In this document: positions 1-64,000 of the stretch, piece after piece
Position numbering within the stretch: the first letter of the stretch is position 1
Layout of the letters: each line of letters begins with the position of its first letter
The notes under the pieces: model-generated
Databases searched by the model: none
The model's input: only the letters and a program-made list of their open reading frames with translations
Told to the model about the DNA's origin: nothing
Translations under genes and position numbers: made by a program
Source of the DNA: Streptomyces aquilus
GTDB lineage: Bacteria; Actinomycetota; Actinomycetes; Streptomycetales; Streptomycetaceae
Direction of reading: 5' to 3'
Length of the DNA: 64,000 nt
Assembly (NCBI RefSeq): GCF_003955715.1
Contig: NZ_CP034463.1
Coordinates: 6,572,001 to 6,636,000, forward strand

Positions 1-651
1 CGCCCCCATCACGAAGTCCTCGGCCAGCGCCAGGACTTCCTCCCGGTACTGCCGCAACCCGTGGCCATCGGCGTGTACTTCGAACCGGCACACATCCCGG
101 TTCGCCTTCTTCGCCCGCGCCGCGAGGCGGAACGACAGCTCCGGGTCGGTCCGTTCGTCATGCGTGCCGTGCACGACCAGCACCCGCCGCCCCGCGAGCT
201 GCTTCACCGGTTCGGGTGGCGCCGCCACATCCTCCTCCGGCAGCCAAGGGGCCAGCGCCACGACGGAGTTGACGGCCTCGTGGCCGCCCGCGTGGAGCGC
301 CGCCCGGCCGCCCATCCCGACTCCGGCGAGGCACACGGAGACGTCGCCGTAACGTCGTACGACCTCGTCCGCGGCCCACGCCGCGTCGCGCGCGAGATGG
401 GCCTCCGAGCCGTTCCAGCCGCGATAGCGGTAGTGGACGACGTGCGTGGCCAGCCCGTCCTCGCGGCCCGCGCGGGCCAGTCGGCGGCCGAGGGCGCGGA
501 CGGCGGCGTTGGCCATCATGGGCGACGGCCTGCGTTCGGAGACCTCCTCGCCGCCGGGGAGCAGCAGCACCACGCCGCTCACCGCCGTCGGTTCCGGGCC
601 CGGTGCCCGCCCCAGCCGGGCCGTGCGAACCGGCGTCGATTGCTGTGCCAT
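1..651 (-). CDS. Alpha/beta hydrolase fold protein without nucleophile Ser (partial, runs off left edge)
   Basis: Read leftward from the ATG at 651; the frame stays open to base 1, so the C-terminus is missing. The protein begins MAQQSTPVRT and has the dienelactone-hydrolase-like layout: a GVVLLLPGG strand with oxyanion region, a nucleophile elbow, a late acid strand (VLVVHGTHDERTD) and a His-bearing segment (EVHADGHGLRQY). At the elbow the sequence is LAGVGMGGRAAL, so the usual Ser of G-x-S-x-G is Gly, while the candidate Asp and His remain. It may therefore be non-hydrolytic or use other chemistry. It is divergent from add. Fold call is firm, function unknown. Confidence 0.8.
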   Translation of the reverse strand, partial: MAQQSTPVRTARLGRAPGPEPTAVSGVVLLLPGGEEVSERRPSPMMANAAVRALGRRLARAGREDGLATHVVHYRYRGWNGSEAHLARDAAWAADEVVRRYGDVSVCLAGVGMGGRAALHAGGHEAVNSVVALAPWLPEEDVAAPPEPVKQLAGRRVLVVHGTHDERTDPELSFRLAARAKKANRDVCRFEVHADGHGLRQYREEVLALAEDFVMGA

Positions 652-666
652 GACAGAACAGTGTCA
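651..666. promoter_or_regulatory. Inverted repeat TGACA-n6-TGTCA at hydrolase start
   Basis: TGACA (651-655) and TGTCA (662-666) form a dyad that touches the hydrolase start codon. Its position suits autoregulation or a divergent operator, but no cognate regulator is known. Confidence 0.3.
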
Positions 667-736
667 GAAGCAACGGTGTACGCCACCTGTCGGGGCGGTC
701 ACCGTTACGTATCGGCGGTGTTGTACACCGCGCGAT

Positions 737-748
737 CTACGCGCGTAG
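737..748. promoter_or_regulatory. Palindromic operator CTACGCGCGTAG upstream of add
   Basis: A perfect 12-bp palindrome ends 16 bp before the add start codon. The identical 12-mer also precedes deoC (12402-12413) and the purine nucleoside phosphorylase gene (18809-18820). Three copies, each next to a nucleoside-catabolism gene, argue for one repressor site. The regulator is not identified. Confidence 0.75.
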
Positions 749-764
749 GAGTTAGAGTGCGGAA

Positions 765-1928
765 ATGACGAGCCAGACTGACCGGATGGGGAAGACCCCG
801 AGCTCGGACCAGATCCGCCGGGCGCCCAAGGTTCTGCTGCACGATCACCTCGACGGCGGGCTGCGTCCCGGCACGATCGTCGAGCTGGCCCGGGAGACCG
901 GGTACACCCAACTCCCCGAGCACGACGCCGACAAGCTCGGCATCTGGTTCCGCGAGGCCGCCGACTCCGGTTCGCTGGAACGGTACTTGGAGACCTTCTC
1001 GCACACCGTCGGCGTGATGCAGACCCGGGACGCGCTGGTGCGGGTCGCCGCCGAGTGCGCCGAGGACCTCGCCGCGGACGGGGTCGTCTACGCCGAGGTG
1101 CGGTACGCGCCCGAACAGCACCTGGAGAAGGGGCTGACCCTCGAAGAGGTCGTCGAGGCCGTCAACGAGGGCTTCCGGGAAGGTGAGCGGCGGGCCCGCG
1201 AGGACGGGTACCGCATCCGTGTGGGCGCCCTCCTCACCGCCATGCGGCATGCCGCCCGCGCCCTGGAGATCGCCGAACTCGCCAACCGCTACCGCGACCT
1301 GGGCGTCGTCGGCTTCGACATCGCGGGTGCCGAGGCCGGCTTCCCGCCCACCCGGCACCTCGACGCCTTCGAGTACCTCAAGCGGGAGAACAACCACTTC
1401 ACCATCCACGCCGGCGAGGCCTTCGGGCTGCCGTCGATCTGGCAGGCGCTCCAGTGGTGCGGCGCCGACCGGCTCGGGCACGGGGTGCGGATCATCGACG
1501 ACATCGAGGTGCAGGGCGACGGGAGCGTCAAGCTCGGCCGGCTCGCCTCGTACGTCCGCGACAAGCGCATCCCGTTGGAGCTGTGCCCCAGCTCCAACCT
1601 CCAGACCGGGGCCGCCGCCTCCTATGCCGAGCACCCCATCGGGCTGCTGCGGCGGCTGCATTTCCGGGCCACGGTGAACACCGACAACCGGCTGATGTCC
1701 GGCACCAGCATGAGCCGGGAATTCGAGCATCTGGTCGGAGCATTCGGCTACACGCTCGACGACATGCAGTGGTTCTCCGTCAATGCGATGAAATCAGCGT
1801 TCATTCCTTTCGATGAACGACTGGCGATGATCAATGACGTCATCAAGCCCGGATATGCCGAGCTGAAGTCCGAATGGCTGTTCCAGCAGACCGCCTCCAC
1901 CAGCGGTTCTGTGGGAGATGAGGGCTGA
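765..1928 (+). CDS. add: Adenosine deaminase
   Basis: 387 aa; deaminates adenosine and deoxyadenosine to inosine and deoxyinosine in the cytoplasm (purine salvage). Metal and catalytic motifs are visible: HDHLDG at residues 26-31, HAGEAFG from His215, GHGVR with His239, and a VNTDN motif near residue 307 carrying the metal Asp. Length is usual for actinobacterial ADA. An AGGAG lies about 13 bases before the ATG, rather far, and no better in-frame start keeps the N-terminal motif spacing. The operator palindrome at 737-748 suggests induction by nucleosides, together with deoC and PNP. Confidence 0.95.
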
Positions 1929-1948
1929 TCGAGTGACAAAGGGGGGAT

Positions 1949-1987
1949 CGAAATGCGGACGGGCATTCACCAACCGTCCGCATTTCG
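1949..1987 (+). terminator. Strong hairpin after add
   Basis: Arms 1949-1962 and 1974-1987 are a perfect 14-bp inverted repeat with an 11-base loop. It separates add from the secreted-protein gene; no long T tract follows, as is common in Streptomyces. Confidence 0.7.
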
Positions 1988-2069
1988 ATGTTTGCGGCGG
2001 GTGGCCTGGCATGTTTACGGTCGTGGACCGCTCACACCCACCGTCATCTCATTTCGAGGACGCAATTTC

Positions 2070-2429
2070 ATGAAGCAGTCTGCTGCCAAGACCCTCGGTG
2101 TCGCCGCCCTCGGTGCCGCCTTCGCCGCCACCGGCGCGGGCGCCGCGAACGCCGCCCCGGCCGTTCCGGACGCCTCCCAGGCGCTGGACACCGTCACCAG
2201 GACGCTCCCGGCGGAGAACGTCTCCCAGGCGCTGCCCGGTGCCGGTGAGGCCCTGTCGCAGGCGCAGCCGGCGGTCGCCGCGGGCCTGTCCGCGGTGCAG
2301 CCTGCCGCCCAGAAGGTGCTCGCCGACGGCCCGACCGCCCCGGTCGCCGGCCTCCTCGGTGGTCTGCCGGTGGGCCAGACCGGTCTGCCCACGCACGGTC
2401 TGCCGGTGAACGGGCTCCCGCTGGGCTGA
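2070..2429 (+). CDS. Small secreted protein, Ala/Pro/Leu-rich
   Basis: 119 aa. GAGGA at 2056-2060 points to the ATG at 2070. The N-terminus is a Sec signal peptide (MKQS, then an Ala/Gly-rich core) with a likely cut after the AANA-A segment near residue 29. The mature part is low complexity with repeated short motifs (SQAL, VQPA) and a GLP-rich tail (GLPVGQTGLPTHGLPVNGLPLG region). No Cys, no catalytic motif. It resembles the protein at 8613-9023 in size, composition and signal peptide, so the two may be one family of exported Streptomyces proteins. Function not recognised. Confidence 0.75.
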   Translation: MKQSAAKTLGVAALGAAFAATGAGAANAAPAVPDASQALDTVTRTLPAENVSQALPGAGEALSQAQPAVAAGLSAVQPAAQKVLADGPTAPVAGLLGGLPVGQTGLPTHGLPVNGLPLG

Positions 2430-2446
2430 GCGGCGCCCTCGAACGC

Positions 2447-2486
2447 CCGAGGGGGCGCACCCGTTGATCCGGGTGCGCCCCCTCGG
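2447..2486. terminator. Bidirectional hairpin terminator
   Basis: Perfect 17-bp arms (2447-2463 and 2470-2486) with a six-base loop between convergent genes, so it can stop transcription from both sides. Confidence 0.85.
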
Positions 2487-2504
2487 CGTGTCTGCGAGCG
2501 GGAG

Positions 2505-2714
2505 TTACCAGGCGGCCTGCGTCCGGTCGGCCTTGCCCTCGGACGGGAACAGGATCCACAGCGCGATGTAGAGCAGGAACTGCGGGCCGGGCAGGAGGCA
2601 CGAGAGCAGGAAGATCACCCGCATCGTGGTCGCGGAGGTGCCGAAGCGCCGAGCCAGCGCGGCGCACACTCCGCCGATCATCCGGCCGTGGGTGGGGCGG
2701 GCAAGGCGGTTCAT
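2505..2714 (-). CDS. PspC-domain small membrane protein
   Basis: 69 aa. Two ATGs lie in tandem (2717 and 2714); AAGGAG lies 6 bases before the second, which I chose. The sequence MNRLARPTHGRMIGGVCAALARRFG matches the PspC family start, followed by one strongly hydrophobic helix (VIFLLSCLLPGPQFLLYIALWILF) and a short charged tail. PspC proteins are inner-membrane components of envelope-stress responses; many Streptomyces carry several short copies of unknown role. Alone here, no pspA nearby. Confidence 0.85.
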   Translation of the reverse strand: MNRLARPTHGRMIGGVCAALARRFGTSATTMRVIFLLSCLLPGPQFLLYIALWILFPSEGKADRTQAAW

Positions 2715-2815
2715 CATCTGCTCCTTCGTGAGCGTCGCGGAGGCTTCTTCACCGGCTTGTCCGGTCGCCTCATCTGCCTTCAACGCTACGGAGACGAAGG
2801 GGGCAAAGCGTCGCT

Positions 2816-3355
2816 CTACGGTGCGATCCCGACCCTGGGAAACGTCGGGGTCCGACCCTGAGCCGCTTCCTCCTGGGGAACGGCCCTCCGCGCGTGGCGG
2901 CGCAGCCAGGAGCGGGACACGGGCACGACGGCGACATGGGCGAGCACCACGCCGGCCGTGTTCAGGAGCAGGGAGTCCACGTCCGGGACCCGGCCGGGCA
3001 CGCCGGTCTGGAGCAGCAGGATGCCGAGGGAGACCAGGGCGCCCGCGAGGGCCGTACGGATCAGGGACCCCAGCGTCGAGGTCCACAGCCTGCCGTGGGT
3101 CGTCGGCAGCAGCACACCGAGCGGAGCCAGCAGCGCCAGCCCTTCCGCGATCCGCCGGGCCGCCTCGGGCCGGCCCAGGGCCAGGTCGGCCCGGATGCCG
3201 GCGAACGGCGTCAGATTGGGCGGCATCACCCAGGGCACGTCCAGGGGACGCAGCGTGAACCAGGCGACGAACGCGAGGTGTGCGACGAGGAGGACACCCC
3301 CCGCCGCACGGACACGGATCGCGGCGTTGCCGCCGATGAAGCCTTCACGCTGCAC
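2816..3355 (-). CDS. VanZ-family membrane protein
   Basis: 179 aa from a GTG preceded by an A/G-rich AGGGGGGC. It has VanZ-like features: an N-terminal helix (VLLVAHLAFVAWFTLRPL), the NLTPFAGI segment (VanZ proteins carry N-x-x-P-F), two or three further helices, and the DVDSLLLNTAGVVL segment corresponding to the family's D-V/I-D-D-x-x-x-N-T-x-G motif. VanZ in enterococci modestly raises teicoplanin resistance; the actinobacterial homologues have no proven role. Monocistronic by spacing. Confidence 0.85.
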   Translation of the reverse strand: MQREGFIGGNAAIRVRAAGGVLLVAHLAFVAWFTLRPLDVPWVMPPNLTPFAGIRADLALGRPEAARRIAEGLALLAPLGVLLPTTHGRLWTSTLGSLIRTALAGALVSLGILLLQTGVPGRVPDVDSLLLNTAGVVLAHVAVVPVSRSWLRRHARRAVPQEEAAQGRTPTFPRVGIAP

Positions 3356-3459
3356 GCCCCCCTAGACGCCGGGCCCGGCGCGATCGGTTCCGGAATACCC
3401 CGATGCGCCTGGGTGAGGCGTGCGCCACAGGGGTACGCCGACCGCCCGGCCCGGGCCCG

Positions 3460-4074
3460 TCAGCCGCCCGTGACCTCGGAGGACGGCGCCTTCTCGGTGT
3501 TCGGGGCGGCCCGGACGTCGTCCGTGCACTCGTAACTGCGCAGCGGGGCCTTGTCCGGGCCGCCGAGGATGACCGAGCCGTCGCCCTCGGCCGCCGCCGA
3601 ATCGGAGAACGTGCACACGATCTGGGCGAGCGCGGAGTCGGTGAGGGCGTCCGGCGGGAAGCTGAGCCTCAGGGTGTCGTCAGGGTCCCCGGGACGCGGC
3701 CCGCTCACCGTGATGCCGTCGCGGACCGTGGTGGTGTACCCGGCCTCCTGCTCACCGGACGACGGGGCCGCCGCGAGCTGGTTGAGCAGCTCCTGCGCGA
3801 CCTCGACCCGACGCCGCGAGTCCGCCGTACCGTCCTCGACGCTCACCGTCCGGTCGACGGCCACCAGCGACGCACCGCACAGCAGGAACACCTGCACCGG
3901 CAGCCCGCGCGAGGACTGCGTCGAGATGTCCGGCGAGGAGGCGGAGCAGGCCACCCGGGACGGCGCGGGACCGAAGTCGGTCGGCACCTCGGTGGCCCGG
4001 ATGCCGCACCCCGTGAGCACCGCGGCCAGTACGGGCAACGCCACCGGCAGCGCGAGAAGACGTCGTACGCTCAT
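3460..4074 (-). CDS. afsQ3: Lipoprotein AfsQ3
   Basis: 204 aa with a lipoprotein signal peptide ending in LTGC (Cys23). The mature part has four more Cys and no recognisable enzyme motif, but resembles the GerMN-like lipoproteins found beside two-component systems. Its start overlaps the afsQ2 stop by 4 bp, so it is translationally coupled as the third gene of afsQ1-afsQ2-afsQ3. In S. coelicolor this lipoprotein belongs to the AfsQ system, which affects antibiotic production in response to nitrogen and phosphate conditions. A sensory accessory role outside the membrane is inference. Confidence 0.88.
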   Translation of the reverse strand: MSVRRLLALPVALPVLAAVLTGCGIRATEVPTDFGPAPSRVACSASSPDISTQSSRGLPVQVFLLCGASLVAVDRTVSVEDGTADSRRRVEVAQELLNQLAAAPSSGEQEAGYTTTVRDGITVSGPRPGDPDDTLRLSFPPDALTDSALAQIVCTFSDSAAAEGDGSVILGGPDKAPLRSYECTDDVRAAPNTEKAPSSEVTGG

Positions 4075-5639
4075 GGGCTCTTCTTCTCCTCGCCCTCCTG
4101 CGCCAGCTCCGACACGTCCCTGGGCAGCCGCAGCGTGAACACCGCGCCGCCCTCGGGGGAGTTGGCGGCGGTGATCTCGCCGCCGTGGATGTGGGCGTTC
4201 TCCAGGGCGATGGAGAGGCCGAGTCCGCTGCCCTCGGAGCGGGGGCGGGAGGCGCTCGCCTTGTAGAAGCGGTCGAAGACGTGCGGCAGGACGTCCTCGG
4301 GGATGCCGGGCCCGTGGTCGCGCACCTCGATGACGACCTCGGCGGCCTCGCCGCCCTCGGCGTCCGCCGTGCGCACCGCCACCCGTACCGGGGAGCCGCC
4401 GTGCTTGAGGGCGTTGCCGATCAGGTTCGCCAGGATCACGTCCAGGCGGCGCGGGTCGAGGCGGGCGTGGATGCCGCGCTCGGCGTCCAGGTCGACCGCG
4501 TCCAGCCAGGCCCGCGCGTCGATGCAGGCGGTGATCTGGTCGGCGACGTCGACGTCGTCCAGGACGAGGCGGGCGGTGCCCGCGTCGAAGCGGGTGACCT
4601 CCATGAGGTTCTCGACGAGGTCGTTGAGGCGGCGGGTCTCGCTGACCACCAGCCGCACCGCCGGCTCGATCATCGGGTCCATCGAACCCGACTCCGCCTC
4701 CAGCTCCTCCTCCAGGATCTCCGTCACGGCGGTGATCGCGGTGAGCGGCGTGCGCAGCTCATGGCTCATGTCCGCCACGAACCGCCGGGACGCGTCGTCC
4801 CGCGCGGCCATGTCGTCGACCCGTTTCTCCAGCGCCTCGGCCGCGTCGTTGAACGTCCGTGACAGATCGGCGAGTTCGTCGGTCCCGGACACCCGCAGCC
4901 GGGTGTCCAGCTTGCCCTCGCCCAGCCGGCGCGCGGCGACGCCGAGCCGGTGCACCGGCTTCAGTACGGTCGTGGCGGCGGCCTGCGCGAGCAGCGCCGA
5001 GCCGATCAGGGCGAGACCGGTCGCGATACCCAGCGACCAGGCAAGGGAGTTGAGGTCCTTCGCCTCCGGCTCCAGGGACTTCAGCATGTACCCGGTGGTG
5101 CCGCCGTTGATGACCTTCGTACCGGCCACCAGATACGGGGTGCCGTCCTCCACCACGCGCTGCCAGTACAGGTGGTACGCGTACTTGTTGTGGGAGTCGA
5201 CCTTCTGTTCCTCGTTCACCGCCGTGCGCAGCGACTTGGGCACGTCCTGGAGCGAGAAGCCGTTCAGGGCACCGGAGTTGGCGGAGATGTCCGTGCCGTC
5301 GGAGTCCTGCGCGACGAGCAGCACGCTGAAGCGCTGGCTGCTCGTTGCCATCTCCCGGGCGGTGCGCTGGAGTTCGTACTGCTCGGGGTGGGCGCGCAGC
5401 AGGCCCGCGCGGTTCTGCATCTCCTGCTGGAAGTCCCGCAGCACCGCGTCCTGGGTACGGGTGAGCACGGCCTCGCGATTCAGCCAGTACGCGATCCCGG
5501 ACGCCGACACGGCGGCGGTGAGTGCGACGAGACCGAAGACGACGACGAGCCGCAGCCGCAGACTGGTGAAACGCAGCCGCGACAGATGTCCCTTGCGAGC
5601 CGCGGCCCAGCCGCGGACCCCCCCTTGCGCTTGGGTCAC
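4071..5639 (-). CDS. afsQ2: Sensor histidine kinase AfsQ2
   Basis: 522 aa. Order: cytoplasmic N-tail, first TM helix (about 28-48), extracellular sensor region of about 150 residues, second TM helix (about 198-220), HAMP linker, HisKA domain with MSHELRTPLTA (phospho-acceptor His293), then a HATPase domain with NLIGNALKHGG (N box), DHGPGIP (G1), FDRFYKA (F box) and GSGLGLSI (G2). All catalytic boxes are intact. It overlaps afsQ1 and afsQ3 by 4 bp each. It phosphorylates AfsQ1; the external signal is not known for certain. Confidence 0.95.
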   Translation of the reverse strand: MTQAQGGVRGWAAARKGHLSRLRFTSLRLRLVVVFGLVALTAAVSASGIAYWLNREAVLTRTQDAVLRDFQQEMQNRAGLLRAHPEQYELQRTAREMATSSQRFSVLLVAQDSDGTDISANSGALNGFSLQDVPKSLRTAVNEEQKVDSHNKYAYHLYWQRVVEDGTPYLVAGTKVINGGTTGYMLKSLEPEAKDLNSLAWSLGIATGLALIGSALLAQAAATTVLKPVHRLGVAARRLGEGKLDTRLRVSGTDELADLSRTFNDAAEALEKRVDDMAARDDASRRFVADMSHELRTPLTAITAVTEILEEELEAESGSMDPMIEPAVRLVVSETRRLNDLVENLMEVTRFDAGTARLVLDDVDVADQITACIDARAWLDAVDLDAERGIHARLDPRRLDVILANLIGNALKHGGSPVRVAVRTADAEGGEAAEVVIEVRDHGPGIPEDVLPHVFDRFYKASASRPRSEGSGLGLSIALENAHIHGGEITAANSPEGGAVFTLRLPRDVSELAQEGEEKKSP

Positions 5640-6313
5640 TGAGGCGTGTCCAGCCGGTAGCCGACACCACGGACCGTACGGATCAGCGTCGGGGAGGACG
5701 GCACGTCCTCGACCTTGGCGCGCAGCCGCTGCACACAGGCGTCGACGAGCCGCGAGTCACCGAGGTAGTCGTGCTCCCAGACCAGGCGCAGGAGTTGCTG
5801 CCGGGACAGCGCCTGCCCGGGCCGCCGGCTCAGCTCAAGGAGGAGCCGCAGCTCGGTCGGCGTCAGCTGTAGGTCCTCGCCGTTCTTGGTGACGGTCATG
5901 GCGGCCCGGTCGATGACCAGACTGCCGAAGGTCGCCGCGTCGTTCGCCTCCCGCTCGCCGCGCCGCAGCACGGCACGGATTCGGGCGTCGAGCACCCGCC
6001 CCTGCACGGGTTTGACGACGTAGTCGTCGGCACCGGACTCCAGGCCGACCACCACGTCGATGTCGTCACTGCGCGCGGTCAGCAGAATGATCGGCAACTG
6101 GTCCGTGCGCCGGATGCGCCGGCACACCTCGAACCCGTCGATGCCGGGCAGCATGACATCCAGCACGATCAGGTCCGGCCGCTGCTCACGCAGCAGCTTC
6201 AGGCCGTCCTCGCCGGTGGCAGCGGTGGCAACCCGGTGACCCTGGCGCGTCAGAGACAGCTCCAGGGCCGTACGGATGGCGTCGTCGTCCTCGATCAGCA
6301 ACAGGGAAGGCAC
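5636..6313 (-). CDS. afsQ1: Response regulator AfsQ1 (OmpR/PhoB family)
   Basis: 225 aa from the GTG at 6313, the length I recall for S. coelicolor AfsQ1; an ATG three codons upstream (6322) is the alternative. The receiver has acidic pocket EDDD (8-11), phospho-acceptor Asp52 in VLDVMLPG, the LLTAR switch Thr and K-P at VVKPVQG. The C-terminal winged helix has LTPTELRLL and a terminal RTVRGVGYRL. It controls sigQ and antibiotic regulators in S. coelicolor. The box at 6422-6437 lies in its divergent promoter region, consistent with autoregulation. Confidence 0.96.
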   Translation of the reverse strand: MPSLLLIEDDDAIRTALELSLTRQGHRVATAATGEDGLKLLREQRPDLIVLDVMLPGIDGFEVCRRIRRTDQLPIILLTARSDDIDVVVGLESGADDYVVKPVQGRVLDARIRAVLRRGEREANDAATFGSLVIDRAAMTVTKNGEDLQLTPTELRLLLELSRRPGQALSRQQLLRLVWEHDYLGDSRLVDACVQRLRAKVEDVPSSPTLIRTVRGVGYRLDTPQ

Positions 6314-6421
6314 GGGGCTCATTCTGGCCCATGGTGGGGTGGGGTTTCGACACCTGTACGGGTACGTGCACATACCGCTGCACTCAGTGATCGGCCTGTG
6401 CGATTCCTGGGACAAGGCCCT

Positions 6422-6437
6422 GTGACAGGTCTGTGAC
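6422..6437. promoter_or_regulatory. AfsQ1 binding site (GTGAC-n6-GTGAC)
   Basis: GTGAC at 6422-6426 and 6433-6437, separated by six bases, fits the direct-repeat consensus GTnAC-n6-GTnAC described for AfsQ1. It lies in the 244-bp region between afsQ1 and sigQ, where AfsQ1 is known to bind in S. coelicolor. Confidence 0.8.
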
Positions 6438-6557
6438 AGTCGGCGGACACGGCCATGAAGGTGCGAGGGCAAGCTTTTCGGCACAGGCAAGGAAGCGGCA
6501 ACGAACTCCAGCGCCTGAGCAAGCCGAACACCGGAAGTCCACGACGGGGGGCGCGAG

Positions 6558-7301
6558 ATGAACACGCTGCACAGCAACAGCACCAGCGCAGTGATCACGC
6601 GTCTGCACGACGTGAACGGGGGCCGGGGTTCCGAGAAGTCCGGTGCCGTGAGCGGGCGGGGGTGCGCTCGCGGCACCGGGCGTCAGCACACCGCGTACAT
6701 GACGGTGGTTGACGGTTTCACGGGGGAATCGCACGGGGGTGCGGCGTACGGGGAGGGCTCGGGGGAGCGTCGGTCACTGTCGGAGGCGGAGTTCACCGCC
6801 TACGTCCAGGAGCGCCGTGCCTCCCTGTACGCAACCGCCTACCACCTCACCGGGGACCGCTTCGAGGCCGAGGACCTGCTGCAGAGCGCGCTGTTCTCGA
6901 CGTACAAGGCCTGGGACCGGATCAGTGACAAGGCCGCGGTCGGGGGCTACCTCCGCCGCACCATGACGAATCTGCACATCAGCGCGTGGCGCCGCCGCAA
7001 GCTGAACGAGTACCCGACCGAGGAACTGCCGGAGACGCCCGGCGACACGGACGCGATGCGCGGCACCGAACTGCGCGCGGTCCTGTGGCAGGCGCTGGCC
7101 CGGCTGCCCGAACTCCAGCGGACGATGCTGGTCCTGCGTTACTACGAGGGCCGCACCGACCCGGAGATCGCGGAGATCCTCGACATCAGTGTCGGCACGG
7201 TCAAGTCGAGCATCTGGCGGTCGCTCCGCCGGCTGCGCGAGGACGAGGTCCTCAGCCACGGCCGTGACGAGGAGAACGCCTTCGGGGAGCTTGTCGCCTG
7301 A
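6558..7301 (+). CDS. sigQ: RNA polymerase ECF sigma factor SigQ
   Basis: 247 aa, starting at the ATG preceded by a G-rich ribosome site. A low-complexity, basic N-terminal extension of about 70 residues precedes sigma region 2 (EFTAYVQERRASLYATAYHL, DRFEAEDLLQSALFSTYKAW) and region 4 (RLPELQRTMLVLRYYEGRTDPEIAEILDISVGTVKSS with its HTH), the layout of the SigE-like group common in Streptomyces. It is divergent from afsQ1 and is an AfsQ1 target in S. coelicolor, where it counteracts antibiotic production. No anti-sigma gene is adjacent. Confidence 0.93.
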   Translation: MNTLHSNSTSAVITRLHDVNGGRGSEKSGAVSGRGCARGTGRQHTAYMTVVDGFTGESHGGAAYGEGSGERRSLSEAEFTAYVQERRASLYATAYHLTGDRFEAEDLLQSALFSTYKAWDRISDKAAVGGYLRRTMTNLHISAWRRRKLNEYPTEELPETPGDTDAMRGTELRAVLWQALARLPELQRTMLVLRYYEGRTDPEIAEILDISVGTVKSSIWRSLRRLREDEVLSHGRDEENAFGELVA

Positions 7302-7305
7302 AGGT

Positions 7306-7429
7306 TGGGGGGGAGCACCACCACGGGGAAGCACCACCACGGGGGAGCGGTAACGGTGGTGCGGTAGTACGGGGGAGCAGTAACCGGGGGGTTTCACGGG
7401 GGAAGCACCACGGGGGAACACGGGGGATG
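7306..7429 (+). repeat. G-run repeat tract downstream of sigQ
   Basis: Imperfect units of the type CAC(GGGGG)A/AGCACCAC recur about every 15-25 bases, giving eight runs of four or more G in roughly 125 bases on the sigQ mRNA strand. No ORF is plausible here. It could fold as a G-quadruplex in the sigQ 3' region or be slippage-derived. Confidence 0.6.
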
Positions 7430-7430
7430 G

Positions 7431-7470
7431 CGGGGCTGGAGGGCCGGGGGGTCCGTCCAGCCCCGTTTTC
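7431..7470 (+). terminator. Rho-independent terminator of sigQ
   Basis: Arms CGGGGCTGGA (7431-7440) and TCCAGCCCCG (7456-7465) are followed by TTTTCTT, a canonical intrinsic terminator with a U tract. Its left half directly follows the G-run tract. Confidence 0.85.
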
Positions 7471-7480
7471 TTGTGCGCGG

Positions 7481-7813
7481 TCAGCGGTGGACCGTCATGG
7501 GAGCCGCGTCGGCCCGGCTGTCTCCCACGGCGATGCTCTCGGTGGGGTCCACGCCCTCGATGGCGTACGCGTTCGTCTCGTGCTCGCCAGAGCCGTCGTA
7601 CACGCCGTCCCCGGTGTCGTCGCAGGGTTCGACCCTCACCGTGCCCAGCCGCTCGCCGACGGTGAAGACGGACTTCTCGGTGGGCAGATAGCCCCGCCCG
7701 TCGTACCTCACCAGCCCCGCGCAGGAGGCCGCGCCGCCGTCCGACTCCGTGCATCCGGCCAGGGCCAGCACCGCGGCCGTCGCCAGCAGCGCTCCCCATC
7801 TGATCGTCGTCAT
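7481..7813 (-). CDS. Small lipoprotein, DUF6281-like
   Basis: 110 aa. Signal peptide MTTIRWGALLATAAVLALAGC gives a lipobox LAGC with Cys21. The mature domain has two further Cys (CAGLVRYDGRGY and EPCDDTG), likely disulfide-linked, and reads like the small Streptomyces exported family I recall as DUF6281; that family name is from memory. It is convergent with sigQ across the terminator. Function unknown. Confidence 0.7.
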   Translation of the reverse strand: MTTIRWGALLATAAVLALAGCTESDGGAASCAGLVRYDGRGYLPTEKSVFTVGERLGTVRVEPCDDTGDGVYDGSGEHETNAYAIEGVDPTESIAVGDSRADAAPMTVHR

Positions 7814-7844
7814 GGTCCTACGACGACGGAGGCCCCGAAGACGT

Positions 7845-8483
7845 TCAGCCCGCCCGCGTCGAAGCCGCCGGGCGGCGGCCCGCCGCTGCTGCCGCGAGGC
7901 GGCCCAGTGCCTCGTCCTTGTCGCAGGCGTGAGCCCCCAGTGCCGTCTGGCGGGCGATGATCGTGCGCTCCAGGCGCATCAGCCGCCAGCCGCGGCGCAG
8001 CAGGAACGGCACGGACTTGCGGCCTTCCTTGAGGTCGCGCAGGAAACGCCGGCGGAACGTCTGCACGGGACCGCGGCTCAGGCACAGCGCGTCGGCGAGG
8101 ACGCCGGTCTCCCGGCAGCGCGTGACGATCTCGGCGGCGAAGATGCCCTCCGCGATGAACAGCGGGGTGCGCCCGATGTCGACGGTCTCCTTGCCGGTGA
8201 TGGCGCTGAGCGAGATGTCGTACTGCGGGACGTCCGTACGGCCCGTGCGGCACAGCTCGGTGAGCGCGGCGACCGCCGCGTCCGCGTCCCACGAGTCGGG
8301 GTGGTCCCAGTCGATGTCGGAACTGCCCGCCACCAGCGGCAGCGTCGGGTCGTCGCCTTCCTTGTAGAAGTCGTCGAGGCGCAGCACCGGGAGGCCGGAG
8401 CGGGCCGCGAGAAGGGACTTGCCGGAGCCGGAGGGGCCGCAGAGCAGCACGACGCGCGTCGCTATGGACGAAGGGGAACTCAC
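7845..8483 (-). CDS. Uridine kinase-like P-loop kinase
   Basis: 212 aa from GTG 8483; an upstream GTG at 8552, with its own AAGGG, would add 23 residues. Walker A is GPSGSGKS near residue 14, followed by LDDFYKEGDDPTL and DWDHPDSWD, the substrate-binding stretch of uridine/cytidine kinases, and an EGIFA motif corresponding to the family's E-G-I. Shorter than E. coli Udk and without clear feedback-site residues. The probable reaction is phosphorylation of uridine to UMP in pyrimidine salvage, fitting the nucleoside genes in this window, though no shared operator was found. Confidence 0.82.
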   Translation of the reverse strand: MSSPSSIATRVVLLCGPSGSGKSLLAARSGLPVLRLDDFYKEGDDPTLPLVAGSSDIDWDHPDSWDADAAVAALTELCRTGRTDVPQYDISLSAITGKETVDIGRTPLFIAEGIFAAEIVTRCRETGVLADALCLSRGPVQTFRRRFLRDLKEGRKSVPFLLRRGWRLMRLERTIIARQTALGAHACDKDEALGRLAAAAAGRRPAASTRAG

Positions 8484-8612
8484 GGGACACCAGTGTGAGG
8501 CATTCACCTGCTGTTCAACGACCCCGCGGGTCGGCTTTGAAGCGCGCGTCACACGTCAACTACCCTTCGTGTCGACCTGATTACCCTGTGCAAGTCGAAG
8601 GTGGCAGCAGCA

Positions 8613-9023
8613 ATGGCCCGACACGCGTCCTCCTCCACCCCCACCGCCCAGCGCGCCCTGGCCGCCCTCGCGACCGCGGGCGTGGCCCTGGGCGCAGGCG
8701 CCGCGTCGGCCGCCGCGGACACCCAGCCGGTCGTCGACGAGCTGGTCCGCACCCGGCCCACCTCCCTGGGGCAGATCGACCCGCAGGCCGGCCTCCAGGG
8801 CATCGCCGGCACGGTCGGCTATGTCACCGGCCCGGTCGCCGGCCTCAAGCCCAACCCTCTCGCGGGCACGGGCGTCGACCCGCTCGACAACGGCCTCGGC
8901 ACCCAGGTGGCCGACTTCCAGCCGGTCGCCACGCAGATGCTCACGGCGCCCGTGGCGCAGGCCCAGTCCATCGGGAGCATGCCGGTGGTCGGACAGGTCA
9001 CGAGCCTGCTCGGCAACGGCTGA
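8613..9023 (+). CDS. Small secreted Ala/Gly/Pro-rich protein
   Basis: 136 aa. GAAGGTGG, 9 bases before ATG 8613, decides the start over the GTG at 8601. A signal peptide (MARHASSSTPTAQRALAALA, Ala-rich core, cut near ASAAA-D) precedes a low-complexity mature chain with repeated GPVAGL/ PVVGQV-type motifs and no Cys. It resembles the product at 2070-2429. No function recognised. Confidence 0.75.
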   Translation: MARHASSSTPTAQRALAALATAGVALGAGAASAAADTQPVVDELVRTRPTSLGQIDPQAGLQGIAGTVGYVTGPVAGLKPNPLAGTGVDPLDNGLGTQVADFQPVATQMLTAPVAQAQSIGSMPVVGQVTSLLGNG

Positions 9024-9042
9024 GACCACCCCTGGGCGCAGC

Positions 9043-9086
9043 GGAGAGCCGCGGCTCCCCCGGACGGAGGGGAGACGCGGCTCTCC
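9043..9086. terminator. Bidirectional hairpin terminator
   Basis: 18-base arms (9043-9060 and 9069-9086) pair with a single mismatch, loop of eight bases, between the convergent secreted-protein and aldehyde dehydrogenase genes. Confidence 0.8.
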
Positions 9087-9103
9087 GGTCTCTGCGGCCC
9101 GCG

Positions 9104-9988
9104 TCAGTACGACGAGCCGGACGCGCCCAGCGAACCCGTCGGGTGCCAGACCGTCTTCGTCTCCAGGAACGCCGTCATGCGGTCGATCCCGGGAACGGTC
9201 GCGTAATCCACAGGCTGTGGACGGAGAACGCGCTTCAGGTTGTCCGCCGCCGCGATCTCCAGCTCCTTCGCCAGTACGTCGTCGGCGCCGGCGAGATCGA
9301 TCGCGTTGACGTCCTGGTGCGCGGCCAGCGGCGCCGCGATCTCCGCCGTACGGCCGGACAGGACGTTCACGACACCGCCGGGCAGATCCGAGGTGGCCAG
9401 GACCTCGCCGAGGGAGAGGGCCGGGAGCGGGGACTTCTCGGACGCGATGACGATCGCCGTGTTGCCGGTCGCGATGACCGGGGCGACGACCGAGACCAGG
9501 CCGAGGAACGACGACTCCTGCGGGGCCAGGACCACGACGACACCCGTCGGCTCGGGCGACGACAGGTTGAAGTACGGGCCCGCCACCGGGTTCGCGCCGC
9601 CGATCACCTGGGCGATCTTGTCGGTCCAGCCCGCGTACCAGACCCAGCGGTCGATCGCCGCGTCGACCTGGTCGGCCGCCTTCGACTTCGACAGGCCCTC
9701 CGCGTCGGCCACTTCGCGAACGAACTGCGCCTTGCGGCCCTCCAGCATCTCCGCGATGCGGTACAGGATCTGGCCGCGGTTGTAGGCCGTGGCCCCCGCC
9801 CAGCCGCCGAAGGCCTTGCGGGCGGCGACGACCGCGTCACGGGCGTCCTTGCGGCTGGACTGGGGTGCGTTGGCCAGCCAGTTGCCCTTGGAGTCCGTCA
9901 CCTCGTACACCCGGCCGCTCTCGGAACGCGGGAACTTCCCGCCGACGTACAGCTTGTAGGTCTTGAAGACACTCAAACGGTCAGACAT
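9104..9988 (-). CDS. Short aldehyde dehydrogenase homologue lacking the catalytic half
   Basis: 294 aa, against about 480 for a complete enzyme. It aligns with the N-terminal NAD-binding portion (KLYVGGKFPRSESGRVYEV, GNTAIVIASEKSPLPAL, LPGGVVNVLSG) and then stops with a short tail (WHPTG). The catalytic Cys region seen in the neighbour (GQVCCAGS) is absent. The reading frame is clean, and it overlaps the full-length gene by 8 bp, so it is a stable gene rather than debris. A regulatory or structural subunit of a hetero-oligomer with 9981-11417 is plausible inference. Confidence 0.85.
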   Translation of the reverse strand: MSDRLSVFKTYKLYVGGKFPRSESGRVYEVTDSKGNWLANAPQSSRKDARDAVVAARKAFGGWAGATAYNRGQILYRIAEMLEGRKAQFVREVADAEGLSKSKAADQVDAAIDRWVWYAGWTDKIAQVIGGANPVAGPYFNLSSPEPTGVVVVLAPQESSFLGLVSVVAPVIATGNTAIVIASEKSPLPALSLGEVLATSDLPGGVVNVLSGRTAEIAAPLAAHQDVNAIDLAGADDVLAKELEIAAADNLKRVLRPQPVDYATVPGIDRMTAFLETKTVWHPTGSLGASGSSY

Positions 9989-11417
9989 CGAGGTACGCCT
10001 CCAGGCCGTGCCGACCGCCCTCGCGGCCGAAGCCCGACTCCTTGTAACCGCCGAACGGCGAGGTCGGGTCGAACTTGTTGAACGTGTTGGACCAGATGAC
10101 GCCCGCGCGGAGCTTGTTCGCGACGGCGAGGATGCGGGAGCCCTTCTCGGTCCAGATGCCCGCCGACAGGCCGTACTGGCTGTTGTTGGCCTTGGCGACG
10201 GCCTCGTCCGGCGTACGGAAGGTCAGCACCGACAGCACCGGGCCGAAGATCTCGTCCCGCGCGATGGTGTGCGCCTGGGTGACGTTCGTGAAGAGCGTCG
10301 GGGCGAACCAGTAGCCGGAGGAGGGGAGTTCGCACGCCGGCGACCAGCGCTCGGCGCCCTCCGCCTCGCCCTGCTCGACGAGCGAGGTGATCCGGGCCAG
10401 CTGCTCCTCGGAGTTGATCGCGCCGATGTCCGTGTTCTTGTCCAGCGGGTCGCCGAGGCGCAGCGTGGACAGGCGGCGCTTCAGGGAGTCCATCAACTCG
10501 TCCTGGATCGACTCCTGCACGAGGAGGCGGCTGCCCGCGCAGCACACCTGGCCCTGGTTGAAGAAGATGCCGTTGACGATGCCCTCGACGGCCTGGTCGA
10601 TCGGGGCGTCGTCGAAGACGATGTTGGCGCCCTTGCCGCCCAGTTCGAGGGTCAGCTTCTTCGACGTGCCCGCGACCGTGCGGGCGATCTGCTTGCCGAC
10701 GGCGGTGGAGCCGGTGAAGGCGACCTTGTTGACGTCGGGGTGGGCCACCAGCGCGGCGCCCGTGTCGCCGTATCCCGGAAGGATGTTGACGACGCCCTTG
10801 GGGAGACCGGCCTGGCGGCAGATGTCCGCGAAGAACAGGGCCGACAGGGGGGTGGTCTCGGCGGGCTTGAGGACGACCGTGTTGCCGGTCGCCAGCGCCG
10901 GGGCGATCTTCCACGCCAGCATCAGCAGCGGGAAGTTCCACGGGATGACTTGGCCCGCGACGCCGAGGGGGCGCGGGTTCGCACCGAAGCCGGCGTGGTC
11001 GAGCTTGTCGGCCCAGCCCGCGTAGTAGAAGAAGTGCGCGGCGACCAGGGGGAGGTCGGCGTCGCGGGTCTCCTTGATGGGCTTGCCGTTGTCCAGGGTC
11101 TCCAGGACGGCGAGTTCGCGGCTGCGCTCCTGGATGATCCGGGCGATGCGGAACAGGTACTTGGCGCGCTCGGAGCCGGGCAGCGCCGACCACTTCTCGA
11201 AGGCCTTGCGGGCGGCCCGCACCGCGCGGTCGACGTCCGCCTCGCCCGCCTGGGCGATCTCGGACAGCACTTCCTCGGTGGACGGCGAGACCGTCTTGAA
11301 GACCTTGCCGTCGGCGGCTTCCGTGAACTCGCCGTCGATGAACAGGCCGTAGGAGGGCGCGATGTCGACGACGGAGCGGGACTCGGGCGCCGGGGCGTAC
11401 TCGAATGCAGATGCCAT
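9981..11417 (-). CDS. Aldehyde dehydrogenase (NAD-dependent)
   Basis: 478 aa, complete. Visible motifs: PWNFPLLMLAWKIAPALATG (NAD site), FTGSTAVGK, ELGGKGANIV (general-base Glu), NQGQVCCAGSR (catalytic Cys) and EIFGPVLSVL. It follows deoC by only 5 bp and overlaps the truncated homologue downstream, so the three form one operon. DeoC releases acetaldehyde, so the natural inference is that this enzyme oxidises that acetaldehyde to acetate, although the substrate is unproven. Confidence 0.92.
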   Translation of the reverse strand: MASAFEYAPAPESRSVVDIAPSYGLFIDGEFTEAADGKVFKTVSPSTEEVLSEIAQAGEADVDRAVRAARKAFEKWSALPGSERAKYLFRIARIIQERSRELAVLETLDNGKPIKETRDADLPLVAAHFFYYAGWADKLDHAGFGANPRPLGVAGQVIPWNFPLLMLAWKIAPALATGNTVVLKPAETTPLSALFFADICRQAGLPKGVVNILPGYGDTGAALVAHPDVNKVAFTGSTAVGKQIARTVAGTSKKLTLELGGKGANIVFDDAPIDQAVEGIVNGIFFNQGQVCCAGSRLLVQESIQDELMDSLKRRLSTLRLGDPLDKNTDIGAINSEEQLARITSLVEQGEAEGAERWSPACELPSSGYWFAPTLFTNVTQAHTIARDEIFGPVLSVLTFRTPDEAVAKANNSQYGLSAGIWTEKGSRILAVANKLRAGVIWSNTFNKFDPTSPFGGYKESGFGREGGRHGLEAYLDV

Positions 11418-11422
11418 GTGGA

Positions 11423-12382
11423 TCAGTCCACCGTCACGTAGTCGGGGCCGGAGTAGCGGCCGGTGGCCAGCTTCTGACGCTGCATCAGCAGGTCGTTCAG
11501 GAGCGAGGAGGCGCCGAAGCGGAACCAGTGGTTGTCCAGCCAGTCCTCGCCCACGGTCTCGTTGACCAGGACCAGGAACTTGATCGCGTCCTTCGTCGTC
11601 CTGATGCCGCCGGCCGGCTTCACGCCGATCTGGACGCCGGTGGCGGCACGGAAGTCCCGTACGGCCTCCAGCATCAACAGGGTGTTGGCGGGGGTGGCGT
11701 TGACGGCGACCTTGCCGGTGGACGTCTTGATGAAGTCCGCGCCCGCCAGCATGCCGAGCCAGCTCGCCCGTCGGATGTTGTCGTACGTCGACAGCTCGCC
11801 GGTCTCGAAGATGACCTTCAGACGGGACGACGTCCCGCAGGCCTCCTTCACGGCGACGATCTCGTCGTACACCTTCAGGTAGTCGCCCGCGAGGAACGCC
11901 CCGCGGTCGATGACCATGTCGATCTCGTCCGCACCGGCCGCGACGGCGTCGCGCACGTCGGCCAGCTTCACGGAGAGGGCGGCGCGGCCCGCCGGGAAGG
12001 CGGTGGCGACCGAGGCGACCTTCACGGTCGAGCCCGCGACGGCCTCCTTGGCGGCGGCCACCATGTCGGGATAGACGCAGACGGCCGCGGTCGCGGGGGT
12101 CGTCCGGTCGGTCGGGTCGGGGTGGACCGCCTTGGCGCCGAGCGCCCGGACCTTGCCCGGGGTGTCCGCGCCTTCCAGCGTCGTCAGGTCGACCATCGAG
12201 ATGGCGAGGTCGATGGCGTACGCCTTCGCGGTGGTCTTGATGGAACGGGTGCCGAGGGAGGCGGCGCGCGCCTCCAGGCCGACCGCGTCGACGCCGGGCA
12301 GCCCGTGGAGGAAGCGACGCAGCGTGCTGTCGGACGCGGTCACGTCCGTAAGAGCGTGTGCGGGAGATGCAGTGGTGGGCAT
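11423..12382 (-). CDS. deoC: Deoxyribose-phosphate aldolase
   Basis: 319 aa. Class I aldolase that cleaves 2-deoxyribose-5-phosphate into glyceraldehyde-3-phosphate and acetaldehyde. The core is well conserved: EIDMVIDRGAFLAGDY (Asp), KVIFETGEL, FIKTSTGK (Schiff-base Lys), GVKPAGGIRT (second Lys). It is longer than E. coli DeoC, as in other Streptomyces, with an N-terminal extension. The ATG at 12382 lies 20 bases from the palindrome at 12402-12413, so repression could act at the promoter or early transcript. First gene of the operon with two aldehyde dehydrogenases. Confidence 0.95.
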   Translation of the reverse strand: MPTTASPAHALTDVTASDSTLRRFLHGLPGVDAVGLEARAASLGTRSIKTTAKAYAIDLAISMVDLTTLEGADTPGKVRALGAKAVHPDPTDRTTPATAAVCVYPDMVAAAKEAVAGSTVKVASVATAFPAGRAALSVKLADVRDAVAAGADEIDMVIDRGAFLAGDYLKVYDEIVAVKEACGTSSRLKVIFETGELSTYDNIRRASWLGMLAGADFIKTSTGKVAVNATPANTLLMLEAVRDFRAATGVQIGVKPAGGIRTTKDAIKFLVLVNETVGEDWLDNHWFRFGASSLLNDLLMQRQKLATGRYSGPDYVTVD

Positions 12383-12401
12383 GGTCACCACACGAGCATA
12401 T

Positions 12402-12413
12402 CTACGCGCGTAG
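12402..12413. promoter_or_regulatory. Palindromic operator CTACGCGCGTAG upstream of deoC
   Basis: Identical to the copies near add and the PNP gene; here it lies 20 bases before the deoC start codon. Confidence 0.75.
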
Positions 12414-12494
12414 CGGCTGTACACCCCCGGATGCTCATCCCGTCGGAGGCCACCGCGTATGAGCGCCGCCGGCCCGTCGGGCAGAATCGGCCCC

Positions 12495-13145
12495 ATGACG
12501 ACCAAGGACCGGATCTACCGCTCACCCGCGGCCATCGCCGGAGGCGTGCTGCTGCTCGCCATCGCCGTCTGGCTCGGCATCGACGCCCTGGTCCAGGGCT
12601 CGGACCGGGTGCCCTGGCTGGCGCTCGCCACGATGATCCTGGTGATCCCGGTGGTCGTCGCCTTCACCCTGCGCCCGGCCGTCTTCGCGGGCCAGGACCG
12701 GCTGCGCGTGCGCAACCCGTTCCGCGTGATCGTGCTGCCCTGGAGCCAGGTCGCCGCGTTCCGCTCCAGCTACTCCAACGAGGTCGTCGCCGCCTCCGGC
12801 ACCAAGTACCAGCTCTGGGCCATCCCGGTGTCCCTGCGCGCCCGCAAGAAGGCGGCACGGCGCACCGCCCGGGCCGAGTCCGGCGCTCGTGGCGGCTCAC
12901 GTACCCGGGGAATGGGCGGCCTCGGCTTCCCGGGCGCCGGCTCCACCGCTGCCGCCGCGGACGCCGCCGACGGTCCGCTGCGCGCCGAGACCGACAAGGT
13001 CATGGACGAGCTGCGCGAGCTGTGGGAGGCACGGGAGAAGGCGGAGAGCGCGCAGGGCGAGGTGTCGGTGCGCTGGGCGTACGAGGTGCTGGCGCCGGCC
13101 CTGGCGGGCGCGGTCCTGCTGACGATCCTGCTCGCCACCGGCTGA
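12495..13145 (+). CDS. Membrane PH-domain protein (CFP-6-like)
   Basis: 216 aa from ATG 12495. Two N-terminal TM helices (AIAGGVLLLAIAVWLGIDAL and LALATMILVIPVVVAFTL) precede a bacterial PH-like domain (RLRVRNPFRVIVLPWSQVAAFRSSYSNEVVAASGTKYQLWAIPVSL region), a charged and Gly-rich linker, and a final TM helix (LAPALAGAVLLTILLA). The arrangement matches the actinobacterial 'low molecular weight antigen 6' family. Role unknown; the next gene also ends in a PH-like region, so the pair may work together at the membrane. Confidence 0.82.
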   Translation: MTTKDRIYRSPAAIAGGVLLLAIAVWLGIDALVQGSDRVPWLALATMILVIPVVVAFTLRPAVFAGQDRLRVRNPFRVIVLPWSQVAAFRSSYSNEVVAASGTKYQLWAIPVSLRARKKAARRTARAESGARGGSRTRGMGGLGFPGAGSTAAAADAADGPLRAETDKVMDELRELWEAREKAESAQGEVSVRWAYEVLAPALAGAVLLTILLATG

Positions 13146-13278
13146 CTCCCGCGGTCCTGCTTGCCGCCGGCTGACCCGCGCCCTTCCCGACCTTCACAGC
13201 CGGACCGGTCACGACCTTCACGGCCGGACCGGACCCGAGGACCGCAACCACCGGCGTGGTCCGAACGTCTGGAAGACG

Positions 13279-14904
13279 ATGAGTACGAATCCTGCGCGGC
13301 CGTTGCCGCTGCCCGCCTCCGCGATACCGGACGGCTGTCCGTCCTGGGGCGGGGAGCAGGCCCGGCGCTGGACCGACGCGCTGCCTCCGCGCTGGGTGCC
13401 GGTGCCGCGCAAGACCGACACCGTGATGGCGGTGGTGGTGCTCGGGATGGGCGCCGCGCTGCTGCCGGTCGCCGTCATGGACGACGTGCCGCTCGTGCTC
13501 GCCGCGTTCCTCGGGCTCCAGCCGGTGTGGCTGGTGACCCGGCCCGAGGTCGTCCGGTTCACCGCGCCGACGGCGGTCGTCATGGTCGTGGGACTGGAGC
13601 CCTCCTGGCCGCTTCTCCTGGCCTGCGCCGTTCTCGCGGGGCTGTGCGCACGGGCCGCCGAGATCCGGCTCGCCGCCCGGAAGCGGCAGCGCGAGGCAGC
13701 CCTCGCTGCGGCCGGGGGCGTCAGCGCGCCGGTGCCGTACGCCGACCGGCCGGTGCCGCGGGGGAAGGGCCTCGCCTGGTTCGGTTCCGTCGTGACGGTG
13801 GCCGGGGCCGCGGCGAGCGCCACCTCGGGCCTCTGGGACGACGTCGTCGACCGCGAGGGGATCGGCACCTGCGGCCTCTACCTGGCCGGGCTGGGCCTGA
13901 CCGTCCTGCTCTCCGCCGCCCTGGGCCGCCGCCGGGCCGTCGCGCTGCGCCGGGAGCCGGTGCCGGTGCTGCGGGTGCTGGTGCGGGAGAACGCGGACGT
14001 CGACACGGAGGTCTTCGCCGCCGACGACGTGGGCGCGCTGCGCCCGCTGTTCACGGTCTCGACGCTGGAGCTCGACGACGAGAACGACGAGAACGACGAG
14101 GACGAAGAGGACGAAGAGGACGAAGAGGTCGACGAGGAGGAGCTGAACGCCTTCCTCGACCGGCTCGACGACGACGCTCCCGGGCCGCTGCGCGAGGCCG
14201 TCCTCTACGGCGCTCCCTACGACGGCGCCGAGGTCGTGCTCCTCACCGCCGACGAGGAGCCGGACGGGCCGCCCGTCGTCGAGTGCTCGACCGGGCCGGT
14301 ACGACCGGTGTCCGAGGGCGCCGTACGCCGTGCGCTCCGCAAGGAGAAGCGGGCCGTCGTGGCACCCCCGGTCCCGAAGCCGGGTGCCGTACGGCGCTGG
14401 CGGGCCGGGTGGCCCGACTGGCTCAGCGCCACGGCCGTCGTGCTGTGGGCCGGGCAGTGGGCGTGGAGCGAGACGGGGGTGTGGCGGTGGGTCCTGGGCG
14501 CCGCCCTCGCGCTCTGCGGGGCCTGGCTGCTGACCTACTGCGTCGGCTGGCGCATCACCGCGGACAGCGCAGGGCTGTGGTTCAACGGGGTCCGCCGTAC
14601 CCAGCACGTCGCGTGGGACCACATCCGGATCGTCCGCTGCAAGGGCAACGAGCTGAAGATCGACAGCCGCCGCGCCACCTTCGCGCAGTGGTCGGCGTTC
14701 ACACTGCGCTGGCGTTGGCTGGAACGGAGACTCGGCGTCGTCCACCCCTACGAGCGGGTCGCCGCCGAGATCACGGCGATGTGGAAGGACCCGGAGGTCC
14801 GGCCGACGGGCGGGATCGACGCACGGGAGCGGGACCGCCGCCTGTGGCCGGTCACGCTGGCACTGCTCCTCGCCTGGACGGCGGTCCTGTACTTGATGCC
14901 CTGA
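13279..14904 (+). CDS. Large membrane protein with acidic tract and PH-like C-terminus
   Basis: 541 aa. Several hydrophobic helices sit in residues about 50-110, 170-215 and 380-415, with one at the C-terminal end (LWPVTLALLLAWTAVLYLMP). Between them lies a striking acidic run near 14082-14150 built from short GACGAAGAG-type repeats that encode D/E. Toward the C-terminus, ITADSAGLWFNGVRRTQHVAWDHI reads like a bacterial PH domain. It follows the PH-domain gene by 133 bp in the same direction. I do not recognise a specific family function. Confidence 0.75.
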   Translation: MSTNPARPLPLPASAIPDGCPSWGGEQARRWTDALPPRWVPVPRKTDTVMAVVVLGMGAALLPVAVMDDVPLVLAAFLGLQPVWLVTRPEVVRFTAPTAVVMVVGLEPSWPLLLACAVLAGLCARAAEIRLAARKRQREAALAAAGGVSAPVPYADRPVPRGKGLAWFGSVVTVAGAAASATSGLWDDVVDREGIGTCGLYLAGLGLTVLLSAALGRRRAVALRREPVPVLRVLVRENADVDTEVFAADDVGALRPLFTVSTLELDDENDENDEDEEDEEDEEVDEEELNAFLDRLDDDAPGPLREAVLYGAPYDGAEVVLLTADEEPDGPPVVECSTGPVRPVSEGAVRRALRKEKRAVVAPPVPKPGAVRRWRAGWPDWLSATAVVLWAGQWAWSETGVWRWVLGAALALCGAWLLTYCVGWRITADSAGLWFNGVRRTQHVAWDHIRIVRCKGNELKIDSRRATFAQWSAFTLRWRWLERRLGVVHPYERVAAEITAMWKDPEVRPTGGIDARERDRRLWPVTLALLLAWTAVLYLMP

Positions 14905-14913
14905 GCGGGTCCG

Positions 14914-16083
14914 CTACGGCGCGCTCGGCCACACCAGCACCATGTACGCCCCCCAGTACGCCGACCCCAGCACCGCCCCCGTCAGCGCCAGCGCGCGGTA
15001 GTGGGCGGGGAGGCGGAGGAGGCGGACGGCGAGGGGGAGCAGGAGCGGGAAGGCCGGGAGGAGGAAGCGGGCGCGCGGGAAGTAGACGCCGCCGCTGGTC
15101 AGGACGATCGTCAGCAGCACGCCCGTGAACAGGAGCAGGGGGAGCGGCTGACGGTCTCGGAGCGACAGGGCGAACAACGCCGTCGACGCCAGCAGCGTCA
15201 CCGTCACCAGGACCAGGAACAGCTCGGGCGTCGAGTCCTGGGCCAGCAGCTCCCGGAACCGGCGCAGGGTCTCGCGGCCGCCGTCCACGTCGTTGTGCCA
15301 CAGCCGCTGTACGGCGAAATAGCCGTCCCAGCGGCCCAGTCGCAGGCCCACCCAGCCGACGTACCCGCACCAGCCGAGCGGGGCCAGGAGGGCGGCCGTG
15401 AGGGCGCGTGCCGAGAAGCCGCGGCGCAGGGCGAGCAGGCAGGTCACCGACACCGCGGCGGCGACCGCGACGCCGGTCGGGCGGGTCAGACCGGCGAGGA
15501 CCGCGAGCCAGGCCGCCGTGAGGGGGCGGTCGGCGAGGAGGGCGTACAGGGCCCACGCGGCGCATGCCGTGAACAGGGACTCCGTGTAGCCCATCCACTG
15601 CACGAGCCCCACCGGGAGAGCCGCCCAGAGGGTGGTGAGCAGGATGCCGACGCGGCGGCCGTGCAGACGGTCGCCGACGGCGAAGATCCCCCAGGCCGCG
15701 GCGAGCGAGGCGAGGACGGCGATCAGCAGGCCGACGGTGGCACGGCTGCCCGGGGTGACGGCCGCGACCGCCTTCACCAGCACCGGGTAGAGCGGGAAGA
15801 AGGCCAGGTTGTTCGCGTCGTACGCGGTGCCCAGCGCGTGCGCGTAGCCGTGGTCGGCGATGCCCAGGTACCACTTCGCGTCCCACTGCGTCGCCAGCAC
15901 CGGCCAGACGCCATGGCCCTGCCGGTGCGCCCAGAACCCGAGGAACAGCAGGCCGAGGAGGCGTACGGCGACGTAGGCCAGGAGGGCGGGGGCGGCCCGG
16001 CGCGGGGTGGGCGCGAGGAGGCGGGTCTGGGGCGCGGTGTCGGGTCGCCGGCTGCCCGGGATGCTGGGGGCGGTCGAGGACAC
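14914..16083 (-). CDS. GT-C / PIG-V-like mannosyltransferase family membrane protein
   Basis: 389 aa from GTG 16083, chosen because GGAG lies 7 bases upstream; GTG 16122 is the alternative. A polytopic membrane protein with about ten TM helices. The first extracytoplasmic loop carries WDAKWYLGIADHGY, the Asp-bearing motif of the actinobacterial PIG-V-like GT-C family; lipid-phosphate sugar donors are expected. Further marks are NLAFFPLYPVLVK and YTESLF. The likely role is adding a mannose-type sugar to an exported protein or glycolipid. Acceptor unknown. Confidence 0.83.
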   Translation of the reverse strand: MSSTAPSIPGSRRPDTAPQTRLLAPTPRRAAPALLAYVAVRLLGLLFLGFWAHRQGHGVWPVLATQWDAKWYLGIADHGYAHALGTAYDANNLAFFPLYPVLVKAVAAVTPGSRATVGLLIAVLASLAAAWGIFAVGDRLHGRRVGILLTTLWAALPVGLVQWMGYTESLFTACAAWALYALLADRPLTAAWLAVLAGLTRPTGVAVAAAVSVTCLLALRRGFSARALTAALLAPLGWCGYVGWVGLRLGRWDGYFAVQRLWHNDVDGGRETLRRFRELLAQDSTPELFLVLVTVTLLASTALFALSLRDRQPLPLLLFTGVLLTIVLTSGGVYFPRARFLLPAFPLLLPLAVRLLRLPAHYRALALTGAVLGSAYWGAYMVLVWPSAP

Positions 16084-16215
16084 GGGGCGGCTCCGGGGCT
16101 CGGGGGACGGTTGTCCGTCCACCGTTTCCCGGGCAGGGGAGCGGGTGTGGGATGCGGGCGCGAAATCACCCGTTGGGGCGCCCCTCGTGGTCCGGGGCGC
16201 CCCTGAGCGTGGCGG

Positions 16216-17850
16216 TCAGATGCCGGCCGCCGCCGACAGGTCCCGCTTGATCGTCTCCAGTACGTCCGTCGCCTTGGCGTGGGCCGCCGGGAGGTCGGCG
16301 TGCGTCGCGACCGGGACGACGACCTCCAGGTAGCACTTCAGCTTCGGCTCGGTGCCGCTGGGGCGGACGATGACCCGGGCGCCGTCGAGGGTGTAGCGCA
16401 GGCCGTCCGTGGGCGGGAGCCGGTCCGTGCCCCGGGTGAGGTCCTCGGCCTTGGTGATGGCGAGTCCGGCGAGCTCGGTGGGCGGCTGCTCGCGCAGCTG
16501 CCGCATGGCGGAGGCGATGACCGACAGATCCTCGACGCGCACGGACAGCTGGTCGGTGGCGTGCAGGCCGTGCTCGACGGCGAGGTCGTCCAGCAGGTCG
16601 AGGAGCGTGCGGTTCTCGGACTTGAGGACGGACGCGAGCTCCGTGATCAGGAGCGCCGCCGTGATGCCGTCCTTGTCGCGTACGCCGTCCGGGTCGACGC
16701 AGTAGCCGAGGGCCTCCTCGTAGCCGTACCGCAGACCGTCCACGCGGGCGATCCACTTGAAGCCGGTGAGGGTCTCCTCGTACGGCAGTCCGGCCTTCTC
16801 GGCGATCCGGCCGAGGAGCGAGGAGGAGACGATCGACTCGGCGAACGTGCCCCGGGCGCCGCGCCGCACGAGGTGGGCGGCGAGCAGGGCGCCGACCTCG
16901 TCGCCGCGCAGCATCCGCCAGTCGCCGTGCTCCTTGACGGCGACGGCGCAGCGGTCGGCGTCCGGGTCGTTGGCGATGATCAGGTCCGGGTCCGTCGCAC
17001 GGGCCGTCGCGAAGGCGAGGTCCATCGCGCCGGGCTCCTCCGGGTTGGGGAAGGCGACGGTCGGGAAGTCCGGGTCGGGGTCGGCCTGCTCGGCGACGAG
17101 GACCGGGGCGGGGAAGCCGGCCCGGGCGAACGCCGCGAGGAGGACGTCCTTGCCGACGCCGTGCATCGCCGTGTAGACGGTGCGGGCGGTGCGGGGGGAG
17201 TCCGCGGCCAGTACGGCGTCCGTGCGGGCCAGGTAGGCGTCGAGGACGGCGTCGTCGAGGGTCTGCCAGCCGGCGTCCGGGCGGGGGACGTCGTGGAGGC
17301 TCGCGATCGCGTCGATCTCCGCCGCGATCTCCGCGTCGGCGGGCGGCACGATCTGGGAGCCGTCGCCGAGGTAGACCTTGTAGCCGTTGTCGCGGGGCGG
17401 GTTGTGGCTGGCGGTGACCTCCACGCCGGCGACCGCGCCGAGGTGCCTTATGGCGTACGCGAGGACGGGGGTCGGGAGGGGGCGGGGGAGGACGGCGGCC
17501 TTCAGGCCCGCGCCGGTCATCACCGCCGCCGTGTCGCGGGCGAAGTCCGCGGACTTGTGGCGGGCGTCGTAGCCGATGACGACGAGGCCGTCGGTGCTGC
17601 CCTGCTTCTTCAGGTACGCGGCGAGGCCGGCCGCGGCGCGGATGACGACGGCGCGGTTCATGCGCATGGGGCCCGCGCCGAGTTCGCCTCGCAGGCCCGC
17701 GGTGCCGAACTGGAGGGTGCCGCTGAAGCGGGCGGCGAGCTCGGTGACGTCCCCGGCCTCGATGAGCTTGCCGAGTTCGTCACGGGTCTCGGGGTCGGGG
17801 TCCTCGGCGAGCCAGGTGTTGGCGGTGGTGATGAGGTCGTCGTCGTGCAC
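16216..17850 (-). CDS. Alpha-D-phosphohexomutase family phosphosugar mutase (possible phosphopentomutase)
   Basis: 544 aa from GTG 17850 (GAGAGG nine bases upstream). Four-domain mutase: phosphoserine loop TASHNPPRDNGYKVY, metal loop DPDADRCAV, sugar loop (RGDEVGALLA) and phosphate loop RPSGTEPKLKCYLE, all intact. Usually named phosphomannomutase/phosphoglucomutase. It lies directly behind the purine nucleoside phosphorylase gene, whose product is (deoxy)ribose-1-phosphate, and the window has deoC, which needs the 5-phosphate. Conversion of pentose-1- to pentose-5-phosphate is therefore the best contextual guess; motifs alone do not decide the sugar. Confidence 0.9.
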   Translation of the reverse strand: MHDDDLITTANTWLAEDPDPETRDELGKLIEAGDVTELAARFSGTLQFGTAGLRGELGAGPMRMNRAVVIRAAAGLAAYLKKQGSTDGLVVIGYDARHKSADFARDTAAVMTGAGLKAAVLPRPLPTPVLAYAIRHLGAVAGVEVTASHNPPRDNGYKVYLGDGSQIVPPADAEIAAEIDAIASLHDVPRPDAGWQTLDDAVLDAYLARTDAVLAADSPRTARTVYTAMHGVGKDVLLAAFARAGFPAPVLVAEQADPDPDFPTVAFPNPEEPGAMDLAFATARATDPDLIIANDPDADRCAVAVKEHGDWRMLRGDEVGALLAAHLVRRGARGTFAESIVSSSLLGRIAEKAGLPYEETLTGFKWIARVDGLRYGYEEALGYCVDPDGVRDKDGITAALLITELASVLKSENRTLLDLLDDLAVEHGLHATDQLSVRVEDLSVIASAMRQLREQPPTELAGLAITKAEDLTRGTDRLPPTDGLRYTLDGARVIVRPSGTEPKLKCYLEVVVPVATHADLPAAHAKATDVLETIKRDLSAAAGI

Positions 17851-17911
17851 CGGGGTCAGCCTCTCGTCGTGTGTGCGGTGCGGGTGCGTGAGGGTGCTCG
17901 CGCCCACGCGT

Positions 17912-17949
17912 CTCGGCCGACTGAATGGTTCACCTTCCAGCCGACCGAG
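17912..17949 (-). terminator. Hairpin between PNP and mutase genes
   Basis: Arms 17912-17923 and 17938-17949 form a 12-bp stem on the transcript with two G-U pairs. It may attenuate read-through from PNP into the mutase gene or process the mRNA. Confidence 0.5.
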
Positions 17950-17958
17950 ACGGGGCGG

Positions 17959-18783
17959 TCAGATGCGGCCGAGCACCTGGGCCAGGAGGGCGCCCATCTG
18001 CGTCGCGCTGTCGCGGCCCGCCTGGAGGACCTCCTCGTGGTTGAGGGGCTCGCCCGTCATACCGGCGGCGAGGTTGGTGACCAGGGAAATGCCCAGCACC
18101 TCCGCACCCGCCTCGCGCGCGGCGATCGCCTCCAGGACCGTCGACATGCCGACCAGGTCCGCGCCGATGACCCGGGCCATGCGGATCTCCGCCGGGGTCT
18201 CGTAGTGCGGGCCGGGGAACTGCGCGTACACGCCCTCTTCGAGGGTCGGGTCGATCTCCTTGCACAGGGCGCGCAGCCGCGGCGAGTACAGGTCCGTCAG
18301 GTCGACGAAGTTCGCGCCGACGATCGGGGACGTCGCCGTGAGGTTGATGTGGTCGCTGATCAGGACCGGCTGGCCGGGGCGCATGCCCTCGCGCAGACCG
18401 CCGCAGCCGTTGGTGAGGACGATCGTCTTGCAGCCCGCCGCCACCGCCGTACGGACGCCGTGCGCGACCGCCGCCACGCCGCGGCCCTCGTAGTAGTGCG
18501 TGCGGCCCAGGAAGACCAGAGCGCGCTTCTCACCGATCTGGTACGAGCGGATCTTGCCGCCGTGGCCCTCGACCGCCGGCGGCGGGAAGCCGGGCAGCTC
18601 GGTGACCTGGAACTCGGCGTCGGGGGCGCCGAGGGCGTCCACGGCCGGCGCCCAGCCGGAGCCCATCACGAGGGCGACGTCGTGGGTCTCGGCGCCGGTC
18701 AGTTCGCGCAGGCGCGCGGCGGCGGCGTCGGCGGCGGCGTGCGGGTCGCCCTGGATGTCGTCCGGAAGAAGAGATGCGTTCAC
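17959..18783 (-). CDS. Purine nucleoside phosphorylase (trimeric PNP family)
   Basis: 274 aa from GTG 18783; no clear ribosome site, so translation may be from a very short or leaderless mRNA. Family motifs: GSGW (phosphate loop), [36 protein letters not shown]. It cleaves purine (deoxy)nucleosides with phosphate to base plus (deoxy)ribose-1-phosphate. The mutase gene follows by 108 bp. The palindrome at 18809-18820, 26 bases before the start, links it to add and deoC. Size and motifs fit the trimeric class rather than hexameric DeoD. Confidence 0.94.
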
Positions 18784-18808
18784 GCGGATGAGCGTAGCCG
18801 GTTCCGGC

Positions 18809-18820
18809 CTACGCGCGTAG
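18809..18820. promoter_or_regulatory. Palindromic operator CTACGCGCGTAG upstream of PNP gene
   Basis: Third identical copy of the 12-mer; 26 bases before the start codon of the purine nucleoside phosphorylase gene. Confidence 0.75.
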
Positions 18821-18895
18821 ATGACAGAGCGAACGGGATGGCGATCGTTGTCTTGTCGTTTCCAACGAAGGGCGTGACTCCGGTTGCCGCGCGGG

Positions 18896-19357
18896 TCAGC
18901 AGGGGCGCTTGCGCAGTTCCATCACATAGTCGTGCGGCGCGCCCGCCGACTCCGCCGCGTCCGCGATCTCGCCGAGGTAGCGGGCCGAGGGCAGGCCGCC
19001 CTCGTAGGCGTCGAGGACGTACACCCAGGCCGACTCCTCGGTGTCGAGGGTGTGCACCCGTACCCGCATCCGGCGGTAGATGCCGAGCCCGACGCCCTCC
19101 CAGCGGTCCAGGGACTCCTCGTCCGGCGGGGCGATGTCGTACAGCGCGACGAACACCTGGGCGGTCGGGTCCTCGACGATCGTCGCGAGGGCGCCCTCCC
19201 AGCCCATCTGCTCGCCGCCGAAGGTGAGCCGCCAGCCGTTGAGCCAGCCCGTGGCGCGCAGCGGCGAGTGCGGTGCGCGGCGCGTCATCAGCCGGGCGTC
19301 GAGATTGCCGGCGTAGGCGGCGTAGAGCGACATGGGGAGAGGGTACGGCAGGTGCAT
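18896..19357 (-). CDS. Gamma-glutamylcyclotransferase-like protein
   Basis: 153 aa from ATG 19357 (GGGAG at good spacing), or 145 aa if translation begins at ATG 19333, where the family's conserved [11 protein letters not shown] starts. The early LYAAYAGNL corresponds to the family's Y-G-S/T-N-L substrate loop, and [16 protein letters not shown] matches the core strands. GGCT enzymes cyclise gamma-glutamyl groups to 5-oxoproline; the related actinobacterial family is not characterised, so activity is inferred. Convergence with PNP and divergence from the LpdA-like gene suggest it stands alone. Confidence 0.78.
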
Positions 19358-19429
19358 CCGGCGTCTCTCCCGTAACAGTGACGTCTCGGGCGGGGCCCCG
19401 GGCAGTAGCACCTTGAAGCGTGCGGGACA

Positions 19430-20878
19430 ATGGAGTACGTGACTCGGATCGTGATCATCGGTGGCGGACCCGGCGGATACGAAGCGGCGCTGGTCGCGGC
19501 GCAGCTCGGCGCGGAGGTGACCGTCGTCGACTGCGACGGTCTGGGCGGAGCGTCGGTGCTGACCGACTGCGTGCCGTCGAAGACCCTTATCGCTACGGCC
19601 GAGGTGATGACCACCTTCGACTCGTCGTACGAAGAGCTCGGCATCATCGTGGCCGACGACACGCCACCCCTGGAGCAGGCCGCCCGGGTCGTCGGCGTGG
19701 ACCTCGGCAAGGTCAACCGGCGTGTGAAGCGCCTCGCGCTCGCGCAGTCGCACGACATCACGGCCTCCGTCACGCGGGCCGGCGCCCGGGTCATGCGCGG
19801 CCGCGGCCGCCTGGAGGGCATGCAGGCGCTCGACGGCTCCCGCAAGGTGGTCGTCAGCACCGCCGACGGCAGCGAGGAGACCCTCGTCGCCGACGCCGTC
19901 CTCATCGCGACCGGCGGCCACCCCCGCGAGGTGCCGGACGCGCTGCCCGACGGCGAGCGCATCTTCAACTGGACGCAGGTCTACGACCTCACCGAGCTGC
20001 CGGAAGAGCTCATCGTGGTCGGTTCCGGTGTCACGGGTGCCGAGTTCGCCGGTGCCTACCAGGCCCTCGGGTCCAAGGTCACCCTGGTCTCCTCCCGTGA
20101 CCGCGTGCTGCCCGGTGAGGACCCCGACGCCGCCGCCGTCCTGGAGGACGTCTTCCGCCGCCGCGGCATGAACGTCATGGCCCGCTCCCGTGCCGCCGCC
20201 GCCAAGCGGGTCGGCGACCGCGTCGAGGTCACCCTCTCCGACGGCCGCGTCATCACCGGCACCCACTGCCTCATGGCCGTCGGCGCCATCCCCAACAGCG
20301 CGGGCCTCGGTCTGGAGGAGGCCGGCGTCAAGGTGCGCGACTCCGGGCACATCTGGACCGACAAGGTGTCGCGGACGACCGCTCCCGGTGTGTACGCCGC
20401 CGGTGACGTGACCGGTGTCTTCGCCCTCGCGTCCGTGGCCGCCATGCAGGGCCGCATCGCCATGTACCACTTCCTGGGCGACGCGGTGGCCCCGCTGAAC
20501 CTCAAGACCGTCTCCTCCAACGTCTTCACCGACCCGGAGATCGCGACCGTCGGCTACACGCAGGCCGACGTCGACGCGGGCAAGATCGACGCGCGGGTCG
20601 TCAAGCTGCCCCTGCTGCGCAACCCGCGCGCCAAGATGCAGGGCATCCGCGACGGCTTCGTCAAGATCTTCTGCCGTCCGGGCACCGGCATCGTGGTCGG
20701 CGGTGTGGTCGTCGCGCCGCGCGCCTCGGAACTGATCCATCCGATCTCGATCGCCGTCGACAACAACCTGACCGTCGAACAGATCGCGAACGCGTTCACC
20801 GTGTATCCCTCCCTTTCGGGGTCGATCGCGGAGGTGGCCCGGCAGCTCCACACCCGGAAGGAAACCGGCGGGGCCTGA
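19430..20878 (+). CDS. LpdA-like NAD(P)H quinone reductase flavoprotein (no redox disulfide)
   Basis: 482 aa. FAD site GGGPGGYEAAL (from residue 10), NAD(P) site VVGSGVTGAEFAGAY, second FAD motif VYAAGDVTG, and a dimerisation domain. In dihydrolipoamide dehydrogenases the motif is G-G-T-C-x4-C; here GGASVLTDCVPSKTL keeps only the second Cys, and the C-terminal His-Glu pair is also not evident. That is the hallmark of M. tuberculosis LpdA (Rv3303c), a quinone reductase rather than a lipoamide enzyme. Electron acceptor inferred from that family. Confidence 0.88.
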   Translation: MEYVTRIVIIGGGPGGYEAALVAAQLGAEVTVVDCDGLGGASVLTDCVPSKTLIATAEVMTTFDSSYEELGIIVADDTPPLEQAARVVGVDLGKVNRRVKRLALAQSHDITASVTRAGARVMRGRGRLEGMQALDGSRKVVVSTADGSEETLVADAVLIATGGHPREVPDALPDGERIFNWTQVYDLTELPEELIVVGSGVTGAEFAGAYQALGSKVTLVSSRDRVLPGEDPDAAAVLEDVFRRRGMNVMARSRAAAAKRVGDRVEVTLSDGRVITGTHCLMAVGAIPNSAGLGLEEAGVKVRDSGHIWTDKVSRTTAPGVYAAGDVTGVFALASVAAMQGRIAMYHFLGDAVAPLNLKTVSSNVFTDPEIATVGYTQADVDAGKIDARVVKLPLLRNPRAKMQGIRDGFVKIFCRPGTGIVVGGVVVAPRASELIHPISIAVDNNLTVEQIANAFTVYPSLSGSIAEVARQLHTRKETGGA

Positions 20879-21044
20879 CGGCCGAAACCGACTCCCCGCT
20901 GGTCACAGGGAGTTGTCGACCATTCGTGCGGCATAGTCGGGTCGATTAGGCCCTATACCACTTCCGACTCTGCCGTGCGAACAACTTCGTTTATTCGGCG
21001 CATACTGCTGAAAGCAGACGGTCGTCCGCGTTACTGTCAGTTTC

Positions 21045-22013
21045 GTGTTCGCTGCAGAACGTCGCCAATTGATCCTCGAAATGGTGCGAGCGAACGGGGC
21101 CGTGTCGCTCCGTGAGCTCGCCCGCGTCGTCCAGACCTCCGAAGTGACCGTACGGCGGGACGTGCGCGCACTGGAGGCAGAAGGACTCCTCGACCGCCGG
21201 CATGGCGGTGCGGTATTGCCGGGCGGGTTCACGCGGGAGTCCGGCTTTCCGCAGAAGTCACATCTCGCGACCGCCGAGAAGACGGCCATCGCCGACCTCG
21301 CCGCGAACTTCGTCGAAGAAGGCGAAGCCATCGTGGTCGGGGCGGGTACGACGACACAGGAGCTGGCCCGCCGGCTCGCTCGCGTACCCGGGCTGACCGT
21401 CGTCACCAACTCCCTGCTGGTGGCACAGGCGTTGGCCCATGCCAACCGGGTGGAGGTCGTGATGACCGGCGGCACTCTGCGCGGCTCCAACTACGCGCTG
21501 GTGGGCTCCGGTGCCGAGCAGTCCCTCCAGGGGCTGCGGGTCTCCCGGGCCTTCCTGTCCGGCAGCGGCCTCACCGCCGAGCGCGGGCTGTCCACGTCCA
21601 ACATGCTGTCGGCGTCCGTCGACCGGGCGTTGGTGCAGGCCGCGGCGGAGGTCGTCGTGCTCGCCGATCACACCAAGCTCGGTACGGACACCATGTTCCA
21701 GACCGTGCCGACCGATGTGATCACGCGCCTGGTGACGGATGAGCCGCCGGCTCATGACGACCGCGCCGGCACGGAGTTGCAGGCGCTGGCCGACCAGGGC
21801 GTGCAGATCGCTGTCGCGGGGGCGTCGGGAAACTCCGGGGTCTCGGGGGCCTCGGGGGGTGATTCCGTCCCCCCGCGCCAAGGGCGCCGTGACGTGGCCC
21901 TGCCGGGGCCGCGGCGGGGGCAGGTGCCGGGGGCCGGGTTGAGGACGTTGACGTCCGACGCCGGTCCGGAGCAGCAGCAGCGGGCGCGGGTTGCCGACAT
22001 GCGGCGGCGTTGA
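21045..22013 (+). CDS. DeoR-family transcriptional regulator
   Basis: 322 aa from GTG 21045. N-terminal DeoR winged helix (ERRQLILEMVRANGAVSLRELARVVQTSEVTVRRDVRALEAEGLLDRRHGG region, with VTVRRD recognition helix) and a C-terminal sugar-phosphate-sensing domain with VGAGTTTQELA and TNSLLVAQAL. The last 65 residues or so form a Gly/Pro/Arg-rich extension beyond the usual 255. A small dyad CTGCT-gaa-AGCAG lies at 21005-21017. It is a candidate regulator of the nucleoside genes, but the CTACGCGCGTAG operator is not upstream of it, so the link is weak. Confidence 0.88.
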   Translation: MFAAERRQLILEMVRANGAVSLRELARVVQTSEVTVRRDVRALEAEGLLDRRHGGAVLPGGFTRESGFPQKSHLATAEKTAIADLAANFVEEGEAIVVGAGTTTQELARRLARVPGLTVVTNSLLVAQALAHANRVEVVMTGGTLRGSNYALVGSGAEQSLQGLRVSRAFLSGSGLTAERGLSTSNMLSASVDRALVQAAAEVVVLADHTKLGTDTMFQTVPTDVITRLVTDEPPAHDDRAGTELQALADQGVQIAVAGASGNSGVSGASGGDSVPPRQGRRDVALPGPRRGQVPGAGLRTLTSDAGPEQQQRARVADMRRR

Positions 22014-22033
22014 GAGGCGCCCAATCGCCGTAA

Positions 22034-22096
22034 GGGTTCGTGTTGTTGTGCGGGTGCGGGTACTTCGTGGCTGGTCGCGCAGTTCCCCGCGCCCCT
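22034..22096. repeat. Streptomyces intergenic repeat, copy 1
   Basis: Contains the core GGCTGGTCGCGCAGTTCC followed by CGCGCCCCT, preceded by a GGGTTCGT...GCGGGTGCGGG stretch. The same core appears at 33474-33522 and, inverted, at 35191-35250. It abuts the stop codon of the TetR gene. Confidence 0.75.
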
Positions 22097-22709
22097 AAGT
22101 AAGTCCCCGCAGCGTTAGTTGCAACAGTCTGTCCGCCAAGTGATCGTCTCCCGGTGCTTCCTCCGCCGCCAGTGCGATCGCGTGCGTCAGCTGGAGTAGG
22201 TCGGCGATCGCCACGTCCTTCCTTACCGCGCCCGCCTCTTGGGCTCTCGCCAGCAGCGCGCCGCCCGCCTCCCTGATCGGGTCGTTGCAGCGTGCCAGTG
22301 CCGATGTGTCGTCGTGGGAGACGGCCATCAACGCCCTTGCCAGCCCCCGGTATTCGCCCGCATGCGTGACGATCTCGCGCAGCCATGTGACCAGCGCCGT
22401 GCAGGGGTTCGGGTCGGCCAGCAGTTCGCGGGAGCGTGCCAGCAGGTCCGCCACGGCGTCCTCGAACACCGCGCTCAGCAGGGCGTTGCGGTTGGGGAAG
22501 TGGCGGTACAGGGTGCCGATGCCCACGCCCGCGCGTCTCGCCACGTCCTCCAGGGACGCCTCCGCGCCATGGGCGGCGAAGGCCGTGCGGGCCTCGGTGA
22601 GGAGGCGTTCGTAGTTGCGGCGGGCGTCGGCGCGCATGGGGCGGGCCGGTGCGGCGGGTGCCGGGGTCTCGCTGTTCCCCGCGGTCTCCCGTGAGATCGC
22701 GCTCACCAT
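22095..22709 (-). CDS. TetR-family transcriptional regulator
   Basis: 204 aa from ATG 22709; a GTG at 22718 would add three residues. N-terminal HTH: RNYERLLTEARTAFAAHG, LEDVARRAGVGIGTLYRHFPNRNALL. The C-terminal ligand domain is divergent and predicts no ligand. The stop codon overlaps the intergenic repeat at 22034-22096. It is divergent from a LuxR-type gene 178 bp away, a plausible target. Effector unknown. Confidence 0.88.
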   Translation of the reverse strand: MVSAISRETAGNSETPAPAAPARPMRADARRNYERLLTEARTAFAAHGAEASLEDVARRAGVGIGTLYRHFPNRNALLSAVFEDAVADLLARSRELLADPNPCTALVTWLREIVTHAGEYRGLARALMAVSHDDTSALARCNDPIREAGGALLARAQEAGAVRKDVAIADLLQLTHAIALAAEEAPGDDHLADRLLQLTLRGLT

Positions 22710-22887
22710 GGCTCCCACCTGCTCTCTCGCACGCCCCCGTTGTGCCTCCAGGATGCCATCGACAGACGGCCGACCGGGCTTGCCGCGACGCCCTCAGGCC
22801 GTACCGTCTTCTCAGGGGTGTCCTTCTCGGGGTTTCCCCGGACATCTCAGGACTTCTCATGGCGAGAGCAGCGCCGGGAGAGAGCGT

Positions 22888-23877
22888 ATGGAGATCGCCG
22901 GTGCGGACGCGCGGCGGGTGCTCGGGATCGCGAGCGAGCTGGAAGACGCCGGGTCGGAGTGGGAGTTGCGGGAGCGGGCCCTGGGGGCGCTGATGGAGTT
23001 GATCCCGGCCGACGCGGGGCAGGCGTACCGGCTCTCCCACGACGGGAGCGGGGTCTTCGCGCTGTCCGTGCCCGAGGACTCCTTCCACGCCGATCCGATG
23101 GTGATCTACGACCATCCGCTGGACCACCCGCTCACCGACATCATGCTGGAGACGCCCACCTCGCAGGCCTGGCGGGTCAGCGACGTCGCCGGGGACCGGC
23201 AGTGGCGGCGCACCCACTGCTACAACCTGGACTTCCGGCCCTTCGGGCTGCGCCGGCACCTGGTGGCGACGGCCGGGGCGGGTGGGAGCGCGGTCGAGGG
23301 GTACGCGCTGGTGAGGTCCGGCGCCGACTTCAGCGAACGGGAGCGCGATCTGTTCGGCTTCGCCCAGCTCCAACTCGCCGGGGTGGAACAGCGGTTGGGT
23401 GAGCGGCAGCGGCTCGTCGCGCTCTCCGCGGCCGCCCTGGGCCTCGCCGCGAGCCATGGGTGGGGCGTGGCCGTGCTCGGCGAGGACGGCCGGGCGGAGC
23501 CGCTGAACGCCCTCGCCGCCGAGCTCCTGGCCGTCGTACGGGACGATCCCCGGCTGGGCCGGGAGCAGCCGCTCACCGTCCGGGACGTCGAGGTGCGGCC
23601 CGTACCGTCGGCCGGTCCCGGGCTGCCCGTCCTGCTGCTGCTCCGCGACCTCGCCCGGGGGCGGACCCTCGCCCGGGTGTTCGGGGTGACCGAGCAGGAG
23701 TACCGGACGCTGCGCCACCTTCACGAGGGCCGTACGGCGACGGAGGCGGCCCGGCGGATGGGGCTGTCGCCGACCACCGTGCGCGGCTACATCGCCTCCC
23801 TGCACCGGAAGCTGGAGGCCGGCCACACCGCGGCGCTGCTGCGGCGGGGGCGGGATCTCGGGCTGCTGACCGACTGA
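22888..23877 (+). CDS. LuxR-type HTH transcriptional regulator with GAF-like sensor region
   Basis: 329 aa from ATG 22888 (GGGAG upstream). The C-terminal 60 residues form a GerE/LuxR HTH (FGVTEQEYRTLRHLHEGRTATEAARRMGLSPTTVRGYIASLHRKL region). The N-terminal part (about 30-170) resembles a GAF/PAS-type sensor with alternating strands and helices. No receiver Asp, so not an orthodox response regulator. A small membrane-protein gene follows 104 bp downstream in the same direction and is its likely target. Confidence 0.83.
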   Translation: MEIAGADARRVLGIASELEDAGSEWELRERALGALMELIPADAGQAYRLSHDGSGVFALSVPEDSFHADPMVIYDHPLDHPLTDIMLETPTSQAWRVSDVAGDRQWRRTHCYNLDFRPFGLRRHLVATAGAGGSAVEGYALVRSGADFSERERDLFGFAQLQLAGVEQRLGERQRLVALSAAALGLAASHGWGVAVLGEDGRAEPLNALAAELLAVVRDDPRLGREQPLTVRDVEVRPVPSAGPGLPVLLLLRDLARGRTLARVFGVTEQEYRTLRHLHEGRTATEAARRMGLSPTTVRGYIASLHRKLEAGHTAALLRRGRDLGLLTD

Positions 23878-23981
23878 GGCCGGCCCCCGCAACCCCCAGA
23901 ATTGACGTGTGGTCATCAGCCGGGTCCGCTCGGTTCACTGGCGTGAGGCGCTCCGCAAGACGCGACCTCAAGGGGACTCTC

Positions 23982-24680
23982 ATGGCCACGACGTCGTCAC
24001 ACCCGCCCACCACCACCGAGACGGCGCCCGCCGGGACCGCGCGGCGGCTCGCGGGGCTCGCTGCCGTGCTGGGGCCGCTGCTGCTCGCGGCGGCGTTCCT
24101 GATCAGCCCGTACGACACCAACGCCGACGCCGACGAGATCGCCCGGGTCATCGCCGCCCACCAGGGCGCCACGGAGGCGTCCGTGTGGCTGTGGACGGTC
24201 GGGACCGTCGTCCTCGCCCCGGGTCTGATCGCCGTCGGACTGCTGGCCACCGCGCGGTCCGCCAAGCTCGGCCTGTGGGGCTCGGTCCTCTTCGGCACCG
24301 GGCTGCTCGCGATCACCGCGACCCCGTCGCTCGACGCCGTCGCCCTCGGCGCGCTCGACAAGGGCGTCGACGTCGACACCCTGGCGAAGGTCGCGCAGGG
24401 CACCAACGACCTGGTCGTCGTGGGCGTGCCCATCCTCTACTTCGTCGCCGCCCACGTCATCGGGGCGATCCTGCTGGGCGTCGCGCTGCTGCGCAGCCGG
24501 ACCGTGCCGGTGTGGGCCGCCTGGCTGCTGATCCTGTCCATGCCGTTCAACGTCGCCGGCTACGCGGGCGGCATCGAACCGGTGACCGTCCTGTCGTTCG
24601 TGATGCTCGCCGTGCCCTTCGGCTACGCGGCCCTCGCCTTCGTCCGGCACGGCACGGGATGGGTCCGCAGCACCTCGTAG
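23982..24680 (+). CDS. Four to six-helix membrane protein of unknown function
   Basis: 232 aa from ATG 23982 (AAGGGGA upstream). A Thr/Pro-rich start is followed by TM helices near residues 24-42 (LAGLAAVLGPLLLAAAFLI), 68-90, 94-112, 140-162, 172-190 and 195-215. The loop YDTNADADEIARVIAAHQG is conserved in DUF4386-like proteins. It shares orientation with the LuxR gene upstream. A transcriptional terminator sits after it. No function recognised. Confidence 0.72.
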   Translation: MATTSSHPPTTTETAPAGTARRLAGLAAVLGPLLLAAAFLISPYDTNADADEIARVIAAHQGATEASVWLWTVGTVVLAPGLIAVGLLATARSAKLGLWGSVLFGTGLLAITATPSLDAVALGALDKGVDVDTLAKVAQGTNDLVVVGVPILYFVAAHVIGAILLGVALLRSRTVPVWAAWLLILSMPFNVAGYAGGIEPVTVLSFVMLAVPFGYAALAFVRHGTGWVRSTS

Positions 24681-24705
24681 ACCATCGCCTCGGGGGAAAC
24701 ACGGA

Positions 24706-24742
24706 GCGCCCGGCGGACTGACTGCTCCAGTCCGCCGGGCGC
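24706..24742. terminator. Bidirectional hairpin terminator
   Basis: Perfect 15-bp arms (24706-24720 and 24728-24742) and a 7-base loop between convergent genes. Confidence 0.85.
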
Positions 24743-24766
24743 CCCGGGATGTCGTACGGGACCTGC

Positions 24767-26539
24767 TCAGTCCTTGATCTCGCAGATCGCCGCGCCGGAC
24801 GTGATCGACGCGCCGACGTCCGCGGACAGGCCCTTGATGGTGCCGGACTTGTGCGCGTTGAGGGGCTGCTCCATCTTCATGGCCTCCAGGACGACGACCA
24901 GGTCGCCCTCCTTGACCTCCTGGCCCTCCTCGACCGCGATCTTGACGATCGTGCCCTGCATCGGGGAGGCGAGGGTGTCACCGGAGGCGACGGGGCCGGA
25001 CTTCTTGGCCGCGCGGCGCTTGGGCTTGGCGCCCGCCGCGAGGCCGGTGCGGGCCAGCGACATGCCGAGCGAGACCGGGAGGGAGACCTCCAGGCGCTTG
25101 CCGCCGACCTCGACGACGACCGTCTCGCGGCCCGGCTCCTCGTCCGTCTCCGCGTCGGCGGGGGCGGCGAAGGGCTTGATCTCGTTGACGAACTCGGTCT
25201 CGATCCAGCGGGTGTGGACCGTGAACGGGTCGGCGGAGCCGGTGAGTTCGGGGGCGAACGCCGGGTCCTTGACGACCGCGCGGTGGAACGGGATGGCCGT
25301 CGCCATGCCCTCGACCTGGAACTCCTCCAGGGCGCGGGCGGCCCGCTGGAGCGCCTGCTCGCGGGTGGCGCCGGTGACGATCAGCTTGGCCAGCAGGGAG
25401 TCCCAGGCCGGGCCGATGACGCTGCCGGACTCGACGCCCGCGTCCAGGCGGACGCCCGGGCCGGTCGGCGGGGCGAAGGTGGTGACGGTGCCGGGGGCCG
25501 GCAGGAAGTTGCGGCCCGGGTCCTCGCCGTTGATGCGGAACTCGAAGGAGTGGCCGCGCAGCTCCGGGTCGCCGTAGCCGAGCTCCTCGCCGTCGGCGAT
25601 GCGGAACATCTCGCGCACCAGGTCGATGCCGGCGACCTCCTCGGTGACCGGGTGCTCCACCTGGAGACGGGTGTTGACCTCCAGGAAGGAGATCGTGCCG
25701 TCGAGGCCGACCAGGAACTCGACGGTGCCGGCGCCGACGTACCCGGCCTCCTTGAGGATGGCCTTCGACGACGCGTACAGCTCGGCGACCTGCTCGTCGG
25801 AGAGGAACGGCGCGGGGGCCTCCTCGACCAGCTTCTGGTGGCGGCGCTGGAGCGAGCAGTCACGGGTGGACACGACGACCACGTTGCCGTGGGTGTCGGC
25901 CAGGCACTGGGTCTCCACGTGCCGCGGCTTGTCCAGGTAGCGCTCGACGAAGCACTCGCCCCGGCCGAACGCGGCCACGGCCTCACGGACCGCGGACTCG
26001 TACAGCTCCGGGACCTCTTCCAGGGTCCGGGCGACCTTCAGACCACGGCCACCGCCACCGAAGGCGGCCTTGATGGCGATCGGCAGGCCGTGCTCCTCGG
26101 CGAACGCCACGACCTCGTCGGCCCCGGAGACCGGGTCCGGCGTGCCGGCGACCAGCGGCGCGCCGGCGCGCTGGGCGATGTGCCGGGCGGCGACCTTGTC
26201 ACCGAGGTCGCGGATGGCCTGCGGCGGCGGGCCGATCCAGATCAGGCCCGCGTCCAGGACCGCCTGTGCGAACTCGGCGTTCTCGGACAGGAAGCCGTAG
26301 CCGGGGTGGACGGCGTCGGCCCCCGACTCCCGGGCCGCGTTCAGGATCTTGTCGATGACCAGGTAGCTGGTGGCCGGGGTGTCACCGCCCAGGGCGAACG
26401 CCTCATCCGCGGCGCGGACATGCAGAGCGTCCCGGTCCGGGTCGGCGTAGACGGCCACGCTCGCGATACCGGCATCCCGGCAGGCCCGGGCCACGCGGAC
26501 AGCGATTTCGCCACGGTTGGCGATGAGCACCTTGCGCAC
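24767..26539 (-). CDS. accA2: Acyl-CoA carboxylase alpha subunit (biotin carboxylase-BCCP)
   Basis: 590 aa from GTG 26539 with a strong AAGGAGGGAG ribosome site. The biotin carboxylase part has [10 protein letters not shown], the ATP-grasp Gly loop [11 protein letters not shown], and [18 protein letters not shown]. The biotinyl domain at the end carries EAMKM with the acceptor Lys555. It carboxylates its own biotin for transfer by a beta subunit; in S. coelicolor AccA2 pairs with PccB and AccB to make methylmalonyl- and malonyl-CoA for lipids and polyketides. The beta and epsilon subunits and the biotin ligase are encoded 3-5 kb away. Confidence 0.95.
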
Positions 26540-26902
26540 GATTGAGGCTCCCTCCTTGAAACAAGCCGAGTTTAGGGACTGCCGACACGGCAGTTCGACC
26601 CGTCCCCAATGGTGAGCTTGCCCACACGGAGCGTGATTCGAGGATCGCTGGATCCGCGAAATCCCTTGTCACGCTTCGGTACGCAGGACTCCTCCGGAAA
26701 ACCCTAGCCCGCCCCTGTGGTCAAGGTCTCTGTCATCACGTGCTGCGGGCCACTCGGATTCTTTGTGGAGTCCCTACGAATGGCCCAATGATTCTTTGCC
26801 GTTCGCAGAACCCTTGTCCCTGGGTTTACCCGTTAGTAGCGTTCGCGTGTATCGAACGTACTTGGGGTAACCAGGGCTCGGCTTGAGAGTGGGTGGGGAC
26901 CG
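26540..26902. other. 363-bp divergent promoter region without a gene
   Basis: Separates accA2 from the membrane-protein gene at 26903. It is AT-richer than the surroundings in 26740-26870 and holds dyads: CGTTCG (26840-26845) with CGAACG (26853-26858), flanked by near-matching GGTTTACCC (26823-26831) and GGGGTAACC (26864-26872). I saw no credible ORF and no RNA gene. The dyads may control either neighbour. Confidence 0.6.
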
Positions 26903-27400
26903 GTGGTGCGCAGGCCGGTGGCGTGGATCGTGGCGATCGTCCTCTTCTTGGAGGCGTTCGGGATCGCGGCGGTCAACTGGTTCCTCGGGGTGGTCGTCGA
27001 CCGTCAGGACATGTCCCTGGCCGGCCTCGACCCCGGCATGATGTCGACGTCCTCGAAGATCGGCGGGATCGTCTTCGGGCTCTACTTCGCCTTCTGCGGC
27101 CTGGTGGCGCTGCTGGTCGCCCTGCGCGACCGCGCCCCGGCCGGCTTCGGCCGCATCCTGCTGATCAGCGCGGCCGTGGTGCACGCGCTGCTGGGCGCGT
27201 TCGCGTGGGGCCTGCTGGGCCCGGCCGAGTTCGTGTTCATGGTGGTCGTGCTGGCGCTGATAGTGCTGCTCCTGATGACGTACGACAGTCCTCAGGAGCC
27301 CGCCGACGCCGCCCCCGGCGACCAGGGGGACGGCGGCCCGGCCAAGGAGGGCAACGGCACCGGGCCGGTCACGTCGCCGCCGGCGCCCACAACTCCGTGA
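26903..27400 (+). CDS. Small integral membrane protein, unknown function
   Basis: 165 aa from GTG 26903. Four TM helices: about 6-30 ([21 protein letters not shown]), 54-74, 84-105 and 108-125, then an acidic, Gly/Pro-rich cytoplasmic tail. No catalytic residue pattern. Its end overlaps the convergent maf gene by 32 bp. Conserved position beside accA2 in Streptomyces is from memory. Function not recognised. Confidence 0.75.
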
Positions 27401-27989
27401 TCCCGACGCCCAGTTCGGCCAGCAGCTTCCGTACGAGGGGCAGGCTGATGCCGATCACGTTGCCGTGGTCGCCGTCGATGCCGTCGATGAACGGGGCGCT
27501 GCGGCCGTCGAGGGTGAACGCCCCGGCGACGTAGAGGGGTTCGCCGGAGGCGACGTACGCGGCGACCTCCTCGTCGGTCGGCTCGCCGAAGCGGACGACG
27601 GTCGAGGCGACGGCCGAGGCGTACCGGCCGGAGACGGTGTCGTAGACGCAGTGGCCGGTCTGGAGCGTGCCCGCGCGTCCGCGCATGGCCTTCCAGCGGG
27701 CGGTGGCCTCCTCGGCGTCCGCGGGCTTGCCGAGCGCCTGGCCGTCGAGGTCGAGCACGGAGTCGCAGCCGATCACGAGCGCACCCTTGACCTCGGGCTT
27801 CGCCGACACCACGGAGGCCTTCGCCTCGGCGAGCGCGAGCGCCAGCTCGGCGGGGGTGGGGGCGGTGACGGCGTCCTCGTCGACGCCGCTCACGATCACC
27901 TCGGGGGCCAGTCCGGCCTGCCGCAGCAGATTCAGCCGGGCGGGGGACTGGGAGGCGAGGACGAGTCGGCGGCGCGGCTGATCAGTCAT
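27369..27989 (-). CDS. maf: Maf-family nucleoside triphosphate pyrophosphatase
   Basis: 206 aa. Signature [19 protein letters not shown] (phosphate loop S-x-S-P-R-R variant), [28 protein letters not shown], and TGHCVY. Maf/YhdE enzymes hydrolyse non-canonical or modified nucleotides (dTTP/UTP or m7GTP type) to monophosphates, a house-cleaning role linked to cell division arrest. The C-terminal 10 codons overlap the convergent neighbour. Start ATG 27989. Confidence 0.92.
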
Positions 27990-28011
27990 GCGGTCAGGGT
28001 ATCGGCGCCCG

Positions 28012-28140
28012 TCACTTCACGCCGAGCACGATCATCGCCAGCACCATGGCCAACGCCAGGAACAGGCCCAGTCTGCGCAACATCTCCTGCATGTCGCGCA
28101 GTTCCTTGGGCGGTTCGTTCTCGGGGTCGGACCAGAGCAT
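28012..28140 (-). CDS. 42-aa single-helix membrane protein, MmpB-like
   Basis: Read from ATG 28140: [20 protein letters not shown], then a basic LRRLG and a hydrophobic helix ending in GVK. A charged N-terminal half with an amphipathic segment and one C-terminal TM helix is typical of the small Streptomyces protein I recall as morphogenic membrane protein MmpB; that name is from memory. Codon third positions are G/C-biased as in real genes. It sits 22 bp upstream of maf in the same direction and diverges from the SGNH gene across two palindromes. Confidence 0.7.
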
Positions 28141-28175
28141 GCGTCCAGCGTGCGGGGGCGGGGCGGGGCGGCGCC

Positions 28176-28191
28176 TGAGTACGCGTACTCA
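28176..28191. promoter_or_regulatory. 16-bp perfect palindrome TGAGTACGCGTACTCA
   Basis: Lies between the divergent MmpB-like and SGNH hydrolase genes, 36 bp from the former's start. Perfect two-fold symmetry in a short divergent promoter region marks a protein-binding site. It reminds me of palindromes of developmental response regulators such as BldM, but I cannot confirm that. Confidence 0.6.
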
Positions 28192-28212
28192 ACTTCACCA
28201 AAAGGGTCTGAG

Positions 28213-28243
28213 GTTCCGTTAGTGTGTCTCTCACTAAAGGAAC
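28213..28243. promoter_or_regulatory. Long inverted repeat upstream of SGNH hydrolase
   Basis: Arms GTTCC-n-TTAGTG (28213-28224) and CACTAA-n-GGAAC (28232-28243) are symmetric apart from one base per arm, with a 7-base spacer. It begins 60 bp before the hydrolase start, so it probably covers the promoter. Typical of TetR/MarR-type dimer sites. Confidence 0.65.
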
Positions 28244-28272
28244 TCTGGTCCCGTTTGGAAGGTCGTGCTGCC

Positions 28273-29355
28273 ATGTTCACCACTGTCTGGGCCGCCTCGC
28301 CCCAGCCGCCGAGCGAGGGGTTCACCCCCAACTGGTCGAGGGAGGGCTTCTGGCGCCAGTCGCTGCGGCAGGTCGTCCCGCTGACCGGGGGCGGGGAACG
28401 GGTGCGGATACGGCTGTCGAACGCGTACGGCACCTCGCCCGTGCGGGTCGCCGAGGCCGCCGTGGACGGACGGCGGCTGAGCTTCGGGGGCCGGCGCGGG
28501 GTGGAGATCCCGGCGCGCGGGGAGGTCGTCAGCGATCCGGCCCGACTCGCCGTCGCGGCGGGGGAGTCGGTAGCGGTCACGCTCTACTTCGAGGCGGCGA
28601 CCGGCCCGGCGACGTTCCACGCGCAGGCCTTCGCGCCCAGCCTGCGCGGGGAGGGGGACCTGCTGGAGTCCGCCGAGGGCTTCGACGCGGTGTCGGAGTC
28701 CTGGTACTTCCTCAGCGCGGTGGAGGTGGCTGCCGGGCGCGGCGACGGGGTGGTGCTCTTCGGTGACTCCCTCACCGACGGCTTCGGGTCCACGGTCGGC
28801 GCCGACCGGCGGTGGTCGGACGCCCTGGCCCGGCTGACCGGGCGGCCCGTGCTCAACGCCGGGATCGGCGGGAACCTGCTGCTCAACGACTCCGCGTGGT
28901 ACGGGGAGAGGGGGGTTCGGAGGTTCGGGCGGGACGTGCTCGGTCAGGCCGGGGTGGACACGGTCGTCGTGCTGCTGGGGCTGAACGACATCGGGTTCAG
29001 CGAGACGGACGAGCAGCCCACGTACAAGCCGGCGCCGGTGGTGGAGGCGGAGGAACTCATCGCCGGGTACCGGGAGTTGATACGGCAGGCGGGCAGCCTC
29101 AAGGTCGTGGGCTGCACGCTGCTGCCGTTCGGGGGCTCGGACCACTGGGGGGAGCATGCGGCCAAGGTGAGCCACGAGGTGAACGAGTGGATCAGGGGTG
29201 CGGGTGAGTTCGACGCGGTGGTCGATCTGCACCGGGTCATGGCCGGTCCGGGGGACCCGGACCGGCTGCACCCCGCGTACGACTTCGGCGATCACCTGCA
29301 CCCGAACGATCTCGGGTACGAGGTGATGGCCGACGCGCTGGCCGCTGTTCTCTAA
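28273..29355 (+). CDS. SGNH/GDSL-type esterase
   Basis: 360 aa from ATG 28273 (GGAAGG upstream). An N-terminal beta domain of about 150 residues precedes the SGNH core: GDSLTDG with nucleophile Ser166 (block I), NAGIGGN (block II Gly), LLGLNDIG (block III Asn) and DHLHPND with Asp340 and His343 (block V). No signal peptide, so probably cytoplasmic. Many Streptomyces homologues are annotated as lipases or rhamnogalacturonan acetylesterase-like. Substrate unknown. The stop overlaps the epsilon subunit gene end by 4 bp. Confidence 0.9.
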   Translation: MFTTVWAASPQPPSEGFTPNWSREGFWRQSLRQVVPLTGGGERVRIRLSNAYGTSPVRVAEAAVDGRRLSFGGRRGVEIPARGEVVSDPARLAVAAGESVAVTLYFEAATGPATFHAQAFAPSLRGEGDLLESAEGFDAVSESWYFLSAVEVAAGRGDGVVLFGDSLTDGFGSTVGADRRWSDALARLTGRPVLNAGIGGNLLLNDSAWYGERGVRRFGRDVLGQAGVDTVVVLLGLNDIGFSETDEQPTYKPAPVVEAEELIAGYRELIRQAGSLKVVGCTLLPFGGSDHWGEHAAKVSHEVNEWIRGAGEFDAVVDLHRVMAGPGDPDRLHPAYDFGDHLHPNDLGYEVMADALAAVL

Positions 29356-29561
29356 CCGGGCCAGTACGTACGTGCCCACGTGGCCGGGCCCGGTTGCGGC
29401 AGCCTGCGGGTGGCGATGCGGGACGGGTCCGACCACCCGTCCCGCTGCTGGGGGGCGCCGGGCGGTGTTTCCGCTGCCGCCGCGGCGCGGGCTCGGACCA
29501 CCGCCAGGGCGGCGGCGAGCTCCTCGGGGGTGGGGTTGCCCCGTACGACCTTGATCGTCAT
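29352..29561 (-). CDS. Acyl-CoA carboxylase epsilon subunit
   Basis: 69 aa. Begins MTIKVVRGNPTPEELAAALA, the conserved N-terminus of actinobacterial ACC epsilon proteins, followed by an Ala/Arg-rich helix and an aromatic C-terminal tail (ATWARTYWPG). These peptides bind the alpha-beta carboxylase complex and raise its activity. Eight bases downstream of pccB, so cotranscribed; corresponds to PccE of S. coelicolor. Confidence 0.9.
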   Translation of the reverse strand: MTIKVVRGNPTPEELAAALAVVRARAAAAAETPPGAPQQRDGWSDPSRIATRRLPQPGPATWARTYWPG

Positions 29562-29569
29562 GGCGACTC

Positions 29570-31165
29570 CTAGAGGGGGATGTTGCCGTGCTTCTTCGGG
29601 GGCAGGGACTCCCGCTTGGTGCGCAGCTGGCGCAGGCCGCGGACGATGTGGTGGCGGGTGTCCGACGGCATCACGACGGAGTCGATGTAGCCGCGCTCGG
29701 CCGCGACGTAGGGGTTGAGGAGGGTGTCCTCGTACTCCCGGATCAGCCGGGCGCGCACCGCCTCCAGGTCCTCCCCGTTGGCCTCGGCCTCGGCGAGGGT
29801 GCGGCGGTGCAGGATGTTGACCGCGCCCTGGGCGCCCATGACGGCGATCTGGGCGGTCGGCCAGGCGAGGTTGAGGTCGGCGCCGAGGTGCTTGGAGCCC
29901 ATGACGTCGTAGGCGCCGCCGAAGGCCTTGCGGGTGATGACGGTGATGAGCGGGACCGTCGCCTCGGCGTAGGCGTAGATCAGCTTGGCGCCGCGGCGGA
30001 TGATGCCGTCGTGCTCCTGGTCGACGCCGGGCAGGAAGCCGGGGACGTCGACGAAGGTGATGACGGGGATGTTGAAGGCGTCGCAGGTCCGCACGAAGCG
30101 CGCGGCCTTCTCACTGGCCTGGATGTCGAGGCAACCCGCGAACTGCATCGGCTGGTTGGCGACGATGCCGACCGGGCGGCCCTCCACCCGCCCGTAGCCG
30201 GTGAGGATGTTCGGGGCGAACAGCGGCTGCGTCTCGAAGAACTCGGCGTCGTCCAGGACGTGTTCGATCACCGTGTGCATGTCGTACGGCTGGTTCGCGC
30301 TGTCCGGGACGAGCGTGTCCAGCTCCAGGTCCTCGGCGGTGACGGTGAGGTCCGCCTCCTCCGGGTAGACCGGCGGCTCGGAGAGGTTGTTGGACGGCAG
30401 GTACGACAGCAGCTGCTTGACGTACTCGACGGCGTCCTTCTCGTCGCCGGCCATGTGGTGGGCCACGCCGGAGACGGAGTTGTGGGTGCGGGCGCCGCCC
30501 AGCTCCTCGAAGCCGACGTCCTCACCGGTGACGGTCTTGATGACGTCCGGGCCGGTGATGAACATGTGCGAGGTCTGGTCGACCATGACGGTGAAGTCGG
30601 TGATCGCCGGGGAATACACCGCGCCGCCCGCACAGGGGCCCACGACCAGCGAGATCTGCGGGATGACACCGCTCGCGTGGGTGTTGCGGCGGAAGATCTC
30701 GCCGTAGGCGCCCAGGGAGGCGACACCCTCCTGGATGCGGGCGCCGCCGGAGTCGTTGATGCCGATGACCGGACAGCCGGTCTTCAGCGCGAAGTCCATG
30801 ACCTTGACGATCTTCTGGCCGTAGACCTCGCCGAGGGCGCCGCCGAAGACGGTGAAGTCCTGCGAGAACACGGCGACCGGGCGGCCGTCGACGGTGCCGT
30901 ACCCGGTGACGACCCCGTCCCCGTACGGGCGGTTGTTCTCCAGCCCGAAGTTGGTGGACCGGTGCCGGGCGAACTCGTCCAGCTCGACGAACGACCCCTC
31001 GTCGAGCAGCAGCTCGATCCGCTCACGGGCCGTCAACTTGCCCTTGGCGTGCTGCTTCTCCACGGCACGTGCGGAGCCGGCGTGCGTCGCCTCGTCGATG
31101 CGGCGCTGAAGGTCCGCGAGCTTGCCCGCGGTGGTGTGGATGTCGATCTCTTCCGGCTCGGCCAT
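29570..31165 (-). CDS. pccB: Acyl-CoA carboxylase beta subunit (propionyl-CoA carboxylase)
   Basis: 531 aa carboxyltransferase. N-half has [13 protein letters not shown] and the oxyanion-forming [17 protein letters not shown]-half has the matching [20 protein letters not shown] and [17 protein letters not shown]. It moves carboxylate from the biotin of the alpha subunit to propionyl-CoA (Asp at the pocket position of DFTVMVD is typical of PccB). Methylmalonyl-CoA feeds polyketide and branched-lipid synthesis. First gene of an operon with the epsilon gene; birA is divergent, 110 bp upstream. Confidence 0.95.
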
Positions 31166-31275
31166 CGGGTCGCGGCTCCCTGCCTGCTCAAAAGGGGGGA
31201 CGGTTACTCATCCGTAGAGTAGTGGCGGGCCTACCAATCAGCAGTGCGGCGTAGGACACACCTAGGGTGGCTTGC

Positions 31276-32136
31276 ATGACGCCGCGAGATGCTTCAGACG
31301 ACAACCGCTGGTCGAACCTGGACCGGCCGCCGCTCAACGGGGCCGCGCTGCGGCGTGGGCTGGTGCGGGACGGCGGGTTGTACTGCGATGTGGAGGTCGT
31401 CCAGCGCACCGGGTCGACGAACAACGATCTGGTGGGTCTGGCCGTCAAGGGGGACGCCGAGGAGGGCGCGGTCCTCGTCGCCGAGGAGCAGACCGCCGGC
31501 CGGGGACGCCTCGACCGTCAGTGGACGGCACCGGCCCGCTCCGGGCTGTTCTTCTCCGTCCTGCTGAAGCCGGCCGGGGTGCCGGTGGCCCGCTGGGGCT
31601 GGCTGCCGCTGCTGACGGGCGTGGCGGTCGCCACGGGCCTTTCCCGGGCCGCGGGCGTGGACACGGCACTCAAGTGGCCCAACGACCTGCTGGTGACCGT
31701 GGCCGGCGAGGAACGCAAGACCGGCGGGATTCTCGCCGAGCGGGCCGGGGAGGACGGGGTCGTCGTCGGGGTCGGCATCAACGTCACCCTGCGCGAGGAC
31801 GAGCTGCCGGTGCCGATGGCCGGTTCGCTGGCGCTGGCCGGGGCGGTCACGACCGACCGGGACCCGTTGCTGCGGGCGGTGCTGCGGTCGCTGGAGGAGT
31901 GGTACGGGCGCTGGCAGCGGGCCGGGGGCGATCCGGCGGTCAGTGGGCTCCAGGAGACGTACGCGGCGGGGTGCGCGACGCTGGGGAGAACGGTGCGGGC
32001 GGAGTTGCCGGGCGACCGTTCGATCACGGGGGAGGCGGTGGCGATCGATGGCGACGGGCGCTTGGTGATCGCGACGGAGGAGGGCGTGCAGGAACCGGTG
32101 GGAGCGGGAGACATCGTCCACTTGCGACCGGCGTGA
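31276..32136 (+). CDS. birA: Biotin--[acetyl-CoA-carboxylase] ligase
   Basis: 286 aa from ATG 31276. Ligase core motifs: GSTNNDL, EEQTAGRGRLDRQW (biotinyl-AMP loop GRGR), LKWPNDLLV and GGILAE, then a C-terminal SH3-like domain. There is no N-terminal HTH, so it is the monofunctional class that cannot repress a bio operon. It attaches biotin to Lys of carboxylase subunits; its position opposite pccB and near accA2 matches that role. Confidence 0.94.
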   Translation: MTPRDASDDNRWSNLDRPPLNGAALRRGLVRDGGLYCDVEVVQRTGSTNNDLVGLAVKGDAEEGAVLVAEEQTAGRGRLDRQWTAPARSGLFFSVLLKPAGVPVARWGWLPLLTGVAVATGLSRAAGVDTALKWPNDLLVTVAGEERKTGGILAERAGEDGVVVGVGINVTLREDELPVPMAGSLALAGAVTTDRDPLLRAVLRSLEEWYGRWQRAGGDPAVSGLQETYAAGCATLGRTVRAELPGDRSITGEAVAIDGDGRLVIATEEGVQEPVGAGDIVHLRPA

Positions 32137-32147
32137 GTGGATTGGCC

Positions 32148-32250
32148 TCAGGGGCGCCGGGCTGTATCGATGTGCGGCTCCGCCGCGCGGGCGCGACAGG
32201 CCACGGAGCCCCGCAGCCGAGGACGACGACCCACCACCCCTCTCTGTCGG
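32148..32250. repeat. Streptomyces intergenic repeat, second family, copy A
   Basis: Starts CAGGGGCGCCGGGCTGTATC, continues ATGTGCGGCTCCGCCGCG and GGGCGCGACAGGCCACG. The related copy at 45561-45632 is inverted. Fills most of the gap between birA and cya. Confidence 0.65.
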
Positions 32251-32335
32251 CTCCACGGGAGTGAGCTACCGCACACCTGCCGTAAAGTGAAGGCCGGTCG
32301 ATACCTGACCGTGACAGATCGGAAGGGCAGCACGC

Positions 32336-33451
32336 GTGACCGTCGACGACACGGGTTCCGGCGCGGACTCGAACGGCGCCGACCCCGGAGGGGCCCCGCA
32401 CCCGCTCGCCGTGCGTCTCGAAGCGCTGATCCTCGGTGCCGAGCGCCGCTACACGCCCTTTCAGGCGGCCCGTACCGCCGGTGTCTCCATGGAGCTGGCC
32501 ACCCGCTTCTGGCGGGCCATGGGCTTCGCCGACGTCGGCCAGGCCAAGGCCTTCACCGAGGCGGACGTCCTCGCCCTGCGGCGCCTCGCCGGTCTCGTCG
32601 AGGCCGGGCTGCTCAGCGAGGCCATGGCCGTGCAGGTCGCCCGGTCCACCGGACAGACCACCGCCCGCCTCGCCGAGTGGCAGATCGACTCGTTCCTGGA
32701 GGGGCTGACCGAGCCGCCCGAGCCCGGTATGACCCGTACCGAGGTGACGTACCCGATCATCGAGCTGCTCCTGCCCGAGCTGGAGGAGTTCCTCGTCTAC
32801 GTCTGGCGCCGCCAGCTGGCCGCCTCCGCCGGCCGGGTCGTGCAGGCCGCCGACGACGAGGAGATGGTCGACCGGCGCCTCGCCGTCGGCTTCGCCGACC
32901 TCGTCGGGTTCACGCGGCTCACCCGGCGCATGGAGGAGGAGGAGCTCGGCGAGCTCGTCGAGGCCTTCGAGACCACCGCCGCCGACCTGGTCGCCGCGCA
33001 CGGCGGGCGCCTCATCAAGACCCTCGGCGACGAGGTGCTCTACGCCGCCGACGACGCCGGTGTCGCCGCGGAGATCGCGCTGCGCCTCATCGAGACCATG
33101 GCGAACGACGAGACCATGCCCGAGCTGCGGGTCGGCATCGCCTTCGGCACGGTCACCACCCGGATGGGCGATGTCTTCGGCACGACCGTCAATCTGGCCT
33201 CCCGGCTCACGTCCATAGCCCCCCGGGACGCCGTCCTCGTCGACAGCGACTTCGCCCAGGAACTGATCCGTACCGCCGAGGCGCCCGCGTCCGAGGCGGA
33301 GGCGGCGGAGGCCGCGGCCGCGGCGGAGAAGGAGGGCGAGGAGCCGCCGACGTATCGCTTCGCGCTTCAGCCGATGTGGCAGCGGCCGGTGCGAGGGCTT
33401 GGGGTGGTGGAGCCCTGGTTGCTCACTCGGCGGAGTGAGCCGAGCGCCTGA
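32336..33451 (+). CDS. cya: Class III adenylate cyclase
   Basis: 371 aa from GTG 32336 (GGAAGGG upstream). The N-terminal 160 residues are helical with a RYTPFQAARTAGVSMELATRFWRAMGF segment like a MerR-type or adenylate-cyclase regulatory domain. The catalytic domain has the metal Asp in GFADLVGFT, the second Asp in KTLGDEVLYA, and FGTTVNLASRLTS with Asn/Arg for the transition state. In S. coelicolor Cya makes cAMP needed for germination. Soluble, no TM helix. The C-terminus is acidic, Ala/Glu-rich. Confidence 0.92.
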   Translation: MTVDDTGSGADSNGADPGGAPHPLAVRLEALILGAERRYTPFQAARTAGVSMELATRFWRAMGFADVGQAKAFTEADVLALRRLAGLVEAGLLSEAMAVQVARSTGQTTARLAEWQIDSFLEGLTEPPEPGMTRTEVTYPIIELLLPELEEFLVYVWRRQLAASAGRVVQAADDEEMVDRRLAVGFADLVGFTRLTRRMEEEELGELVEAFETTAADLVAAHGGRLIKTLGDEVLYAADDAGVAAEIALRLIETMANDETMPELRVGIAFGTVTTRMGDVFGTTVNLASRLTSIAPRDAVLVDSDFAQELIRTAEAPASEAEAAEAAAAAEKEGEEPPTYRFALQPMWQRPVRGLGVVEPWLLTRRSEPSA

Positions 33452-33473
33452 GGGTGTGCCGGGTGGGGTTGCC

Positions 33474-33522
33474 GGGCGGGTGCGGGTTCGTTGTGGCTGG
33501 TCGCGCAGTTCCTCGCGCCCCT
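33474..33522. repeat. Streptomyces intergenic repeat, copy 2
   Basis: Core GTGGCTGGTCGCGCAGTTCC followed by TCGCGCCCCT, preceded by GGGTGCGGGTTCG. Same family and orientation as 22034-22096; lies just after cya. Confidence 0.75.
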
Positions 33523-33530
33523 TGGGGCGT

Positions 33531-34160
33531 TTACCGAGCCAGCGGGCCCACGCACAGGCCGATGACCGGCACGCACAGACCCCCGCCACCACCACCGCCG
33601 GTTTGGGTCGGCTGGGGAGTCGGGGTCGCGGGCGGTGGCGAATAGGTGCTCTGAGTCGGTGCCGGGGACGGCGTTGATGTCGGTTGCGGGGCCGGGGTGG
33701 TCGGATTCGGGGCCTCGGGGATGGTCGTCGGGTCGGGCGCGTCCACGGAAGCCCCCGCCGGTGTCGACGACGGCACCGGTACGAAGGTCACCGCCGACGT
33801 CGGTGTGGCGCTCGCCCCGCCCATCGGTGCCGTCGCCGACGGGCTCACCTTCGGGATCGCCGCCACCGTGGCGGCGGCGTTGGTCGCGCGGTCCGTGCCG
33901 GAACCGGCGTGTGGATCGTCGAGGCGGGGTTCGGCCTCCGCGGTGCCGAGGCCGCCGCCCAGGCCCCCGTCGGGAGCCATGCGGACGAGGCTCAGCGCAC
34001 CGGCCGCCACGGCCAGTCCGCCGACGGCGAGGAGGGCCTTGCGGGGCCGCGGGCGACGGTGCCGGCCGCGTGAGCCGAAGAGGCGCTGCGGTACGGCGTC
34101 CACGACGTCGGGCAGCGCCGTCTCGGCGGCCGTGGCCTGCGTCTCCGTCAACGTCGTCAT
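33531..34160 (-). CDS. Membrane-anchored Pro/Thr/Ser-rich protein
   Basis: 209 aa. Cytoplasmic N-tail of about 40 residues, rich in Arg just before a single TM helix (ALLAVGGLAVAAGALSLV), so a signal anchor. The long exterior part is dominated by Pro, Thr, Ser and Ala (APQPTSTPSPAPTQS type), ends in seven Gly and a short CVPVIGLCVG motif with two Cys that could form a loop. Likely an extended wall-spanning protein. Convergent with cya. Function unknown. Confidence 0.7.
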   Translation of the reverse strand: MTTLTETQATAAETALPDVVDAVPQRLFGSRGRHRRPRPRKALLAVGGLAVAAGALSLVRMAPDGGLGGGLGTAEAEPRLDDPHAGSGTDRATNAAATVAAIPKVSPSATAPMGGASATPTSAVTFVPVPSSTPAGASVDAPDPTTIPEAPNPTTPAPQPTSTPSPAPTQSTYSPPPATPTPQPTQTGGGGGGGLCVPVIGLCVGPLAR

Positions 34161-34360
34161 GGCGACCCCTCCCCGATGCGCTCGCGCCCCCTGTGCGCCG
34201 TGGCGGAGCGCACGCTATGCGCTCCTGTGGGCGATGGGGGCGGAGTTGGGTGGGATGTCACTCGAACGGGGTGTCGGGCGCCGACAAGGGAACCGGCCCC
34301 GCGCCCGCCCGCCCTTTCGTCCCCGGGGTCGGGCTGCGATGATCGGGCCCGGTGAAGTCT

Positions 34361-34376
34361 GTTAACCCACGTTAAC
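34361..34376. promoter_or_regulatory. GTTAAC-n4-GTTAAC operator before enoyl-CoA hydratase
   Basis: Two self-palindromic GTTAAC hexamers spaced by CCAC form a 16-bp dyad 11 bases before the start codon, overlapping the region just upstream of the GGAGGG ribosome site. Rare AT-rich composition for this genome supports a bound regulator. Confidence 0.6.
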
Positions 34377-34387
34377 TGGAGGGTGTC

Positions 34388-35182
34388 ATGAGCGAGGAAC
34401 GGTACGGGGAGTTCGTGCTGGTGCGGCGGCACGGGCACGTCGCGGAACTCGCCCTGGACCGGCCGAAGGCCATGAACGCCGTGTCGACGGAGATGGCCCG
34501 CTCGGTCGCCGCCGCCTGCACCGCGCTGGGCGACGACCGGGACGTACGGGCCGTCGTGGTGACCTCGACCCACGAGCGGGCGTTCTGCGTCGGCGCCGAC
34601 CTGAAGGAGCGGAACTCCTTCACGGACGCCGATCTGGTCCGGCAGCGGCCCGTCGCGCGCGGCGCCTACACCGGCGTGCTGGAACTCCCCGTACCGACCA
34701 TCGCCGCCGTCCACGGCTTCGCCCTCGGTGGCGGGTTCGAGCTGGCCCTGTCCTGCGACCTGATCGTGGCCGACGCGACGGCCGTCGTGGGCCTGCCCGA
34801 GGTGTCGGTGGGGGTGATTCCCGGCGGTGGCGGCACACAGCTGCTCCCACGCCGAGTGGGCGCGGCCCGAGCGGCGGAGCTCATCTTCACGGCACGGCGG
34901 GTGGAGGCGTCGGAGGCAAGGGACTTGGGCCTGGTGGACGTCCTGGTGGAGGCGGGCCAGGACAGGGACGAGGCCCTGGCGATGGGCGCCAGGATCGCCG
35001 CCAACTCGCCGGTGGGACTGAGGGCGGCGAAGAGGGCCCTGCGGCTCGGACACGGCCTGGACTTGAGGGCAGGCCTGGAGGTCGAGGACGCGGCCTGGCG
35101 CTCGGTGGCGTTCTCGGGGGACAGAGCGGAGGGCGTGGCGGCTTTCAATGAGAAGCGGCCCCCGGAATGGCCGGGCGAGTAG
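34388..35182 (+). CDS. Enoyl-CoA hydratase/isomerase (crotonase) family enzyme
   Basis: 264 aa from ATG 34388 (GGAGGG). Crotonase fold: VAELALDRPKAMNAVS, FCVGADLKER (oxyanion hole), AVHGFALGGGFELALSCD (second oxyanion Gly), and VGVIPGGGGTQLLPRRVG. The catalytic Glu pair position is partially kept (LGGGFELA; PEVSVGV). Hydrates trans-2-enoyl-CoA or rearranges related acyl-CoAs in fatty-acid or aromatic degradation. Stands alone, preceded by the GTTAAC dyad. Confidence 0.9.
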   Translation: MSEERYGEFVLVRRHGHVAELALDRPKAMNAVSTEMARSVAAACTALGDDRDVRAVVVTSTHERAFCVGADLKERNSFTDADLVRQRPVARGAYTGVLELPVPTIAAVHGFALGGGFELALSCDLIVADATAVVGLPEVSVGVIPGGGGTQLLPRRVGAARAAELIFTARRVEASEARDLGLVDVLVEAGQDRDEALAMGARIAANSPVGLRAAKRALRLGHGLDLRAGLEVEDAAWRSVAFSGDRAEGVAAFNEKRPPEWPGE

Positions 35183-35190
35183 AGATACCC

Positions 35191-35250
35191 AGGGGCGCGG
35201 GGAACTGCGCGACCAGCCCCCGCACACCCGCACGCGCCGCACAACCAGCC
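35191..35250. repeat. Streptomyces intergenic repeat, inverted copy 3
   Basis: AGGGGCGCGGGGAACTGCGC, then GACCAGCCCCCGCACACCC: the reverse complement of the copies at 22034 and 33474. Falls between the hydratase and the GGDEF gene. Confidence 0.75.
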
Positions 35251-35315
35251 ACCCCCGTCACCCTTGGCGCCCCTCCAACACCGCTTATCCCCCAAAACCT
35301 CCCTAACCTGGAGCA

Positions 35316-36470
35316 ATGGCGGAGGACACGCGGCTCACGGCAGTCGTCGCGCTGGCGCAAGGCATGGCCGCGGCCCACGGCTCACGCGAGGCCTGGCGCG
35401 CGGCAGCGACCGGCGCCTGCCGCGCCCTGAGCGGCAGCTTCGCCGCCCTGTCGGTGTGGGAGCGCGAGCTGGGGCGGCTCCGCGTCCTGGTCAACGTCGG
35501 GGACCGCGCGCCCGACGAGGACGAGTTCCCCGACGCCGAGGCCTACCCCGTGCACCAGTTCCCGGAGATCACCGAGTTCCTGCACGAGCGGTGGGCGGGC
35601 GGCGGGGAGCCCAACGCGTGGGTGGAGACCGCCGAGGGGCCCGCCGCGGGGCGCCGTCCCGGGTACGTCCATCAGCGCGTCGCCGCCCTCCGCAGGAGAG
35701 GGCGCGGCTGCTGTGTCGTCGCGCCGATCGTGCTGAACGGCCGTGCCTGGGGCGAGCTGTACGTGGCGCGGGCGGCCGGTGACCCCGTCTTCGACCGGGC
35801 CGACGCCGACTTCGCCACCGTGCTGGCCGCCGTCGTCGCGGCCGGGATCGCGCAGGCCGAGCGCCTTGAGGAGGCGCGCCGGCTGGCGTTCACCGACGCC
35901 CTCACCGGGCTCGCCAACCGCCGTGCCGTCGACGTACGGCTCGACGAGGCCGTCGAGCGGCACAAGCGGGAGGGTGTGGTCGTCAGCCTCGTCGTGTGCG
36001 ACCTCAACGGGCTCAAGCGGGTCAACGACACCCTCGGGCACGCCGTCGGCGACCGGCTGCTGGAACGGTTCGGCTCCGTGCTGTCGCTGTGCGGGGCGAT
36101 GCTGCCGGGGGCGCTGGCCGCGCGGCTCGGGGGTGACGAGTTCTGTCTGCTCGCGGTCGGGCCGGCCGCCGACGAGGTCGTCAAGGCGGCCGACGAACTC
36201 TGCCGACGGGCCGCCGAGTTGGAGCTGGGGGAGGGGGTGGCCTGCGGGGTCGCCTCCACCGAGGACCCCATCGGGCCGGTGCGCTCGGCCCGGCGGCTGT
36301 TCCGGCTGGCCGACGCGGCCCAGTACCGCGCCAAGGCCGAGCGGGCCGCCCAGCCGGTCGTCGCGGGGCGGGAAGGGCCGGACGACCCCGTCGTACGGCT
36401 CGCGGACGCGCCCTCGGGGGAGCGGGAGGCGCACGGGGAGCGCCGCCGGTTCCGGGGGCGCCGACTGTGA
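35316..36470 (+). CDS. Diguanylate cyclase with N-terminal GAF-like domain
   Basis: 384 aa. N-terminal about 170 residues look like a GAF sensor (CRALSGSFAALSVWERELG... GRAWGELYVAR). Then a GGDEF domain: DALTGLANRRAVDVRL, VCDLNGLKRVNDTLGHAVGD and RLGGDEF with the signature at residues 272-276. The product-binding RxxD inhibitory site five residues before the signature is missing (the segment reads GALAARL). Makes c-di-GMP, which controls Streptomyces development through BldD. Corresponds by position to SCO4931. No EAL domain, no TM helix. Confidence 0.87.
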   Translation: MAEDTRLTAVVALAQGMAAAHGSREAWRAAATGACRALSGSFAALSVWERELGRLRVLVNVGDRAPDEDEFPDAEAYPVHQFPEITEFLHERWAGGGEPNAWVETAEGPAAGRRPGYVHQRVAALRRRGRGCCVVAPIVLNGRAWGELYVARAAGDPVFDRADADFATVLAAVVAAGIAQAERLEEARRLAFTDALTGLANRRAVDVRLDEAVERHKREGVVVSLVVCDLNGLKRVNDTLGHAVGDRLLERFGSVLSLCGAMLPGALAARLGGDEFCLLAVGPAADEVVKAADELCRRAAELELGEGVACGVASTEDPIGPVRSARRLFRLADAAQYRAKAERAAQPVVAGREGPDDPVVRLADAPSGEREAHGERRRFRGRRL

Positions 36471-36543
36471 CGTACGCACAAGTAAGGGGCGAACCCCGCC
36501 CCCACTCGTGACATCTCCGTCTTCACTGCGTACGCTCCTGAAT

Positions 36544-38088
36544 ATGGATATGCACACTGTGGTGGTGGGGACGTCCGGGGTGACCGCGTCCGACGTCCTC
36601 GCCGTGGCGCGCGACGGCGCCCGGGTCGAGCTCTCCGCGGAGGCGGTCGCGGCCCTCGCCGCCGCCCGCGAGATCGTGGACGCGCTGGCCGCCAAGCCCG
36701 ACCCGGTCTACGGCGTCAGCACCGGCTTCGGCGCCCTGGCGACCCGGCACATCAGCACCGAGCTCCGTGCTCAGCTCCAGCGCAACATCGTCCGCTCGCA
36801 CGCCGCCGGCATGGGGCCGCGCGTCGAGCGGGAGGTCGTACGGGCCCTGATGTTCCTGCGGCTCAAGACCGTCTGCTCGGGACACACCGGTGTGCGGCCC
36901 GAGGTCGCGCAGACCATGGCCGACGTGCTGAACGCCGGGATCACCCCGGTCGTGCACGAGTACGGCTCCCTCGGCTGCTCCGGCGACCTCGCGCCGCTCT
37001 CCCACTGCGCCCTGACGCTGATGGGCGAGGGCGACGCCGAGGGTCCGGACGGGGTCGTGCGGCCCGCCGGTGAGCTGCTCGCCGAGCACGGCATCGCGCC
37101 CGTCGAGCTGAAGGAGAAGGAGGGCCTCGCGCTCCTCAACGGCACCGACGGCATGCTCGGCATGCTGATCATGGCCCTCGCCGACCTCGACACGCTCTAC
37201 AAGTCGGCCGACATCACCGCCGCGCTGTCCCTGGAGGGCCTCCTCGGCACCGACAAGGTCCTCGCGCCCGAGCTGCACGCCATCCGCCCGCACCCGGGGC
37301 AGGCCGCCAGCGCCGCCAACATGCTCGCCGTACTGAAGGACTCCCAGCTCACCGGGCACCACCAGGACGACGCCCCGCGCGTCCAGGACGCCTACTCGGT
37401 GCGCTGCGCGCCGCAGGTCGCCGGTGCCGGACGCGACACCATGGCGCACGCGCGGCTCGTCGCCGAGCGGGAGCTGGCCGCCGCCGTCGACAACCCCGTC
37501 GTGCTGCCCGACGGGCGGGTCGAGTCCAACGGCAACTTCCATGGCGCGCCCGTCGCTTACGTCCTCGACTTCCTCGCCATCGCCGCCGCCGACCTCGCGT
37601 CCATCGCGGAACGGCGTACCGACCGGCTCCTCGACAAGAACCGGTCGCACGGGCTGCCGCCGTTCCTCGCCGACGACGCCGGTGTCGACTCCGGGCTGAT
37701 GATCGCCCAGTACACGCAGGCCGCGCTGGTGAGCGAACTGAAGCGGCTGGCCGTGCCGGCGTCGGCGGACTCCATCCCGTCCTCCGCCATGCAGGAGGAC
37801 CACGTCTCGATGGGCTGGTCGGCCGCGCGCAAGCTGCGCACCGCCGTCGACAACCTCACCCGGGTCGTCGCCGTCGAGCTGTACGCCGCCACACGCGCCG
37901 TCGAGCTGCGCGAGGGACTGACCCCGGCGCCGGCCTCGCGGGCCGTCATCGAGGCCGTCCGGAAGGCCGGCGTGCAGGGCCCGGGCCCCGACCGGTTCCT
38001 GGCGCCGGACCTGGCCGCGGCGGACGCGTTCGTGCGCAGTGGGCAGCTGGTGGCGGCGGCGGAGTCGGTGACGGGGCCGTTGCGGTAG
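36544..38088 (+). CDS. hutH: Histidine ammonia-lyase
   Basis: 514 aa from ATG 36544; no strong ribosome site, so a short leader is possible. Converts L-histidine to trans-urocanate plus ammonia, first step of histidine use. The MIO cofactor tripeptide is Cys145-Ser146-Gly147 in GSLGCSGDLAPLSH, where most lyases have Ala-Ser-Gly. Other active-site stretches are intact: YGVSTGFGALA, NGTDGMLGML, QDAYSVRCAPQV and ESNGNFHGAPV. The hut genes are scattered in Streptomyces, which fits its lone position. Confidence 0.95.
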   Translation: MDMHTVVVGTSGVTASDVLAVARDGARVELSAEAVAALAAAREIVDALAAKPDPVYGVSTGFGALATRHISTELRAQLQRNIVRSHAAGMGPRVEREVVRALMFLRLKTVCSGHTGVRPEVAQTMADVLNAGITPVVHEYGSLGCSGDLAPLSHCALTLMGEGDAEGPDGVVRPAGELLAEHGIAPVELKEKEGLALLNGTDGMLGMLIMALADLDTLYKSADITAALSLEGLLGTDKVLAPELHAIRPHPGQAASAANMLAVLKDSQLTGHHQDDAPRVQDAYSVRCAPQVAGAGRDTMAHARLVAERELAAAVDNPVVLPDGRVESNGNFHGAPVAYVLDFLAIAAADLASIAERRTDRLLDKNRSHGLPPFLADDAGVDSGLMIAQYTQAALVSELKRLAVPASADSIPSSAMQEDHVSMGWSAARKLRTAVDNLTRVVAVELYAATRAVELREGLTPAPASRAVIEAVRKAGVQGPGPDRFLAPDLAAADAFVRSGQLVAAAESVTGPLR

Positions 38089-38105
38089 TCGTACGCGTGC
38101 GAGAA

Positions 38106-38134
38106 GGGGCCCCGTCGCGCCGCGACGGGGCCCC
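38106..38134. terminator. Hairpin between hutH and lipoprotein gene
   Basis: Near-perfect palindrome GGGGCCCCGTCGCG with its complement to 38134; a realistic stem is about 11 bp with a small loop. Serves both convergent genes. Confidence 0.75.
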
Positions 38135-38147
38135 ACTGTCGTGCTGC

Positions 38148-38936
38148 CTACTTCAGCTTCGCGACCTGGGCCGTGACGAGCTCGGCCGGGATCTCGGTCT
38201 TGCCGCCCTTGCCCAGCGCGGCCAGGTTGACCGAGTAGAACGTGGCGACGGTGTTGCCCTTGCGGACCACCTCGGTGAGGAACGTGGCCGTGCCCTCGCC
38301 GTCCATGTCGACGTCCTCGGCGAACGCCACCGACTCGTCACCGGCGCCGGAGCTCTTCGCCGTGCTGACCTTGGTGACCTTGGAGCTCTCGTCCTCGGCC
38401 TTGAGGCCGTAGCCGCCGGAGCAGGCCGTCACACCGTCGGAGACGGCCTTGAGGGCCTTCTCGGCGCCGTCGCCGTCGTAGGAGGACAGGCCGACGAACG
38501 TGATGCTCACGTCGAAGGCGTTCTCGATGTCGGCGTCGGTCAGCTTCGACGGGTCCTTGGAGGCCGCCGAGGGCTTCGCGGTGAGGGTGTTGCTGGCGTT
38601 CGCGTCCGTGTCGCCCGGGGCCAGCGCGGCCGTGGCCCAGGCCAGCGGGTCGCAGGCCGCCTTGTCGGTCTTCACTTCGCTCTTGGACTTGGGGAGGGTG
38701 TCGTCGCCCGACTCGGCCTCGAAGTCCTTGACGTCGCCCTTGGCGAGCAGCAGCTTCTCCAGCTCGGCGGAGGTCAGCGCCTTCGCGGCCGGCGCCGACG
38801 AGGCGCCGGCGGACTCCTTGGTGTCGGTGCCCTTGGCGTCGTCCGAGCCGTTGTCGGAGCAGCCGGTGATGAGGGCGAGCGACAGCGCGCTCACTGCGAG
38901 CGTGGCGCCTATACGGGCCCCCGATGATCTCTTCAT
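38148..38936 (-). CDS. Lipoprotein of unknown function
   Basis: 262 aa. Signal MKRSSGARIGATLAVSALSLALITGC gives lipobox ITGC (Cys26). After an Asp/Ser/Lys-rich linker the mature domain has two Cys (AACDPLAW and TACSGGYGL) and a Lys-rich, alternating pattern that suggests a beta-rich periplasm-like fold. No known enzyme motif. Last residues NLAALGKGGKTEIPAELV. It shares the LADTG gene's direction but is separate by 42 bp. Confidence 0.75.
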   Translation of the reverse strand: MKRSSGARIGATLAVSALSLALITGCSDNGSDDAKGTDTKESAGASSAPAAKALTSAELEKLLLAKGDVKDFEAESGDDTLPKSKSEVKTDKAACDPLAWATAALAPGDTDANASNTLTAKPSAASKDPSKLTDADIENAFDVSITFVGLSSYDGDGAEKALKAVSDGVTACSGGYGLKAEDESSKVTKVSTAKSSGAGDESVAFAEDVDMDGEGTATFLTEVVRKGNTVATFYSVNLAALGKGGKTEIPAELVTAQVAKLK

Positions 38937-38978
38937 GAGCGGACTATGAGGTTTTGGTCAAACGTCCGTCAAGTCGAT

Positions 38979-39269
38979 TCAAAAACCGTGACGTTCCCGA
39001 CGTACCGAGTAAGTGACGAACCCGGCACCGAGCGCGAGGAACGCCGTGCCGCCGACCACGTACGGGGTCGTGTCGAAGCTTCCGGTGTCGGCGAGACGGG
39101 TGCCCTCGACGGTGTCCTGGGTGGTGACGGTGGTCACCCTGGCCTGCTGCGTGACCTGCGATCTCGCCGGTTCCTCCTGGGTCGCACCCGCGGACGGGAC
39201 GAACCACAGGGCGCACAGGAGCGTGCCTGCGGCGGTGGCGGTCAGCAACGGACGGCGAGCGGATGACAC
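38979..39269 (-). CDS. Sortase-anchored small surface peptide (LADTG)
   Basis: 96 aa from GTG 39269, with AAGGGG upstream. Signal peptide (MSSARRPLLTATAAGTLLCALWFVPSAGA), a short mature segment of Thr/Gln/Val, then LADTG at residues 59-63, a hydrophobic helix (VVGGTAFLALGAGFVTY) and a basic tail (RRERHGF). This is a complete cell-wall sorting signal of the LAxTG class used by Streptomyces class E sortases on chaplins. Only about 28 exposed residues remain, too few for a chaplin domain. No sortase gene in the window. Confidence 0.8.
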   Translation of the reverse strand: MSSARRPLLTATAAGTLLCALWFVPSAGATQEEPARSQVTQQARVTTVTTQDTVEGTRLADTGSFDTTPYVVGGTAFLALGAGFVTYSVRRERHGF

Positions 39270-39379
39270 GGAATATCGATCCCCTTGTGGCGCTGGCGAA
39301 TTGGCCGTGTGGGCCGATGTTAGTGAAAGGCGCGGGTCACGGGAAAGTCACGGGAGAAAAGGGCCGTACTCTCCGGTGC

Positions 39380-39724
39380 ATGAGCACTGAAGAGACTTCA
39401 CGGTTTGTGCGGCTTCGGGTGGAATTGGTGGTGGAGATCGATCACGAGGACGCCGTCGCCAAGGCCGCGCTGGAGCGGATCGCCGACGATCCCGAGATGC
39501 CGGCCGACGAGCAGGCGCACGCCGAGGCCGTTGTGACGGAAGACACCGCGGAGGCCCTCGCGTATCTCGTCGACCCGTTCGACCTGGTCAGCGAGGTGCC
39601 CGGGGTCGAACTCGTACAGGCCTCCTGGTCCAGCGAGCGGATCGACTACGACCCGGATTCGCCGGAGTGGGACCTCGACGAGGATGATGAGGAAGCGGAC
39701 GACGACGAAGAGGCGGTCGGCTGA
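39380..39724 (+). CDS. Acidic cytoplasmic protein, hypothetical
   Basis: 114 aa from ATG 39380; no clear ribosome site, so leaderless translation is possible. Rich in Asp and Glu throughout, with an extreme acidic C-terminus (DLDEDDEEADDDEEA). N-terminal RFVRLRVELVVEIDHEDAVAKAAL looks like one beta strand plus helix. No TM helix or signal. Divergent from the LADTG gene. Function not recognised. Confidence 0.72.
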   Translation: MSTEETSRFVRLRVELVVEIDHEDAVAKAALERIADDPEMPADEQAHAEAVVTEDTAEALAYLVDPFDLVSEVPGVELVQASWSSERIDYDPDSPEWDLDEDDEEADDDEEAVG

Positions 39725-39856
39725 GCGCTCTTGGGGAACTTGTGGCCCCGGGTGGCAACCGCCGTCCGGGGTTTCGTCGTCTCAGGGGGCGCACGGACCG
39801 AGCTGCGCACCACCCGTCACGGCGGACGTGGTGTGCCCCACACGTTCCGAGAATGT

Positions 39857-39883
39857 GGAACGGGACGAACCGGTCGTAGCGTT
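39857..39883 (+). promoter_or_regulatory. Candidate ECF-type promoter for the L,D-transpeptidase gene
   Basis: GGAAC (39857-39861), 19 bases, then GTT (39881-39883) resembles Streptomyces ECF promoters of the SigR/SigE class. GGAAC is also the right arm of a CGTTCC-n8-GGAACG dyad (39843-39862). Envelope-stress control of a cell-wall enzyme would make sense; spacing alone does not prove which sigma acts. Confidence 0.4.
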
Positions 39884-39988
39884 TAGGTTTCATTGACGGG
39901 GCTCCCGGGTTCGGCTTCGGGTACGACTTCCGGGTTCGACGGGGACTCTCGGCTCTTTGGGGAATCGGCAACGATGGAGAAGCGTGTG

Positions 39989-41239
39989 ATGACGGTCAGT
40001 AAGCGGCGCAGGGGCCTGGCGGTCGCGTCCGCACTGCTCGGCGGAGTGCTGGTGCTCTCGGCCTGTTCCGGTGGCGACGACGACGCCTCCGGCAGTGGCA
40101 GCAAGGACACCTCACAGGCCAAGGCCGACGAGGCCGCGGCCAAGAAGACGTCCGAGGCCGACATCAAGATCACGCCCAAGGACGGCTCCGAGAACGCCTC
40201 CATCAACAACTCCGCGGCCGTCACCGTGAGCAAGGGCACGCTCACGGACGTCAAGATGACCACCGCCGACGGCGCCGCGGTCAGCGGCGAGATATCCGCG
40301 GACAAGACCAGCTGGAAGCCCAGCGCCCAGCTGGAGCGGTCGACCACCTACAAGGTGAACGCGGAGGCGAAGGACTCCGAGGGCCGCATCGCCCACGAGA
40401 ACGCGTCCTTCACCACGGTCTCCCCGTCCAACAGCTTCCTCGGCTACTTCACGCCGGACGACGGCTCCACGGTCGGCGTCGGCATGCCGGTGTCGATCAA
40501 CTTCGACAAGGCCATCACCAACAAGGCGGCCGTCCAGAAGGGCATCACCGTCTCCTCCTCCAGCGGCCAGGAGGTCGTCGGGCACTGGTTCAACGCCAAC
40601 CGCCTCGACTTCCGCCCCGAGGACTACTGGACCGAGAACTCCACCGTCACGCTGAAGCTCGCGCTCGACGGTGTCGAGGGCGCGAACGGCGTCTACGGCG
40701 TCCAGCAGAAGACGGTCACCTTCAAGATCGGCCGCAACCAGATCAGTTACGTCGACGCGAAGACCAAGCAGATGAAGGTCACGCAGGACGGCAAGACGAT
40801 CAAGACGATCCCGATCTCCGCGGGCTCCCCCGAGAACAAGACGTACGAAGGCATCATGGTGATGTCGGAGAAGTTCAAGGAGACGCGCATGAACGGCGCG
40901 ACCGTGGGCTTCACCGACAACGACGGCAAGGGCGAGTACGACATCAAGGACGTGCCGCACGCCATCCGCCTCACCAACTCCGGCACCTTCGTGCACGGCA
41001 ACTACTGGGGCGCGAAGTCCATCTTCGGCAGCGTCAACACCAGCCACGGCTGCGTGGGCCTCTCCGACACCAAGGGCGCCAACGACAAGGGCACGGCCGG
41101 CTACTGGTTCTACAACAACTCGATCATCGGCGACGTCGTGATCGTCCAGAACACCGGCGACAAGACGGTGGCCCCGGACAACGGCCTCAACGGCTGGAAC
41201 CTGAGCTGGGCGGACTGGAAGGCGGGTTCGGCGGTCTGA
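39989..41239 (+). CDS. Lipoprotein L,D-transpeptidase (YkuD)
   Basis: 416 aa from ATG 39989 (GGAGAAG 6 bases upstream); ATG 39974 is possible. Lipobox LSAC in the signal peptide. Two Ig-like domains (about 55-150 and 155-260) precede the YkuD domain, with HAIRLTNSGTFVHGNYWG and the catalytic SHGCVGL (Cys355). The architecture equals mycobacterial Ldt enzymes that make 3-3 cross-links in peptidoglycan on the outer face of the membrane. Beta-lactam-insensitive class, inhibited by carbapenems. An ECF-like promoter lies upstream. Confidence 0.94.
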   Translation: MTVSKRRRGLAVASALLGGVLVLSACSGGDDDASGSGSKDTSQAKADEAAAKKTSEADIKITPKDGSENASINNSAAVTVSKGTLTDVKMTTADGAAVSGEISADKTSWKPSAQLERSTTYKVNAEAKDSEGRIAHENASFTTVSPSNSFLGYFTPDDGSTVGVGMPVSINFDKAITNKAAVQKGITVSSSSGQEVVGHWFNANRLDFRPEDYWTENSTVTLKLALDGVEGANGVYGVQQKTVTFKIGRNQISYVDAKTKQMKVTQDGKTIKTIPISAGSPENKTYEGIMVMSEKFKETRMNGATVGFTDNDGKGEYDIKDVPHAIRLTNSGTFVHGNYWGAKSIFGSVNTSHGCVGLSDTKGANDKGTAGYWFYNNSIIGDVVIVQNTGDKTVAPDNGLNGWNLSWADWKAGSAV

Positions 41240-41264
41240 CGCCGACACCTGCACGCCGCTGTGC

Positions 41265-41307
41265 GAAAGGCCCGCCGGAAGCTGGAGCAGCTTCCGGCGG
41301 GCCTTTC
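41265..41307. terminator. Very strong bidirectional terminator
   Basis: Perfect 20-bp arms (41265-41284 and 41288-41307) with GAG loop; the stem ends in AAAGG/CCTTT, giving a U-rich tail on each side. Between the convergent L,D-transpeptidase and S8 protease genes. Confidence 0.92.
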
Positions 41308-41315
41308 TCAGTGGG

Positions 41316-44300
41316 TTACTTGCCGTAGTACGCGTTGTAGATCGAGACCGTCGACTTGTTGTTCTTCTTGTCGGTGATCTTGGCGTGGAACGAGATGGCC
41401 TTGCCCTTGTCCGGGTTCTTCACGGTGATCTTGCCGTCCGTGACCGTGACCTTCTTCCAGGTCTGGCCGTAGTCGTACGACACGTACACCGCCAGGGACT
41501 TGAGGTTGGAGCCCTTGGCCGCGCCCTCGACGGTGACCGGGATCTTCACCGTCTCGCCCGCCTTGACGCGGCTGTCGAGGCCGGTCTTGGCGTTGAAGCG
41601 GACCGTGGAGGCCGGCAGCGTGACCTGGTCCTCGGTGGCCGCCTTCTTCGAGTGGAACGTGAAGCTCACGTCGATCCGCGTCGAGGCCGCCGCCAGCTTG
41701 ACGCTCCGCTTCACGGACGACGTCAGCTTGTACTCGGCGTTTCCGGCGGGAACCGTGAACGCCTCACCGAAGAGCGGGTCCTTGTTGGAGCCGACCTTCG
41801 TGCCGTTGCGGTACAGCTCGGTCTTCACCGAGGTGAAGTCCGACGAGCCCGAGTGCTGAGCCCCGTCCGCGAACAGCGGCAGCGACCCGTAGAGGTAGTT
41901 GCCCTCGCGGAAGACGCCGTAGTCCTTGTTGATGTGCGGGCCGAAGACCGCGGTGTTGAAGGTCTTCTTGTACGTGGTGCCCGCCTTGAAGGTCTGCGGG
42001 TTCCCCAGCGTGTAGCCGGCCTCCGGGATCGAGTTGCCCTGCTCGTCCTTGGCTCCCCCGAACTGAAGGAAGTCCAGGCCCCACTTGATCTGGTCGCCCG
42101 TCGACATCAGCATGGTGCGGGTACCCGGCAGCTGCTGCTCGACGAACGTACCGAAGACACCGTCCTCGGGCAGCTCGCCCCACGGGCTGATCGCACCGGT
42201 CTTGCCGCTCGCCGGGGCACCCATGTTGGCCTTGACCGTGGCGAAGTCGCTCGCCTTGTAGTGCCGGACCTTGTCACCCACCAGGTGCTTGACCTTGGCC
42301 TGGGTCGCCACGTTGTACTCGGCGTTCGCGCCCTTGGCCCACTGCCCGTACCAGGTCTGGGTCAGACCGCCGGAGACATCGGCACCGAGAGCCGCGATGC
42401 GGATGTTCGCGAAGGAGTCCATGTTGACGCCGACCGGCAGCAGCGCGGGCTCGTAGTAGTAGCTGATCATCGCGGACAGCGGCGTGGCCGAGGCGTCCGG
42501 CACCGTGATGTCGGCCGCCTTGGTCGTGCGGGCGTCGATCGTCACCGAACGGTTCTTGGTCAGGCTCAGCTTCGGCTGCATCACCCAGTCGAGGCCGCCC
42601 TTGAAGGTGACCCAGTCCTTGGCGATCCAGGCGTCCAGCGCGTAGGTGCCCTTGGGCAGCCGCATCTTGGTGGTGCCGGACTCGTCGATCGTCACCTGGT
42701 ACACGCGGTCCTTGGCCAGCCCCGTGTAGCCGACCGCGATGGTGTTGTAGTCCGGGGTCGGCTTGCCGTCCTTGTCGATGTGCTTGACGGTGAGGTCGTA
42801 CGACTCCACCTCACGCTGCACCGCGGCGCCGGTACGCACCGTCTGGCCGCCGCCCGTCGCCGTCACGTACGCGGAGTACGCGCCGTCGACCGTGCCGCCC
42901 AGCTTGGTGTTGACGGTGAAGTCCACCGAGGCCGTGCCGCCCGCAGGGACCTTCACCGAGGTGGCGCCGAGCTTGAAGAAGCCCGCCGGAGCCGCCGCGC
43001 CCTTGGGGTTGGTGGCCGTCGAGGACAGCTTCAGCGTGACGTCCGCCGTACCGAGGTTGCGGTACGTCAGCTTCTTGGTGACCGGCTTGTCGTCGGTGTG
43101 CGGCCACTGCTGCGTGCCGAAGCTCACCGACACCGGGTCGGCGATCACGGTCTGCTTGATGGCCTTGTCGACCTGGATCCGGCCCGAACCCTGCTCGAAC
43201 GGGGTGTACTTGCCGCCCTTCGTGGAGCCCGTGAGGGCGCCCTTCAGTTCGGTGTACGTCCAGTCCGGGTGCTCCTGCTTCAGGATCGCCGCCGCGCCCG
43301 CCACGTGCGGCGTCGCCATCGACGTACCGGAGATCGTCAGATAGCCCTCCGGGTTCTCACCGACCTCCTGGTCGATGACGCTGCCCTTGGCGGCCGCCGC
43401 CGTGATGTCCACACCCGGCGCGGTCACGTCCGGCTTGATCGCACCGTCGCCGACGCGCGGGCCGGTGGAGGAGAAGAAGGCCAGCTTGTCCTGGTCGTCG
43501 ACGGCGCCGACGGTGAGCGCGGCGTCCGCGCTGCCCGGCGAACCGATCGACTCCGGACCGGAGTTGCCCGCCGCGATCGCGAAGAGGATGCCCTTCTCGG
43601 CGGACAGCTTGTTGACCGCCGCCTCCAGCGGGTCGACCTCCGGGGTGTCCTGGCCGCCGAGGCTCAGGTTGACGACGTCGGCGCCCTCCGCGGCCGCCCA
43701 CTCCATGCCGGCGAGGATGCCGGAGTCGTCACCGGAGCCGGTGTCGTCGAGGACCTTGCCGTTCAGGATCTTGGCGCCGGGCGCCACGCCCTTGTACTTG
43801 CCGTTCGACTTGGCCCCGGTGCCCGCCGCGATCGACGCGACGTGCGTGCCGTGACCGAAGTGGTCGGTGGCGTCGGCGGCCGTGGAGAAGTTCTTGGCCT
43901 CGATCACCTGGTCCTTGAGGTCCGGGTGGGTGGCGTCGACACCCGTGTCCAGGACGGCGATCTTGACGCCCTTGCCGTCGTAGCCCGCGGCCCACGCCTT
44001 GGGGGCGCCGATCTGCGGGACGGACTTGTCGAGGCTCGCGGTGCGGACACCGTCCAGCCAGACGTGCGCGATGCCGGAAGCCGTCTTGTCGCCGTTGGTG
44101 ACGGCGTCCCACAGCTCGGGCGTCTGCTTCGTCGACGTCTGCACCGCGTCCGCGTTGAGCGTCTTCAGGGTGCGGCGCAGGGTGCCCGCGTCGCGGACGT
44201 CGTCCTTCGCGCCGGTGGCGGTGCCCTGGTAGCCGACGATCACCTTCAGGCCCTTGGCCTGCGACTTGCGGGTGTCGGACTTGTTGAGCTCGGTGACGTC

Positions 44301-44639
44301 GAACAGTCGCTGGTCCAGCTTGCCGGCGGCGACCAGACGGGCCGCGTCACCCGGTATCACCAGGGTGTGCCCGTCGGCCTTGCGGACCTGGAAGGGTATG
44401 TGCTCCCGTCCCTTGGCCCGCTCCACGCCGACGACCCGGCCCTTGGCGTCGACGGCTACCCGGTCACCCGTGATCAGGGTGATGCGGTGATGAGCGCTGA
44501 ACGGCTGGCTCGACCAGCCCGCCGGCTGTGCCTGAGCCTCCGGCTTCGCCGACGCCGGGCTGGTCATGCCCGCGGCGAGAGCGACCGCCGCCCCCGTGGC
44601 CACGGTGGCAGCACAAACTCTTTTCACTTGTCTGCGCAA
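41316..44639 (-). CDS. Large secreted S8 subtilisin-family serine protease
   Basis: 1107 aa from a TTG at 44639, chosen because AAGGGGGAATC sits directly before it; GTG 44627 is the alternative. Signal peptide ends near SPASA. An N-terminal propeptide-like segment (about 40-200) is followed by the peptidase with catalytic Asp231 (VLDTGVDATHPDL), His266 (GHGTHVAS) and Ser440 (SGTSMATPHVAG). The last 600 residues are beta-rich repeats with Ig/FN3 character and no membrane anchor. Extracellular proteolysis in the growing or dying colony is likely. Confidence 0.94.
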   Translation of the reverse strand: MRRQVKRVCAATVATGAAVALAAGMTSPASAKPEAQAQPAGWSSQPFSAHHRITLITGDRVAVDAKGRVVGVERAKGREHIPFQVRKADGHTLVIPGDAARLVAAGKLDQRLFDVTELNKSDTRKSQAKGLKVIVGYQGTATGAKDDVRDAGTLRRTLKTLNADAVQTSTKQTPELWDAVTNGDKTASGIAHVWLDGVRTASLDKSVPQIGAPKAWAAGYDGKGVKIAVLDTGVDATHPDLKDQVIEAKNFSTAADATDHFGHGTHVASIAAGTGAKSNGKYKGVAPGAKILNGKVLDDTGSGDDSGILAGMEWAAAEGADVVNLSLGGQDTPEVDPLEAAVNKLSAEKGILFAIAAGNSGPESIGSPGSADAALTVGAVDDQDKLAFFSSTGPRVGDGAIKPDVTAPGVDITAAAAKGSVIDQEVGENPEGYLTISGTSMATPHVAGAAAILKQEHPDWTYTELKGALTGSTKGGKYTPFEQGSGRIQVDKAIKQTVIADPVSVSFGTQQWPHTDDKPVTKKLTYRNLGTADVTLKLSSTATNPKGAAAPAGFFKLGATSVKVPAGGTASVDFTVNTKLGGTVDGAYSAYVTATGGGQTVRTGAAVQREVESYDLTVKHIDKDGKPTPDYNTIAVGYTGLAKDRVYQVTIDESGTTKMRLPKGTYALDAWIAKDWVTFKGGLDWVMQPKLSLTKNRSVTIDARTTKAADITVPDASATPLSAMISYYYEPALLPVGVNMDSFANIRIAALGADVSGGLTQTWYGQWAKGANAEYNVATQAKVKHLVGDKVRHYKASDFATVKANMGAPASGKTGAISPWGELPEDGVFGTFVEQQLPGTRTMLMSTGDQIKWGLDFLQFGGAKDEQGNSIPEAGYTLGNPQTFKAGTTYKKTFNTAVFGPHINKDYGVFREGNYLYGSLPLFADGAQHSGSSDFTSVKTELYRNGTKVGSNKDPLFGEAFTVPAGNAEYKLTSSVKRSVKLAAASTRIDVSFTFHSKKAATEDQVTLPASTVRFNAKTGLDSRVKAGETVKIPVTVEGAAKGSNLKSLAVYVSYDYGQTWKKVTVTDGKITVKNPDKGKAISFHAKITDKKNNKSTVSIYNAYYGK

Positions 44640-44828
44640 GATTCCCCCTTGCTGAAGTTCCGGGTGAATTTCCCCGTTCACCCGGCCGGGGGTGGTCCCG
44701 CACAGACAAGCGTGCACCCCCCGGATTACGCAGTATGCCGGGGGGTGATCAGGCACCTCAAGGGACAGGTGACGCACAGACTCGGACTGTTACGCGATGC
44801 TCATAATCAGGAGTTCGCATTCTCCTGG

Positions 44829-45512
<684 letters not shown>

Positions 45513-45560
45513 TTGGGATGGCTCCTGAGTGGGGTTCGGGGGTGGTGCGGATGCGTTACG

Positions 45561-45632
45561 GCTGCGGGCCGGTGGGGGCTTGTCGCGCTCAGGCGGCGGA
45601 GCCGCATATCAGATACAGCCCCGCGCCCCTGG
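45561..45632. repeat. Streptomyces intergenic repeat, second family, inverted copy B
   Basis: Contains GGCGGCGGAGCCGCATATCAGATACAGCC then CCGCGCCCCTG, the inverse of the 32148-32250 element. Lies inside the ABC operon, between permease and ATPase genes. Confidence 0.65.
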
Positions 45633-45669
45633 GTGGGTCAGCTCCCGCCAGCCATAAAGGAACCCCTCG

Positions 45670-47127
45670 CTACTCGACTCGCCTCAATGCGTCCGCCGGC
45701 CTCAGCCTCGACGCCCGCCAGCCGCCGAACGCGCCCGCGATCAGGCCGCCCGCCACCGCCAGGGCCACCGCGATCGCGACCGTCGTCGCGCTCACCGGGG
45801 CCGTCAGGGCCACGTCCAGTGTCCTGGCCGCCGCCTGTCGGCCAGGGCCGCCGAAGCCGCCACCGGGGCCACCCGCGCCACCGCCCCCGCCGCCCAACTG
45901 GGCTTGCAGCGTCGGGCTGATGGCCGTGACGACGTACGCGCCCGCCAGACCCAGGGCGATGCCGAGTGCGCCGCCGAGCAGGCCGTTGACCATCGCCTCG
46001 CCGACCACCTGCCGGGTGACCCGGCCGGAGCGCCAGCCCAGGGCCTTGAGCGTGCCGAACTCGCGCACCCGGCGGGAGACCGCCGACGAGGTCAGCAGGC
46101 CGGCGACCAGGAACGCGGCCACCAGGACCGCGATCGACAGCCACTTGCCGACGTTCGTCGCCAGGGAGGACGCCGTGGAGAGGGAGCCGGAGACGGTGTC
46201 GGCGAGGTCGGCGGAGGTCGTCACCGTCGTACCGGAGATGTTCTTCTGGATGGTCGACTTGACGGTGTCGATCTGCTGGGAGTCGGTCGCCTTGACGTAG
46301 ATCGTGGTGACCTTGTTCTTCGCGTCGCCGAGGGTCTGCGCCTGCTTCAGCGGGATGTAGAGGTTGGCCGCCGCGTCACCGCTGCTGGCGGTGGCGATGC
46401 CGATCGTCTTGTACTTGGTGCCCTTGATCGTGATCGTCGAGCCGACCTTGTACTTCTTCTCCTTGGCGTACGCCGAGTCGACGACCACGACCTTGGCGTC
46501 CGTCTCGGAGGTCTTGAAGGTGCGGCCGCTGGTGATCTCTGAGGAGGTCAGCGGGCCGAGGGCCGGCTCGGTGACGTCGGTGCCGAAGACGGAGTAGTTG
46601 TTGACGTCGAAGTTCGCGCCGCCGCCCTGCACTTCACCCTGGGGCTGGCCGGTGCCGCCACCGCCGGGGCCGCCCTGCCGGCCGCCCCCGTCGTCGTTCT
46701 GCTGGAACTGGCCGCGTGTGAACTGGCCGCTGACCTTGATGACTTGAAGACTCAGGCCGCCGACGGCGTCCGCGACGCCCTTCTGGTCGCCGACCTTGGT
46801 GACGGTCGAGGTGGCGAGGGTCTGGAAGCCCTGGACCAGCACGCGGTCGCTGCTCTGCTCCTCGTCGGAGTCGCTGTCCTGCGCGTCGAAGTTGAAGCGC
46901 GGACGCTCGGAGCTGTTGGCGGAGGGCGCGGCGGCGGCCTTGGTGACCGTCATGTCGGTGCCGAGGCCGTACAGCGACTGGAGGACCTTGTCCTGGGCCT
47001 TGCCCATCCCCGAGGACACGGAGTTGACCACGATGACCAGCGCGATGCCGAGCGCGAGCCCGGAGGCGACGACGAGGGCCGCCTTTCTGCGGCGGCGCAG
47101 TTCGCGCCTCAGGTAGGTGAAGAACAT
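45670..47127 (-). CDS. ABC transporter permease (FtsX/MacB type)
   Basis: 485 aa. First TM helix near residues 18-38 (ALVVASGLALGIALVIVVNSV), a large extracellular domain with a Gly/Gln-rich insert near residues 145-175 (about 22 residues of mostly G and Q), then three C-terminal TM helices (about 315-340, 370-395, 430-455), the FtsX-like pattern MacB_PCD plus FtsX. It pairs with the ATPase at 44829. Mechanotransmission-type exporters of this class move peptides or antibiotics. Stop at 45670. Confidence 0.92.
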   Translation of the reverse strand: MFFTYLRRELRRRRKAALVVASGLALGIALVIVVNSVSSGMGKAQDKVLQSLYGLGTDMTVTKAAAAPSANSSERPRFNFDAQDSDSDEEQSSDRVLVQGFQTLATSTVTKVGDQKGVADAVGGLSLQVIKVSGQFTRGQFQQNDDGGGRQGGPGGGGTGQPQGEVQGGGANFDVNNYSVFGTDVTEPALGPLTSSEITSGRTFKTSETDAKVVVVDSAYAKEKKYKVGSTITIKGTKYKTIGIATASSGDAAANLYIPLKQAQTLGDAKNKVTTIYVKATDSQQIDTVKSTIQKNISGTTVTTSADLADTVSGSLSTASSLATNVGKWLSIAVLVAAFLVAGLLTSSAVSRRVREFGTLKALGWRSGRVTRQVVGEAMVNGLLGGALGIALGLAGAYVVTAISPTLQAQLGGGGGGAGGPGGGFGGPGRQAAARTLDVALTAPVSATTVAIAVALAVAGGLIAGAFGGWRASRLRPADALRRVE

Positions 47128-47276
47128 GGCCGCACCGTAGGTACGGCGCGTGATGGCTGGATAAGGCTGAAATAAGAGAAGGATGAGAAGGCTGTCCGTG
47201 GGCCAGGAGGGGGCCCGTACGCACCTGTCAGGCGGAGCGGCAGCGTCCGGCGCGCAGGGCGTGTTTGTGTGGGGTC

Positions 47277-48047
47277 ATGACCGCAGAGACCGTCGAGTAC
47301 ATCCGTTACCGCATCCCGGAAGACCGTTCGGCCGAGTTCCTGTCCGCCTACACCCGCGCCGCGGCGCAGCTGGCGGCGGCCCCGCAGTGCGTCGACTACG
47401 AACTCGCCCGCTGCGAGGAGGACTTCGAGCACTACGTCCTGCGCATCACCTGGACGTCCACGCACGACCACACCGAGGGCTTCCGCAAGTCCGAGCTGTT
47501 CGCCGACTTCCTCGCCGAGATCCGCGCCTACGTCGGTGACATCGAGGAGATGCGGCACTACAAGCCGACGACGGTACGAGGGACGGGCGCGGCCGTGCCC
47601 ACCCTGTACGCGTGGGCGGGCGGCGAGGAGGCCTTCGCGCGGCTGACGTCGGTGTTCTACGAGAAGGTGCTCAGGGACGACCTGCTGGCCCCGGTGTTCG
47701 AGGGGCTCGCGCCCGAGCACGCCTCGCACGTGGCGATGTGGCTCGCGGAGGTCTTCGGCGGCCCGGCGACGTACTCCGAGACCCAGGGCGGCCACGGTCA
47801 CATGGTCGCCAAGCACCTGGGGCGCGGCATCACCGAGACGCAGCGGCGCCGCTGGGTGAACCTGATCCAGGACGCGGCCGACGAGGCGGGCCTGCCGACG
47901 GACGCCGAGTTCCGCTCGGCGTTCCTCGCGTACCTGGAGTGGGGCACGCGGCTCGCCGTGTACTTCTCCGGCCCGGACGCCAAGCCGCCGGCGGAGCAGC
48001 CGGTCCCCGCGTGGGGGTGGGGGGTGGCGCCGCCGTACCGGGGGTGA
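47277..48047 (+). CDS. Antibiotic biosynthesis monooxygenase - truncated haemoglobin fusion
   Basis: 256 aa from ATG 47277. Residues about 1-95 are an ABM-type ferredoxin-like domain (EYIRYRIPEDRSAEFLSAYTRAAAQL... YVLRITWTSTHDHTEGFRKS). Residues about 105-245 are a group II truncated globin: TLYAWAGGEEAFARLTSVFYEKVLRDDLLAPVF, with proximal His in HMVAKHLGRGIT and Trp in RRWVNLIQDA. The same chimera has been described in Streptomyces avermitilis. Heme binding with oxygen or NO chemistry is expected; substrate of the ABM domain unknown. Confidence 0.93.
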   Translation: MTAETVEYIRYRIPEDRSAEFLSAYTRAAAQLAAAPQCVDYELARCEEDFEHYVLRITWTSTHDHTEGFRKSELFADFLAEIRAYVGDIEEMRHYKPTTVRGTGAAVPTLYAWAGGEEAFARLTSVFYEKVLRDDLLAPVFEGLAPEHASHVAMWLAEVFGGPATYSETQGGHGHMVAKHLGRGITETQRRRWVNLIQDAADEAGLPTDAEFRSAFLAYLEWGTRLAVYFSGPDAKPPAEQPVPAWGWGVAPPYRG

Positions 48048-48058
48048 GACGCGGGGAG

Positions 48059-48997
48059 TCAGGGCCGGGGTCGGGGCTGGGGTGCCGCCGAGTCCTGGCC
48101 CACCCGCGTCGCGTCCGTTCCCCAGCTCGCCAGCAGGCGCAGGGCCTCGGCGGACGGGGAACCCGGCTCGGCGGAGTAGGTGATCAGGGCCTGGTCCGTG
48201 CCGTCCGTCAGGCGGAACGACTCGAAGTTCAGGGTGAGTTCGCCGACGAGCGGGTGCATCAGGTGCTTGACGCCGTAACTCTTCTCCTTGACGTCGTGGG
48301 TGGCCCACAGCCGCCTGAAGTCCTCGCTCTTGACGGAGAGTTCACCGACGAGGGCGGCGAGGCGCGGGTCGTCGGGGTGGCAGCCCGCGTCCATGCGCAG
48401 GAAGCTGACCATGTCGTACGCCTTCTGGTCCCACTCCATGAACAGCTCGCGGTACTCGGGCCGCAGGAACACCAGCCGCGCCCAGTTCCGCTCCTGCGGC
48501 GGCAGCTCCGACCAGTCGCCGAAGACGGCGGCGGCCATCCGGTTCCAGACGAGGATGTCGGAGCGCCGGCCGGTGATGTACGCCGGGACGCCGTCCATCG
48601 AGTCCAGCAGCTGCCCGAGCGCCCCGCGCACCTGCTCCGTGCGCGTCGTCTGCTTCTTCTTGTGCTGCTTCGGCTTCGCGAGATGGGTGAGGTGCGCGTG
48701 CTCGGCATCGCTCAGCCTGAGCGCGCGGGCGATGGCGTCCAGGACCTCCGCCGACACGTTCCGCCCGTTTCCCTGCTCCAGGCGGGTGTAGTACGCCACC
48801 GAGACGCCCGCCAGCTGCGCCAGCTCCTCGCGCCTGAGCCCCGGCACCCGCCGGTGCCGCCCGAAGTCCGGCAGCCCCACGTCCTCCGGCTTCAGCCGGG
48901 CCCGCCGGGTGCGCAGGAACTCGCTGAGCTCGGCCCGCCGGTCCAGCGTGCCGCCGACTCCGCCCCGCTCCGTCGCCCTCTCGGCTCTCTCGTCCAT
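48059..48997 (-). CDS. XRE-family transcriptional regulator with MmyB-like C-terminal domain
   Basis: 312 aa from ATG 48997. HTH near residues 50-90: RVPGLRREELAQLAGVSVAYYTRLEQGNGRNVSAEVLDAIARAL. The C-terminal MmyB-like ligand domain (about 130-290) carries DILVWNRMAAAVFGDWSELPPQERNWARLVF and HPLVGELTLNFESFRL, which bind fatty-acid-like ligands in related proteins. In Streptomyces such regulators usually control the adjacent oxidoreductase; the Zn alcohol dehydrogenase gene is divergent, 172 bp away. Confidence 0.9.
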   Translation of the reverse strand: MDERAERATERGGVGGTLDRRAELSEFLRTRRARLKPEDVGLPDFGRHRRVPGLRREELAQLAGVSVAYYTRLEQGNGRNVSAEVLDAIARALRLSDAEHAHLTHLAKPKQHKKKQTTRTEQVRGALGQLLDSMDGVPAYITGRRSDILVWNRMAAAVFGDWSELPPQERNWARLVFLRPEYRELFMEWDQKAYDMVSFLRMDAGCHPDDPRLAALVGELSVKSEDFRRLWATHDVKEKSYGVKHLMHPLVGELTLNFESFRLTDGTDQALITYSAEPGSPSAEALRLLASWGTDATRVGQDSAAPQPRPRP

Positions 48998-49098
48998 ACG
49001 TCGAGTATTCACGGTTGTACGTCCACCATCCTGTCCCCGCCAGTAGTAGGACCAGCGAACGTACGCAAAGCTGTGACCTGGGTGAACAGCGATCGCTC

Positions 49099-49120
49099 GG
49101 GCACGCTGGACATCGTGCCC
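49099..49120. promoter_or_regulatory. Inverted repeat upstream of alcohol dehydrogenase
   Basis: GGGCACG (49099-49105) and CGTGCCC (49114-49120), 8-base spacer, in the divergent region between the XRE and ADH genes. Candidate regulator site. Confidence 0.4.
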
Positions 49121-49169
49121 GGCCGGAAGGCAGCCGGGCGCGACCCCCTCTCTCTAGGAGAACCCCCGC

Positions 49170-50210
49170 ATGACCACCGTTGCCGCGTACGCCGCCCCCG
49201 CCGCGAAGGCCCCGCTGGAGCGGACCTCCATCGAGCGACGCCCGGTCGGCGAGTTCGACGTCCTGATCGACATCAAGTTCGCCGGCATCTGCCACTCCGA
49301 CATCCACCAGGCCCGCGAGGGCTGGGGCGAGGCGATCTTCCCGATGGTCCCCGGTCACGAGATCGCGGGCGTCGTCTCCGAGGTCGGCCCCGGCGTCACC
49401 AAGTACACCGTCGGCGACCGGGTGGGGGTCGGCTGTCTCGTCGACTCCTGCCGGGAGTGCGACAACTGCAAGGCCGGCCTGGAGCAGTACTGCACCGGCG
49501 GCAACGTCGGCACGTACAACGCCGTCGGCAAGGACGGCGAGCCGACCTACGGCGGCTACTCGGAGAAGATCGTCGTCGACGAGAACTTCGTCGTCCGCAT
49601 CCCCGACGGCCTCTCGCTCGACGAGGCCGCTCCGCTCCTGTGCGCCGGGATCACCACGTACTCCCCGCTCAAGCACTGGAACGCCGGCCCCGGCAAGAAG
49701 GTCGCCATCCTCGGCATGGGCGGCCTCGGCCACATGGGCGTGAAGATCGCGCACGCGCTGGGCGCCGAGGTGACCGTCCTCTCCCAGTCCCTGCGCAAGA
49801 AGGACGACGGTCTGAAGCTGGGCGCCGACCACTACTACGCCACCAGCGACGAGGCCACCTTCAAGGAACTGGCGGGCACCTTCGACCTGATCCTGTCGAC
49901 GGTCTCGGCCCCGCTGAACCTCGACGCCTACCTGTCCCTGCTGAAGACGGACGGCGCCTTCGTGAACGTCGGCGCCCCCGAGGAGCCGGTCAAGCTCAAC
50001 CTCTTCTCGGTGATCGGCGGCCGCAAGACCCTCGCCGGATCCGGTATCGGCGGCATCCAGGAGACCCAGGAGATGCTGGACTTCTGCGCGGAGCACGGCT
50101 TCGGCGCCGAGATCGAGCTGATCAGCGCCTCGGAGATCAACGAGGCGTACGAGCGGGTGCTGGCGAGCGACGTCCGGTACCGGTTCGTGATCGACACGGC
50201 GACGATCTGA
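49170..50210 (+). CDS. Zinc-dependent alcohol dehydrogenase (MDR family)
   Basis: 346 aa; AGGAG before ATG 49170. Catalytic zinc ligands Cys in GICHSDIH, His-Glu in PGHEIAGVV, structural zinc Cys cluster [18 protein letters not shown](P) loop GMGGLGHMG. Closest in style to YahK/cinnamyl-alcohol dehydrogenase-like aldehyde reductases that use NADPH and reduce aldehydes such as those derived from stress or aromatic degradation. Diverges from the MmyB-like regulator that probably controls it. Confidence 0.93.
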
Positions 50211-50219
50211 CGGAACTGT

Positions 50220-50263
50220 GCGCGGTGCCGATGCCGGCCAGGACGTCCGGGTCGGCACCGCGC
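50220..50263. terminator. Hairpin terminator between ADH and TIR genes
   Basis: GCGCGGTGCCGA (50220-50231) pairs with TCGGCACCGCGC (50252-50263); 12-bp stem, 20-base loop, between convergent genes. Confidence 0.7.
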
Positions 50264-50267
50264 GCCT

Positions 50268-51242
50268 TCAGTTGCTGAGCAGGAAGTCGATGAACCGGTC
50301 GAACTCCACTTTGTTGGTGCTGGAGACCCACAGCTTGTCCCGGAAGAGCAGTGGAATGTCGGCCGGTTCACTGTCGGTCAGCAGCAGCGGGATGACTATG
50401 CGGGTGGAGTCACCACTCAGTTCGGCATTGAGGATCCCGCCGTACTCGGCGCGGGTCCAGCCGCTCCCGCTGATGTGCTTGCTGATGCAGGGCAGGACGT
50501 AATGGCTGCCGCGCAGCCCTTCTTCGATCTTCTCCGAGACACGGTCACCGAAGGTGATCTGTTCCTTGTCCAGCCAGTAGCTGATACCCCGGTCGGCGAG
50601 CAGCTTGGCGATGCCTTCCACTTCCTTCGCGGTCTGCGAGGCATGGCACAGAAACACGTCGTACTCGAACATCTGCCCTTCCTTTCGTCGGGCGTCCGCC
50701 GTGACGAACGGAATCCGGGTCCGCTCCGTCGCCCAGGACCTGGCCAGGACACCGGCGCCGTAGAACTTGATCAAGCCCGTGTAACCGGGGAAGGGCACAT
50801 GGGCGCAGGACGCGGTGATCTCGTACGTCCGCTCGCCTGCGCGTATCTCGCCGCGCACCTGGCCGGAGTAGAACTCCAGAGTGAACCGGTTGTACCCGCG
50901 GTCCAGGAGCACCGGTTCGTCGAGCTGGGCGACCGCTGTCAGCATGCCCTCCTGGAACACGGACAGCCGGGCGACGGTGGTGTCGGCCGCCGGGTCGTGC
51001 GGGGTCGTGTAGAAGGCGACGAACGTCCAGTCCTTGTTGGCCCGGCAGATCAGCCCGGCGCCGGTCGCCCGACGGGAGGTCAGCCGGATCTCGGCGGAGA
51101 CGGAGCCGTTGAGCACCGGTCCGGGCTCCAGGTCGATCACGTACGAGGCCGCGTATGGACCGACGCCGCCGCCGTGGCCGGCGAGCATTCTGCCGCCGAT
51201 GGGGGTCCAGTCGCCGCTATTCGATGCGTGCCAGTCGCTCAC
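50268..51242 (-). CDS. TIR-domain protein with lectin-like N-terminal domain
   Basis: 324 aa from GTG 51242, which overlaps the vWA stop by 26 bp; ATG 51188 is possible. N-terminal about 180 residues form a concanavalin/DUF1080-like beta sandwich (DWTPIGGRMLAGHGGG, GLICRANKDWTFVAFYTT, YNRFTLEFYSGQVRGEI). C-terminal TIR: EYDVFLCHASQTAKEV, LLADRGISYWLDKEQI, GDRVSEKIEEGLRGSHYVL, and SGSGWTRAEYGGI with Glu266 at the place of the catalytic Glu of NAD-cleaving TIRs. GC is lower than neighbours. Likely effector of a defence or stress module with the vWA gene. Confidence 0.82.
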   Translation of the reverse strand: MSDWHASNSGDWTPIGGRMLAGHGGGVGPYAASYVIDLEPGPVLNGSVSAEIRLTSRRATGAGLICRANKDWTFVAFYTTPHDPAADTTVARLSVFQEGMLTAVAQLDEPVLLDRGYNRFTLEFYSGQVRGEIRAGERTYEITASCAHVPFPGYTGLIKFYGAGVLARSWATERTRIPFVTADARRKEGQMFEYDVFLCHASQTAKEVEGIAKLLADRGISYWLDKEQITFGDRVSEKIEEGLRGSHYVLPCISKHISGSGWTRAEYGGILNAELSGDSTRIVIPLLLTDSEPADIPLLFRDKLWVSSTNKVEFDRFIDFLLSN

Positions 51243-52671
51243 GGAGTTTCCCGCGCGTCTCTTCGAGTGGGGTCTTCTGCTGGGGCAGGCGCTGGAGCAG
51301 TCGGTCGACGGTGCCGATCGCCTCGACGAGCAGCGCGATCTCCATCTCCTCGTCCATGTCGGTGACATCGAACTCGCGGGACTTCTTGCGCTGGCCCTCT
51401 GACATGAGGATCTTGCGCATGCTCATCAGCAGGCTCCGGGTCTCGGGCTCTTCTGGGAAGGCATCCACCAGATCGAACACGAGCAGCGCCGATATGTTCA
51501 TGTCGAGGTGATGCCGGAGATGGTCTATCTCATTCACCACACGAGTCTGGCCGATCATCGGCCTTTGACTGAGCAGACCCAATTCGACCGTCTGCATCCG
51601 GGTGATCTCGAGCGTCAACATCTCCTTCATCCCGCTGACGTTTCCGGCGGCCATGTTCCGGAGCATCTCCTCCTCGTTCTGCTCGGCCCGGTACTGGGCC
51701 ACCACGCTGCTGACCAGGGCGTGCACCCCGGTGGTGACCACCGTGTCCTGCGGCGCGAGGGCGATGGTCCGCTCGGCGGAGGCCTTTTCCTCGCTGCCGT
51801 CGTACAGAGTCGCCCCGATGGCGAACTCCGGGGCCTTCACCTGTGCCGGATCGATCTCCAGCCGTACCGCGAAGTTGAAGGTGTCCTGCCCTTTCAGCGG
51901 GCGCAGGCCGTAACGCCGGGAGATCTTCCGCAGAGAGTTCAGCTCCTCGCTGACGGTCACTCCGGGCGGCAGGGTCAGCTCGATTCTCGGGCGGTCGAGG
52001 ACCGTGGTGAGGGCGCTGCGGAACTCCTCTTCCAGGATGTTGTCGATGCCGGTCTCGGCGATGTACCAGAACCGGCCACCCGAGGCGGTGGCGATCGCCT
52101 CCAGCAGGTCCTCCTGGAAGTCGCTGCCGATGCCGATGGTGGACGTCGTGATGCCCTCGTCCCGGGCCCGGGACGCGACGGCGGCCAGCGCCGACTTCTT
52201 CGTCTCTCCGGCGTTCGCCTGCCCGTCCGACAGCAGGACCAGCCGGCCGTAGTGGTCTTCTGTCGTATGGCTCTGCAACTCCAGCAGCCCCTGGTACCAG
52301 CCCAGAGAGAGGTTGGTCGAGCCGCCGGGCCGGATGGCCTGGAGCCGGTCCTCGACCTGGTCCCGCGGAGTCTGCGGATTGACCACCACCTGAGCGGCAT
52401 GGTCGAAGACGACGACGGTGAACAGGTCGTCGCCGGTGATCCGCCGGAAGATGTCCACGCAACTGCGTTTGGCGGTCTCGAGTTTGTCCTGCGCGCCCAT
52501 GCTGCCGCTGCGGTCGATGACCAGGCAGAGATTCATGGCGCTGCCGGACCGTTCGGTACTCGTGGCGTAACGGCACCTGACCTCGATCGCCACGTCGAAT
52601 TCGGTCACCTCGTCGTTCCGCGCGGCAGGCCGCTCGGGGAGGACGAGGACTTCGATCGCTCGGTCGTCCAT
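51217..52671 (-). CDS. von Willebrand factor A (MIDAS) domain protein
   Basis: 484 aa. vWA domain near residues 45-215 with MIDAS DRSGSMG (Asp53), a Thr/Ser at GGSTNLS and Asp in LLSDGQANAGE. Followed by a beta domain of about 110 residues and a helical C-terminal region of about 150 residues (VSSVVAQYRAEQNEEEMLRN... ITRMQTVELGLLSQRP). No signal peptide or TM helix, so cytoplasmic. It ends inside the TIR gene start, so both proteins are probably made together. GC is lower than the surrounding genes, suggesting acquisition. Confidence 0.88.
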   Translation of the reverse strand: MDDRAIEVLVLPERPAARNDEVTEFDVAIEVRCRYATSTERSGSAMNLCLVIDRSGSMGAQDKLETAKRSCVDIFRRITGDDLFTVVVFDHAAQVVVNPQTPRDQVEDRLQAIRPGGSTNLSLGWYQGLLELQSHTTEDHYGRLVLLSDGQANAGETKKSALAAVASRARDEGITTSTIGIGSDFQEDLLEAIATASGGRFWYIAETGIDNILEEEFRSALTTVLDRPRIELTLPPGVTVSEELNSLRKISRRYGLRPLKGQDTFNFAVRLEIDPAQVKAPEFAIGATLYDGSEEKASAERTIALAPQDTVVTTGVHALVSSVVAQYRAEQNEEEMLRNMAAGNVSGMKEMLTLEITRMQTVELGLLSQRPMIGQTRVVNEIDHLRHHLDMNISALLVFDLVDAFPEEPETRSLLMSMRKILMSEGQRKKSREFDVTDMDEEMEIALLVEAIGTVDRLLQRLPQQKTPLEETRGKLRERLARIE

Positions 52672-52862
52672 GTGATGTTCCCCCTGCTGTTCCCCCTAGG
52701 TACAACAGCGAAGCACATCGGCCATCCCCGTGACGGTATTCCAAGCGAATCAGCCTCACACTCCGTCATATCCCTTATGGCATCCGGAGGTTGCACGGCC
52801 TCGCCCGCCACAGCGGACACGGCAACCGGCGAGAGTATGGTCGGAACGAGGAGGCCAACACG

Positions 52863-53246
52863 ATGACTGTTCAGCTGAACCACACCATCGTCGCCGCACA
52901 CGACCAGCAGGCGTCGGCCCGGTTCCTCGCCGACATCCTGGGACTGGAAGTGGGCCCGCAGTACGGTCCCTTCATCCCCGTCGAGATACCCAACGGAGTG
53001 ACCCTGGACTTCATGGAGGCGTCCGGGGACATCACGCCGCAGCACTACGCGTTCCTGGTGTCGGAGGACGACTTCGACACGATCTTCGGCCGTATCGAGA
53101 AGCGGGGTCTGACGTACTGGGCGGACCCGTTCCACCGACAGCGGGGCGAGATAAACCACAACGACGGCGGCCGCGGCACGTACTTCGACGACCCGAACGG
53201 CCACAACCTGGAGATCCTGACCAGGCCCTACGGCAGTGGCGGCTGA
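52863..53246 (+). CDS. VOC-family (glyoxalase/dioxygenase-like) protein
   Basis: 127 aa from ATG 52863 (GAGGAGG upstream). Typical VOC pattern: LNHTIVAAHDQQASARFLADILGL, a beta-rich centre, and DDPNGHNLEIL with the C-terminal metal Glu; the early His in LNHT is the first metal ligand. Small one-module size, so works as a dimer. Substrate unknown: glyoxalase, bleomycin-resistance-like or dioxygenase roles all occur in the family. Followed 120 bp later by an NmrA-like gene. Confidence 0.88.
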   Translation: MTVQLNHTIVAAHDQQASARFLADILGLEVGPQYGPFIPVEIPNGVTLDFMEASGDITPQHYAFLVSEDDFDTIFGRIEKRGLTYWADPFHRQRGEINHNDGGRGTYFDDPNGHNLEILTRPYGSGG

Positions 53247-53366
53247 CGTCCGAAGAGCGCCGAGAGCGGATTTCGCAACCGAGTCCGCCCCCGGCTGTCA
53301 CATCGCTCCAGTCCCTCGCGTCATGTCCGCGACGGCAGTTCTTCGGCTCACAAAACTGGAGCAGTC

Positions 53367-54131
53367 ATGACGACGACACCCATCCTGGTCACCGGCGGCA
53401 CGGGCACCCTGGGCAGCCACGCGGTCCCGCTGCTGCGGGCGGCGGGTCGCACGGTGCGGGTCCTCAGCCGCCGTGAGCGCCTGGGCGCGGACGGGATCGA
53501 GTACGTCACCGGCGACCTGATGACGGGCGAGGGCATCGACGCCGCACTGGCCGGTGTCGGCACGGTCCTCCACCTCGCCGGCGGCCCCAAGGGCGACGAC
53601 GAGGCGACCCGCACCCTGGTACGGGCGGCCCGCGCGGCCGGCGTACGGCACCTCGTCTACATCTCGGTCATCGGCGCGGACCGCGTCCCCCTGGCCTGGC
53701 TGCGCACCAAGCTGGACGCGGAGCGGGCGATCGCCGACTCGGGCATCCCCTGGACGACCCTGCGGGCGGCCCAGTTCCACGACCTGACCCTGACGATGAT
53801 CGAGAAGATGACGAAGCTCCCCGTCCTGCCGGTACCGGGCGGCCTGCGCCTCCAGCCGGTCGACTCGGCGGAAGTGGCGGCGAGGCTGGTCGAGTTGACG
53901 CTGGGCGAACCGGCGGGGCTGGTCCCGGACATGGCGGGCCCGGAGGTCCACGACATCGCCGAGCTGGCTCGTCCGTATCGCGAACTGCGGGGCGCGCGTG
54001 GCCGGTTGCGGGTGCCGGTCCGGATCCCGGGGAAGGCCGGGAAGGCGTATCGGGCGGGCGCGAACCTCACGCTGGAAGGGGCGGAGAAGGGCAAGCGGAC
54101 GTGGGAGGAGTTCCTGGCGGAGCGGGTCTGA
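53367..54131 (+). CDS. NmrA-like NAD(P)-binding oxidoreductase
   Basis: 254 aa; GGAG close before ATG 53367. Rossmann start TPILVTGGTGTLGSH (atypical SDR GxxGxxG), VLHLAGGPKGDD and ATRTLVRAARAAGVRHLVYISVIGAD. Lacks the catalytic Tyr-Lys pair of classical SDRs, so may sense NAD(P) state or reduce quinones like QOR2. Follows the VOC gene; no further partners obvious. Confidence 0.87.
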   Translation: MTTTPILVTGGTGTLGSHAVPLLRAAGRTVRVLSRRERLGADGIEYVTGDLMTGEGIDAALAGVGTVLHLAGGPKGDDEATRTLVRAARAAGVRHLVYISVIGADRVPLAWLRTKLDAERAIADSGIPWTTLRAAQFHDLTLTMIEKMTKLPVLPVPGGLRLQPVDSAEVAARLVELTLGEPAGLVPDMAGPEVHDIAELARPYRELRGARGRLRVPVRIPGKAGKAYRAGANLTLEGAEKGKRTWEEFLAERV

Positions 54132-54160
54132 GGGCCCAGTGGCCTCGGGTGCTTCTGCTC

Positions 54161-54190
54161 CAGTAGCTTTCGCGCGGTGCAGTAGCTTTC
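54161..54190. promoter_or_regulatory. Direct repeat CAGTAGCTTTC upstream of gntR
   Basis: Two 11-base copies at 54161-54171 and 54180-54190, 19 bp apart start to start (about two helical turns), 37 bp before the GntR start. Possible autoregulatory operator. Confidence 0.5.
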
Positions 54191-54226
54191 CGACGTCCTG
54201 GAGAACCAGCACCCGGAGAGTCGCAG

Positions 54227-54964
54227 ATGCCCCGACCAGCGCCCTACTTCGCCGTGGCCGACGCGCTGCGGGCGCGGATTCTCGCGGGGGAGTGGGCCGT
54301 CGGCGGGCGGCTTCCGTCGCGTGCGCGACTCGCCGAGGAGTACGGCGTCGGGCGCAACGTGACGCAGCGGGCCGTGGACCGGCTGATCGCCGAGGGGCTG
54401 CTGGAGGGCCGGGCCGGCTCCGGGACGTACCTCCGCACACCCCGCGAACGCCTGCGGATGGTCCGCTCCCGGTACCGTGGGCGTGCCGTGCCGGAGGAGC
54501 GCGGCAGGGCCAACTCCTGGGACGCGCACAGCGAGACGGGCGTCCCCGCGTCCGAGGCGATCGCCGAGCGGCTGGCCATCGCCCCCGGCGACCTCTGCGT
54601 CACCACGCACTACGAGTTCCTCGCCGACGGCCGCCCCGTCCAACTCTCCCAGTCCTGGGAGCCGTTGGCCCTCACGGACGGAACGCCGGTCATGCTGCCC
54701 GAGCGGGGTCCACTGGCCGGCCGGGGCGTGGTGGCGCGGATGCGCTCCATCGGCGTACAGGTCGAGACCGTCGTAGAACTGCCGCGCCCGGCTCGCGCGA
54801 CCCCGGCGCAGGCGCATCTGCTGGGGATCGGGGCCGGGGACCTGGTGCTCCTGATCGAACGGACCCTCTACGACACCACCGGACGCCCGGTGGAGACCGC
54901 CGACATGGTCATCCCGGACGGATGCCGGGAAGTGGTGTACGAGTTCAAGGCCGATGCCCGGTGA
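54227..54964 (+). CDS. GntR-family regulator (HutC subfamily)
   Basis: 245 aa. N-terminal wHTH: YFAVADALRARILAGEWAVGGRLPSRARLAEEYGVGRNVTQRAVDRLIAEGLLEG region. The C-terminal UTRA-like domain spans about 90-240 (EAIAERLAIAPGDLCVTTHYEFLADGRPVQLSQSWEP). The stop overlaps the MFS start (54961-54964), so it regulates and is coupled to the exporter. HutC-type effectors are small polar molecules. The direct repeats upstream are a likely binding site. Confidence 0.9.
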   Translation: MPRPAPYFAVADALRARILAGEWAVGGRLPSRARLAEEYGVGRNVTQRAVDRLIAEGLLEGRAGSGTYLRTPRERLRMVRSRYRGRAVPEERGRANSWDAHSETGVPASEAIAERLAIAPGDLCVTTHYEFLADGRPVQLSQSWEPLALTDGTPVMLPERGPLAGRGVVARMRSIGVQVETVVELPRPARATPAQAHLLGIGAGDLVLLIERTLYDTTGRPVETADMVIPDGCREVVYEFKADAR

Positions 54965-56220
54965 GTCGGGTGACCGCACCGTCCACCCCGGCTGCCTCCG
55001 GGCTGCTCCGTGATCCGGGCTTCCGGCGTCTGTTCGCCGCCACCGCCCTGGGGCAGCTCGGCGATCGCGTCCTCTTCCTGGCGCTGCCGCTGGTCGCGAT
55101 CGTGGCGTTGCGGGCGGACGAGTTCCAGGTCGGACTGCTGACCGCCATGACCACGGCGGGCTCACTCCTGGTGGGGCTGCCCGCGGGAGCGTGGGTGGAC
55201 CGGATGCGGAAACGGCCGGTGGTGATCGGCACCGATCTGGCCAGGGCGCTGGCCCTGTCGACGATCCCGGTGGCGTGGTGGGCGGGCGTGCTGACCGTCT
55301 GGTGGCTCTACGCGGTGGCCCTCGTGCACGGGGTGCTGACGGTCTTCTTCGATGTCGCGTACGTCAGTTGGCTGCCGCGGCTGGTGGGGCGCGAACGGCT
55401 CGTCGAGGGGAACTCGCGGCTCTCCGCGATCCGTTCGGTGACCAGCATCGGCGGTCCGGCGCTGGCGGGACCGCTCATCGGCGCGGTGGGCGCGCCCGCG
55501 ACGCTGGTGGTGAGTGCGGCGGGCATGGCCGTGTCGGGGCTGCTGGCGACGGGCATCCGGACCCGCGAACCGAGGCCGGTGCCTCGTGAACACCCGCGGC
55601 TGGGACGGGAGATCAGGGAGGGCGTGAGATTCGTCCTGGACCATCCCGCCCTGCGCGCGACCGTCCTCGGGGACGCCGTCTTCAACCTCTCCCTGGTCAT
55701 GTACCAGACCATGCTGATGGTCCACCTCGCACGGGAGGTGGGCCTCGCCTCCTTCGGCGTCGGCCTGGTCCTGTCCGGGATGGGGTGCGGTGCGCTGCTG
55801 GGCGCGCTGTCGGCCGGGAGGGTCGCGGCGCGCGTGGGGCAGGGACGGGTCATCTGGCTGGCACCCCTGGTGACCTGCCCCCTGACGGCCCTGATGCCGA
55901 TGGCGAGACCGGGGTGGAGCGTGTACGTGGCGGCGTTGGGTCTCGCGGCGCTCTCCCTGGGCGGGGTCGTCCGTGTCGTGGCGCAGTCGAGCCTCCAACA
56001 GGCGCTGACTCCGGACCACTTGCTGGGCCGGATGAGCGCGACGGCCCGCTTCGTGTCCTGGGGCGGCATTCCGCTGGGCGGGCTGCTGGGAGGGGCGACG
56101 GGCTCGGCCGTCGGTCCGGCGGCCACGCTGTGGATCGGCGCGACGGGGATGACGCTGAGCGCGCTTCCCGCCTGCCTGTGGTCACTCCGGGGTGGGAAAG
56201 GGGCGCTCGGGCGGCAGTAG
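54961..56220 (+). CDS. MFS transporter (MFS_3, EntS-like)
   Basis: 419 aa from GTG 54961, overlapping the gntR stop by 4 bp. About 12 TM helices in two halves; N-half has GDRVLFLALPLVAIV and a loop VDRMRKRPVVIGTDLARAL (MFS motif A-type). Family suits drug or siderophore efflux in the EntS/macrolide-efflux group. The coupled GntR regulator supports ligand-induced export. The C-terminal codons overlap the convergent DUF4291 gene by 39 bp. Confidence 0.9.
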   Translation: MSRVTAPSTPAASGLLRDPGFRRLFAATALGQLGDRVLFLALPLVAIVALRADEFQVGLLTAMTTAGSLLVGLPAGAWVDRMRKRPVVIGTDLARALALSTIPVAWWAGVLTVWWLYAVALVHGVLTVFFDVAYVSWLPRLVGRERLVEGNSRLSAIRSVTSIGGPALAGPLIGAVGAPATLVVSAAGMAVSGLLATGIRTREPRPVPREHPRLGREIREGVRFVLDHPALRATVLGDAVFNLSLVMYQTMLMVHLAREVGLASFGVGLVLSGMGCGALLGALSAGRVAARVGQGRVIWLAPLVTCPLTALMPMARPGWSVYVAALGLAALSLGGVVRVVAQSSLQQALTPDHLLGRMSATARFVSWGGIPLGGLLGGATGSAVGPAATLWIGATGMTLSALPACLWSLRGGKGALGRQ

Positions 56221-56751
56221 CCGCGCCGCCGACTCCAGCTCGCCGTTGCTGACCAGTGCGTGGATCTCATGGGCGAGCGGTGTCACGTCACGGATGGCCA
56301 CCGTCCACTCGTCGGCGTAGCGGCGGGCGGCCTCGCCGGAAAGGCCGAGCTGCAAGGATCGGTACGGCAGTGGCCGCAGCCGTAGATCCCGCTCGGGGTC
56401 CCACTGGACGCGGGCCGGGGAGCGCTTCAACTGCCGTTGCCAGGTGGCCCGGTCGGGGTGAACCTCGCGGACGTAGCTCGACAGGCACGAGTTCCGTAGC
56501 GCCCACTCGAAGCCGTCGCGGGTGACCTCCACGGCCAGGACGGTCTCCTGGCCTTCCTTGGTGCCCCATCCGCAGCGGTACATCATCCACAGGAAGCTGG
56601 GCTTGATCCAGGTCATACGGTCACGCTTCCAGGCCGCGGGGAAACGCCCGTCGCGGGCGGCGGGGAGGCCGATCGCGGGGGAGTAGGCCTGGTAGACGGT
56701 GACGGTGGAGGGCGTGTGGACGGCGCGGATCTGATGCTGGGGGACTTCCAT
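56182..56751 (-). CDS. DUF4291 protein
   Basis: 189 aa from ATG 56751. Characteristic family sequence: YQAYSPAIGLPAARDGRFP, RMTWIKPSFLWMMYRCGWGTKEGQE, then VQWDPERDLRLRPLPYRSLQLGLSG. DUF4291 members may be distantly related to RNA-modifying or ADP-ribosylating folds but no activity is established. No ribosome site of note. Overlaps MFS end and is followed by 56811 in the same direction. Confidence 0.87.
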   Translation of the reverse strand: MEVPQHQIRAVHTPSTVTVYQAYSPAIGLPAARDGRFPAAWKRDRMTWIKPSFLWMMYRCGWGTKEGQETVLAVEVTRDGFEWALRNSCLSSYVREVHPDRATWQRQLKRSPARVQWDPERDLRLRPLPYRSLQLGLSGEAARRYADEWTVAIRDVTPLAHEIHALVSNGELESAARLLPPERPFPTPE

Positions 56752-56810
56752 GCGGTACAGCGTGCGGGTGACGGACGAGGGGTGACGAATGATTTTCCGC
56801 GTCGATGCCG

Positions 56811-57431
56811 TCAGATGGGGCGGGTCCAGAGGGTGAGGTCGCTGCTGGTGGCGACGGCGAGGGTGCGGCCGGAAGGGGAGAAGCCGACGGCCCGCAGCTC
56901 GCTGTAGTACGAGTGGAAGATGTGCCACCACCCCTCGCCGTGGGGCTCACGGTGCGGCATGCCACTACCGTGGGTGAGCAGGACCCGATCATGCGGCCAG
57001 GCGGGCTGGACGACCTCAAGTCCCCACCCGCCGACGGCCGTCATGTGCAGCCCCCCGCCGAAGAGCCCGGCGATGCGCACCCTGGCACCGGCGACCGGCC
57101 CGAGCCCCGGGCAGGTCAGGTCGTCGGTCCCGTCCGGGGTGCAGTCCTCGTCGCCGGGATCCCGGTCCCGGGCGATCTTCTCCCCGCTGACGGCGTCGAA
57201 GAGCCCGTGCCCGTCCTGCGAGACGACCATGACCAGGTCGTTCCCACTCTCGGGATGCGTCGCGAACCCGATCCCGAGCAGCCCGCCGACCGGTGCGCAG
57301 GAGGCGTGACGCGGGGAGAAGACGGGCTGCCAGGGGGCGGGCGCGGGCAGCACGGGGGCGGCGAGAAACCGGTCGCGGAGGGCTTGTTGATACGGGGTGA
57401 GCTGGTGCTGGTCCACACCGCCATGATCCAT
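56811..57431 (-). CDS. Hypothetical protein with WD40-like ending
   Basis: 206 aa from ATG 57431 (GTG at 57416 possible). Begins DHGGVDQHQLTPYQQALRDRF. The remainder has beta-propeller-like phrases (VMVVSQDGHGLFDAVSGEKIARD and AVGFSPSGRTLAVATSSDLTLW at the end), so it may hold part of a WD40-like propeller or a two-blade fragment. No membrane segment. 59 bp upstream of the DUF4291 gene in the same direction. Function unknown. Confidence 0.65.
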   Translation of the reverse strand: MDHGGVDQHQLTPYQQALRDRFLAAPVLPAPAPWQPVFSPRHASCAPVGGLLGIGFATHPESGNDLVMVVSQDGHGLFDAVSGEKIARDRDPGDEDCTPDGTDDLTCPGLGPVAGARVRIAGLFGGGLHMTAVGGWGLEVVQPAWPHDRVLLTHGSGMPHREPHGEGWWHIFHSYYSELRAVGFSPSGRTLAVATSSDLTLWTRPI

Positions 57432-57536
57432 GAACCGACGACCCCGAGGGCGGGGTGGGTGGCGTCGTAGATCGAGGAGGGGATTCACCGGACCAGCGAA
57501 CAGCCGGGCGAGCACCTCGACGTCGGTTACCTGGAC

Positions 57537-58205
57537 TCACCGACCGGCCTCGACCACCCCTACGGGACACGACACCCCGGTCCCGCCGATGCCGCAGTAT
57601 CCCGCCGGGTTCTTGTCGAGGTACTGCTGGTGATACGCCTCCGCCGCGTAGAACGGGCGGCCTTCCGTCGGGAGGATTTCCGTGGTGATCGTGCGGTGGT
57701 GGCCCGAGGCTGTCAGGGCCTTCTGGTAGGTGTCGCGGGAGGACAGTGCCGTTTCGGCCTGGGCGGGGGTGTGGGTGTGGATCGCCGAGCGGTACTGGGT
57801 GCCCACGTCGTTGCCCTGGCGGAAGCCCTGGGTGGGGTCGTGGGATTCCCAGAAGGTCCTCAGGAGACGGTCGTAGGGCAGGACGGCGGGGTCGAAGACC
57901 ACGCGGACCACCTCCGTGTGGCCGGTGAGGCCCGAACACACCTCCTCGTAGGTGGGGTTCTCGGTGTGGCCGCCCTGGTAGCCGACCAGGGTCGTGTACA
58001 CACCGGCCGGGAGCTGCCAGAACTTGCGCTCGGCTCCCCAGAAGCAGCCCAGGCCGAAGTCGGCGATCTCCAGGCCCTCGGGGTAGGGGCCCAGGAGCGG
58101 GGTGCCGAGCACGGTGTGGTGGTCGGGGAGACGGTACAGCGGCTCGGGGCGGCCCTTCAGCGCCTGTTCGGCGGTGGGCAGGACGGGCGTACGGCCGAAC
58201 AGCAT
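57537..58205 (-). CDS. msrA: Peptide methionine-(S)-S-oxide reductase
   Basis: 222 aa from ATG 58205 (AAGGAG TCAGCC). Signature [11 protein letters not shown] with catalytic Cys54, followed by [24 protein letters not shown] and YRSAIH. C-terminal [12 protein letters not shown] holds resolving Cys. Repairs oxidised methionine in proteins using thioredoxin. Monocistronic-looking; downstream a hypothetical gene in the same direction 105 bp away. Confidence 0.96.
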
Positions 58206-58279
58206 GGCTGACTCCTTCGTCGGGGAGGGCGGCACGGCCGTCAACACCGGCCCGCCCCACGGCATTCCGGTACCCGGTC

Positions 58280-59398
58280 TCAGTGCGGCAGCGTCGCCGG
58301 GCTGCCGCCGTTCGCCTCGTAACCCGCCACCGCCAGCGCCCGGTAGACCGCGAACTCCGCCGCCGGGTCGGGGGACAGGGTCCACGGCAGGGCGCCCACA
58401 TGGCCGTCGATGTGGAGGAGCTGGTTCATGGCCTCCGCCCAACGCTCGCCGCGGACCAGGAAGAACACCAGCATGTGCCGGACGTGCGCCAGCATCGGGT
58501 CGTCCGCGCGGGCCGAGTGGACGGCGTGCAGGGCGCCGTGTATCGCCTTCGTCACGACCTCGCTCTGATAGAAGCCGGCGACCAGGTTGACCTCGGGCAG
58601 GTGCTCGAAGACCGCGAACAGCGGCATCGCCGAGAGGAGGGAGCCCTGGGGCGCGCGGGCCGCGGCCGCCTCCGCGAAGGACATCGCCTGCTCGCGCGAA
58701 CCGTGCCACTTCTCGCACCAGTAGTGCAGCGCCGCCAGATGCGCACCCATGTGCGCCGGCGCGCGGTCCAGGATCTTCAGCCAGAGCTGCTCGAACTCCT
58801 CGCGGGAGTACGCGAGTCCGCGCGCGACCGACAGCTCGACGATGTACGGGATCGGGTCACCCGGAGCCAGCAGCGCCGCCTCGCCGCACGCCGCCTTCGC
58901 CTCCTCCATGATGATCCGGAAGTCGTCCGTGCCCGGCGTCGCCGTCCGCCACGCCTGCTGCACCAGGAACTCCGCGTGCACCGCCGCGCCGCCCGCGTCC
59001 TTCGGCGCCTCGGCCCGCCACACCCGCAGCCACTGCCCGCCCGGCGTCTCGCTCACCCCGCCCGGCCGCCGCGCCAGCTCCAGGGAGGCCGCCCCCGCGA
59101 AGGCCTGCACCCGCTGCCAGCGCAGCTCGCCCGCCGCCTCGGTGCCGGCGAGGAGCTGGGAGGCCGCGCGGTAGTCCTGGGTGCGCTGCACCAGGTCCAG
59201 GACGTCCAGCAGGTCCTGGTCGGGGCCGGGCATCCGGACGTCCAGCTCCTCCTGCCGTACGAAACCGTAGTCCGCCGGGTCCGCGGCGTCGGGGTGGCCC
59301 GGCGGGACCTGCTCGATCATGCCCCGTCGACGCCTCAGGACGGGCAGCACCACGAAGCCCAGCATGACCACGGCCATCAGGACCCAGAGAATCTCCAT
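58280..59398 (-). CDS. Membrane-anchored helical hypothetical protein
   Basis: 372 aa from ATG 59398. One TM helix at residues 2-22 ([21 protein letters not shown]), basic RRRRG, then a soluble alpha-helical domain with repeat-like phrases ([22 protein letters not shown] and [28 protein letters not shown]), possibly a TPR-like solenoid. Ends [10 protein letters not shown]. Shares the direction of msrA and diverges from the cystathionine gamma-synthase gene. Not recognised. Confidence 0.75.
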
Positions 59399-59541
59399 GC
59401 CACAAGCGTTCCAGACGCCGCCGACAATTGGCCAACCAGGCCCCCGGCCTGTGGACAACCCGCCCTCGATCCTTCCCCAGCGGACGGCATGTACATCTCA
59501 TCGCCGACATCGGTCCGGAATGCGGACTACGCTCGGGGCCC

Positions 59542-60699
59542 ATGAGCGACAGGCACATCAGTCAGCACTTCGAGACCCTCGCGATCCACGCGGGCAACAC
59601 CGCCGATCCCCTGACCGGCGCGGTCGTCCCGCCGATCTACCAGGTCTCCACCTACAAGCAGGACGGCGTCGGCGGGCTCCGCGGCGGCTACGAGTACAGC
59701 CGCAGCGCCAACCCCACCCGCACCGCCCTGGAGGAGAACCTCGCCGCCCTCGAGGGCGGCCGCCGGGGTCTCGCGTTCGCGTCCGGACTGGCGGCCGAGG
59801 ACTGCCTGTTGCGTACGCTGCTCAGCCCCGGCGATCACGTGGTCATCCCGAACGACGCGTACGGCGGCACGTTCCGCCTCTTCGCCAAGGTCGTCGCCCG
59901 CTGGGGCGTGGAGTGGTCGGTCGCCGACACCAGCGACCCCGCCGCCGTGCGGGCCGCCATCACCCCGAAGACCAAGGCCGTGTGGGTGGAGACCCCCTCC
60001 AACCCGCTGCTCGGCATCACCGACATCGCCGCCGTCGCCCAGGTCGCCCGGGACGCGGGCGCCAAGCTCGTCGTCGACAACACCTTCGCCACGCCGTACC
60101 TCCAGCAGCCGCTGGCGCTCGGCGCCGACGTCGTCGTGCACTCCCTGACCAAGTACATGGGCGGCCACTCCGACGTCGTCGGCGGTGCGCTCGTCACCGG
60201 TGACGAGGCACTCGGCGAGGAACTGGCGTACCACCAGAACGCGATGGGCGCGGTCGCCGGGCCCTTCGACTCCTGGCTGGTGCTGCGCGGCACCAAGACG
60301 CTGTCCGTCCGCATGGACCGGCACAGCGAGAACGCCACCAAGGTCGCCGACATGCTGACCCGGCACGCGCGCGTGACGAAGGTCCTCTACCCGGGCCTGG
60401 AGGACCACCCCGGGCACGAGGTCGCCGCCAAGCAGATGCGCGCGTTCGGCGGCATGGTGTCGTTCCGGGTCGAGGGCGGCGAGGAGGCGGCCGTCGAGGT
60501 CTGCAACCGCGCCAAGGTCTTCACGCTGGGCGAGTCCCTGGGCGGTGTCGAGTCCCTGATCGAGCACCCCGGCCGCATGACGCACGCGTCCGTGGCGGGC
60601 AGCGCCCTGGAGGTGCCGGCCGACCTGGTGCGCCTGTCCGTGGGCATCGAGAACGTCGACGACCTGCTGGAAGACCTCCAGCAGGCGCTGGGCCGCTAG
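59542..60699 (+). CDS. metB: Cystathionine gamma-synthase (PLP trans-sulfuration enzyme)
   Basis: 385 aa. Starts FETLAIHAGN, GYEYSRSANPTR, and PLP site VVHSLTKYMGGHSD with Schiff-base Lys204; FGGMVSF and LGGVESLIEHP are diagnostic of the Cys/Met metabolism family. It condenses O-acyl-homoserine with cysteine to cystathionine; gamma-lyase activity is also possible since the family switches function easily. The gene is single. Confidence 0.9.
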   Translation: MSDRHISQHFETLAIHAGNTADPLTGAVVPPIYQVSTYKQDGVGGLRGGYEYSRSANPTRTALEENLAALEGGRRGLAFASGLAAEDCLLRTLLSPGDHVVIPNDAYGGTFRLFAKVVARWGVEWSVADTSDPAAVRAAITPKTKAVWVETPSNPLLGITDIAAVAQVARDAGAKLVVDNTFATPYLQQPLALGADVVVHSLTKYMGGHSDVVGGALVTGDEALGEELAYHQNAMGAVAGPFDSWLVLRGTKTLSVRMDRHSENATKVADMLTRHARVTKVLYPGLEDHPGHEVAAKQMRAFGGMVSFRVEGGEEAAVEVCNRAKVFTLGESLGGVESLIEHPGRMTHASVAGSALEVPADLVRLSVGIENVDDLLEDLQQALGR

Positions 60700-60711
60700 G
60701 GCCCGTCCGGC

Positions 60712-60960
60712 TCACCAGTCGGTCAGCGGTGGAGTCGTCGTCGACGGCGGCTCCACCCAGGGGCGGGCCATCACCGCCCACACCACGAACGCCACGCTCG
60801 CCGCGAACAGCAGGAACCACAGCACGCGGCGGGCCGCCCGCCTGCGCCGCAGCATCCGGGCGCCCCGGCGCACCACCTCGTCGTGCAGCTCCGGCGGCAC
60901 CAGCGGCGGCACCTGGTCCATGACCCGCCGCACCGCGGCCTCCCGCTCGGGCCGATTCAC
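60712..60960 (-). CDS. 82-aa single-TM protein beside sigma-like factor
   Basis: Starts GTG 60960 with AAGGGGGCGGCG ribosome site. About 45 cytoplasmic residues ([43 protein letters not shown] area) precede one TM helix (VLWFLLFAASVAFVVWAVMA) and a short exterior tail (PWVEPPSTTTPPLTDW). It lies directly behind the sigma-like gene with a duplicated start region between. Size and topology fit a membrane anti-sigma or associated factor, but no zinc motif; inference. Confidence 0.7.
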   Translation of the reverse strand: MNRPEREAAVRRVMDQVPPLVPPELHDEVVRRGARMLRRRRAARRVLWFLLFAASVAFVVWAVMARPWVEPPSTTTPPLTDW

Positions 60961-61083
60961 CGCCGCCCCCTTCCGGCCGGGCCGCCGACCCGCCCAGGCC
61001 CCCTCATGAGCCGCTCGGGCCGGTTCACCGCCGCCCCCTTCCTGCCTGCCGGGCCGCCGATCCGCCCCGGCCCCCTCATGACG
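60944..61083. repeat. Tandem duplication of about 70 bp covering RBS and start
   Basis: Unit 1 (60944-61011) and unit 2 (61012-61083) share CGCTCGGGCCG-TTCACCGCC, the ribosome site complement, and CCCCCTCATGA. The upstream copy recreates a GTG start at 61028, opening a 23-codon minigene whose TGA at 60957-60959 overlaps the GTG start at 60958-60960. Confidence 0.75.
60957..61028 (-). CDS. 23-aa leader peptide created by tandem duplication
   Basis: Begins VNRPERLMRG and ends GRGRR-stop. Its start region copies that of the real 82-aa gene and its stop overlaps that gene's start (GTGA arrangement), so it could couple translation. May be a by-product of the duplication rather than selected. Confidence 0.35.
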   Translation of the reverse strand: MNRPERLMRGPGRVGGPAGRGRR

Positions 61084-61579
61084 CCGCCACCTTCGCCCCG
61101 CCCACCGTCGGGGCCGGGCCCCGTGGCGGGTGGAGCAACGTCGCCGTCGCCCGGTCGCAGATCGTGTGGACGCGCTCCGTCGGCAGGCCGAGGAGTGCCG
61201 CCGTCTGTTCCTCGGCGACCCCTTCGTAGAGCCGCAGGACGAGGACGAGCCGCTCCTGCGGCGCCAGGCCGGCCAGGGGGCAGGCGGGATGGGGGCGGGC
61301 GCCGAACAGGCCGCCGTACTGGTGCCACGCGCTGCGGGCGAAGCGGGTGGCCAGGTACTGGCGGGTCCGGTCGTACGGGTCCTCGCCGTGCAGTCCGTCC
61401 CAGCACGCGTACGTGTGCGCCAGCGACAGCGTGAGCAGGCGCCGCGCGCGCGGGTTGGCGTCCGGGGCCTCCGCCGTGAGGAGCGTCGCGGCATGCAGCA
61501 GCCGGCCGGCCGCGCCCGCGACGAACGACTTGAACTCCCGGGCCCGGCGGGCGTCCTGCGACGCATGCCGTTGTCGCAC
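61076..61579 (-). CDS. Sigma-factor-like DNA-binding protein (ECF type, degenerate region 2)
   Basis: 167 aa from GTG 61579, chosen for GGGAGG just before it; ATG 61672 would add 31 residues. Sigma-like: FKSFVAGAAGRLLHAATLL, a region 2.4-like stretch TLSLAHTYACWDGLHGEDPYDRTRQYLATRF, and region 4 LAPQERLVLVLRLYEGVAEEQTAALLGLPTERVHTICDRATATLL. Region 2 lacks some expected acidic/aromatic residues. Followed by the small membrane protein gene; together like sigma plus membrane partner pairs. Confidence 0.75.
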   Translation of the reverse strand: MRQRHASQDARRAREFKSFVAGAAGRLLHAATLLTAEAPDANPRARRLLTLSLAHTYACWDGLHGEDPYDRTRQYLATRFARSAWHQYGGLFGARPHPACPLAGLAPQERLVLVLRLYEGVAEEQTAALLGLPTERVHTICDRATATLLHPPRGPAPTVGGAKVAAS

Positions 61580-61762
61580 CGCGCCTCCCGCCTCAGGCCG
61601 ACCGTACGAGGGAACGGGACCCTGGTCGCGTACGGGATACGGAACCGTGTGCGACTCGGGACCCGGTCTCATATGAGGCCAGGGGTGGCCTTTCGGTCAA
61701 GAGCCGCGCGCCGTTCCGCCCCGGCGGGCGCGCACGGCGACCCTGGAGCTCTCCGGCGTCCG

Positions 61763-62287
61763 TCAGGAAGCCGTCGGCGCATCCGCCCCCGGCAGCCCCT
61801 GGGCCGCCATCCGGGAGGAGAGCGCGGTGTTGAAGCGCGTGAGGAGCGTGCAGAACGCCTCGCGCTCCTCCGGCGCCCAGTCGTGTGTCAGCTCGGCCAT
61901 CAACTGACGCCGGGAGGAACGTACTTCCTCCAGGCGCGACAGCCCGCGCGGGGACAGCTGGAGCACCACCGCGCGCCCGTCCTCCGGGTGCGAGGTGCGC
62001 TTGACGAGCCCGGTGTCCACGAGCGGTGCCACCTGCCGGGTGACCGTCGACGAGTCGATGCCCATGCTCGCGGCGAGCGCCTTGACGCCCATCGGGCCTT
62101 CCTTGTCGAGGCGGTTGAGCAGCAGGTATGCGGCGCGGTCCATGGAGTTGCGCACCTGCCCCACCCCGCCGAGCCGGGTCTGTTCGGCACGGCGGGCGAA
62201 GACCGCCACCTCGTGCTGGAGCGTGTCGAGGAGACCGGTGTCACCGACGGTCGTCATGTCCATCGACATTTCAGGTGTTGTGGGCAT
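61763..62287 (-). CDS. MarR-family transcriptional regulator
   Basis: 174 aa. Core: EVAVFARRAEQTRLGGVGQVRNSMDRAAYLLLNRL, wHTH VKALAASMGIDSSTVTRQVAPLVDTGLVKR, wing SHPEDGRAVVLQLSPRG and dimer helix. Ligand usually a phenolic. Divergent from the threonine dehydratase gene across 145 bp; may regulate it or itself. Confidence 0.92.
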   Translation of the reverse strand: MPTTPEMSMDMTTVGDTGLLDTLQHEVAVFARRAEQTRLGGVGQVRNSMDRAAYLLLNRLDKEGPMGVKALAASMGIDSSTVTRQVAPLVDTGLVKRTSHPEDGRAVVLQLSPRGLSRLEEVRSSRRQLMAELTHDWAPEEREAFCTLLTRFNTALSSRMAAQGLPGADAPTAS

Positions 62288-62432
62288 GGCCGGGGGCTCG
62301 CTTCAGGTAAAGGGTGCTGGGTTGGGGGACAGGGTACGCGGCCGGAAGGCGGGCCGTACCGGCGCTGCGCAAACCGGTCTCGGAGGTTGGTCACAGCGGT
62401 CGCTCCCGCCTGTGAACTGCGATGCTTGTGTC

Positions 62433-63671
62433 ATGAGCTATGGCACGGCTGACTCCTTGCACTCCCTGCGGCCCGTCACCCTCGACGATGTGCGCGGCGC
62501 CCAGAAGATGCTCACGGGCGTGGCGCGGGTGACCGCGATGGAGGGCAGCCGGCACCTCTCCCAGCTGGTGGGTGCGCCGGTGCACTTCAAGTGCGAGAAC
62601 CTCCAGCGCACGGGGTCCTTCAAGCTGCGTGGCGCCTACGTCCGGATCGCCGGCCTGCTGCCCGAGGAGCGCGCGGCCGGGGTCGTCGCCGCGAGCGCGG
62701 GCAACCACGCGCAGGGTGTCGCGCTGGCGTCGTCGCTGCTGGGTGTGCGGTCGACGGTGTTCATGCCGAAGGGCGCCCCGCTGCCCAAGATCAGCGCGAC
62801 CCGGGAGTACGGCGCCGAGGTGAGGCTGCACGGGCAGGTGGTCGACGAGACGCTGGCCGCCGCGCAGGAGTACGCGGAGCGGACGGGGGCGGTGTTCATC
62901 CACCCCTTCGACCACCCGGACGTCATCGCGGGCCAGGGCACGGTCGGCCTGGAGATCCTGGAGCAGTGCCCCGAGGTGCGCACGATCGTCCTCGGGATCG
63001 GGGGCGGCGGTCTCGCGGCCGGCGTCGCGGTCGCGGTGAAGTCGCTGCGGCCCGATGTGCGGATCGTGGGCGTCCAGGCGGCGGGCGCGGCGGCGTACCC
63101 GCCCTCGCTGGCGGCCGGGCGCCCGATGTCGATCGAGAACCCGGCGACGATGGCCGACGGCATGAAGGTCGGGCGGCCCGGCGACGTGCCGTTCGAGATC
63201 GTGGGCGAACTCGTCGACGAGGTGCGGACGGTCAGCGAGGACGAGCTGTCCGCCGCGCTGCTGCTGAGCCTGGAGCGGGCCAAGCTGGTCGTCGAGCCGG
63301 CCGGCGCGAGCCCCGTCGCGGCGCTGCTGAGCGACCCCGGCGCCTTCGAGGGACCGGTCGTCGCGGTGCTGTCCGGCGGCAACGTCGACCCGGTGCTGCT
63401 TCAGCGCGTCCTGCGGCACGGCATGGCCGCGCAGGGCCGCTACCTGGCCGTACGTCTGCGCCTGACGGACCGTCCCGGCGCCCTCGCCACGCTCCTCGGG
63501 GTGTTGTCAGTGGTCGACGCTAATGTCCTCGACGTGAGCCATGTGCGGACCGACCCCCGGCTCGGGTTCACGGAGGCGGAGGTCGAGCTGCACCTGGAGA
63601 CGAAGGGTCCCGAGCACTGCGCCGAGGTCGGCCAGGCCCTGCGGAACGCGGGTTACACGGTCATCGACTGA
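62433..63671 (+). CDS. Threonine ammonia-lyase with C-terminal ACT-like domain
   Basis: 412 aa from ATG 62433. PLP Lys64 in TGSFKLRGAYVRI, phosphate loop GIGGGGLAAGV, AASAGNHAQGVA and PKGAPLPKISATREYGAEV. The last about 75 residues (VRLRLTDRPGALATLLGVLSV...) form an ACT regulatory domain. One ACT and this size match the biosynthetic/catabolic single-ACT group. Product 2-oxobutyrate feeds isoleucine or propionyl-CoA, linking to the carboxylase genes loosely. Confidence 0.94.
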   Translation: MSYGTADSLHSLRPVTLDDVRGAQKMLTGVARVTAMEGSRHLSQLVGAPVHFKCENLQRTGSFKLRGAYVRIAGLLPEERAAGVVAASAGNHAQGVALASSLLGVRSTVFMPKGAPLPKISATREYGAEVRLHGQVVDETLAAAQEYAERTGAVFIHPFDHPDVIAGQGTVGLEILEQCPEVRTIVLGIGGGGLAAGVAVAVKSLRPDVRIVGVQAAGAAAYPPSLAAGRPMSIENPATMADGMKVGRPGDVPFEIVGELVDEVRTVSEDELSAALLLSLERAKLVVEPAGASPVAALLSDPGAFEGPVVAVLSGGNVDPVLLQRVLRHGMAAQGRYLAVRLRLTDRPGALATLLGVLSVVDANVLDVSHVRTDPRLGFTEAEVELHLETKGPEHCAEVGQALRNAGYTVID

Positions 63672-63716
63672 GGTCAGCGGCTTGGATTCACCCTTTCGGG
63701 AAAATCCGTTGAGACT

Positions 63717-63730
63717 CGCGATACATCGCG
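63717..63730. promoter_or_regulatory. Inverted repeat CGCGAT-n2-ATCGCG
   Basis: CGCGAT (63717-63722) and ATCGCG (63725-63730) in the AT-richer 156-bp region before the ABC ATPase. Resembles PadR/TetR-type sites near drug exporters; no regulator gene is visible in the window. Confidence 0.5.
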
Positions 63731-63827
63731 TTATGGTGCGTCGAGAGAAGTCGAGAGAAAAAGACAGGCGACGCAACCAGCGCAAACCTAGGCTTTTCGA
63801 AGAATCCCCGACGACGTGGAGACTCAT

Positions 63828-64000
63828 ATGCCAGGCGCCATCTATGCCGAAGGCCTGGTGAAGACCTTCGGTGACGTAAGGGCTCTGGACGGCGTCGACC
63901 TGGACGTGCCGGAAGGCACCGTCCTGGGCCTGCTCGGGCCGAACGGCGCGGGCAAGACGACGGCCGTCCGCTGTCTGACGACCCTCCTGCGGCCCGACAG
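63828..64000 (+). CDS. ABC transporter ATP-binding protein, DrrA-like (partial, right edge)
   Basis: 57 codons seen from ATG 63828 (GGAG upstream). [27 protein letters not shown], then Walker [16 protein letters not shown] and CLTTLLRPD. Matches daunorubicin-resistance type ATPases (DrrA family). Continues beyond the window; a permease gene probably follows. The dyad at 63717-63730 may regulate it. Confidence 0.9.

Follow-up and report, generated by a model that had tools for sequence, protein, structure and literature searches.

Our analyses confirmed that the vWA and lectin-TIR genes located between positions 50268 and 52671 of the window, the 64,000-nucleotide stretch of Streptomyces aquilus DNA under study, form a genuine two-gene unit, conserved and rare, in which the TIR protein carries an uncommon N-terminal fold. 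We propose, with a probability of about 0.58, that this unit is a NAD-consuming immune module acting through an abortive response. An immune role is likely, and we infer that its function is anti-phage.

The gene encoding the vWA protein (484 aa; 51217..52671, minus strand) is followed by that of the lectin-TIR protein (324 aa; 50268..51242, minus strand), whose GTG start overlaps the vWA stop. The sequence-only reading had claimed that the two genes share 26 bp, and the coordinates of the overlap (51217..51242, minus strand) bear this out. An AGGGGG run that resembles a ribosome site was found immediately 5′ of the vWA gene ATG. Since the corresponding run at the TIR gene GTG is weak, TIR translation is likely coupled to that of the vWA gene via the 26-bp overlap. 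In addition, an inverted repeat read from the sequence (50220..50263, arms 50220-50231 and 50252-50263) sits between the TIR stop and the stop of a convergent dehydrogenase gene, and it is likely a terminator common to both genes.

GTDB species genomes were scanned with two peptide patterns, which yielded 11 loci; L015-L017 (35-37% over less than half of the query) were left out of the TIR-partner check. The lectin-TIR gene lay directly downstream of the vWA gene in 8/8 full-length loci outside the window, which belonged to three Streptomyces, Virgisporangium, Amycolatopsis, Westiellopsis, Scytonema and Pseudoduganella. The hosts therefore comprised actinomycetes, cyanobacteria (Westiellopsis and Scytonema) and a betaproteobacterium (Pseudoduganella). 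L018, which apparently comes from the same organism as L007, was also included in the downstream-gene check. When the window was counted, the overlap measured 26 bp in 5/9 loci, 29 bp in 2/9 and 23 bp in 2/9, and its relative frame was identical in the 9/9 loci examined. The proposal of a vWA and lectin-TIR pair encoded by overlapping genes was thus corroborated in every full-length locus.

At least 42 of the 73 source-contig sizes of TIR relatives recurred exactly among the 119 from vWA relatives, a strong but indirect sign that both sets of relatives are located on common contigs. A distance test was carried out on 73 of 100 distinct TIR proteins and 119 of the 887 vWA relatives passing the E limit. 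Rows were paired by equal size of the source contig, and 44 of the 47 assembled pairs were kept after a length filter. Pairwise distances of the vWA and TIR proteins correlated with an r of 0.93 over these 44 pairs, the maximum of 1000 shuffles being 0.21; host relatedness or common ancestry contributes to this value. The products of the two genes diverge in step. Both the vWA and the TIR trees presented two deep halves with full support, while several finer forks were weak. The two cyanobacteria fell in different halves: Scytonema with Pseudoduganella, joined by Micromonospora in the vWA tree, and Westiellopsis with other actinomycetes. Because the cyanobacteria are split over the two tree halves, transfer of the pair between phyla as a unit is favoured, although an old duplication with later losses may also account for the split trees.

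The lectin-TIR protein combines an N-terminal concanavalin-type beta-sandwich (residues 1-178; 50709..51242, minus strand) with a TIR domain (residues ~190-324; 50271..50675, minus strand; PF13676, E 7e-20). W262 and E266 are present in the window TIR domain, where the codon of the putative catalytic Glu266 occupies 50445-50447 (minus strand), and both residues were invariant in 25/25 and 49/49 aligned rows. They align in register with the Trp-xxx-Glu of AbTir 8g83. The catalytic Glu of AbTir is E208 (PMC10022894), and this would be the residue aligned to Glu266. The expected Glu had been anticipated correctly from the sequence, and a TIR fold by profile together with a Glu at the W-xxx-E position predicts a domain of the NAD-cleaving type. 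The structural model of the protein was weak at residues 261-280 (pLDDT 58), the stretch that holds Glu266, the relative placing of the two domains was uncertain (pTM 0.57), and the linker joining the TIR to the CBM66-like domain was poorly modelled.

Residues 1-178 did model as the concanavalin-type sandwich that had been placed ahead of the TIR domain, and CBM66 was the closest solved fold and the best fold match among the matches listed. Nine N-domains gave no CBM or lectin family in Pfam at E 10 and no PDB sequence match to any CBM; the lectin assignment is a fold-level match predicted from the model. Among proteins under ~330 aa, 62 of the 65 matches to the N-terminal domain carried a TIR, and the remaining three were pieces without it: P0188 (225 aa), P0219 (109 aa) and P0221 (110 aa). 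The domain was not found on other effectors within these 65 matches. Six-frame searches with no size limit returned only the already-known genome both in the phylum of Westiellopsis (1/319) and in the class of Pseudoduganella (1/185).

In the vWA protein, a vWA domain (residues ~45-222) with an intact MIDAS splits a beta-sandwich, and a helical bundle (residues ~308-483) forms the C-terminus. The MIDAS noted from the sequence was verified: D53, S55, S57, T119 and D149 are all present and were invariant across 61 aligned vWA proteins (members of the 61 vWA and 49 TIR alignments were selected from hit lists). Among the matches listed, the model of most of the protein resembles archaeal ArnB and the Sec23/24 core, sharing with them the predicted layout of a vWA inserted in a beta-sandwich and then a helical bundle; identity to ArnB, VWA2 (ArnE) and the Sec23/24 core is 15-16%. 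The helical bundle was the fastest-changing of six regions, with a mean identity of 33%, compared to 38% for the first 44 residues of the vWA protein, 45% for the lectin domain, 49% for the vWA protein beta part, 53% for the TIR and 66% for the vWA domain. As the most variable of the six regions, it is probably the likeliest recognition or regulatory surface of the pair, although rapid C-terminal evolution also fits a loss of constraint.

The TIR gene was present in 2/392 sampled genomes of the genus, window genome counted (E limit 1e-40), and the full-length vWA gene in 1/396 sampled genomes of the phylum, which was the window genome itself (E limit 1e-60). These counts rule out a core gene and point to an accessory pair; universal presence in Streptomyces, one of the two outcomes that would have refuted the sequence-only reading, did not occur. 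Among 339 cyanobacterial genomes, a full match was found in Westiellopsis only and a shorter vWA match in five others. In the window, the pair fills a 2652-bp gap that separates a zinc alcohol dehydrogenase gene (49170-50210), convergent with the TIR gene, from a glyoxalase-type gene (52863-53246) on the vWA-gene side. The dehydrogenase occurs in 33 genomes, that of the window included, and its region was compared in 13 others. The glyoxalase-type gene was near the dehydrogenase in 4/13 of these relatives: L071 and L075 carried near-empty sites (gaps of ~0.25 and ~0.14 kb), and in L069 and L070 the gap was occupied by a siderophore-type transport operon (two genes checked by Pfam). It was not found in the fetched stretch of the other 9/13, one of which ends at a contig edge by a FecCD-like gene. 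The S. spongiae pair also lies beside this dehydrogenase and is oriented as in the window. The dehydrogenase-glyoxalase gap is a variable site.

No direct repeats bracket the pair in the window: every repeat detected has one copy or more within the pair and looks like chance, and insertion by a recombinase was accordingly rejected. Phage records gave one weak vWA match (46% of the query), and none of the 22 IMG/VR stretches that matched the pattern encodes a relative. Relatives of the vWA protein appeared on 25 plasmid records, none covering 80% and most at 26-35% identity, and lectin-TIR queries from the window or Scytonema had no plasmid match at E 1e-20. Only one plasmid, Gloeothece citriformis pP742404, carried a close relative, a fragment corresponding to vWA residues 1-138 that shares 81% identity with the Westiellopsis protein across 144 aa. 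On these grounds, phage or plasmid cargo was discarded. Five Synechocystis plasmid matches (H9, H11-H14) placed a vWA-like match under a gene annotated as a macro-domain protein; a link of such vWA proteins to ADP-ribose chemistry is possible.

We also scanned ten neighbouring ORFs in the window and found no dedicated defence gene. Three of them, an ABC ATPase, a permease-like protein and a helix-turn-helix regulator, had PADLOC matches that we took as generic. At related loci, selected genes were scanned, with neither a matched control nor a statistic. Beside the Virgisporangium pair (L010) lie a TIR gene of the CAP12/Pycsar type and a gene for a vWA-TIR protein. The ORF directly downstream of that pair (L010:10235-13297; up to 1020 aa, start uncertain) has its own vWA and TIR domains. 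One TIR gene of Westiellopsis (L012) includes a stretch resembling AbiTii (below the Pfam cut-off), and two further TIR genes are present there; the 22.6-kb Gloeothece plasmid (L029) carries a ThsB-type gene, an annotated CBASS phospholipase gene and an AAA-TIR gene.

In the mechanism that we propose, the two proteins would be produced at a constant ratio and assemble into a complex that keeps the TIRs apart in resting cells. An infection or damage cue would be bound by the vWA protein, through its MIDAS face or helical bundle, and/or by the lectin domain, and would change the complex so as to bring the TIRs together. The clustered TIRs would then cleave NAD+ and growth would stop before phage release. 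This immune-module reading draws on the TIR family and its catalytic pair W262/E266, on the maintenance of the pair with its overlap in 8/8 loci and the r of 0.93 between distances, and on the combination of rarity (2/392 and 1/396), cross-phylum trees and a variable site. It also draws on the TIR, ThsB, CAP12-TIR and CBASS-type genes beside L010, L012 and L029, and on the fast helical bundle (33% vs 66% for the vWA domain), whose rate would suit a recognition surface. By analogy, a sensor brings TIRs together in two precedents: SpbK binds the portal of the phage through its N-terminal domain, which clusters its TIR (PMC12847820), and ThsB1 binds the capsid protein and recruits ThsB2 (PMC12578639). 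Against it stand the weak model at Glu266 (pLDDT 58) with the uncertain domain placing (pTM 0.57), the phage and plasmid matches, which are weak, fragmentary or distant, and the window neighbours. The defence role suggested by the sequence-only reading was therefore upheld in part: it is favoured by the TIR domain, by how few genomes carry the pair, by the split trees and by the conflict genes at three related loci, whereas the surroundings in the window, with no dedicated defence gene in ten scanned neighbours, do not speak for it. A more specific version, which we put forward tentatively and as rather doubtful, is that the lectin domain would recognise an invader molecule directly, being wired to a TIR NADase and gated by a Sec23/24-core-like vWA hub, in a manner similar to eukaryotic TRIM/SPRY logic. 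Such a molecule may be a tail protein or receptor-binding protein of a phage, or else a cell-wall or capsule glycan that has been displaced and lies inside the cell.

Alternatively, the TIR could work as in Thoeris, making a cyclic ADP-ribose-type messenger to which a separate effector encoded elsewhere responds, which we regard as unlikely. ThsB-type models do match the TIR domain, and a third, helical gene family adjoins the pair in the two cyanobacteria, Westiellopsis and Scytonema, and in Pseudoduganella (L012:10715-11620, L013:8163-8681 and L014:7398-7940). The two cyanobacterial members had no Pfam family above the cut-off and no PADLOC match, and the N-terminal extension of the Westiellopsis member looks membrane-spanning, a further point for this alternative. 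The third family was also detected on 10 plasmid records, five of which were examined. Its gene directly adjoins a TIR gene in Photobacterium, lies near one with an IS5 transposase in between in Streptomyces longwoodensis, and corresponds in Mesorhizobium to a weak match (E 5e-6) within a patatin-like protein amid three TIR genes; it adjoins a GUN4-domain gene in Calothrix and unnamed genes in Ruegeria. This occurrence near TIR genes also counts for a messenger system, and the family is a candidate adaptor of TIR systems. However, a tblastn search of the five actinomycete loci L007-L011 with the third gene gave no match at E 1e-4, and no other gene was seen to be common to the actinomycete pairs in an informal comparison. 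Since no third gene was seen common to them, we favour the window TIR as the final killer, that is, the executing NADase, rather than a second-messenger maker.

It is improbable that the pair, rather than being directed at phages, serves multicellular bacteria as a switch for self-recognition, development or stress-induced death. Several hosts are filamentous (Streptomyces, Scytonema and Westiellopsis), which speaks for this explanation. The mode of such a switch, equally improbable, would be an ArnB-like vWA that receives a nutrient or phospho-signal and causes part of the hyphae or filament cells to lose NAD; it fits with the ArnAB state following nutrient availability via phosphorylation (PMC12852372) and with multicellular taxa dominating vWA-MoxR conflict systems (PMC7159879 and PMC8195603). 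Nevertheless, a developmental function would call for a far wider occurrence than 2/392 and 1/396. The lectin-TIR protein is carried also by Microcystis, Waterburya and Pseudoduganella, none of which is known to be filamentous. The pair could finally be a glycan-sensing or sugar-metabolism accessory with no immune role and a TIR acting only as a protein-protein adaptor, as the CBM66 fold match, best among those listed, and the putative status of TIR catalysis would allow. The invariance of Trp262 and Glu266 in 49/49 aligned proteins makes this very unlikely, as does a Pfam scan of seven window neighbours, in which no gene for a sugar enzyme appeared.

Should the preferred immune-module reading be right, the pair adds a TIR system with a concanavalin-fold sensor and gives a part in immunity to an ArnB/Sec23-24-like vWA hub, a type described in vesicle coats and in the control of archaeal motility. 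If the TRIM/SPRY-like version were also true, TIR immunity in bacteria would include a novel sensing principle. With a length of just 2.4 kb, the pair is easily cloned, and the immune question can be put directly to the test in laboratory Streptomyces.

Regarding known systems, PADLOC matched the TIR domain only (PDC-S66, RT-TIR, SAVED-TIR, ThsB and Argonaute-associated TIR) and gave no match for the vWA protein, and the open-licence literature searched, covered in part, contained no description of a vWA and lectin-TIR pair, in line with the initial impression that it is not a named system. Like Thoeris, the pair has two genes and a TIR with NAD+ as the presumed substrate, but it contains no ThsA-like partner: the ThsA model had no match at E 1e-3 in ten window neighbouring ORFs, both direct neighbours included. 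The PADLOC ThsB models match only within residues ~181-286, and no ThsB profile spans the full lectin-TIR protein. The MoxR-vWA ternary systems (VMAP, iSTAND and TERNS3; Kaur et al. 2020, 2021), as presented in PMC7159879 and PMC8195603, likewise combine a vWA with effectors that include TIR and occur in cyanobacteria, actinobacteria and proteobacteria. The pair differs from them by its ArnB-layout vWA and its separate lectin-TIR effector. Two MoxR proteins of the window genome, one of which recovered the other at 46% identity, served as queries and retrieved no MoxR ATPase gene (E 1e-3) from the window or from nine locus stretches of 10.7-19 kb (two from one organism); a very divergent MoxR might escape. 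A MoxR-vWA ternary system was ruled out by this one feature tested, the absence of an adjacent MoxR gene.

As do SpbK and further TIR NADase defences that consist of one gene, the pair places a conserved-Glu TIR behind a non-TIR N-terminal domain. In SpbK, however, this domain is a 4-helix bundle and not a lectin-type sandwich, and the protein is described as acting without a vWA partner (PMC12847820), whereas the pair has a constant vWA partner gene. ArnB, VWA2 (ArnE) and the Sec23/24 core differ from the pair in that the partner of its vWA protein is a TIR protein, and compared to CBM66 of Bacillus subtilis, the CBM66-like fold is here joined to a TIR. A 2021 survey (PMC8195603) noted that its authors had so far seen no conflict system of prokaryotes with SPRY-like domains, which have a concanavalin fold and play a prominent part in antiviral proteins of animals. 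The N-terminal domain of the pair has a predicted concanavalin fold like SPRY, assigned at fold level and not as SPRY.
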